From an uncultured Planctomycetaceae bacterium (lineage in GTDB: Bacteria > Planctomycetota > Planctomycetia > Pirellulales > UBA1268), in the NCBI GenBank assembly GCA_903831155.1, contig CAIKWU010000651.1, positions 1-40,367 of the forward strand: a stretch of 40,367 nt of DNA. Direction: 5' to 3'. The position numbers were made by a program, and so were the translations under genes. Below the pieces are notes generated by a model. The model saw nothing but the letters and a program-made list of their open reading frames with translations, made no database searches and was not told the origin of the DNA. Of the stretch, positions 1-40,367 are shown piece by piece; the first letter of the stretch is position 1; each line of letters begins with the position of its first letter.

Positions 1-1
1 C

Positions 2-778
2 AAGGGCACGGTCGTCAACGTGATGAGCTACGGCGCATTCGTGAAGCTCGAGGACGGCGTCGAGGGGCTCGTGCACATCAGCGAGATGAGCTGGACCAAG
101 CGGGTGAGCCACCCGTCGGAGCTCGTCAAGCCGGGCGACGAGGTCGAGGTGGTGGTGCTCGCCATCAACAAGGAGAAGCAGGAGATCTCGCTGGGCATGA
201 AGCAGACCCAGCAGAACCCCTGGGAGAAGGTGGCCGCCGACTACCCGCCAGGCGCGGTGGTCAAGGGCGTGGTGCGGAACCTCACCAACTACGGCGCCTT
301 CATCGAGATCAACGACGGCATCGACGGCCTGCTCCACGTGACCGACATGTCGTGGACCCGGAAGGTGACCCACCCCAGCGAGATGCTGGAGAAGGGGCAC
401 GAGGTCGAGTGCAAGGTGCTCTCTGTCGACCAGCAGCGGCGGCGGATCGCCCTCGGGCTCAAGCAGATGGCCGACGATCCCTGGACGACCGACATCCCCA
501 AGCGCTACAAGGCTGGCGACGTCGTCAAGGGCACGGTCACGAAGATCACCAACTTCGGCGTGTTCGTGGGGCTCGAGGACGGCCTCGAGGGCCTGCTGCA
601 CATCTCGGAGCTGTCTGAGGACAAGATCGAGAACGCCGAGGACGTCGTGAAGATCGGCGATCCGCTCGAGGTGAAGATCCTCCGCGTCGACACCGACGAG
701 CGGAAGATCGGGCTCTCGAAGAAGCGGGTCGGCTGGTCGAGCGATCGCGAGGCAGCCGAAGGTCCGGCCGAGGGCTGA
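2..778 (+). CDS. rpsA: 30S ribosomal protein S1, C-terminal part (5' end lies outside the window)
   Basis: Frame is open from base 2. Three consecutive S1 repeats are visible (VMSYGAFVKLEDGVEGLVHISEMSW; LTNYGAFIEINDGIDGLLHVTDMSW; ITNFGVFVGLEDGLEGLLHISELS). Confidence 0.93.
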   Translation, partial: KGTVVNVMSYGAFVKLEDGVEGLVHISEMSWTKRVSHPSELVKPGDEVEVVVLAINKEKQEISLGMKQTQQNPWEKVAADYPPGAVVKGVVRNLTNYGAFIEINDGIDGLLHVTDMSWTRKVTHPSEMLEKGHEVECKVLSVDQQRRRIALGLKQMADDPWTTDIPKRYKAGDVVKGTVTKITNFGVFVGLEDGLEGLLHISELSEDKIENAEDVVKIGDPLEVKILRVDTDERKIGLSKKRVGWSSDREAAEGPAEG

Positions 779-823
779 GCGGCTCAAGGCCGCTCCGGCG
801 GGCGAGACAGAGGCAATCCACCT

Positions 824-846
824 GGGCTCGAGGCTGCCCGTGGTGC
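824..846 (-). repeat. Possible single-arm remnant of the structured repeat
   Basis: Reverse complement contains CACGGGCAGCCTCGAGCCC; GGGCAGCCTCGAGCCC also forms the right end of copy 1. Confidence 0.4.
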
Positions 847-848
847 GG

Positions 849-1505
849 TCAGCGGGTGACGTCGATCGCCACGATCGGGCCGACCGATTCGGCGGGCGTG
901 CGGGAGTCCGCCAGGTCGGGCACGGCGGCCGTGCCCAGTGATCGGTAGCCGAGATGCCCGCCGCGACGGATCGCCCCCTCGCCGGAGAGCCGCACGCGGC
1001 GCGGGGCCGACGTGGCGGCGGCAGGTCTGCCGTCGGCGGTGAACGACACGGCCTCGTAGAGGAGGGCCTCCGCGTCGGCCGGATCGACCAGGTCGAGAAC
1101 GAGGCAACGGAAGGCCTGCGGCCCGGCCCCGCGGGGGACGGCGAGCCAGATCACCACGCGGCTGCCCGACGAGAGCGTGCGGACCGCGATCTCGTCGGGC
1201 CCTCCGGCGGGCGGACGGAGGTCGGTAGACCTGACGAGCGGGGCTGGAGCCGACGGTCGGGTCGCGTCGCCGGGGGCGGCGGCGCGGGGGGCCAGCGGCG
1301 TCGGGGGCGTTGCCTCGGGCACCGCCGTCAGCGTGGGTGCGGCGGCCTGCTCGGCGGGCACCGGGTCGACCGCCGGGGCCGCGGGCACGTCACTCGCGTT
1401 GAGCACCCGCATGCCCCGCTCGGCGAGCCGGCCCAGGTCGCCCGTCAGGGCGAAGCCGCCAGCCACGATGCCAACGGCGGCGACGCGGGACAGGATGGTC
1501 GACAT
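849..1505 (-). CDS. Hypothetical protein with N-terminal hydrophobic segment and Pro/Ala-rich linker
   Basis: ORF 849..1547. Likely start at MSTILSRVAAVGIVAGGFAL (1505), then a P/A-rich linker and a globular C-terminus. No family recognised. Confidence 0.6.
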   Translation of the reverse strand: MSTILSRVAAVGIVAGGFALTGDLGRLAERGMRVLNASDVPAAPAVDPVPAEQAAAPTLTAVPEATPPTPLAPRAAAPGDATRPSAPAPLVRSTDLRPPAGGPDEIAVRTLSSGSRVVIWLAVPRGAGPQAFRCLVLDLVDPADAEALLYEAVSFTADGRPAAATSAPRRVRLSGEGAIRRGGHLGYRSLGTAAVPDLADSRTPAESVGPIVAIDVTR

Positions 1506-1628
1506 GGGTGCGGCCGGGGACTGGAGCGGGGGGAATCGTGCCCGCAACTATGCCCCACGGTGGCGTCCCGGGCGCCGGCTCTTCCGACGGACGCCGGTCC
1601 GATCGTGCCGACGGTGACGGCGGATCCG

Positions 1629-2099
1629 TCACGCGTCCGCGAGGGCCGCGAGCACCTGGTCGGCGTGGCCGTCGGGCTTCACGGCCCGGAACACCTTCGC
1701 CACGCGGCCGGCTGCGTCGATCACGAACGTACTGCGGACGATGCCCATCGATTTTTTCCCGTAAAGCGTCTTTTCCCGCCAGGCGCCGTACTTCTCGGCC
1801 ACGGCGTGATCGGGATCGCAGAGCAGGGTGAACGGGAGCTTGTGCTTCGTGCGGAACTTCGCGTGGGCTTCCGGCCCGTCGCGGCTCACGCCGAGCACGA
1901 CGGCCCCGAGCCGCGCCAGTTTGGCCTTGGCGTCGCGAAAGCCGCAGGCCTCTCTCGTGCAGCCCGGCGTATCGTCCTTCGGGTAGAAATAGAGCACGAC
2001 GGGCGCGCCCCTGAGGCTCGAGAGTTTGAGCTTCGTGCCCTCGTGGGTGACGAGCGTGAAATCGGGAGCCTTGGCCCCCTCCTCGATCCAGTCGGCCAT
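1629..2099 (-). CDS. bcp: Peroxiredoxin, Bcp/PrxQ type (thioredoxin-dependent thiol peroxidase)
   Basis: MADWIEEGAKAPDFTL...VVLYFYPKDDTPGCTREACGFRD. The CTxEAC motif carries peroxidatic and resolving Cys spaced as in BCP/PrxQ. Confidence 0.93.
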   Translation of the reverse strand: MADWIEEGAKAPDFTLVTHEGTKLKLSSLRGAPVVLYFYPKDDTPGCTREACGFRDAKAKLARLGAVVLGVSRDGPEAHAKFRTKHKLPFTLLCDPDHAVAEKYGAWREKTLYGKKSMGIVRSTFVIDAAGRVAKVFRAVKPDGHADQVLAALADA

Positions 2100-2128
2100 G
2101 GTGGATCTCCACGAATGGGCGGAAACGC

Positions 2129-3250
2129 ATGCGGGTGACGCCGATTTCTAGCAGGGAAACCGTGAGCGTCCAGCCGGTCCGGGCCATGCTGCTCACGCCT
2201 TCCGGCCGGGGGGCCCTCGCCGTGGTCGGTGTGACGGGCCCCGGAGCCGTCGATCTCGTCGGGGCCCAGTTCGCTCCCCGCGCCGCCCCCCCGCTCGCCG
2301 CCCAGCCCGACGGCGCCATCGTCTTCGGCACGTGGCGATCGACCGGCGAGGAGGTGGTGGTCGTCCGTCAGGCAGCCGACCGCGTGGAGGTGCACGGCCA
2401 CGGCGGCACCGCCGCGCCGGCCGCCGTGCTCGCCGCGCTGGTGGCGGGCGGTGCGGTTCAGGGACGGTGGCAGGACTGGGCCGAGGGTGGACCCTGTCAG
2501 CGCGAGGCGATCGAGGCACTGCCGGCGGCCACGGCGCCGCGGGCGGCGATGATCCTCTCGCGGCAGGTTTCGGGGCTGATGGACCGCGCGATCGAGGAAC
2601 TCACGGCCGTCGTCACCCGCGGTGACGCGCTTGCCGCCCACCGCATGGCCGGTCGGCTTATCACGGCATCCCGCGTGGGGCTGCGGCTGACCGAGCCGTG
2701 GCGGGTGGTGCTTGCGGGTGAAGTGAACGCCGGCAAGAGCAGCCTGATGAACGCGGTGCTCGGGCACGCGCGGAGCATCGTCTCGCCGACGCCCGGCACC
2801 ACTCGGGACGTCCTGATCGCCACGGCGGTGCTCGACGGCTGGGCCGTGGACCTCGTCGATACGGCCGGGGAACGACGGGCCGGCGAGACCGAGTCGGCCA
2901 CCGAGCGCGAGGGGATCGCCCGGGCCGAGGCCGCGGCGAGGCATGCCGATCTCGTGCTGCGGGTGCTGCCCGCCGACGCGGCCCCGGGATCCAGTTCGCG
3001 TGTCGGCGCCACCGACCTCGTCGTCGTCTCGAAGGCCGATCTCCAAATCGCAACGATCCCGCCCGGGGCCGTCGTGACGTCGGCGGCGACGGGGCAGGGC
3101 GTTGAGGAACTCCTCCGGGCGATCGTCGAGCGGCTCGTGCCCGAGGCAGCGGCCGACCCCGCGCTCCTCGCCGGGCCCGTGCCGTTCACGCGGCGGCAGG
3201 TGGAGACGATCGAGCGGATCGCCGCGGCCGCCGAGCCTGTCCCCCCGTGA
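2129..3250 (+). CDS. MnmE/TrmE-like GTPase, short C-terminus; start may be GTG at 2162
   Basis: N-terminal TrmE-like segment (LLTPSGRGALAVVGVTGPGAV), then G1 GEVNAGKSSLMN, TPGTTRD, G3 DTAGE, G4 SKAD. Ends ...FTRRQVETIERIAAAAEPVPP* without the C-terminal CxGK motif. Confidence 0.8.
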   Translation: MRVTPISSRETVSVQPVRAMLLTPSGRGALAVVGVTGPGAVDLVGAQFAPRAAPPLAAQPDGAIVFGTWRSTGEEVVVVRQAADRVEVHGHGGTAAPAAVLAALVAGGAVQGRWQDWAEGGPCQREAIEALPAATAPRAAMILSRQVSGLMDRAIEELTAVVTRGDALAAHRMAGRLITASRVGLRLTEPWRVVLAGEVNAGKSSLMNAVLGHARSIVSPTPGTTRDVLIATAVLDGWAVDLVDTAGERRAGETESATEREGIARAEAAARHADLVLRVLPADAAPGSSSRVGATDLVVVSKADLQIATIPPGAVVTSAATGQGVEELLRAIVERLVPEAAADPALLAGPVPFTRRQVETIERIAAAAEPVPP

Positions 3251-3315
3251 CTCCCTGTTATCCCCGCACTGCCCGCCCCGTCATGGCCGGTCCGTTGCGA
3301 GTGGCATGCACTCAG

Positions 3316-3455
3316 CGAGGGGCTACCCGTGCCCTGGGAGCCGGGCTATGGCAGCAAGCGAAGCCAGGATGGCGAAACGCAGCGGACATGCAGTGAGCGT
3401 CAGGCAGGATGCCTGACGCGAACGTCCGGCGACGGGGCAGGGGCAGCCTCGAGCC
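3316..3455 (+). repeat. Structured ~140 bp intergenic repeat, copy 1 (TIR-flanked, two internal GGA-loop hairpins)
   Basis: Matches the reverse complement of 33673-33811 over its length, including shared CAAGCGAAGCCAGGATGGCGAA and CGCGAACGTCCGGCGACGGGGCA. Perfect 10-bp stem GCGTCAGGCA-gga-TGCCTGACGC at 3397-3419. Confidence 0.85.
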
Positions 3456-3507
3456 CCGCGAACGCCCCGGATCAAGGGCGAGCCGCAGCGGACGCGTGCC
3501 GAGTCGA

Positions 3508-4917
3508 TCAGTCGGCGTCGTCGTCCGGCCCGTCGCCCGACGCGTCCTCTGGCCTGTTGCCCGGACTATCGCCCTGCTTATTGCCCGCTTTGTCACCGGT
3601 GCCACGGCCGCGGACGTAGAGGCGGATGGGAACCTCCCTGAACGGCAACTCCTTGCGGAAGGCGTTGAGCAGGTAGCGACGGTACGGGTCCGACACGCTC
3701 CGCGGCGCGCTGGCCGAGATCACGATCGTCGGCGGGCCGACCTCGACCTGCGTGGCGAAGTAGAGCCGCACCGGCCGGCCCTTGGAGTCGGCAGGCGGCT
3801 GGTTTGCCTCGACCGCCTGCCGGAGCACGGTGTTGAGCCGGGCCGTCGCCGCCCGCTCGTGGCTCTGCCGATAGAGCCGCTGGGCCGTGTCGATCGTGGC
3901 CTTCACGTTGCGGCTCGCGGTGGCCGTCACGAAGGCCACCGGGGCCCACGGCATCGTCCGGAACGTGTCGCGGAGATACTGCGTCCATTCCCGCTTCTTG
4001 ACGTCGGCGGCGTAGAGGTCCCACTTGTTGACCACGAAGACCACCGGCTTGGCCTCCTCCGTGATCGTCTCGGCGAGCTGCTTGTCGACCTTGCCGATCG
4101 GCTCCGTGGCGTCGAAGAACAGGAGCACCACGTCGGCCCGACGGATGCTCCGCTGGGCCCGGTGGGTGGAGTAGAAGTCGATGTCGCTGGTGCGGCTCTT
4201 CGCCCGCCGCAGGCCTGGCGTGTCGATGGCGAGAAACGACCGGCCGTCGACCTCGAACCTCACGTCCACGCTGTCGCGGGTGGTGCCGGCGACGGGGCTC
4301 GTGATCACCCGCTCCTCGCGGGCCAGGGCGTTGACGAAGGTGCTCTTGCCGACGTTGCGGCGGCCTACCATGGCGAGCTTCATCTCGGGCAGTTCGGCCG
4401 TTTCGGGGTCGTCGATGCCGGGCGGTGGCAGCCGCGCCATGATCGCGTCGACGAGCGGGCCACGGTTGCGGTGCTGTCGGGCGCTGACCACGAGCGGCGG
4501 GCCGAAGCCGAGGGCCGAGAACTCGTGGGCCTGCGGATCGAGGTGGGGCGCGTCGGCCTTGTTGACGACGAGCAGCACCGGGCAGCCCGTCTTCCGGACC
4601 CGCTTGGCCACCTCGAGGTCGGATGGCAGCAGGCCGCTGCGGACGTCGACCATGAAGAGCACGACCGCCGCATGCGCGAGCCCCGACTCGATCTGCCGGT
4701 CGATCTGGGCCGTGAGGCCGTCCGGGTCGTCGAACCCCATGCCGCCGGTGTCGACCAGCTCGATCACGCGGCCGTCGAGCTCGATCCGCTGGACGAGACG
4801 GTCGCGGGTCACTCCGGCGGTCGGGTCCTCGATCGCAATCCGCTTCTCCACGAGCCAGTTGAACAGGCTCGACTTGCCCACGTTGGGCCGACCGACGATC
4901 ACGACTTGGGGAATCAT
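3508..4917 (-). CDS. der: Ribosome biogenesis GTPase Der (EngA)
   Basis: Two tandem G domains (GRPNVGKSSLFN and GRRNVGKSTFVN) and a C-terminal KH-like domain. Start MIPQVVIVGRPNVGKSS at 4917, not the longer 5610 ORF start. Confidence 0.96.
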   Translation of the reverse strand: MIPQVVIVGRPNVGKSSLFNWLVEKRIAIEDPTAGVTRDRLVQRIELDGRVIELVDTGGMGFDDPDGLTAQIDRQIESGLAHAAVVLFMVDVRSGLLPSDLEVAKRVRKTGCPVLLVVNKADAPHLDPQAHEFSALGFGPPLVVSARQHRNRGPLVDAIMARLPPPGIDDPETAELPEMKLAMVGRRNVGKSTFVNALAREERVITSPVAGTTRDSVDVRFEVDGRSFLAIDTPGLRRAKSRTSDIDFYSTHRAQRSIRRADVVLLFFDATEPIGKVDKQLAETITEEAKPVVFVVNKWDLYAADVKKREWTQYLRDTFRTMPWAPVAFVTATASRNVKATIDTAQRLYRQSHERAATARLNTVLRQAVEANQPPADSKGRPVRLYFATQVEVGPPTIVISASAPRSVSDPYRRYLLNAFRKELPFREVPIRLYVRGRGTGDKAGNKQGDSPGNRPEDASGDGPDDDAD

Positions 4918-4922
4918 CGGTT

Positions 4923-7511
4923 TCAGGCTCCGACGTCGGGGAGGGCGGGCTGCCCGCCGAGTTGGCGGCGGGGCGTGGAGTGGACCAGGTAGCGGTGGCT
5001 GATCGCGTCGGCGAACTCGCGGGCGAGGGCATCGAGCCGGGCGAGCAGGTCCGCGAGATCGCGGCGGCTGCCGAGGTCGTCCACGACGGCCAGCCGCTCC
5101 ACGTCGGCGAGCCGCAGCTGGGCCACGGCCGACATCACCGCCCGCCGCTCGCCCGACGGGACCGGCGACATGCCGTCGTCGGGCAGGGCCGCGACGTGAT
5201 CGGCGAGCGCGGCGAACTGGAAGCCGATGCTGCGGGGGTTGGTCTCGTCGATCACGAGCAGGTCGATGAGGGGGGCCGGCTCCGACACCCCCGGATACCG
5301 GTTGCGGTAGGTCATCGAACTGTCGGCGATCTCGAGGAGCATCTCCTCGAGCCGGACGGCGTCCCCGCCGGGACCCTCGCCGAACATCCGCGGCCGGGGT
5401 GCCGCCAGCGCCGAGCCGACCAGCCGGATGGCGAACGCCGCCCGCTCCACGCGGCGGCCCATGTCGAGGAATCGCCAGCCGGGCCCGCGGGTCATGCTCT
5501 CGGTGCCGAGCCCCGCGAATGCCGACAGGTCGAAGATCAACGTGTCGAGGTGGGGCAGGACATCGGCGACGTGCCCCGACGGAAAGGCACCGGACGTGCC
5601 CCGGCCGCATGCGTCGCGCCGCACGCGGGCGAGCACCTTCCAGGAGTCGATCGAGATCCGGTCGCGGACCACCGATGCCGTCCGCCAGAGCCGGTCGATC
5701 TCCTCTCGCACGCTGCCCGAGCGGTGCGGATCGTGCACGAGCGACTGGATCGCCTCGTGGACTCCGCCTGTGGCCTCGTGGGCAGCGGGCCCCGCGACCG
5801 CCTCCAGCAGTCGGGCCGCCTCAACGCCGCACTCGCGATCCGATTCGGAGGCGAGCCGTGACGCGACGGTGCGAAGCAGTCGGGCAGCGTTCTCCGCCCG
5901 CTCCGCGTGACGGCCGAGCCAGTGAAGGTGGTCGGCGACCCGGCTGGGCAGGTCGTAGCCGCTGCGGCGGAGCGGCACCGGCTGGCCGGGTCGGCGCAGC
6001 AGCGTGAGGGGCGGAACCGGACCGTCGGCCAGGACCCACACATCCTTCGAGCCCTGCGCCGAGAGCAGCAGTTCCTCCCCCGCGGCGCGGACGGTCGACA
6101 TCCGGGCCAGTCCGCCTCGCATCGTCTGATAGCCCTCGGGCACCGCGACGGCGAAGCACCTCATGATCAGCGAAGCCGGCGTGATCGATCCGTCGTTCCA
6201 GCACGGAGCCACCGACCGCTCCACCCGCTCGCGACCGACCCAGTCGGCCGGGCGGCTGCGGATCTCGGCGACGAGCCGGCCGCGGGCCTCGGCGTCGAGC
6301 AGGGCGGGCACGTGCCGCTTCGGGCCGCGGCCGGGGATGGACGGCTCGATCACGCAGTCGTCGAGGCAGCGGAGGACGTGGTCGAGGTTCGCCGGGTCGC
6401 CGCACCACCACGACCGCGGCCCCGCGAGGACGAGATCCTCGCCGAGGAGCCGCCTCGAGACCGCCGGCAGGTATTCGGCGAAGGCCGGCGACTCCACGAG
6501 GCTGCTGCCGAGCATGTTCGCGACCGTCACCCTGCCGCGGCGGATCGACTGCACCAGTCCGGGTGTGCCATCGAGGGCGGCCGGGTCGAGCTCGAGGGGA
6601 TCGCAGTCGCGGTCGGGGACCCGGCGGAGCACGACGTCGAGCGGCACGAGACCGCCGAGCGTCTTCAGCCACAGGCGGTCATCGCGGACGGCGAGGTCAC
6701 CACCCTCGACGAGCGGATACCCCAGGTAGCGGGCGAGGTAGGCGTCCTCGAAGGAGGTCGCGCCGCCGGGGCTCGAGCTCTGCAGCACGATCCGCGGCTC
6801 GTCCCTGCCCACCGCGAGCCCGCGGAGCAGCGACCGCAGGCCGATGAAGAACGGGGCGAGCCGCTCCACGTTGCACTGCTCGAAGGCCGCGGGAAAGAGC
6901 CGCGACACGACCAGCCGGTTCTCGAGCGCGTAGCCGAGGCCGCGGGGCACGTCGGTTCGATCTCCGATCGCGACCCACCGGCCATCGTGGTTGCGGGCGA
7001 CCACGGCGGCATAGAGATGGAGCCAGCGGCCGCCGGCCGCCGCCATGCCGTGGCAGCAGCGGAGGAATCCCGGGTGTCCGAAGACGAGTTCGGGCGGCAC
7101 CACGCCCTCGCGGAGCAGGTGCTGGGGACCGTACAGGTCGCCGAGCAGGGCGTCGAGCACCCGGGCCCGCTGGTTGATGCCCAGTTCGAGCGTCGCCCAG
7201 TCCGGGCCGGCGATCACCAGCGGGATCGGGTCGAGCACCCATGGCCGCTGCTCCCCGGACGTCTCGTCCTGGAGGGCGTAGGTGACGCCGTTGTCGCGGA
7301 TCAGCCGCCGCGCCTGCTCCCAGCGGTTCGCGAGTTCCTCCGGACGCCAGGCCCCCAGGTGATCGACGAGACCCGCCCAGTGGCCCCGCGGCTGACCGGC
7401 AGCGCCGAGGAACTCGTCGTAGGCCGTCTCCGGGGCGTGGTAGCCGGGAAACGGACCCGCGGCGGATGGCCGGGCGGCCCGCGAAACCGGGGAGGTGGGG
7501 GGCGGGTTCAT
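4923..7511 (-). CDS. Circularly permuted ATP-grasp (DUF404/DUF407-type) fused to an alpha-E domain
   Basis: N-terminal half reads as CP-ATP-grasp type 2 (YALQDETSGEQRPWVLDPIPLVI, GPRSWWCGDPANLDHVL, GRGPKRHVP). C-terminal half is an alpha-E domain (RVADHLHWLGRHAERAENAARLLRTV). Likely start MNPPPTSP at 7511. Confidence 0.85.
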   Translation of the reverse strand: MNPPPTSPVSRAARPSAAGPFPGYHAPETAYDEFLGAAGQPRGHWAGLVDHLGAWRPEELANRWEQARRLIRDNGVTYALQDETSGEQRPWVLDPIPLVIAGPDWATLELGINQRARVLDALLGDLYGPQHLLREGVVPPELVFGHPGFLRCCHGMAAAGGRWLHLYAAVVARNHDGRWVAIGDRTDVPRGLGYALENRLVVSRLFPAAFEQCNVERLAPFFIGLRSLLRGLAVGRDEPRIVLQSSSPGGATSFEDAYLARYLGYPLVEGGDLAVRDDRLWLKTLGGLVPLDVVLRRVPDRDCDPLELDPAALDGTPGLVQSIRRGRVTVANMLGSSLVESPAFAEYLPAVSRRLLGEDLVLAGPRSWWCGDPANLDHVLRCLDDCVIEPSIPGRGPKRHVPALLDAEARGRLVAEIRSRPADWVGRERVERSVAPCWNDGSITPASLIMRCFAVAVPEGYQTMRGGLARMSTVRAAGEELLLSAQGSKDVWVLADGPVPPLTLLRRPGQPVPLRRSGYDLPSRVADHLHWLGRHAERAENAARLLRTVASRLASESDRECGVEAARLLEAVAGPAAHEATGGVHEAIQSLVHDPHRSGSVREEIDRLWRTASVVRDRISIDSWKVLARVRRDACGRGTSGAFPSGHVADVLPHLDTLIFDLSAFAGLGTESMTRGPGWRFLDMGRRVERAAFAIRLVGSALAAPRPRMFGEGPGGDAVRLEEMLLEIADSSMTYRNRYPGVSEPAPLIDLLVIDETNPRSIGFQFAALADHVAALPDDGMSPVPSGERRAVMSAVAQLRLADVERLAVVDDLGSRRDLADLLARLDALAREFADAISHRYLVHSTPRRQLGGQPALPDVGA

Positions 7512-7545
7512 CGGGATGGGGCCGGCGACGCTGGACGCCCCAAGT

Positions 7546-8628
7546 CTACCCCGCCGGCGATGACCCGTTTGGGACGCCGGCCACGACGGCAAGGATTCGC
7601 TCGCGGCACACCGGCTCGATCACGCCGTGCTCGGTCACGATGCCGCTGATCAGCCGGGCCGGCGTGACGTCGAACGCCGGGTTGAATGCCGCCGCTCCGT
7701 CCGGGGCGGCGGCGACGCCAAGCGGGCGGAGCACCTCGCCGGCCGACCGCTCCTCGATGGGGATCTCGGCGCCCGTGTCGAGCGAGAGGTCGAAGGTGCT
7801 CGACGGCGCGGCGACGAAGAACGGCACGCCGTGGGCGTGGGCCAGGATTGCGAGGCCGTAGGTGCCGATCTTGTTGGCGGTGTCGCCGTTGGCGGTGATC
7901 CGGTCGGCGCCGACGATGCAGGCCGCGACGCGTCCGGTCGCCAGCAGGTGCGCGGCGGCGGAGTCGCAGAGCACCGTGACGGGGATGCCCCGCTGGACGA
8001 GCTCCCAGGCCGTGAGCCGGGCGCCCTGGAAGAGCGGGCGTGTCTCGTCGGCGAAGACCTCGAACCTCCGGCCCGAATCCCAGGCGGCCGTGATCACCGC
8101 GAGTGCAGTGCCCGCGCCACCCGTCGCCAGCGCGCCGGTGTTGCAGTGCGTGAGCACGCCGCCGGCCGGCAGGATCGCCGAGCCGTTGCGGCCGATCGCA
8201 TCGCAGAGACGGCGATCCTCGTCGTGGATCGCCCGGGCCTCGGCGAGCAGAGTGGTGGCCAGCCCAATCGGGGCGGTCTCGGGCGGCAGCGCGTCGATCA
8301 CGCGGAGGCATCGCTCCACCGCCCAGCGAAGATTCACGGCGGTGGGGCGGGCCGTGGCGATCTCCTCGGCCCGCGCGAGCACGTGGGCCCGGCCCCGCAC
8401 CGCGTCCAGGCGGTCGCGCACCGCCTCGCCGGCGGCGACGACGAGGCCGTAGCCACCGGCGATGCCGATCGCCGGGGCGCCGCGAACCCGCAGGCTTCGG
8501 ATCGCCTCGACGACCGCGGGCACGTCGCGGCAGGCCAGCCACTCGCAGCGAGCCGGGAGGAGCGTCTGGTCGAGGATTTCGAGGTGACCGACGGCGTCGG
8601 CGATCCAGCGGACCGAGGTGGGGATCAT
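7546..8628 (-). CDS. mtnA: S-methyl-5-thioribose-1-phosphate isomerase
   Basis: IRSLRVRGAPAIGIAGGYGLVVA, VLTHCNTGALAT, CIVGADRITANGDTANKIGTYGLA: eIF2B-like MtnA signatures. Confidence 0.95.
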   Translation of the reverse strand: MIPTSVRWIADAVGHLEILDQTLLPARCEWLACRDVPAVVEAIRSLRVRGAPAIGIAGGYGLVVAAGEAVRDRLDAVRGRAHVLARAEEIATARPTAVNLRWAVERCLRVIDALPPETAPIGLATTLLAEARAIHDEDRRLCDAIGRNGSAILPAGGVLTHCNTGALATGGAGTALAVITAAWDSGRRFEVFADETRPLFQGARLTAWELVQRGIPVTVLCDSAAAHLLATGRVAACIVGADRITANGDTANKIGTYGLAILAHAHGVPFFVAAPSSTFDLSLDTGAEIPIEERSAGEVLRPLGVAAAPDGAAAFNPAFDVTPARLISGIVTEHGVIEPVCRERILAVVAGVPNGSSPAG

Positions 8629-8664
8629 GGCTGCAGGGTGGGGCCGCCGCTCGAACCGGGGCGG

Positions 8665-9771
8665 CTAGGGATGAAACGCCTCGCACGGCAGCCCGAAGGC
8701 GGCGGCCACGGCCGGCTGGACGAGCCGGCCCTCGAACACGTTGACGGCGGAGCGGATCGCCGGGCTGAGGCGGGCCGCCGTCGCCACGCCTTCCCTCGCG
8801 AGGTCGAGCACGTAGGGAAGCGTGGCGTTGCACAGCGCGTAGGTGCTGGTGCGGCCGACGGCGCCGGGCATGTTGGTGACGCAGTAGTGGACCACGTCGT
8901 CCACCACGTAGGTCGGATCGGCATGGGTCGTGGGGCGGCTGGTGGCCACGCAGCCGCCCTGGTCGATCGCCACGTCGATGATCACCGCCCCCGGCTTCAT
9001 GAGCCGGAGATCGTTGCGTTCGACGAGGTGCGGAGCCCTCGCCCCGGGGATCAGGACACTGCCGATCACGAGGTCGGCCCAGCCGAGCCGCTCGCGGATC
9101 GTGTGGCGGTCGGAGTAGAGGCAGTCGATGTTCGGCGGGGTGACGTCGTCGAGATAGCGAAGCCGCTCGAGGCTGGTGTCGAGCAGGGCAATGTTCGCCC
9201 CGAAGCCGGCCGCCACCTTGGCGGCGTTCGCGCCGACCGTTCCCGCCCCGAGCACGAGCACGTTGGCTGGCGCCACGCCCGGCACGCCGCCGAGGAGGAT
9301 GCCCCGGCCCATCTGCGGCCGCTCCAGGAACTTGGCCCCCTCCTGGATGCTCATCCGGCCTGCGACCTCGCTCATCGGCACGAGCAGGGGAAGCCGGCCC
9401 TTGTCGTCGCGGAGGGTCTCGTAGGCCACGGCCGTCGCTCCCGTGGCCATGAAGCCCTCGGTGAGCCGGCGGTCGGCCGCGAAGTGGAAGTAGGTGAAGA
9501 GCGTCTGCCCGCGACGGATGAGGGCCAGTTCCGGCGGCTGCGGCTCCTTGACCTTCACCACCAGTTCGGCCCGCCCGAACACCTCTTCGGGGCCGTCCAC
9601 GAGGGTCGCCCCGGCCGCCTCGTAGGCCTCATCGGACAGCCCCGAGCCCGCGCCGGCGTTCCGCTCCACCAGCACGGTGTGGCCCGAGCGAACGAGCTCC
9701 TCCGCGCCCACCGGGAGCAGGGCCACCCGATACTCGTCCCGCTTCGTTTCCCGCGGCACGCCGACGATCAT
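8665..9771 (-). CDS. ald: Alanine dehydrogenase
   Basis: MIVGVPRETKRDEYRVALLPVGAEEL...VKVKEPQPPEL...VLGAGTVGANAAKVAAGFGANIALLD. Start 9771. Confidence 0.95.
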   Translation of the reverse strand: MIVGVPRETKRDEYRVALLPVGAEELVRSGHTVLVERNAGAGSGLSDEAYEAAGATLVDGPEEVFGRAELVVKVKEPQPPELALIRRGQTLFTYFHFAADRRLTEGFMATGATAVAYETLRDDKGRLPLLVPMSEVAGRMSIQEGAKFLERPQMGRGILLGGVPGVAPANVLVLGAGTVGANAAKVAAGFGANIALLDTSLERLRYLDDVTPPNIDCLYSDRHTIRERLGWADLVIGSVLIPGARAPHLVERNDLRLMKPGAVIIDVAIDQGGCVATSRPTTHADPTYVVDDVVHYCVTNMPGAVGRTSTYALCNATLPYVLDLAREGVATAARLSPAIRSAVNVFEGRLVQPAVAAAFGLPCEAFHP

Positions 9772-11111
9772 GACTCGGCAGGCTTGTTCACCGAGCGGAT
9801 CTTGAACGTGGCCGGCATGGGCAGCGGGTAGTTGCCATCCTTGTCGGGCACGACCGGCGGCGTGGTCTCCCACGTCGGATCCTCGGGCATGGTCCGGTAG
9901 TCGAGCTTCAGGGCGTCGTCGTACTTCCAGGTCTTGCCGGAGTAGGTGGCAAGCCGGCCGAGCACCGCCGAGAAGCTCGACGTGGCACCGTAGTAGGCGT
10001 CGTTCTTCGGCGTGTCGTTGCGGATCGCCGCGTGGAGTTCGTCGTGCTCCACCTGGTACGGGTCGGGGTTCGGGCCGGAGAACTTCCAGAGCTCCTTGCC
10101 GTCGAGATCGCTGATCCGGGCGTGGCCCGGATGCAGCGAGAGCATCCCCTTCGTGCCCTGGAAGTGCTCGTCGACATGATTCTCGCCACCGGGAAACTGC
10201 TTGCACTGGCTCGCGATCCGCACCCCGCCCGGGTAGGCGAAGTTGACGGAGTGGTGGTCGTAGATCTCGCTCGACTGGTTGGGCACGCGGTGCTGCCTGC
10301 CCCCCACGCCGTAGGCCGAGACCGGCAGCCGGTCGAGGAACCAGTTGGCGACGTCGATGTTGTGCACGTGCTGCTCGCAGATGTGGTCTCCGCAGAGCCA
10401 GTTGAAGTGGTACCAGTTGTGCACCTGGTACTGCATCTCCGTCTGATCCGCCTGCCGGTCGCGAAACCAGATGCCGCTGCCGTTCCAGTAGACCTGGCCG
10501 CCGATGATGTCGCCGATCATTCCCTCACGGACCTTGGCGAGGGCTTCGCGGTAGTTCGTCTGGTATCGCCGCTGCAGGCCCACGACCACCTTTCGCTTCT
10601 TCTCGTCGGCCTGCTTCGCCGCCTCCAGCACGAGCCGAGCGCCGTACGCGTCGACGCAGACCGGCTTCTCCATGAACACGTGCTTGCCCGCCTCGATCGC
10701 CCGCTCGAAGTGGAACGGTCGGAAGCCGGGGGGCGTGGCGAGGATCACCAGATCACAGGCATCGATCACCCGCTTGTAGCCGTCGAGGCCGTCGTAGCGA
10801 CGATCCTCCGGGCAGTCGACCTTGTCCTGCATCTCCTTGAGCGACCGCATGGTGCCGTCGATGCCCCCCTTGAAGGCATCGGCGATCGCGGTGAGCTTCA
10901 CCGCCGACCCTGGCACCGCGAGCGTCTGGGCGAGGGCGCCACGGCCGCGGCCGCCGGCGCCGATGAGCCCGACCTTGATCACGTCGCTCGACGGGTTGTC
11001 GGCATGCACACCCCGCATGCCAAGCATCGTGGATGCCGTCGCCGTCGCCGCCCCGGCCACCCGAAGGACATCACGGCGAGCAACGGATGGAGCCAGCGGT
11101 ACGACGGCCAT
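9768..11111 (-). CDS. Gfo/Idh/MocA family oxidoreductase with Tat-like signal
   Basis: Likely start MAVVPLAPSVARRDVLRVAGAATA (11111), Rossmann motif VGLIGAGGRGRGAL, HVFMEKPVCVD. Overlaps ald start by 4 bp (ATGA). Confidence 0.9.
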   Translation of the reverse strand: MAVVPLAPSVARRDVLRVAGAATATASTMLGMRGVHADNPSSDVIKVGLIGAGGRGRGALAQTLAVPGSAVKLTAIADAFKGGIDGTMRSLKEMQDKVDCPEDRRYDGLDGYKRVIDACDLVILATPPGFRPFHFERAIEAGKHVFMEKPVCVDAYGARLVLEAAKQADEKKRKVVVGLQRRYQTNYREALAKVREGMIGDIIGGQVYWNGSGIWFRDRQADQTEMQYQVHNWYHFNWLCGDHICEQHVHNIDVANWFLDRLPVSAYGVGGRQHRVPNQSSEIYDHHSVNFAYPGGVRIASQCKQFPGGENHVDEHFQGTKGMLSLHPGHARISDLDGKELWKFSGPNPDPYQVEHDELHAAIRNDTPKNDAYYGATSSFSAVLGRLATYSGKTWKYDDALKLDYRTMPEDPTWETTPPVVPDKDGNYPLPMPATFKIRSVNKPAES

Positions 11112-11228
11112 CGGGGCATGTCTCCTGAAAAGGGCTTCGAGCAGAAACGAGGAGTGTGCACGGGCGACCGGCGAACGCTGCCCCCGGCGGCCCACAGATT
11201 ACAGGATCCCGCGCCAGGTATCTGACGG

Positions 11229-11271
11229 AAAAAGTCCGGGGGTGGCCGGCCTGGCCGACCACCCCCGGGGA
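11229..11271 (-). terminator. Intrinsic terminator of the DUF1559 gene
   Basis: On the - strand, CCGGGGGTGGTCGGCC...GGCCGGCCACCCCCGG (near-perfect long GC stem) is followed by ACTTTTT. Confidence 0.85.
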
Positions 11272-11333
11272 TTCGTTACGCCACGGTACGGACAGTCCGC
11301 CGTACCGCTGACGTCATGCCTGGTGGCGACCGA

Positions 11334-12338
11334 TCAGTACTCGCCGATCGTCTCGCCGCCGTTCCGCGTCGTGAGGGCGCAGTAGATCGCCTCGTCCACG
11401 TCGGCCGAGATCATCTCCACGTGTCCGTCGCCGAACATGTGGCCGATCGTATTGCCCGAGTGGAAACTCGACGGCCCCCAGTTGAGGGCCACCGTCGAGT
11501 TCACGCCGGTCGTCTGCGCAACACACGAAGTAGCAGCAGGCGGATTCGTCGCACTGAAACTGCCACTCGTCATGAACCTCAGCATCGTGTGGGGCGCGGT
11601 GCCTTGCGCGACCCAAACGTTGACGTTTTTCCTCGAGCCTACCGACGCGGGGTGCCAGAGTTCGCCGTAAGCCCAGCGACCGGGAGAGCCGGCGGTGCCG
11701 AAGCCCTGACGGCTTTCCGACACCATCACGGTCTTCGAGCCACCATCGCTGTAGTCGCCCGTGCGGAGCTGCCGCGCGAACGACAGGCCGCCCGGTCCGC
11801 TGGACGAGCCGCTGACTTCCGGGTTGAACGTCGGAGTGCTGAAAACACCGGCGTTGGCCCGATAGGTGCTGATACCTTCCCAGGCCACTGGGGGCGAGGG
11901 AGGAACGGAGCCGGCGTACGACGGGCAGACCAACGATGGAATCAGGGCTTGCGTCGGGGCAGTGCCGGTGGACAGATTGTACTGCGGAACGCTTCCCGTG
12001 GTCAGCCGGTTGTTGCTGCCGGTGAGCGCCGTGACGATGTTCGTCTCTTCCATCGACGGCAGCAGCTGGGCAAGCCAACTGAAGCCGCTGTTACTACCGT
12101 TGCTCGTGAGGCGCGGCAGGGTCGCGTCACCGTTGCGGATCATCGCCGCCGAGGCAACGGCCGTGGCACGGCCAAGCTGATACATGCTGTTGGAGCAACT
12201 GATGCGACGAGCAGACTCGCGAGCCGCCTGAACGGCCGGGAGCAACAGACCAATCAGGACCGCGATGATCGCGATCACCACGAGAAGCTCGACGAGCGTG
12301 AAGCCCCGTCGCTTCGTGGAGGGAACGAGGTGGCACAT
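11334..12338 (-). CDS. DUF1559 domain protein with type IV pilin-like N-terminus
   Basis: [41 protein letters not shown] prepilin-type N-terminus, and C-terminal [12 protein letters not shown] (H-X9-DG-like region). Confidence 0.94.
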
Positions 12339-12520
12339 GTGGAAATCCTCCGCCCTTGCGGGCAGTTAGCGGACAAAGGAATGAAAAAAATGAAGAATCT
12401 AGAATCGTCGAGAAATCCCACCGGCAGCGCAGAGCGACTCTTTGGGTCGTGCCCCGACGGCTGAACCCCCGACACCTGAACTATATCGACCATACGCCGC
12501 GACCGTCAACGGTTCAGTCC

Positions 12521-13777
12521 ATGCCACCCGCACCTTTCTGCGATCCTGCCGCGGCTCGCCAGTTCGCCACGGAGGTCGTCCGCCGGCTCCGGGCGGAGAA
12601 CCACGAAACCTACTGGGCCGGGGGGTGCGTGCGGGACGAACTCCTGAGCCGTACTCCGGCCGATTACGACGTCGCCACCGCCGCCAAGCCCGAGGAGGTG
12701 AGGTCGATTTTCGGCCGGGGGCGGACGCTGGCCATCGGGGCCTCCTTCGGCGTGATCACCGTGCTGGGGCCGCGGAGCGCGGGTCAGGTGGAGGTGGCCA
12801 CATTTCGGGCGGACGCCGCCTACACCGACGGCCGTCACCCAGCCGGGGTCACGTTCTGCTCGGCCCGGGAAGACGCCCAGCGGAGGGATTTCACGATCAA
12901 TGGGCTCTTTCTCGATCCCATCGGCGGCGACGTCCACGACTTCGTGGGGGGGCGGACCGATCTCGCTGACGGAATCGTCAGGGCTATCGGCGTGCCTTCC
13001 ATGAGATTCGGTGAGGACCACCTCCGGATGCTGCGGGCGGTCCGCTTCACGGCGTTTTTCGGATTTGCGCTGGAGGCGGAGACGCGGGCTGCGATCGGAC
13101 GGATGGCCCACCTCGTGGGGGCCGTCAGCCCGGAGCGGATCGCCGCCGAACTTCGGACCATGCTGTCGCGGCAGGGACGACGCCAGGCCCTGGAACTGCT
13201 CCACGAGACCGGGCTCGCCAGAGAGGTGCTCCACGAGGTGGCCCCGCCGGTGGCAGACGAGTCGTCGTGGAGGCGGGCGGCGCGCGTGGTGGCGGCGTTC
13301 GACGAGCCGGACCTCGCGATGGCGCTGGCGACGCTGGCAGAAGGTACCGGTGCCGACGCGCTGCCGCGGATGCAGTCGCGGCTCCGGCTCTCGAACCGCG
13401 AGGGCCGCGAGGCCGCGTGGCTTTGCGACGGCGTCGCGGCCGTCGAATCTGGACCGGAGCCGTCGCAGCGACCGTGGTCCGAAGTACAGCGGCTGGTGGC
13501 CGACGAATATGCCCCCTGCCTCGCCGATCTGCTGAGGGCGCGGGCCGCCTGCGGGCTCGGCGATGCGGAGCGAGCGGCCTGGTTCACCCGCCAGGCCGGC
13601 CGACCGCGGACGGAAATCGACCCGCTGCCGCTCGTGACGGGTAACGACCTGCTTGCCGCGGGCGTGCCCCCGGGCAAGCCGATCGGCGCGACCCTGGCCC
13701 GGCTGCGGAAGCTGCAACTCGACGGGGCGATCACCACGAGGGACGAGGCGATCTCCGCCGCGCAAACCGGACGGTAG
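12521..13777 (+). CDS. CCA tRNA nucleotidyltransferase / poly(A) polymerase family
   Basis: YWAGGCVRDELLSRTPADYDVATAAKPEEV, RRDFTINGLFLDP, RFGEDHLRMLRAVRFTAFFGFALEAET: class II nucleotidyltransferase signatures. Likely start MPPAPFCDPAAARQF at 12521. Confidence 0.92.
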   Translation: MPPAPFCDPAAARQFATEVVRRLRAENHETYWAGGCVRDELLSRTPADYDVATAAKPEEVRSIFGRGRTLAIGASFGVITVLGPRSAGQVEVATFRADAAYTDGRHPAGVTFCSAREDAQRRDFTINGLFLDPIGGDVHDFVGGRTDLADGIVRAIGVPSMRFGEDHLRMLRAVRFTAFFGFALEAETRAAIGRMAHLVGAVSPERIAAELRTMLSRQGRRQALELLHETGLAREVLHEVAPPVADESSWRRAARVVAAFDEPDLAMALATLAEGTGADALPRMQSRLRLSNREGREAAWLCDGVAAVESGPEPSQRPWSEVQRLVADEYAPCLADLLRARAACGLGDAERAAWFTRQAGRPRTEIDPLPLVTGNDLLAAGVPPGKPIGATLARLRKLQLDGAITTRDEAISAAQTGR

Positions 13778-13790
13778 GGCAGCCCCGACG
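13777..13790 (+). repeat. Possible single-arm remnant / terminator-like sequence at the cca-scpB convergent junction
   Basis: GGGCAGCCCCGA is identical to the right terminal arm of copy 2. Followed by CGTCGGttCGGGG, allowing a hairpin. Confidence 0.3.
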
Positions 13791-13816
13791 CACCTTCGTC
13801 GTCGGTTCGGGGGCGT

Positions 13817-14566
13817 TTACTGAGGCGGATCGTTCGGCGACGGCAGGTCGTGCAGTCCCTGCAGTTTGAAGGCCTCGAGGAACTTCGCCGTGGTGCGGTA
13901 GCAGGGCTCGCTGCCCTCCTCGTGCCGAAGCTCCAAGAGCCCGCGGCGGACGAGCTGACGAAGCACCGCCGGCCCCGCGTCGCAGCCGAGTTCAACGAGC
14001 CGGTCGCGCGGCACCGGCTCGTTCCAGGCGACCGCGGCGAGCACGTCGAGCGACTCGGCATCGAGCCGCACCGCCCGCACCTTCGCCTCCAGCACGCTGC
14101 CGAGCCGGGCGAACTCCGGCCGCAGTCGCATCACCCAGCCGTCGTCCTTCGCGGCCACCTCGTAAGGGCAGTTGTCGGCCTGGTACCGTCGCCTGAGCTG
14201 CTCCGCGAGGTCGTCGATCTCCTGCGGCCGCACGCCCCGCATCAGCCCCGCCACGGTTCGGCTCGAAAGCGGCCTGCCGCCTGGCAGCCCGACGAACAGG
14301 AGCGCCTCGAGGATCGTCAGGGGGCTCACGCGGCAGGCCGCATCCGCGGCGGCCGGGTCTTCGTCGTCGAGATCGGGCGACGCGCTGACGCGAATCACCT
14401 CGGCGACCTCGGGCTCCGCGACGGCGTGCGGGCTGTCGGCCCCCATCATCGCCGCGAACGCCTGTGCCAGCTTGTCGATCGAGAGCCCCGCGTCGGCCGG
14501 AGGCGCCGCGAAGCCGGTCGCCGGCTGCGGCGTCGGCGGGGCGTCGGTCTTTCGTCCCCTGGCCAT
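13817..14566 (-). CDS. scpB: Segregation and condensation protein B
   Basis: LTILEALLFVGLPGGRPLSSRTVAGLM...LDAESLDVLAAVAWNEPVPRDRLVELG...RGLLELRHEEGSEPCYRTTAKFLEAFKLQGLHDLP: tandem winged-helix ScpB pattern. Confidence 0.9.
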   Translation of the reverse strand: MARGRKTDAPPTPQPATGFAAPPADAGLSIDKLAQAFAAMMGADSPHAVAEPEVAEVIRVSASPDLDDEDPAAADAACRVSPLTILEALLFVGLPGGRPLSSRTVAGLMRGVRPQEIDDLAEQLRRRYQADNCPYEVAAKDDGWVMRLRPEFARLGSVLEAKVRAVRLDAESLDVLAAVAWNEPVPRDRLVELGCDAGPAVLRQLVRRGLLELRHEEGSEPCYRTTAKFLEAFKLQGLHDLPSPNDPPQ

Positions 14567-14582
14567 GGCGGGCCCTCCGAAC

Positions 14583-15530
14583 TCAGCGTGCCTTGGTGCG
14601 GCGACGCGTGGCGGACGGGCCGCGCTTCAGACGGCGGCCGTCCTTGGTCGCCGGCACGCTCTTCAGCGGCTCTGCGGCGCCGTCGAGGGCGTCGCCTGTG
14701 CGGATCGCCCCGAGCCGCTGCTCGATCCGCTTCGCATACTGCTCCGAGAGTTCGAACCCGACGAACCGCCGGTCGAGTTTCTTGGCCACCGCGAGCGTGG
14801 TGCCACTGCCCCCGAACGGATCGAGCACCACATCACCCGCATGGCTCGAGGCCCGGATGATCCGGCCGAGCAGCTGCTCGGGCATCTGGCAGCCGTGCCA
14901 GCCCGACCGCTCCTTGAACGTGCCGCAGACCCTCGGGAAGTACCAGGTGTCACCGTCGGCGGCAAACCCCTCGGGGAGATCCTGCGGACGAAGGATCCAG
15001 GTGTCGTCGGGCAGTCGTCCGGTCGGGTTGGCCCGCTTGTCGCCGTAGACGAGTTCCCGGGCGCTGGGCACGCGGATCGCGTCGGTGTTGAACGTGAAGC
15101 TCGCCGGATCCTTCACGAAGTGGAAGAGGTGGGCGTGGGAGCGGCTGAACTTCTGCCGGCAGTTGACGCCGAACGTGTAGTACCAGACCACCCAGCTGCG
15201 GCAGGTGAAGCCGAGCTCGCGGGTGGCGATCACCTTGAGCTCGGCGGCGTATTCGTCGCCGATCGCCAGCCAGAACGTGCCGTCGGCCGCGAGCACCCTC
15301 GCCACCTCGCCCATCCACCGCTTCGACCACACGAGGTAGTCGTCGGCGGCGAGCCGGTCGTCGTAGGAGTCGTAGTCGTAGCCGATGTTGAACGGCGGGT
15401 CGGCGAAGGCGAGGTGCACGCTCGCCGCCGGCATCCGCGCGAGCAGCGCCAGGCAGTCGCCGCGATGCACCCGATCGAGCGGGAGGCCGGCGGCCCGGGG
15501 CTTCGGCGTGCGGATTCCGTTCCGTGGCAT
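14583..15530 (-). CDS. Site-specific DNA methyltransferase (N4/N6 beta-type order), no restriction partner in the window
   Basis: [17 protein letters not shown] (motif IV) precedes [41 protein letters not shown] (motif I/X). Basic C-terminal tail. Confidence 0.92.
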
Positions 15531-15539
15531 CCCTGGAGT

Positions 15540-16811
15540 CTAGCCGGTCGCCAGCCGGAGCGCCACCCGGCAGGCGTTCTCGAACGCGGCGATTTCGAGC
15601 GTCTCGTCGGTCGTGTGGATGTCCGTCTGGCCGCAGCCGAGCGTGACGGTGGGCACGCCGTTGGCCGCCATCCAGTTGGCGTCGAGGCCCCCGTTCGAGA
15701 TGTCGAGCCGGGGCGAGAGGCCGATCGCCGCCACCGCCTCGCGGGCCGCCACCACGCAGGGTTCGTCGTCGGCGAGCCGGAAGGCCTCGTAGTCGAGCCG
15801 ACCATCCACCTTCACCGTCCCGGTCCTGCCGTCGGCCGACTTCACCTGCTTGGCGGCGTCGGCGAAGGCCTTCTCGATCGCCTTGACGATCCGGCCGCGG
15901 AAGGCGGTGTCGTGGCCACGGGCCTCGGCCCGGAGCGTTGCCGACTCGGCCACCACGTTGGTCGCCGCCCCGGCGTGGATCACGCCGACGTTGCTCGTGC
16001 CCCGCTTGCCGTCCTTCTCGACGAGCCCGTGCCAGCCCTCCTTCACCCGCGACGCGATCGCCAGCGACGCGATCGCGATCGCCGACACGCCCTTCTCCGG
16101 CGCCACGCCCGCGTGGCTGGGGATGCCGCCGATCGCGATGTCCATCCGGTAGCCGCCGGTGGCGCCGACGGTGATCTTTTCGACGGCGCCGCCGTCGAAG
16201 TTGAACGCGAGCTTCGGGCGGCCGAGGTCCGCCGCCTTCACGAACCGTGCGCCGTAGAGCCCCACCTCCTCCTGGATCGCGAAGAGCAGGGTGAGCGGCG
16301 GGTGCGGCAGCTTCGACTTCAGGAGCTGCACGGCCGTGGCCAGCACCACCGACACGCCGGCGCGGTCGTCGCCGCCGAGGCCGGTCTTCGGGTCGGCGCT
16401 CGCGATCACCTTCCCCTTCACCACGGGCCTGGCGCCGAGGCACACCGGCACCGTGTCCATGTGGGCCATCAGCAGCCGCCGCGGGCCCGGGAGCGTGCCC
16501 GGCAGCTGCACGATCAGGTTGCCGACGTTGCCCTTGACCGGCGTCTTCGTGTGCGCCGAGTCGAACGAGATCGCCGCCGCGGGACAGCCCGCCTCGCGGA
16601 GCCACTTCACGATCCGCTCGGCAACCGCCTTCTCGTCGCCCGACACGCCCGGGATCCCGAGCAGGTCGAGCACGATCCTCCGGGCGGTCGCCAGATCCGC
16701 CGTGGGCGCGGACGTCGTGCCCTCCGCTCGCTGCGATCTTCCGGCGGCAGGGCGTACACTGGCCTTCGAGGATGCGCCGGATTTGGACGACCGGGAGGAG
16801 ACGCGGGGCAT
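15540..16811 (-). CDS. M20-family metallopeptidase (PepT-like)
   Basis: LLMAHMDTVPVC, GLGGDDRAGVSVVLATA, FAIQEEVGLYGA, GGIPSHAGVAPEKGVSAI. Likely start MPRVSSRSS at 16811; the longer 17876 start overlaps the + strand ABC gene. Confidence 0.9.
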   Translation of the reverse strand: MPRVSSRSSKSGASSKASVRPAAGRSQRAEGTTSAPTADLATARRIVLDLLGIPGVSGDEKAVAERIVKWLREAGCPAAAISFDSAHTKTPVKGNVGNLIVQLPGTLPGPRRLLMAHMDTVPVCLGARPVVKGKVIASADPKTGLGGDDRAGVSVVLATAVQLLKSKLPHPPLTLLFAIQEEVGLYGARFVKAADLGRPKLAFNFDGGAVEKITVGATGGYRMDIAIGGIPSHAGVAPEKGVSAIAIASLAIASRVKEGWHGLVEKDGKRGTSNVGVIHAGAATNVVAESATLRAEARGHDTAFRGRIVKAIEKAFADAAKQVKSADGRTGTVKVDGRLDYEAFRLADDEPCVVAAREAVAAIGLSPRLDISNGGLDANWMAANGVPTVTLGCGQTDIHTTDETLEIAAFENACRVALRLATG

Positions 16812-16931
16812 GCGGCAGGTTCCACGAGTGGGTGGGAGCGAGGGCCGACGACGGCCGGCGACGTGCGGAGTGTACGGTCGCAGCCGCCCCCGTTCCACGA
16901 CGCGTCGGAACACGTCGGAGGACGCCGTCGC

Positions 16932-17888
16932 ATGATCCCGGCCGCCGACATGCCGGTCCGTCTCGACGGGCTCGTGAAACGATACGGCCGCCGCACGGTG
17001 CTCGACCGGGTGGCGTGCGAGGTGCCGCCCGGGATCACGGGGCTCGTCGGTCCCAACGGCGCGGGCAAGAGCACGCTCGTGCGCGTGATGCTCGGCCTGA
17101 CGCGGATCGCCTCCGGCGAGGTCCGCGTGTTCGGCCACGACCCCGCCCGCGAACCCCGGGTGGTGCGGCAGCTCGTCGGCGTGGTGCCGGAGGATGAGTG
17201 CACCGTGCCGGGGCTCGTGGCGGTCGAGATGGTGCGGTATGCGGCGCGCCTCTCGGGGCTGCCCGGCACCGAGGCCCTCCGCCGCGCGCACGAGGTGCTG
17301 GACTGGTGCGACGCGGGCCAGGAGCGGTATCGCCCCGTCGAGACGCTCTCGATCGGCATGCGGCAGAAGGTGGCCTTCGCGGCAGCGATCGTCCACGATC
17401 CGCGGATGGTGATTCTCGACGAGCCGACCAACGGCCTCGACCCGATCGAGCGGCGGGCGATGCTCGGCCGACTCACGACCCTCGCCCGCGATCACGGCAA
17501 GACCGTGTTCGTGTCGACACACGTGCTGCCCGACGTGCAGGCGATCTGCGACCGCGTGATCGTGCTCGCCGCGGGACGGGTGCGGCTCCAGGGGCGGCTC
17601 GCGGAGCTGACCCGGCCGATGACGCCCCTGCTCCGCGTCACGGTGACCGGCCGCGTGGCGGAGTGCGTGGCAGGCCTGGCGGCCCGCGGCGTGCGGACGG
17701 CGCGGGTCGAGGGGACGACCATCGACGTCGCGATCGACGACGCGGCCGACAAGGACGTCGTCTGGCAGGCGACGCGGGAGGCGGGCGTGGTGGTGCAGGC
17801 GATGGAACCGGTGCGGCACCGCTTCGAGGACGTGTTCCTCCAGGCGATCGGCCGCGAGCCGGAGGAGGCCCTGCATGCCGCTTCATGA
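16932..17888 (+). CDS. ABC transporter ATP-binding protein
   Basis: Walker A GPNGAGKST, signature LSIGMRQKVAFA, Walker B MVILDEPTNGLD. Start MIPAADMPVRL at 16932. Confidence 0.94.
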   Translation: MIPAADMPVRLDGLVKRYGRRTVLDRVACEVPPGITGLVGPNGAGKSTLVRVMLGLTRIASGEVRVFGHDPAREPRVVRQLVGVVPEDECTVPGLVAVEMVRYAARLSGLPGTEALRRAHEVLDWCDAGQERYRPVETLSIGMRQKVAFAAAIVHDPRMVILDEPTNGLDPIERRAMLGRLTTLARDHGKTVFVSTHVLPDVQAICDRVIVLAAGRVRLQGRLAELTRPMTPLLRVTVTGRVAECVAGLAARGVRTARVEGTTIDVAIDDAADKDVVWQATREAGVVVQAMEPVRHRFEDVFLQAIGREPEEALHAAS

Positions 17889-18975
17889 CGTCGGCTACCG
17901 CTCGTGGCACGGCCGGCGTCGCGGGCCATGGTCCGCGGCCGTCGCGATCGCCACGACGGGCACGCGGCTGGCGTGGACGAGCCGCTGGCTCCGCCGGGCC
18001 GTGTTCTTCGCCTGGAGCCCGGCGCTCTTCTTCGCGGCGAGCTTCTTCGCCTTCGAGCAGGCGATCGACGAGGGACGGATCGAGTCGCTGCAGGAGCGGG
18101 CCGCCCGCGGCCGGAACCTCGACGGCATCGGCCTGCTCGGCACGATCCTCGCCGACACGCTGGGGCGGCCGGAGCCGACCGCGGCCCCGCGGACGCGTGA
18201 GGCCGAGACGGCCGACATGCGGCGGCTCGTCTGGTCCCGCCTGCTGCTGGCCTTCATGCGTGCTCCCCAGGCGGTTCTGCTCGCCGTGGTCGTGGGCCTC
18301 GTGGCACCGACGCTCGTGTCCCGCGATCTCAGGGCGAGGGCCTGGCTCGTCTACTTCACCAGGCCGGTCGGCCGGCTCCACTACATCGCCGGCAAGCTCG
18401 CCGTGCTCGCCACCGTGGTCGCGGCGGTCACGGTGCTGCCCGCGCTCGCGCTCTGGCTGGCGGGCGTGCTCGTGAGCCCGAGCGTGTGGGTGGTGGCGGA
18501 GACGTGGGATCTCCCGCTGCGGATCGTCGCGGCCAGCGTCGCCCTCGCCATTCCCACGGTGCTGCTGGCGCTCGCCTATTCGTCGCTCACCGCCGAGAGC
18601 CGGATCGCGAGCTTCGCCTGGTTCGCCACCTGGGTTGCCTGCTGGATCGCCCACTCATCGCTCGTGACCGCCGACTTCGCGGCTGCCGCCTCGCCCGCCG
18701 CCGCCACCGCGATCGACGGCGAAGAGGCCGGCGACGGCGAGTGGCAGCCACCGCGGCGGATCAACTGGCTCGCCCGGGCCGCGGGGCTCGACGCCTCGAT
18801 CGATCGCTGGTCGTGGGTGTCTCCCTACCACTCCATCGGCGTGATCCAGGCATGGATCTTCGGCGTGGAGCAGCGGCCGCGGGCGGTGCTGCCCCCCGCG
18901 ATCGCGCTCGCGGTGATGTCGTTGGCGGCGGCGGCGGTGCTCGTCTGGCGGGTGGCCGCCCCGATGAGGGCCTGA
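17875..18975 (+). CDS. ABC transporter permease
   Basis: Multiple hydrophobic segments. Overlaps the upstream ATPase gene and precedes a second ATPase. Confidence 0.82.
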   Translation: MPLHDVGYRSWHGRRRGPWSAAVAIATTGTRLAWTSRWLRRAVFFAWSPALFFAASFFAFEQAIDEGRIESLQERAARGRNLDGIGLLGTILADTLGRPEPTAAPRTREAETADMRRLVWSRLLLAFMRAPQAVLLAVVVGLVAPTLVSRDLRARAWLVYFTRPVGRLHYIAGKLAVLATVVAAVTVLPALALWLAGVLVSPSVWVVAETWDLPLRIVAASVALAIPTVLLALAYSSLTAESRIASFAWFATWVACWIAHSSLVTADFAAAASPAAATAIDGEEAGDGEWQPPRRINWLARAAGLDASIDRWSWVSPYHSIGVIQAWIFGVEQRPRAVLPPAIALAVMSLAAAAVLVWRVAAPMRA

Positions 18976-18978
18976 CCC

Positions 18979-19901
<923 letters not shown>

Positions 19902-19905
<4 letters not shown>

Positions 19906-20723
19906 CGCCGCCCCGGATCGGCGACGCCGACACCTCCCCCGGCCCCGTCGCGGCGGCCGTGGCGGGCATCCGCACCGTGGCCGAGTTCCAGCTCCGCAGG
20001 CTGCTCACGAGGCCGCGGCTCGCGATGGCCGCGATCGGCGCCCTCTTCCCGGCGGCGGTGATGCTGGCGGCCGATCGCGCCTCCCGCGGCCGGCTCGGCG
20101 ACGATCTCAACGTGGCCATGCTCTACGGACTGATCCCGGAGGCCGTGTGCATGCTGGGCCTGCTGGTCACGATGTGCCCGGCCGTGGCGGACGAACTCGA
20201 GCGGGGCACGTGGGCGCACCTCGCCGTGAGGCCCGGCGGTCGGAGGTCGCTCCTGCTCGGCACCTGGGTCGCCGCGGTGATCTGGACCGCGACGGTCGCG
20301 CTCGTGGCCACGGTGATCGCGGTCTCCGTGTCGAACCTGTCCGATCCGTGGGGCGTTGGCCGGATCCTCGCGGCGCTGGTGCTCATCTCGTGCGCCGGCC
20401 GGGCGGCGCTCTTCGCGCTGCCGGCGGTGATCATGCCGAAGCGGGCGCTCGTGGCGAGCGTCGGCGTGGCGATCGTGGTGGAGTACCTCGCCGGCGTGAT
20501 TCCCGCCATCGTCAATCAGGCCACCGTGAGCCTTCGCCTGCGGAGCCTGCTCGTGGCCTGGATGGGCTGGGAGCGGAGCCTGCCGACGGAGGCACAGCTT
20601 CTCGTGGACCAGCAGCCGGAGTGGGTGCAGCTGCTCGCCGTCGGCATCCTCGTGGCCGTGCTGCTCACGGCGGCGGTGGCGATCCTCGACCGCCGGCAGT
20701 TTCCGCCGAGCGACGAACTGTAA
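19902..20723 (+). CDS. ABC transporter permease
   Basis: Polytopic hydrophobic protein overlapping the preceding ATPase by 4 bp. Confidence 0.82.
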
Positions 20724-20726
20724 CGC

Positions 20727-20750
20727 GGTGGCACGGGCAGACCCTCGCGG
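20727..20750 (+). repeat. Possible single-arm remnant of the structured repeat
   Basis: GGTGGCACGGGCAGACCCTCGCGG resembles arm CGGGGCACGGGCAGCCCCGAG. Confidence 0.3.
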
Positions 20751-20793
20751 AGAACGCTGTGGGTACCGGCAGGCTGAAGCTGCCTCGCTCCGT

Positions 20794-21444
20794 TCAGCTG
20801 TCGCCGCGTCGGCGGGCGAGCGCCCGGCGGCAGGCCTCGGCCACGTGCGGCGCGGCCGACGCGTCGAAGGGCCACGTGTCGCACCGCGACCGCACGTCGG
20901 CGTCGTCGCCCAGCCACGTCGTCACGGCGCCGGCGACGGCGTGGTCGGCGGCCACGATGCGATCGCTCGAGCCGAGCGCCGAAACGACCAGTCGCTTGAG
21001 CGACGGCCGGCCCGCCGCCGCCTCGAGGTCGACCGCCGAGACATGCACCACGACCGGCGCCCCCGTCTCGACGGCGAGGTCGGCGAGGATGCCGGCGTGG
21101 AGCACGAAGATCGCGTCGGGGAAGATCGCGTCGGCAGCCTCGGCGATGATCTGCCGGGCGGTCTCCCGGGCGAGGCCGAGCAACCTCGCGGGCACCGTCG
21201 GCACCACCTTCAAGAGGGCCTCCGGCGTGCCGTCGCGAACGGCGGCGAGGAAGCCCCGCGATGCCGCGGCCACGTCGTGGAGATGGATGCCGTGCATGCC
21301 GGCCGGCTGTTCCTCGAAGGCGTTGGCGGTGGAGGGCCCGCAGATGGCCACGGTGCAGCCGGCCGCTTCGAGCCCCGCGCGGAGGGCGTGGACCCGCGCG
21401 TGCGGCGGGTCGCAGCAGCCGTGGTCGATGAGCAGAATGCGCAT
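20794..21444 (-). CDS. Short glycosyltransferase-like (N-terminal Rossmann domain) protein
   Basis: MRILLIDHGCCDPPHARVHALRAGLEAAGCTVAIC...DAIFVLHAGILADLAVETGAPVVVHVSAVD resembles the GT4 acceptor-side domain. Start 21444. No C-terminal donor domain. Confidence 0.6.
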   Translation of the reverse strand: MRILLIDHGCCDPPHARVHALRAGLEAAGCTVAICGPSTANAFEEQPAGMHGIHLHDVAAASRGFLAAVRDGTPEALLKVVPTVPARLLGLARETARQIIAEAADAIFPDAIFVLHAGILADLAVETGAPVVVHVSAVDLEAAAGRPSLKRLVVSALGSSDRIVAADHAVAGAVTTWLGDDADVRSRCDTWPFDASAAPHVAEACRRALARRRGDS

Positions 21445-21473
21445 GCCGCCGTCGGCCGCCAGCGGCGGCTCGT

Positions 21474-22016
21474 TCAGATCCAGTGCTGCCAGCGGGCGAT
21501 GGCGAGGCACGCCGCCGTCCAGGCGGCTGCTCCCCAGTCGTCGGCCATGATCCCGAGCCCCGTGGGCAGCCGCTCCAGCTGGCGGCATGGAAACGGCTTG
21601 CTGATGTCGAAGATGCGAAGCAGCACGAAGGCGACGCCGAGCAGCGCCGGCGTGCGGTCGGCCGGGGGCACCAGCAGCAGGGCCAGCGGCATGCTCGCCA
21701 CCTCGTCGAGCACGATCGAGCCGGGGTCCTTGCGGCCGAGCAGGGCCGCGGCTCGCGAGCAGATCGGAATGCCGATGACGCAGATGGCCGTCACGATGCA
21801 CACCTCGGCCAGGTGGGCCGCGACGGGGTCGGGCGCGGCACGGGTCGCCAGCCACCCGATGGCCAGGGACAGCGGCACGCCGAGCATCGCGCCGAACGTG
21901 CCGGGGGCGAACGGCACTCGCCCGATCCCGAAGCCCGTGGCCAGGAACACCGCCGGGTCGAACCAGGGAGTCACGCGGGTCGAGGGGGAATCGCCAGATT
22001 CAGCCGGAGCAGCCAT
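21474..22016 (-). CDS. pgpA: Phosphatidylglycerophosphatase A
   Basis: FLATGFGIGRVPFAPGTFGAMLGVPL, DPGSIVLDEVASMPLALL, RIFDISKPFPCRQLERLPTGLGIMADDWGAA: PgpA signatures. Confidence 0.93.
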   Translation of the reverse strand: MAAPAESGDSPSTRVTPWFDPAVFLATGFGIGRVPFAPGTFGAMLGVPLSLAIGWLATRAAPDPVAAHLAEVCIVTAICVIGIPICSRAAALLGRKDPGSIVLDEVASMPLALLLVPPADRTPALLGVAFVLLRIFDISKPFPCRQLERLPTGLGIMADDWGAAAWTAACLAIARWQHWI

Positions 22017-22092
22017 GGCGACATCGTAGCGTGCCGCCGGGGCGTTATGATTCGGGCGTCCCCGACGCCGCCTCATCCCACGGTTCCCGCCG

Positions 22093-22713
22093 ATGAACCC
22101 CGCCGCCGCCAGCGATCCCTCCACGATCGGCCCGCTCACGCTCGTGGAGTATCCCCATCCCGCCCTGCTGCGGCGGACCCGTCCCGTCACGCGGCTCGAT
22201 GCGGGGCTGCGGGAGGCGGTGGCGCGGATGTTCGACATCATGTACGAGTCGCAGGGCATCGGTCTGGCGGCCAACCAGGTGGCGCTTCCGTACCGGCTGT
22301 TCGTGGTGAACTGTGCCGGCCGCCGCGGGGATGGCGAGGAGCACGTGTTCATCAATCCGATGCTCTCGCGGCCGCGTGGCACCGCGGTGCAGGAGGAGGG
22401 CTGCCTCTCCCTGCCGGGCGTACGGATGGACGTGCGGCGCCCGCAGAAGATCGTCGTCGATGCGTTCAGTCTCGAGGGCGAGCCGATCCGCATGGACCTC
22501 GACGGCCTCCTGTCCCGGGTGGTGCAGCACGAGTTCGACCACCTCGAGGGGCGGCTGTTCACCGACCGCCTGCCCGAGGCGGCGGCGCTCGAGGTGCGAC
22601 GGGATCTCGACACCTTCCGCGAGGTGTTCTTCGGCAGGCAGTCGCGGGGAGAGCTGCCTGGCAACGTGGCCATCCTCGCCGAACTCGACCGCCTCGAGGC
22701 GGCCCGCTGCTGA
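22093..22713 (+). CDS. def: Peptide deformylase
   Basis: GIGLAANQV (GxGLAAxQ), EEGCLSLPGV (EGCLS), HEFDHLEG (HExDH). Confidence 0.97.
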   Translation: MNPAAASDPSTIGPLTLVEYPHPALLRRTRPVTRLDAGLREAVARMFDIMYESQGIGLAANQVALPYRLFVVNCAGRRGDGEEHVFINPMLSRPRGTAVQEEGCLSLPGVRMDVRRPQKIVVDAFSLEGEPIRMDLDGLLSRVVQHEFDHLEGRLFTDRLPEAAALEVRRDLDTFREVFFGRQSRGELPGNVAILAELDRLEAARC

Positions 22714-22738
22714 CCACGATCCCGAGCGGGCCCTTCCG

Positions 22739-23725
22739 ATGACACCGCTTCGCATCGTCGTGATGGGCACGGGGCCGTTCGCCGTGCCGATGTTCCGGGC
22801 GCTGCTCGCGTCGCCGCACCAGATCGTGGCGGTGGTCACGCGGCCCGACCGGGCACCCCCGGGTCGCCGGCCGCCGCCCAACCCGATGCGCGAGGCCGCC
22901 ACGGCCGCCGGCCTCGGCATCCTCGATCCCGAGAAGGTGAACGATCCCACCGTGGTCGCAGCGTTGGCATCGCTTCGGCCGGACCTGTTCGTGGTCTGCG
23001 ACTATGGGCAGATCCTCTCCCGCGACCTGCTCGCGGTGCCACCGCTCGGCGGCATCAACCTGCACGGCTCGCTGCTGCCCCGGCATCGGGGTGCTGCGCC
23101 GGTGCAGTGGGCGATCCGCGAGGGGGACGCCGTCAGCGGGGTGAGCGTGATCCACATGACCCCCGCCCTCGACGCCGGCAACGTGATCGTGGCCCGCTCG
23201 ACGCCGGTGGGAGCGAGGGAGACGTCGGCGGAGCTCGAGCCACGGCTCGCGGAGCTTGGAGCGGGCGCCGTGCTCGACGCGGTCGAGCGGATGCAGGCGG
23301 CGCTGGCTGCAACGGGTACGGTGGCCGGCGTCGGCATTCCGCAGGATGCGGCGCGGGCCACGCGGGCTCCGCGGCTTGCGAAGCAGGACGGCATCGTCGA
23401 CTGGTCGCAGCCGGCCCCGGTCATCGAGCGGCTGCGGCGGGCCCTCGAGCCCTGGCCGCGGCTGACGACGTTTTTCGCCCGCGGCGATGGCCAGAAGCAG
23501 CGGCTCGTGCTCGACGACGTGGAACTCGCCGCGAATCCAGCCGCCGCGGCGGCCGTGCCGGGCACCGTGCTCGACACGTCCGGCGGACGGATCGTGGTGG
23601 CCTGCGGCGGCGGCACAGCGCTGGCGATCACGCGGGTGGTGCCGGAGGGACGGCGAAGCATGCCGGCGGCCGACTTCCTCCGCGGCAGCCCGCTGCTGCC
23701 GGGCGCCGTGCTTGACGCCGAGTGA
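22739..23725 (+). CDS. fmt: Methionyl-tRNA formyltransferase
   Basis: RIVVMGTGPFAVPMFRALL, GGINLHGSLLPRHRGAAPVQWAI. Start 22739, immediately downstream of def. Confidence 0.96.
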   Translation: MTPLRIVVMGTGPFAVPMFRALLASPHQIVAVVTRPDRAPPGRRPPPNPMREAATAAGLGILDPEKVNDPTVVAALASLRPDLFVVCDYGQILSRDLLAVPPLGGINLHGSLLPRHRGAAPVQWAIREGDAVSGVSVIHMTPALDAGNVIVARSTPVGARETSAELEPRLAELGAGAVLDAVERMQAALAATGTVAGVGIPQDAARATRAPRLAKQDGIVDWSQPAPVIERLRRALEPWPRLTTFFARGDGQKQRLVLDDVELAANPAAAAAVPGTVLDTSGGRIVVACGGGTALAITRVVPEGRRSMPAADFLRGSPLLPGAVLDAE

Positions 23726-23878
23726 GGTGCCAACGACCTCCGCTCGTCGGCAGCCCTGCGCCTGACCGCATGACGCTTCTTGAGTCGGGCCGCATCGCTC
23801 ACGCGATTGCAGATTCCTGGCAACGGACTCCCCATCAACGGCTCCCGAAATCACGGTCGGCGGAGTAGACTCCGATCC

Positions 23879-25393
23879 ATGACGAAGCGGCTCTGGATCG
23901 AGACCGTCGGCTGCCAGATGAACGTGCTCGACAGCGAGCTCGTGGTGGCCGCGCTGCGTCGCCAGGGCTGGGAGATGGCGCCGGCCGCCGACGCCGCCGA
24001 TGCCGTCTTCTACAACACCTGCTCCGTCCGCCAGCACGCCGAAGACAAGATCTACTCGGCCCTCGGCCGGATTCGGAGCGTGAAGGCGAGGCGGCCCGAC
24101 GTGGTCGTGGGCGTGCTCGGCTGCATGGCCCAGAAGGATCAGGAGCAGATCCGCAAGCGGGCCCCGTGGGTCGACCTCGTCGTGGGGCCGGGGCAGCTGC
24201 ACCAGGTGCCCGCGCTCGTCGACGACATCCTCGCCGGTGGCGGGCCGCGAATCGAGGTGAGCCTCGACCGGAAGGCGGGCAGCCGTGATGCCATCGCCCG
24301 CAGTTTCGAGAGCTACGATCCCGATCGCGATCCCGCGATGCGGCCCACGCCCTTCCAGGCCTTCATCCGCACGCAGACCGGCTGCGACAAGTTCTGCGCG
24401 TTCTGCGTGGTCCCGCACGTCCGCGGTCCCGAGCAGGCCCGTTCGCCCGAGACGATCGTCGCCGAGGCGAGGAAGCTGGTCGCCGAGGGCTGCCGCGAGA
24501 TCACGCTCATCGGGCAGACGGTCAACAGCTACAAGTGGTCGGCCGGCGGCCGCACGACGCGGCTGGCCGACCTGCTCGCCCTGCTCGACGCCCTTGATGG
24601 CCTCGACCGGATCAAGTTCGTGACGAACTATCCGCGGGACATGACCGACGACCTGATCGCGGCGGTTCGCGATCTGCCGAAGGTCTGCCACTACCTCCAC
24701 GTGCCCGCGCAGCACGGCTCCGACGACGTGCTCACCCGGATGAAACGCGGCTACACGATCGGCGAATACATGGAGATGTACGGCCGGATTCGCGAGGCGA
24801 TTCCGCATGCCGCCGTGACGAGCGACTTCATCGTCGGCTTCTGTGGCGAGACCGATGCGGAGTTTCAGACGACGCTCGACCTCGTGAAGACGCTCGGGTT
24901 CAAGAACAGCTTCATCTTCAAGTACAGCCCGCGGCCGGGCACAAAGGCCTACGATCGCCTGCCCGACGACGTGCCCGAGGAGGTGAAGAAGGAGCGGAAT
25001 CGCGTGCTGCTCGAGGCCCAGGAGGAGGCGAGTCTCGCGGGCAACCGGCGGTTCGTGGGCACGCGGCATCAGGTGCTCGTCGAGGGGCTCTCCACCCGCG
25101 ACGAGAAGCGGGCGGTCGATCCCGGCCCGGACGGCGTGGCCCAGCTCACCGGCCGGACGATGTGCGACCGGATCGTGGTGTTCGACGCCCCCGTGCGGCT
25201 CGTCGGCCGGCTGGTCGACGTCGACATCCTCGCGGCGGGGGCCTGGTCGCTCTCGGGCGTCGTCGCCGACGGCCTCGCCGACGCGGTGCCCCTCGACACG
25301 CTCGACTGGTCGGACGAGGCGAACTCTCTCCACGAGATCGCGCTCCCGGTCGCACGGCCGCAGACGGCACCCTCCGACGCTCCGCGGGGCTGA
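23879..25393 (+). CDS. miaB: tRNA-2-methylthio-N6-dimethylallyladenosine synthase
   Basis: MTKRLWIETVGCQMNVLDSE, CSVRQHAEDK, radical-SAM TGCDKFCAFCVVPHVRG, C-terminal TRAM-like region. Start 23879. Confidence 0.95.
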   Translation: MTKRLWIETVGCQMNVLDSELVVAALRRQGWEMAPAADAADAVFYNTCSVRQHAEDKIYSALGRIRSVKARRPDVVVGVLGCMAQKDQEQIRKRAPWVDLVVGPGQLHQVPALVDDILAGGGPRIEVSLDRKAGSRDAIARSFESYDPDRDPAMRPTPFQAFIRTQTGCDKFCAFCVVPHVRGPEQARSPETIVAEARKLVAEGCREITLIGQTVNSYKWSAGGRTTRLADLLALLDALDGLDRIKFVTNYPRDMTDDLIAAVRDLPKVCHYLHVPAQHGSDDVLTRMKRGYTIGEYMEMYGRIREAIPHAAVTSDFIVGFCGETDAEFQTTLDLVKTLGFKNSFIFKYSPRPGTKAYDRLPDDVPEEVKKERNRVLLEAQEEASLAGNRRFVGTRHQVLVEGLSTRDEKRAVDPGPDGVAQLTGRTMCDRIVVFDAPVRLVGRLVDVDILAAGAWSLSGVVADGLADAVPLDTLDWSDEANSLHEIALPVARPQTAPSDAPRG

Positions 25394-25394
25394 C

Positions 25395-28300
25395 GTGGCC
25401 GCGGCCGTGGACGTCGCACGACTCCTCGACGATCCGGTCGCCTCAGCCGCGTGGGGCCGGGCTGCGGGGCTTGCCGACCCGTTGCTGGCCGGCCGCTGCC
25501 TCGCCGGCATGGCCGCCGTGGGGGTGCCTCCCGATCTCCTGCAGCCGCTCGCCTCGCGACTGGCAGCCATGCTCCCGCAGGTCGCCGAACCCGATCGCGT
25601 GCTCGTGGCACTCGAGCGGTTCATCGCCGCGGTGCGGAGCCCGCTCGCCACCGCGACGCTCTTCGAGCGGGATCCGCGGGCCCTCGAGATCCTGCTCGGG
25701 ATCTTCGCGGCAAGCCCGCATCTCGCGGAGGCCGTGATCGCCGATCCCGAGGCCTGGGAGGAAGTCCGCGTCGGCCGGGGACGGCCCGAGAAGAAGGAGA
25801 CGCTCGCCGCGGTGCTCGCGGCCGAGGTCGGCGGCGACGACCTCGACGAGGCCCGCGTCGCCCGGGCCATCCGGCGGTTCAAACGCCGGCAGACGCTCCG
25901 CATCGCCTACGGCGACATCGTGGAGCGGCAGCGGCTCGAGACGGTGGTTCAGCAGATCTCCCACGTGGCGGATTGCGTGGTCGATCTCGCGGTGCGGACG
26001 GCGCTGGCGCATGCGACCCGCCAGCGGGGAGTGCCCCGCGACGAGGACGGCCACCCCGCGACGATCGCGGTCCTCGCGCTCGGCAAGCTCGGCGGCGGCG
26101 AACTCAACTACTCCAGCGACATCGACCTCGTCTTCGTCCATTCCGCCGACGGCCGCGTGGATGGGCCGAGGCCGTGCACCAATCAGGAGTTCTTCGACTG
26201 CGTCGTGCAGGATGCCGTCCGGCTGATGGCCGATGCGACCGAGCACGGGGCCGCCTACCGGGTCGACCTCAGGCTCCGGCCCCACGGCAGCACCGGTCCG
26301 GCCTCGATGGCCTTCGAGCCGATGCTCCGCTACTTCGACCAGATGGGCCGCACCTGGGAGCGACAGGCGTGGGTGAAGGCGCGGTGTGTCGGCGGCGATG
26401 CCGCACTCGGACGGCGGCTCCTGGAATCGCTCGAGCCCTGGATCTGGCGCCGCTGGCTGACGCGGGCCGACATCAGCGGCATCAAGGCCCTCAAGCGGCG
26501 GATCGAGCAGCGGGCGATCCGGGCGGGAAGTGACGCCACCGACCTCAAGACAGGCCGTGGCGGGATCCGCGATATCGAGTTCACGATCCAGTTCCTCCAG
26601 CTGCTCGGCGGCGGCGACACCCCGGCCGTCCGCACCGGCACCACGCTGGAGGCGATCCGCCGGCTGGCCGCGGCGGGCAGCCTCACCGATCAGGAACGCG
26701 AGATCCTCGAACGCAACTACACCCTTCTGCGGACCGTCGAGCACCGCCTCCAGATCCTCTACGACCGCCAGACCCACGACCTGCCGACCTCCGACGTGGA
26801 ACTGGGGAGGCTGGCCAGCCGGCTGGGCTACGGCGGCGAAGCGGAGGGGCGCGATCGGCTGCGGCGTGAACTCGCCGAGGCCACGACGCTCAATCGCCGG
26901 ATTCTCGACCACCTCCTGCACGACGCCTTTCCCGACGACTCGGCTCCCGAGCCCGAGGTCGATCTGGTGCTCGACCCGGAGCCCGAGCCAGCCGTGACAC
27001 AGGCCGTGCTCGCGCGGCACGGATTTTGCGACACCGCCGCGGCGCACCGGGCGCTCGTCTCGCTCGGCGAGGAGAAGGTGCGGTTTCTCTCGACGAGGCG
27101 TTGCCGCCACTTCCTGGCGGCGATCGCCCCGCGGTTGCTGGCGGCGATCAGCCGTACGCCCGACCCCGACGCCACCCTCGCCACGCTCGCCTCCGTCGCC
27201 GACTCGCTCGGCGGCAAGGGAGTGCTCTGGGAACTCTTCAGTTTTCACCCGCCGTCGCTCGACCTCACGGTGCGGCTCTGCTCGGCGAGCCCGTTTCTCG
27301 CGACCCTGCTGGTCACGAACCCCGGCATGATCGACGAACTGCTCGACGGCCTCCTGATCGAGCGGCTGCCGACATCGGCGGCGCTCGAGGCCGGCCTCGG
27401 CGAACTCTGCCGTGGGGCGGTCGACGTCGAGCCGATCCTGCAGGCGTTCAAGTCGTCGCAGCAGCTTCGCGTGGGCGTCTGCGACATCGTGGGCCGCCAG
27501 GATGCCGACTCGACCACGGCCGCGCTCACGGGGATCGCCGAGGCGCTCGTGAAGCACGTCGTGACGATCGAGGGGGCGAAGCTCGTGGACCGTCTCGGTG
27601 CACCCGTCTCGCCCACGGGGGAGCCGGCCGGGCCGATCGTGCTCGCGATGGGCAAGTTCGGTGGCCACGAGATGAACTACGCCAGCGACCTCGACGTGAT
27701 CTTTCTCTACGACCACGACGGCACGACGGCACCCGTCCACCGAGGCCGCAGGCCGGCTGCGGGCACGAGCAACGCCCACTTCTTCGGCGAGCTCGCCCAG
27801 CGGACGATGCGGGTGTTCAACGCCTTCGGCCCGCAGGGCCGGCTGTACGAGATGGACTCCCGGCTGCGGCCGAGCGGCAGGAGCGGCCCGGCGGCGATCT
27901 CCCTGGCCGAGTTCGCCCGCTACGTGGCGGCCGACGGGCCCGCCGCGATCTGGGAGCGGCAGGCGCTGGTGAAGGCCCGGCCGGTGGTGGGCAGCCCGGC
28001 GGCGATCGCCGAGGTCGGCCGGATCATCGAGGCGGCCACGTACGGCCGCGCGTGGAGTGCCGCCGACGTCGAGACGATCCGCCAGATGCGGTTTCGCATG
28101 GAGGAGGGGGCGAAGCCCACGAACCTCAAGCGTGGTCCGGGGGGTGTCGTGGACATCGAGTTCGTGGCCCAGATGCTCCAACTCGTGCACGGGGGCCGCG
28201 AGCCGCGGCTGCGGACGACCGGCACGCTGCCGGCCCTCGTGGCCCTCCAGGGCTGCGGCCTGATTGGCGCCGAACGATCCGCATTCCTCGAACGTGCCTA

Positions 28301-28514
28301 CCGCGTGCTCCGTTCGATCGAGGGCCGGCTCCGGCTCCTCGCCGCGTCCGCCCGGCACGATTTCCCGGACTCATCGGCCGAGCGGCGAGCGCTCGCCCAC
28401 CTGCTCGGCTATCCCGACACCGAGTCGCTGGTGGCCGACGTGCACGACACCACCACCCGCGTCCGCGTCGAGTTCGCCGCCGTGTTCGACGAGACGGCCC
28501 GCTCGCTCTCCTGA
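25395..28514 (+). CDS. glnE: Bifunctional glutamine synthetase adenylyltransferase/deadenylase
   Basis: Two nucleotidyltransferase halves: LGKLGGGELNYSSDIDLVFVHS and MGKFGGHEMNYASDLDVIFLYDHDG. GTG start at 25395. Confidence 0.96.
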   Translation: MAAAVDVARLLDDPVASAAWGRAAGLADPLLAGRCLAGMAAVGVPPDLLQPLASRLAAMLPQVAEPDRVLVALERFIAAVRSPLATATLFERDPRALEILLGIFAASPHLAEAVIADPEAWEEVRVGRGRPEKKETLAAVLAAEVGGDDLDEARVARAIRRFKRRQTLRIAYGDIVERQRLETVVQQISHVADCVVDLAVRTALAHATRQRGVPRDEDGHPATIAVLALGKLGGGELNYSSDIDLVFVHSADGRVDGPRPCTNQEFFDCVVQDAVRLMADATEHGAAYRVDLRLRPHGSTGPASMAFEPMLRYFDQMGRTWERQAWVKARCVGGDAALGRRLLESLEPWIWRRWLTRADISGIKALKRRIEQRAIRAGSDATDLKTGRGGIRDIEFTIQFLQLLGGGDTPAVRTGTTLEAIRRLAAAGSLTDQEREILERNYTLLRTVEHRLQILYDRQTHDLPTSDVELGRLASRLGYGGEAEGRDRLRRELAEATTLNRRILDHLLHDAFPDDSAPEPEVDLVLDPEPEPAVTQAVLARHGFCDTAAAHRALVSLGEEKVRFLSTRRCRHFLAAIAPRLLAAISRTPDPDATLATLASVADSLGGKGVLWELFSFHPPSLDLTVRLCSASPFLATLLVTNPGMIDELLDGLLIERLPTSAALEAGLGELCRGAVDVEPILQAFKSSQQLRVGVCDIVGRQDADSTTAALTGIAEALVKHVVTIEGAKLVDRLGAPVSPTGEPAGPIVLAMGKFGGHEMNYASDLDVIFLYDHDGTTAPVHRGRRPAAGTSNAHFFGELAQRTMRVFNAFGPQGRLYEMDSRLRPSGRSGPAAISLAEFARYVAADGPAAIWERQALVKARPVVGSPAAIAEVGRIIEAATYGRAWSAADVETIRQMRFRMEEGAKPTNLKRGPGGVVDIEFVAQMLQLVHGGREPRLRTTGTLPALVALQGCGLIGAERSAFLERAYRVLRSIEGRLRLLAASARHDFPDSSAERRALAHLLGYPDTESLVADVHDTTTRVRVEFAAVFDETARSLS

Positions 28515-28540
28515 CGATTCGGCACGCTGGACTCGTGGGG

Positions 28541-28560
28541 GCGAGGGGCTGCCCCGCGCT
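28541..28560 (+). repeat. Possible single-arm remnant of the structured repeat
   Basis: GCGAGGGGCTGCCCCGCGCT resembles the left end of copy 1, GCGAGGGGCTACCCGTGCCCT. Confidence 0.3.
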
Positions 28561-28573
28561 GCGTTCGAACCGA

Positions 28574-29221
28574 CTACGACCGGGCCCGGCGGCGGGCCGA
28601 CCACATTTCCCAGGCGATCGGCAACACCGACACGAGCACGATGCCCACCACCACGAGCTCGAAGTTCTCCTTCACCACCGGCACGTTGCCGAAGAAGTAG
28701 CCGGCAAGCGTGCAGATCACCACCCAGGCGATGCCGCCGACGACGTTGTAGAAGAGGAACGTCGGGTAGTTCATCTTGCCCACGCCCGCCACGAACGGGG
28801 CGAAGGTGCGGACGATCGGCACGAACCGGGCGAGCACGATCGTTTTGCCGCCGTGCTTCTCGTAGAAGGCCTGCGTGCGTTCGAGGTGCTCGTGCTTGAG
28901 GAACCACCGGTCGACCGTGAACGCCTTCGGACCGATCCAGCGGCCGATGGCGTAGTTGAGGGTGTCGCCGATGATCGCGGCCACCGAGAGGAGCCCCAGC
29001 AGCAGGGCGATGTTCAGGTTGTCGGGAGAAATCGCCGCCATCGCGCCGGCGGCGAAGAGGAGCGAGTCGCCCGGCAGGAACGGCGTGACGACGAGGCCCG
29101 TCTCGCAGAGGATGATCGCGAACAGCAGCGCGTAGGTCCACGGTCCCCAGGCCTGGAGGACGCCGTGCAGCACCTCGTCGAGCTTGAGGAAGATGTCGAG
29201 GATCGAGCCGGGGGCGTCCAT
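28574..29221 (-). CDS. DedA family membrane protein
   Basis: FAIILCETGLVVTPFLPGDSLLFAAGAMA, LARFVPIVRTFAPFVAGVGKMNY: DedA/VTT motifs. Confidence 0.93.
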   Translation of the reverse strand: MDAPGSILDIFLKLDEVLHGVLQAWGPWTYALLFAIILCETGLVVTPFLPGDSLLFAAGAMAAISPDNLNIALLLGLLSVAAIIGDTLNYAIGRWIGPKAFTVDRWFLKHEHLERTQAFYEKHGGKTIVLARFVPIVRTFAPFVAGVGKMNYPTFLFYNVVGGIAWVVICTLAGYFFGNVPVVKENFELVVVGIVLVSVLPIAWEMWSARRRARS

Positions 29222-29266
29222 GGAGTGATCCGGGGGCGAGCGGTGAGGGGCCGAGAGTGTAGCCCG

Positions 29267-29920
29267 TCAGGCGGCCGGAATCCCGCCCGTGGGCTGCCGC
29301 CGCACCGCCACCATGGCCGCCACCGCCGCGGGAACGGCGAGCGCGGCGATCGCCACCCACTGGAGCGAGTCGGCGTCCTTGCCGAGCGAGCCGGCGAGGC
29401 TCCACGCGAAGGCGATGGCGAGGTTGGCCGGCGCGGCGGCGGTGAGAAACGTCTGCCACGGCATGCCGGCCGCACCCGCCAGGAGTGCGGCCGCCTCCGC
29501 GAGGATCGGCAGCGGACGCGTCAGCACCACCACGAGCGGCCCGTAGCGGCGTTCCCGGGCCTCCACCGCGGCCCGGGCGTCGGCGTCGAGCGCGGCCGCA
29601 CCGCGGATGCCGGCGGCGCGGCCGAGCAGCCAGCCGGCCAGCGAGCCGAGCGTCATGCCGAGCCAGGCGCAGGCCGTGCCCGCAGCGACGCCGAGACTCG
29701 CGCCGCCGAGGGTGGCGACGAGGCTCGATGGCACCGGCAGCAGGATGTCGGCCGCGAGCACCCCGATCTCGGCAACCGCGAGCGCGGCGGCGGGCGGCGG
29801 CGGATCGAGCCAGTCGGCCACGGCATGGTCGAGCCGCGTGCCCCAAACAAGCCACGGCACCAGCGGCACGGCGACGGCGGCGACGGTGAGCGAGGCGAGC
29901 AGGCGGGCGGTGCGGGGCAT
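29267..29920 (-). CDS. VTT-domain (DedA-like) membrane protein
   Basis: LLPVPSSLVATLGGASLGVAAGTACAWLG..., LTRPLPILAEAAALLAGAAGMPWQTFL. Confidence 0.82.
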   Translation of the reverse strand: MPRTARLLASLTVAAVAVPLVPWLVWGTRLDHAVADWLDPPPPAAALAVAEIGVLAADILLPVPSSLVATLGGASLGVAAGTACAWLGMTLGSLAGWLLGRAAGIRGAAALDADARAAVEARERRYGPLVVVLTRPLPILAEAAALLAGAAGMPWQTFLTAAAPANLAIAFAWSLAGSLGKDADSLQWVAIAALAVPAAVAAMVAVRRQPTGGIPAA

Positions 29921-29944
29921 GGTCGCGGCGGCGAGGGACGAGGG

Positions 29945-30892
29945 TCAGGCGATGCGGGTCACGTGGACGGCCACGCGGATGTCGTGGCGACCGCCGCCCA
30001 CGCAGACCCCCTTCACAGGGCTCACGTCGGCATAGTCGCGGCCCCAGGCCACGGTCACGTGGAGCGTGCCGGCGGTGCAGTCGTTGGTGGGATCGACGTC
30101 GAGCCAGCCGTCGTCGCCGCCCCAGCACGCGAGCCAGGCGTGCGAGGCGTCGGCGCCGACCATGCCGGCCTCGAAGTCGCCCTCGCCGGTCGAGCCCTGC
30201 ACGCGCCGCTCGTTGGAGAGGTAACCGCTCACGTAGCGGGCCGCGAGGCCGAGCGATCGCAGGCAGGCGATCTGGAGGTGGGCGAAGTCCTGGCAGACGC
30301 CCCGTCTCAAGGCGAACACCTCGTCCACGGGCGTACCCGTGGTGGTGGCGGCGGAGTCGTAGGCGAAGTCGCGGTGGATCCGGCGGGTGAGGTCGATCAC
30401 CGCCTCCGTCCACGGGCGGCCCGGCGTGAACGACTCGCCGGCCCAGGCGGCCAGTTCCGCTGATGCGCGAACGAGCGGGGAGTCGTCGGTGAACTGCCGG
30501 GCTTCGAGCGTGGCCGGGGCGGTGTCGTGGCGAAGCCGGTCGCGGAGATGCTCCCATGGAATCGGCCGGCAGGCCGTCCACTCCCGGGGCGGATCGACCT
30601 CGACCCGGCTCGTCGACGTCACCACGAGCCGTTCGTGCGGCTCATCGATCGAGAACACGCCGGTCGCGTTGCCGAAGTAGTCGACGTGGGTGGCGACGTG
30701 CGCCGGCGGCGGCTCCACGGCGATGAACGACGACAGGAGCCGCTGCGTGGGGAGCTCCCGCGGCACGAGGTGGATCTCGTTGTGGCAGACCGGAACCGCC
30801 TCGGAGTAGGCGTAGGTCGTCGTGTGTCGCACGTCGTAGCGGGCGGGGCCGGGAGGCGAGCCGTTGCCGGCGCGGATCGTCGCGATGGTCAT
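29945..30892 (-). CDS. Transglutaminase-like family protein (with N-terminal Bact_transglu_N-type region)
   Basis: YDVRHTTTYAYSEAVPVCHNEIHLVPR, RRGVCQDFAHLQIACLRSLGLAARYVSGYL, ASHAWLACWGGDDGWLDVDPTND: Cys/His/Asp triad. Confidence 0.93.
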   Translation of the reverse strand: MTIATIRAGNGSPPGPARYDVRHTTTYAYSEAVPVCHNEIHLVPRELPTQRLLSSFIAVEPPPAHVATHVDYFGNATGVFSIDEPHERLVVTSTSRVEVDPPREWTACRPIPWEHLRDRLRHDTAPATLEARQFTDDSPLVRASAELAAWAGESFTPGRPWTEAVIDLTRRIHRDFAYDSAATTTGTPVDEVFALRRGVCQDFAHLQIACLRSLGLAARYVSGYLSNERRVQGSTGEGDFEAGMVGADASHAWLACWGGDDGWLDVDPTNDCTAGTLHVTVAWGRDYADVSPVKGVCVGGGRHDIRVAVHVTRIA

Positions 30893-31821
30893 GGCGTCCC
30901 CCGCTGCCGCCGTGCCTGGTCGGCGATGTCGAGGCCCACGAGCCTGCTCCAGGCGTCGAGGATCCCGCGGAAGGCGGGGCCGGGAGTGCCGTCGCGCACG
31001 GGTCGGCCGTCGAATCGGGTGACTGGCAGGAGGCAGTTCGGCGTGCTGGTGAGCAGGATCTCGTCGGCGCAGGCCAGATCATCGGTGGTCAGCGACCGCT
31101 CCGTCCACGGCATGGCCAGCGACGTCGCGACCCGCTTGGCGCAGCCGAGGCTCACGCCGCCGAGGGCGTCGGTGGGGGGCGGCGTCGCGATGCCGCCGTC
31201 CTTCACGATCGCCACGTTCGCCGTGGACGTCTCGCTGACCCGGCCGTCGCGGTGCATCAGCACCGCCCGGGCGCCGGGTTCGGCGACATGCGCTTCGCGG
31301 TCGGCGAGGTGGTAGTGCAGCCGGCTGCGGACCTTCGCCTCGAGCGGCCAGCAGGTCTCGGGAACCTGCGTCACACTCACGGTTCTCAGGGCAACGCCAC
31401 GAGCGTAGGCATCGGCCCAGAGCCCGAAGGCGAGCGGAAAGGTGTGGATCGCCACCCGCGTCCGGCCCGGGCGGCCCTCGTGCTGGGAGGCGAGGTCGCC
31501 GGGTGTGGCGAAGATCACCAGACCGAGGTCGCTACCCGCAGACCCGAGTCGGTGGTTGGTGGCGGCTACGTCGGCGGCGGCCGCGAGCAGGTCGTCGACC
31601 GGCCAGGGGAGGTCGATGCCCACGATCCGGCACGACTCCGCGAACCGGCGGCCATGCTCGCTTGGAAGGAAGAGCCTGCCGCCGAACGTCCGCAACTGCT
31701 CGGTGACGGTCGCTCCCAGCACGAACCCGGCGTCGCCGACGGGGAGGGAGAGCTCGCATCGTGGAAGGCGGCGGCCGTCGAGCCACGCCAGCTCGCTCCG
31801 GGTCGCCTCGGCCGCAGACAT
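30889..31821 (-). CDS. Class IV aminotransferase (branched-chain aminotransferase / ADC lyase-like)
   Basis: Start MSAAEATRSELAWLDGRRLP at 31821. GDAGFVLGATVTEQLRTFGGRLFLPSEHGRRF, KVRSRLHYHLADREA, VSETSTANVAIVKDGGIATPP. The longer ORF start (31953) runs through a tRNA. Confidence 0.87.
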   Translation of the reverse strand: MSAAEATRSELAWLDGRRLPRCELSLPVGDAGFVLGATVTEQLRTFGGRLFLPSEHGRRFAESCRIVGIDLPWPVDDLLAAAADVAATNHRLGSAGSDLGLVIFATPGDLASQHEGRPGRTRVAIHTFPLAFGLWADAYARGVALRTVSVTQVPETCWPLEAKVRSRLHYHLADREAHVAEPGARAVLMHRDGRVSETSTANVAIVKDGGIATPPPTDALGGVSLGCAKRVATSLAMPWTERSLTTDDLACADEILLTSTPNCLLPVTRFDGRPVRDGTPGPAFRGILDAWSRLVGLDIADQARRQRGTP

Positions 31822-31835
31822 CGTTTCGATCGAAG

Positions 31836-31908
31836 TGGAGGATAGGGGATTCGAACCCCTGACCTTCTGGCTGCCAGCCAGACGCTCTCCCAATTGAGCT
31901 AATCCCCC
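31836..31908 (-). tRNA. tRNA-Ala(GGC), no encoded CCA
   Basis: GGGGGATTAGCTCAATTGGGAGAGCGTCTGGCTGGCAGCCAGAAGGTCAGGGGTTCGAATCCCCTATCCTCCA folds as a cloverleaf. Anticodon GGC, G3:U70 identity pair, TTCGAAT T-loop. Followed by CTTC, not CCA. Confidence 0.97.
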
Positions 31909-32105
31909 GGTGTGTGCGGTGTCCCGCGTGGGGCGATCGAGGGGAGTCTGCATGCCGAGGCGTCAACTTCCTCTGCAAAAACGGTATCGGCTGTGGCGGC
32001 GCCTGTCAACGCGACCGGGGTCGGCCCCGCGAATCCTTCCCGTGATTTCCGGGGAATCGGGTGCCACTGGCGGGCGGTGCCCCCGCCGATCACACTCCGT
32101 GGGAC

Positions 32106-32747
32106 ATGTCACGGGCGAGACGGATCGGCGATGCGGGTGGGCCGTCGGGTCGGCTGGCGGACTCCGCCCGCGCCGCCGTCACCGTGGCGATCGCCGTCTA
32201 CATGGTCGGGCTCGCGCTTGCGATCGCCACCAACTCGCTCAGCGGCTCGTCGGCCCTGCTCGGCACCGTCAAGTCGAGGCTCTACTCGCCCTGGCTCGTG
32301 CCGGCGTGGCTCGATCTGGGCTTCGACACCCGGCTCACGTACGGGCTCGACGAGGACGCCGACCACGAGATCGAGATCGCGCCCCGCGGCACGGGCGGCG
32401 AGCCGCTGATGCTGCCCGGCTCGCGATCCGGAGAACGAGCCGCGAGGTGGCGGCGGCTGGCACGGACGATCGCGGTGGGAGGCCTCGACGGCGACGGCAG
32501 CGTGGTGGCCGCCGGCGTCGGCCGGGGCGGGTTCGTGACCACCGGCACCGCCGACGTCGACGTCCGCGTGTTCCGGCTGCCCCATCCGGAGCGGACGGCA
32601 GCCGTCGAGGGGGATGCCGAGCAGGTCTATGCCGCGCGGGTGCGCCGCGTGGATGACGACGTGCAGCTCATCCGCGACGAGCCCCGCGGCGAACTCGCGC
32701 CGCTCGTCGCGCCGCAGGTCCCGGCCGCGTCGGAGGCTGCGCCATGA
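32106..32747 (+). CDS. Hypothetical single-TM protein, partner of the downstream HTTM-like protein
   Basis: ATG 32106. N-terminal TM segment (AAVTVAIAVYMVGLALAIAT), then a soluble domain. Overlaps the next gene by 4 bp. Confidence 0.7.
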   Translation: MSRARRIGDAGGPSGRLADSARAAVTVAIAVYMVGLALAIATNSLSGSSALLGTVKSRLYSPWLVPAWLDLGFDTRLTYGLDEDADHEIEIAPRGTGGEPLMLPGSRSGERAARWRRLARTIAVGGLDGDGSVVAAGVGRGGFVTTGTADVDVRVFRLPHPERTAAVEGDAEQVYAARVRRVDDDVQLIRDEPRGELAPLVAPQVPAASEAAP

Positions 32748-33616
32748 GCGACCGGCGCCCCGACGAGCCGTCTTCAGCGATCGGCGACACGTGGATGCGA
32801 TTCTGGTTCGAGCCGGCGGCCGTGCGACCGCTGGCGGTGGTCCGCATCCTCACCGGCCTCCTGGGCCTGCTGCTCGTCTGGTCGTATGCCGGCGACCTGC
32901 TCGCCTGGTTCGGCCCCGATGGATCGATCCCGCGCGACGTGGCCGCGGCCTGGAGGCCTCGCTGGGGCGCATCGCTCTACGACCTCGCAGCGGGGCCTTC
33001 CGCCGTTCGCGGCCTGTTCCTCGCCACGATCATCGCCTTCGTCGCCCTCACGATCGGCCTCGGCTCGCGGCTTGCGGCCGTCTGCGCGGCGGTGCTCTGG
33101 GCGTCGCTCCTGCATCGTGGCCCGATGCTCGCCGGTCCGGCTGACGACTGCCTCTCGGTGCTCCTCTGGTGCCTGGCGACCGGCCCCTGCGGCGGCGACC
33201 TGTCGGCGGATTGCCTGCTCGCCGGACGCGGCGCGAGCGCGGCGTCGCCCTGGGCCCGGGTGTCGCTGGGGCTCCTGAAGGTGCATGCCGCGGCGATCAC
33301 CGCCGCGGCCCTCCTCGCGCAGCTCAAGGGCGACGCGTGGTGGAACGGCACGGCCTCCTGGTGGCTCGCCTCGCGGGCCGGGGCCGTCGATCTGCGGGCG
33401 GCGTACCTCGGCTCCGAATACCTGATGAACTTCGTCACGCACGCCATCGTGGCGTTCGAGATCCTCTTCGCCGCCGGCATCTGGTTCGCGGCCACGCGGC
33501 GGACGGTGGCCCGCATCGCCCTCGTCGCCTGGCCCGTGATCGGGCTGCTCGCCGGCGAGCCGCTCTGGGGCGTGGCCATGGCGGTGTTCGCGGTGCCGCT
33601 CGCGGAAGTCGTCTGA
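32744..33616 (+). CDS. HTTM-like polytopic membrane protein (vitamin K-dependent gamma-carboxylase-related fold)
   Basis: RFWFEPAAVRPLAVVRILTGLLGLLLVWSYAGDLLAWFGPDG, several TM helices, LLKVHAAAITAAALLAQLKGDAWWNGTASWW pattern seen in HTTM proteins. Confidence 0.72.
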   Translation: MSDRRPDEPSSAIGDTWMRFWFEPAAVRPLAVVRILTGLLGLLLVWSYAGDLLAWFGPDGSIPRDVAAAWRPRWGASLYDLAAGPSAVRGLFLATIIAFVALTIGLGSRLAAVCAAVLWASLLHRGPMLAGPADDCLSVLLWCLATGPCGGDLSADCLLAGRGASAASPWARVSLGLLKVHAAAITAAALLAQLKGDAWWNGTASWWLASRAGAVDLRAAYLGSEYLMNFVTHAIVAFEILFAAGIWFAATRRTVARIALVAWPVIGLLAGEPLWGVAMAVFAVPLAEVV

Positions 33617-33672
33617 GGTCACCGCCGGGAACTCGGCCAGGTTTCCGACGGGACAGCCGCGTCTGCCCTTGG

Positions 33673-33811
33673 CTCGGGGCTGCCCGTGCCCCGTCGCCGG
33701 ACGTTCGCGGTGGGCATCCTGACCGCCGCTCACTCGGATGCCGCCGGCGCTTCGCCATCCTGGCTTCGCTTGTCGGCATACGCCGGCTCCCGGGGCACGG
33801 GCAGCCCCGAG
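33673..33811 (-). repeat. Structured ~140 bp intergenic repeat, copy 2 (perfect 21-bp terminal inverted repeats)
   Basis: Ends CTCGGGGCTGCCCGTGCCCCG ... CGGGGCACGGGCAGCCCCGAG are perfect inverted repeats. The interior matches copy 1 at 3316-3455 in opposite orientation. Confidence 0.88.
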
Positions 33812-33877
33812 CTGAGTTCGTGACCCGATGAGGTGCAGGTCGGCACCCGTCACCAGTGGTTCGGCGCCGGAGAGGGC

Positions 33878-36273
<2,396 letters not shown>

Positions 36274-36320
36274 GCGGCGACTCCTGCGGACGTCGCCGGA
36301 GTATAGGCGCCGCAGCGCCG

Positions 36321-37346
36321 TCAGGCGGCTTGCGAGCGGGCCAGCAGGCGGTTTGTGGCTGCGAGCACGTCATCGACCTCGATGCCGGACATGGCGAGCG
36401 TGTCGGTCTTGCGGTCGTCCCAGGCCGGCCGCAGGGCCGAGGCCGGTTCCACGCACACGTGCTGCCGCCCATAGGGGCCGTTGCGGCTGCCGGGCACGGG
36501 GCCGAAGAGCCCCACGCACGGCGTGCCGACGGCGGCCGCGAGATGGAGCGGGCCGGTGTCGCTGGAGATGAACACCCGCGCCAGACGGGCGAGTTCACCG
36601 AGGTCCTGGAGCGTCGTCTGCGGGGCGAGCACGGCGGCCCCGTGCGAGTCCTCCACGATCTGCCGGGCGGCGGCGTGTTCGGTGTCGCCCCCCCAGACGA
36701 CCACCGTCGGGATTCCCTGGCGTTGATGCAGGCCGCGGGCGACGGCGGCGAACCGTTCCGCCGGCCAGAGCTTCGAAGGCCAGCCGGCCCCGGGATTGAT
36801 GATCGCCGGTGCGTCGCCCAGCCGCTGCGACTGGAGCCACTGCTGCATCCGCAGCCGGCTCACCGGCCAGTGGGGCATGTCGAAGTCGGGCATCGTGGCC
36901 ACGACACCGAGCGGGGAGAGCAGGTCGGAGTTCCTCTCGACGACGTGCGCGAGCGAGGTGGCGACGGGATGCGTGTAGGCGAGCCAGGCCCGCTCGCGCG
37001 AGGCGGGGCGGGCGTGGCCGATGCGAACCCGCGCGCCGGAGAGCCATGTCGCCACGCCGCTCTTCAGCAGCCCCTGGAGATCGATGGCGACGTCGGCACG
37101 GAAGTCGCGGAGCTGCCGTCGCAGCGACAGCACCTGTGCGGTCGACTTCAGCCAGCCGCGGGGCATCCGGAAGAGGTGGTCGATGGCGGGGTGACCGGCG
37201 AGCACATCGGCGGCCCGCCCCTCCACCACCCATCCCACCCGGCAGTCCGGGAAAGCCCGCTTCGCGGCCACCGCCACGGGCACGCCGTGCAGGACGTCGC
37301 CGATCGAGGAGAGCTTGACGATGACGAGCGAACGAGGGGCGTGCAT
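36321..37346 (-). CDS. Glycosyltransferase family 9 (heptosyltransferase I-like)
   Basis: LVIVKLSSIGDVLHGVPVAVAAKRAFPDCRVGWVVE, IINPGAGWPSKLWPAERFAAVA, FISSDTGPLHLAAAVGTPCVGLFGP. Confidence 0.93.
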   Translation of the reverse strand: MHAPRSLVIVKLSSIGDVLHGVPVAVAAKRAFPDCRVGWVVEGRAADVLAGHPAIDHLFRMPRGWLKSTAQVLSLRRQLRDFRADVAIDLQGLLKSGVATWLSGARVRIGHARPASRERAWLAYTHPVATSLAHVVERNSDLLSPLGVVATMPDFDMPHWPVSRLRMQQWLQSQRLGDAPAIINPGAGWPSKLWPAERFAAVARGLHQRQGIPTVVVWGGDTEHAAARQIVEDSHGAAVLAPQTTLQDLGELARLARVFISSDTGPLHLAAAVGTPCVGLFGPVPGSRNGPYGRQHVCVEPASALRPAWDDRKTDTLAMSGIEVDDVLAATNRLLARSQAA

Positions 37347-37422
37347 GGCCGAGTCCCTGGCCGGTGAAGACGCGGAGGATCGTCCTCCCGCCCCTCCGAT
37401 GCAAGGCCAGTTTCAGGGACGG

Positions 37423-38463
37423 TCAGCTGGTGAGATCGCAGAGAAACGCGTCGGCGACCGCCTGCGGGCAACTCCACACCAGGAAAAAGAGCGACTCGCG
37501 CACGAGCCGCTCCACCAAGTGGCCGGTGACGAACCCCGCCCCCTTCGATGCCGTGAGGGCCGCCTGGGCGACGCGGACCACGAGCCCATTGGCGTCGGCC
37601 CGGAGCCGGTCGCGGCCGGATGGCTCGATGCCGTCCGTGGCGGCGGCCGTGAGTCGATCATGCAGGTTGGCGATCTCCGTCGAGAAGTCGTCGGCCACTG
37701 CGGCGAGCGTGGGCCGGGCCTCGGCCTCCTTCGCGATCGCCGTCAGGCTCGCCCGCGCGGCGCCTACGGCGAGTGCCGTCGTCGAGAGCCCGCCCGTGCG
37801 CACACCGCCCGCCGGCGGCGTGGCGATGGCGACGAGCGGCCGCACGCCTGCGAAGTGCACCGCCGACGTGCGGCTTCCATGCAGGGCGAGCATGGCGAGC
37901 GGCGGATCGATCGTGAGCCCCGGGGCATCGGTCGGCACCACGAAGAACGCCTGACCCCCCTCCGCGGTGCCCGCGCCGGTGACGATCGTCCGCGTCGAGT
38001 CGGCGCCCGTGACCCACGGGCAGAGGCCGTCGAGTCGCCACTCGCCGCCGGTGTGCGTTGCCACGAGCGCGGGCCGGCCGAGATGCCTGCGGCTGGTGGT
38101 AAGTTGCGAGATCCCGACCGTGGTGGGATCAGCGCCGCGGGCGAGCGGCGGCAGCATCGCCGACCGGACGTCGGCCGTGGCCGACGAGAGGATCCGCACG
38201 GCAGCCGCCCACTGGGTGACCACGAGCGCCGTCGTCAGGCAGCGGGCGGAGATCGCCACGAGCGCCTCTGTGATTGCCGCATCGCTCAGGGCCGTGCCGC
38301 CATCCTCCTTCGCGATGAATCCGGCGAGCAGGCCGCTCCGGGCGGTCGCCTCGAACGCGCCGCTCCGCCAAGGGCCCTGCTCCGCCGACTGGGCGGCGAG
38401 CGTGGACAGCGTATCGGCGAGTGCCCCGAGGTCGGGTGGGTGGGGGAAAACGGTCGGATTCAT
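37423..38463 (-). CDS. Acyl-CoA dehydrogenase-like flavoprotein (short)
   Basis: LLAGFIAKEDGGTALSDAAITEALVAISARCLTTALVVTQW, VGISQLTTSRRHLGRPALVATHTGGEWRLDGLCPWVTGAD resemble ACAD N-terminal and middle domains. Start 38463. Confidence 0.75.
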   Translation of the reverse strand: MNPTVFPHPPDLGALADTLSTLAAQSAEQGPWRSGAFEATARSGLLAGFIAKEDGGTALSDAAITEALVAISARCLTTALVVTQWAAAVRILSSATADVRSAMLPPLARGADPTTVGISQLTTSRRHLGRPALVATHTGGEWRLDGLCPWVTGADSTRTIVTGAGTAEGGQAFFVVPTDAPGLTIDPPLAMLALHGSRTSAVHFAGVRPLVAIATPPAGGVRTGGLSTTALAVGAARASLTAIAKEAEARPTLAAVADDFSTEIANLHDRLTAAATDGIEPSGRDRLRADANGLVVRVAQAALTASKGAGFVTGHLVERLVRESLFFLVWSCPQAVADAFLCDLTS

Positions 38464-38512
38464 GCGATGATTATGCGCGGCGGCAGCCGGTCGCATGGCC
38501 TCGGCCGGCGGG

Positions 38513-38518
38513 TATACT
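38513..38518 (+). promoter_or_regulatory. Candidate -10 element (TATACT) for glgP
   Basis: AT-rich TATACT stands out in a very GC-rich divergent intergenic region upstream of the glgP ATG at 38576. The -35 is weak. Confidence 0.4.
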
Positions 38519-38575
38519 CTCGCCACCTTCTGGCACGGTGTCCCACCTCTCCCCGCCCTCCTGGAGCCAACACGC

Positions 38576-40367
38576 ATGAGCCAGGCCGAAGAACTCGAGT
38601 CCCGCCGCGCGCCCGCGGCCCCGTCCCCGGGCTCTGTGACGCCCGCCCCGCCGCGGCTCGACGAACTCTCGCCGCAAAACCTCTACGACAAGTGCTCGGC
38701 GCTGGCCCACAACCTCTGGTGGAGCTGGCACCCCGAGGTCACGAACCTCTTTCACGACCTCGATCCGATCCGCTGGCGGCAGCTCGACCACAATCCGATC
38801 GCCCTGCTCGCCGAGTTCACGCCCGAACGGCTCGAGGCCCGCGCCGCGGAACTCGTGCTCTACAGCCGCATCAACCAGGCCTACCGCCGGCTCAAGGAAT
38901 ATCTCTCGTCGGAATCGACCTGGAGCACGGTGCATGCGGGCGTGCTCGGCTCGAAGCCGGTCGTCTACTTCTCGGCGGAGTTCGGGATCCACGAGTCGGT
39001 GCCGATCTATTCCGGCGGCCTCGGCGTGCTTGCCGGCGACCACATCAAGAGTGCCAGCGGCCTCGGCATCCCGCTGATCGCCGTCGGCCTGTTCTACGAT
39101 CAGGGCTACTTCCGCCAGCAGCTCGACATCGACGGCTATCAGCACGAAGAGTATCTCCAGTCGCGGGTCGAGGCCCTGCCGATCGAGCCCGCGCTCGACA
39201 CCGACGGCAAGCCGGTGATGGTGCAGGTGGACACGCGGAGCGGCCCGATCCACGCCAAGGTCTGGAAGATGGCCGTGGGACGGGTGAGCCTCTACCTGCT
39301 CGACACCGACGTCGAGGGCAACTCACCTGAGGATCGCGAGCTCACCAGCCGCCTCTACGGCGGCGACACCCGCACCCGCATCCGGCAGGAGATCATCCTC
39401 GGCATCGGCGGCGTGAAGGCGATCCGCGCCATGGGGATCGTGCCGGGCGTCTATCACCTCAACGAGGGCCACTCGGCCTTCGCCACCCTGGAGGCGGTGC
39501 GCGGACGGATGGAGCGGGACGGCTACCCGTTCGACGAAGCCGTGCGTCGCGTGGCCCGGCAGACGGTGTTCACCACGCACACGCCGGTGCCGGCGGGGCA
39601 TGATCGCTTCGACAACCACCTGATCGAGGAGCATCTCGGGCCCACCCGCGACGCGCTCGGGATCTCCCACGACCAGCTGATGGGCCTCGGCCGCGTGGAG
39701 CCGCACAATCCGGGCGAGACCTTCTGCATGACGGTGCTGGGGCTGAAGATGTCGCGGCGGGCCAACGCCGTGAGCGCCCTCCACGGCCACGTCAGCCGCA
39801 AGATGTGGGCCAATCTCTGGCCGTGGCGGATCGAGGAGGAGGTGCCGATCGGCCACATCACCAACGGTGTCCATGTGCCGAGCTGGCTGTCGTGGCAGAT
39901 GCTGCAGCTCTACGACCGCATCTTCCCCCACAACTGGTTTCGCCGCATGGGCGAGCCCGACGTCTGGCAGAAGATCCACGACTGCGACCCGGGCGAACTC
40001 TGGGAGACGCACTACGCCCTCAAGAACCTGCTTCTGCAGTTCGTCCGCCGCCGGCTCTCGCGGCAGTGCCGCCGGCGCGGTGAGTGCGACGAGGCCGTCG
40101 AGATGGCGCAGACCGTGCTCGATCCCAACATCCTCACGATCGGTTTCGCGAGGCGGTTCGCCACCTACAAGCGGGCCGACCTCGTGCTCCAGGATCTCGA
40201 CCGGCTCCACGCATTGATCGCCAATCCCGACCGGCCGATCCAGATCATCTATGCCGGCAAGGCCCATCCGGCCGACGAGCCGGGCAAGGGGCTGATCCGC
40301 AAGATCGCCAACCTGCGGAACGACCCGCGATTCGCAGGTCGCGTGGTCTTCGTCGAGGACTACGACA
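38576..40367 (+). CDS. glgP: Alpha-glucan phosphorylase (GT35), 3' end outside the window
   Basis: Open frame from ATG 38576 to window end: NLYDKCSALAHNLWWSWHPEVTNLFHDLDPIRWRQLDHNPIALL..., VYFSAEFGIHESVPIYSGGLGVLAGDHIKSASGLGIPLIAVGLFY. Not in the ORF track because it has no stop in the window. Confidence 0.95.
   Translation, partial: MSQAEELESRRAPAAPSPGSVTPAPPRLDELSPQNLYDKCSALAHNLWWSWHPEVTNLFHDLDPIRWRQLDHNPIALLAEFTPERLEARAAELVLYSRINQAYRRLKEYLSSESTWSTVHAGVLGSKPVVYFSAEFGIHESVPIYSGGLGVLAGDHIKSASGLGIPLIAVGLFYDQGYFRQQLDIDGYQHEEYLQSRVEALPIEPALDTDGKPVMVQVDTRSGPIHAKVWKMAVGRVSLYLLDTDVEGNSPEDRELTSRLYGGDTRTRIRQEIILGIGGVKAIRAMGIVPGVYHLNEGHSAFATLEAVRGRMERDGYPFDEAVRRVARQTVFTTHTPVPAGHDRFDNHLIEEHLGPTRDALGISHDQLMGLGRVEPHNPGETFCMTVLGLKMSRRANAVSALHGHVSRKMWANLWPWRIEEEVPIGHITNGVHVPSWLSWQMLQLYDRIFPHNWFRRMGEPDVWQKIHDCDPGELWETHYALKNLLLQFVRRRLSRQCRRRGECDEAVEMAQTVLDPNILTIGFARRFATYKRADLVLQDLDRLHALIANPDRPIQIIYAGKAHPADEPGKGLIRKIANLRNDPRFAGRVVFVEDYD

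Follow-up and report, generated by a model that had tools for sequence, protein, structure and literature searches.

REPINs are doublets of REP sequences that form a hairpin (PMC3116915), and IS200/IS605 elements follow the direction of replication (PMC5371812). GTAG/CGTC-tagged REPs and the TIR/TIRYT families are palindromic intergenic repeats that lie in unidirectional and convergent gaps and are reported from the PVC group, and inverted-repeat families without a transposase of their own also exist (PMC3733652). The repeats of CsrB are CAGGA(U/A/C)G sequences within hairpin loops (PMC7652899).

Here we describe a family of structured repeats of about 145 bp that is confined to one, mostly freshwater, family of Pirellulales. 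Two copies lie in the window, a stretch of 40,367 nt (contig CAIKWU010000651.1 of assembly GCA_903831155.1) from an uncultured Planctomycetaceae bacterium. The literature on planctomycetes yielded nothing specific to this family. Like REPINs, the element is a short extragenic unit with two inverted arms around a spacer and many dispersed copies, and it exhibits compensatory changes, single arm units in tandem and folding of one strand. Unlike REPINs, no RAYT partner was found for it, its spacer contains two conserved hairpins with GGA loops, and one-strand specificity and strand polarity were measured in the present analysis. Tagged REPs and TIRYT repeats are likewise palindromic and intergenic between unidirectional and convergent genes, but they are 20–40 bp long, as opposed to 145 bp. 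GTAG is absent from the consensus of the element, and CGTC forms part of the right arm (GAACGTCCGGCGACGG) rather than an unpaired tag at an end. The TIRYT motif GGGGWSAS is not matched by the arms of the window copies, although a diverged arm from the relative M30B53, GGGGTGAG, matches it. With MITEs the element shares terminal inverted arms, a non-coding nature and high copy number; it differs from them in that no target-site duplication was detected and the interior is conserved by structure, and no transposon with the same ends was found among the Y1_Tnp genes examined. Its CAGGAUG hairpin loops recall the CsrA sponges of the CsrB/RsmZ type, from which it differs in having two hairpins and in being dispersed at high copy number. 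We consider it probable that these repeats are miniature, non-coding, non-autonomous, REPIN-like mobile elements that spread as a folded single strand by means of machinery acting in trans.

Two copies in the window

The first-pass annotation had described positions 3316–3455 as matching the reverse complement of 33673–33811 essentially from end to end. This match is real: 3305–3455 and the reverse complement of 33671–33822 are 81% identical over 85 nt and 88% identical over 64 nt, the similarity ends at these borders, and the identical blocks quoted for the two copies are present in both. The features concerned are as follows; the genes were called with a home-made codon model and are not taken from an annotation.

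3311–3454, plus strand: element copy 1 (model placement; the left end may reach about 3303)
3319–3335, plus strand: left arm of the outer stem of copy 1 (columns 11–27 of the structure alignment A1)
3358–3378, plus strand: first inner hairpin of copy 1 (P2 tip), with the loop GGA at 3367–3369
3397–3419, plus strand: second inner hairpin of copy 1 (P3), with the loop GGA at 3407–3409
3435–3450, plus strand: right arm of the outer stem of copy 1 (columns 130–145 of A1)
33672–33816, minus strand: element copy 2 (model placement)
33707–33729, minus strand: second inner hairpin of copy 2 (P3), with the loop GGA at 33719–33717
33751–33770, minus strand: core of the first inner hairpin of copy 2 (P2), with the loop GGA at 33760–33758
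2162–3250, plus strand: gene for a 362-aa GTPase (MMR_HSR1, with a TrmE_N match under the cut-off), upstream of copy 1 and converging on der
3508–4902, minus strand: der (EngA) GTPase gene, the 3' end of which faces copy 1
32744–33616, plus strand: gene for a 290-aa protein without a Pfam match, the 3' end of which faces copy 2
33878–35899, minus strand: ligA (NAD-dependent DNA ligase), the 3' end of which faces copy 2

No transposase lies inside or adjoins either copy, in agreement with the initial observation. The GTPase upstream of copy 1, which had been called MnmE-like, is a short protein that has a G domain and matches TrmE_N below the threshold only. This gene and der are retained as a convergent pair in many congeners, with protein identities of 46–62%. 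The left end of the element is about 8 bp longer in many copies, with the consensus GGC.CGAA.

Copy number, distribution and dispersal

The genome from which the window derives (G000) is a MAG of 4.39 Mb in 652 contigs. BLASTN against it gave matches for the 40 candidates scored, of 201 in total, and a core 20-mer with up to three mismatches gave 92 matches (46 per strand), a few of them weak or unrelated (L089 and L090 are inside genes), as compared with one for the reversed control. Chance similarity is thereby ruled out as the source of the match in the window, as is the idea that only two copies exist genome-wide, and the many intergenic copies with conserved ends that an element family should have were found. 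Forty of the 92 core matches (43%) are no more than about 110 bp away from the end of a contig, where 3.6% would be expected. This excess indicates that assembly breaks at the element, which fragments MAG assemblies of these bacteria; the true copy number is thus probably higher than 92, and the count in G000 is probably a lower bound.

Relatives were screened with a covariance model. Homologues in related planctomycetes, which the mobile-element reading had anticipated, were present, in a first sample, in 34 of 37 family members and 0 of 23 genomes from other families, and in 44 of 50 and 0 of 197, respectively, when 247 Pirellulales genomes were sampled. A pattern scan of named genomes gave, among the matches listed, planctomycete MAGs only (one is titled 'bacterium'), many of which are from lakes by title. 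Phage records and IMG/VR contigs contained no match, and a phage or virus origin was rejected on these grounds.

The convergent pairs GTPase/der and ligA/neighbour are retained in many congeners, and the gap between them is without the element in most; the ligA gap is just 22–25 bp in two congeners, and some gaps hold other repeats or single arms. Another palindrome, the repeat CACAGGTTGAAAACCTGTGCTAC, occupies the gap next to der in two congeners (L224 and L226) and also adjoins several G000 copies (in the flanks of L024, L039, L080 and L087). The empty sites expected in close relatives were thus found as orthologous gaps that are mostly element-free, no exact empty site being aligned because, even in the closest congener, der shares only about 87% identity with that of G000. 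Given that orthologous sites mostly lack the element and that the match stops at its borders, the copies were dispersed, and a longer segmental duplication is ruled out. Taken together, the copy number, the homologues in relatives and the element-free orthologous gaps support the non-autonomous, MITE- or REP-like nature first proposed for the repeat.

The nearest relative of a copy was in its own genome in 50% of cases versus 15% in shuffles. In 13 of 16 cases, downstream tandem units of about 40 bp were closer to their own copy's arm than to those of other copies (87% vs 78%), in keeping with local duplication. In several copies (L003, L020, L026, L028 and L075), a further conserved segment, GGCCGGTCGGCTTGTACGAATGCGGCATGAA or similar, is found in the left flank; together with the element it makes up a mosaic as in BIMEs.

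Fold and folding strand

Against dinucleotide shuffles, the folding z-scores were −4.95 for copy 1 and −7.6 for copy 2. In A1, which comprises 53 copies from G000, the consensus fold consists of a 16-pair outer stem, the inner stem GCCGG/CCGGC and the enclosed hairpins P2 and P3; the interior is thus more than a loop and comprises two conserved hairpins. The cells of the alignment pair in 93.9% of cases over 42 named pairs and in 97% over the outer stem. Both sides are altered in 20 of the 42 pairs, none of 500 shuffles reached any of the five measures, and the pairing signal was lost when partner positions were slid along the alignment. Ten other genomes of the family, with 72 matches aligned by fitting to the model, gave the same picture: both sides are altered in 19 of 34 pairs (0 of 500 shuffles as high). 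Three subfamilies in G000 retain P2 despite differing in sequence. Neither window copy nor the element scored above the gathering threshold of any Rfam family, and identity with a known Rfam RNA is ruled out.

The stems contain far more G-U than A-C combinations (73:13 in G000 and 56:9 in the relatives, about 6:1), and where bases do not pair, the rates of the underlying C-to-T and G-to-A changes are less than twofold apart. Given that a cruciform predicts equal numbers of G-U and A-C and folding of the other strand predicts the reverse, the folded molecule corresponds to the plus strand of copy 1; that is, the strand that carries the GGA loops is the one that folds. The element had been described as TIR-bounded: the inverted arms exist, as the stems into which a single strand folds and not as TIRs with proven cleavage by a transposase.

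Gene context and strand polarity

The gaps that hold the element in G000 are convergent, tandem and divergent in 17, 20 and 1 cases (38 copies), as compared with 3, 16 and 15 for element-free gaps (chi-square p = 1.4e-5), and the corresponding numbers in relatives are 34, 38 and 2 versus 13, 126 and 61 (p = 1.4e-15); the element-free control gaps come from loci chosen for holding the element, so that the size of the enrichment is approximate. In Pirellulales bacterium M30B53 (G254, to which locus L115 belongs), a long-contig relative with the most alike, young copies, the numbers are 11, 29 and 10 versus 36, 198 and 67, and divergent gaps are not avoided. In tandem gaps, the folding strand is the transcribed strand in 32 cases and the opposite strand in 26 (p = 0.51), and a cis-acting mRNA element read by neighbouring genes was rejected for this lack of bias.

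The strong enrichment of convergent gaps, the avoidance of divergent ones and the very stable fold would also suit RNA structures useful to the host at gene ends, such as bidirectional terminators, mRNA stabilizers or read-through blocks, that are kept where genes converge. We regard this explanation as unlikely, because an element that folds on one strand shows no preference for the transcribed strand in tandem gaps, its sites vary among congeners, the youngest copies, those of M30B53, are less biased to convergent gaps, and the stem is not followed by a U-tract. Our reading of the same distribution is that the mobile element inserts without regard to genes and that copies upstream of genes are then lost.

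M30B53 contains 56 exact copies of a subfamily 22-mer, which point to a recent burst or homogenization; the homogeneity could be due to gene conversion. Among 49 separate places in this genome, 32 of 33 adjacent pairs on the same contig are co-oriented. The element is on the C-rich strand in 43 of 53 M30B53 copies (p = 6e-6) and in 49 of 70 copies in ten other genomes (p = 0.001), in both cases independently of the gene strand; in G000, no polarity relative to GC skew was detected (13 of 24 copies). If the leading strand is G-rich, as a replication reading of GC skew assumes, this polarity would link the spread of the element to replication.

The M30B53 element has different arms, an array of arm tails and upstream hairpin modules that recur with it. 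The larger arrays of this genome (L115, L135, L157, L168, L178, L179 and L184) contain the element, in the order of a CGGGACGGGTC...GACCCGTCCCG hairpin, GGCCGCAGGCC...GGACAGGCC, the element and one to three 42-bp arm units.

Mobilizing enzymes and traces of insertion

No mobilizing enzyme was found in the transposase class examined, Y1_Tnp. G000 has one Y1_Tnp/RAYT gene (L111, on C94) and M30B53 has two (L419 and L420, on C17), which are flanked by AAAAGGTG-type inverted repeats and not by the element. The AAAAGGTGYCAG-like inverted repeats around L111, L419 and L420 apparently represent a separate REP family. No Y1_Tnp match was obtained in 20 of 34 element-positive genomes of the family, 12 of which are at least 92% complete (e.g., G009, G012, G013, G018 and G032, at 93–97% completeness). 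The resident RAYTs were thus rejected as mobilizers, having inverted repeats of their own in G000 and M30B53 and being absent from many positive genomes. Direct repeats of 4–9 bp at the ends of the element were no commoner than with mismatched flanks, which speaks against insertion with target duplication. Mobilization in trans is what we infer for the element.

In its size, its inverted arms and tandem arm units, its extragenic placement, its fold and its strand polarity, the element resembles REPINs and IS200/IS605 elements (PMC3116915, PMC5371812), as it would if it were a REPIN in the strict sense, mobilized on single-stranded DNA by a tyrosine HUH transposase of the RAYT/IS200 type. This is improbable in view of the 20 element-positive genomes without a Y1_Tnp match and the separate AAAAGGTG-type repeats of the RAYTs in G000 and M30B53; in addition, on the assumption of a G-rich leading strand, the strand that folds serves as the template for leading-strand synthesis, the reverse of what IS608 leads one to expect. 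The element is palindromic, extragenic and high-copy and folds through paired arms, as REPs and REPINs do, but no RAYT flanked by it was found, and it is therefore not filed as a REPIN.

Two element copies, L052 and L075, first looked like autonomous versions, but each is interrupted by an unrelated IS. This IS has the ends GAATGGCAGGAAGTTA, encodes a 451-aa transposase (DDE_Tnp_1) and lies at an identical position within P2 in both copies.

L075 (G000:C391:7800-10900), 1568–3094: unrelated IS in an element copy, with an 11-bp duplication, CAGGCGGCATC
L052 (G000:C233), from about 1605: unrelated IS in an element copy

This IS may target the element.

Hairpin loops and CsrA

The tip loops in G000 are GGA in 41 of 53 P2 and 30 of 53 P3 hairpins, most of the others being CGA, and in the relatives the P3 loop is GGA in 96 of 106 hairpins; the P3 figure lies outside the search pattern, which biases that for P2 in relatives. 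The loops keep GGA, whereas the stems vary freely. The loop motif is that of the CsrB repeat, CAGGA(U/A/C)G, and the loops are mostly (A)GGA. The TwoAYGGAY RNA motif also has two hairpins with GGA loops, and some relatives' elements have AUGGAU loops similar to it. It is listed among the Rfam motifs in PMC2864571 and was absent from the Rfam matches of the element up to an E-value of 10.

G000 contains four csrA genes:

G000:C351:20828-20983, csrA
G000:C351:2713-2868, csrA
G000:C82:3188-3328, csrA
G000:C641:781-954, csrA

Whether or not they carry the element, the 60 genomes tested all have csrA (1–14 genes each), which rules out csrA presence as the cause of the element's distribution; CsrA binding therefore stays a lead, not a result.

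Judging from its sequence, the element could be a CsrA-binding RNA that has spread as a mobile decoy, with two hairpins carrying CsrB-like CAGGAUG loops (PMC7652899). The retention of GGA in loops with freely varying stems, the presence of GGA on the folding strand and the four csrA genes would agree with this idea. It is, however, very unlikely, given that CGA replaces GGA in about 40% of P3 and about 20% of P2 loops in G000, that most loops have three or five nucleotides although CsrA/RsmE prefer an ANGGAN hexaloop, that csrA occurs equally in element-free genomes and that the transcribed strand is not favoured. Very unlikely, too, is the combined proposal of a clade-specific miniature element that would need no tyrosine HUH transposase to propagate, in the form of a folded single strand with a fixed polarity, that would bind CsrA through its two conserved GGA loops and that would seed CsrA decoys as it spreads.

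Discussion

Our preferred reading, a REPIN-like mobile element, suggests the following course. The two inverted arms pair, in the manner of REPINs, into a long stem that encloses the two inner hairpins, most of whose loops are GGA. The element would spread by transposition in the form of a single strand, either ssDNA or RNA, that is folded and has a defined polarity, the mobilizing machinery being supplied in trans. Selection would then remove copies upstream of genes, so that older copies would end up downstream of genes, mostly between convergent ones.

REP-like repeats are usually explained by RAYTs, and the present element is abundant in genomes without a RAYT match. Its one-strand fold and its near-uniform orientation in M30B53 make the RAYT-free spread of short structured repeats testable in this family of Pirellulales, and the CsrB-like loops offer a second testable idea.
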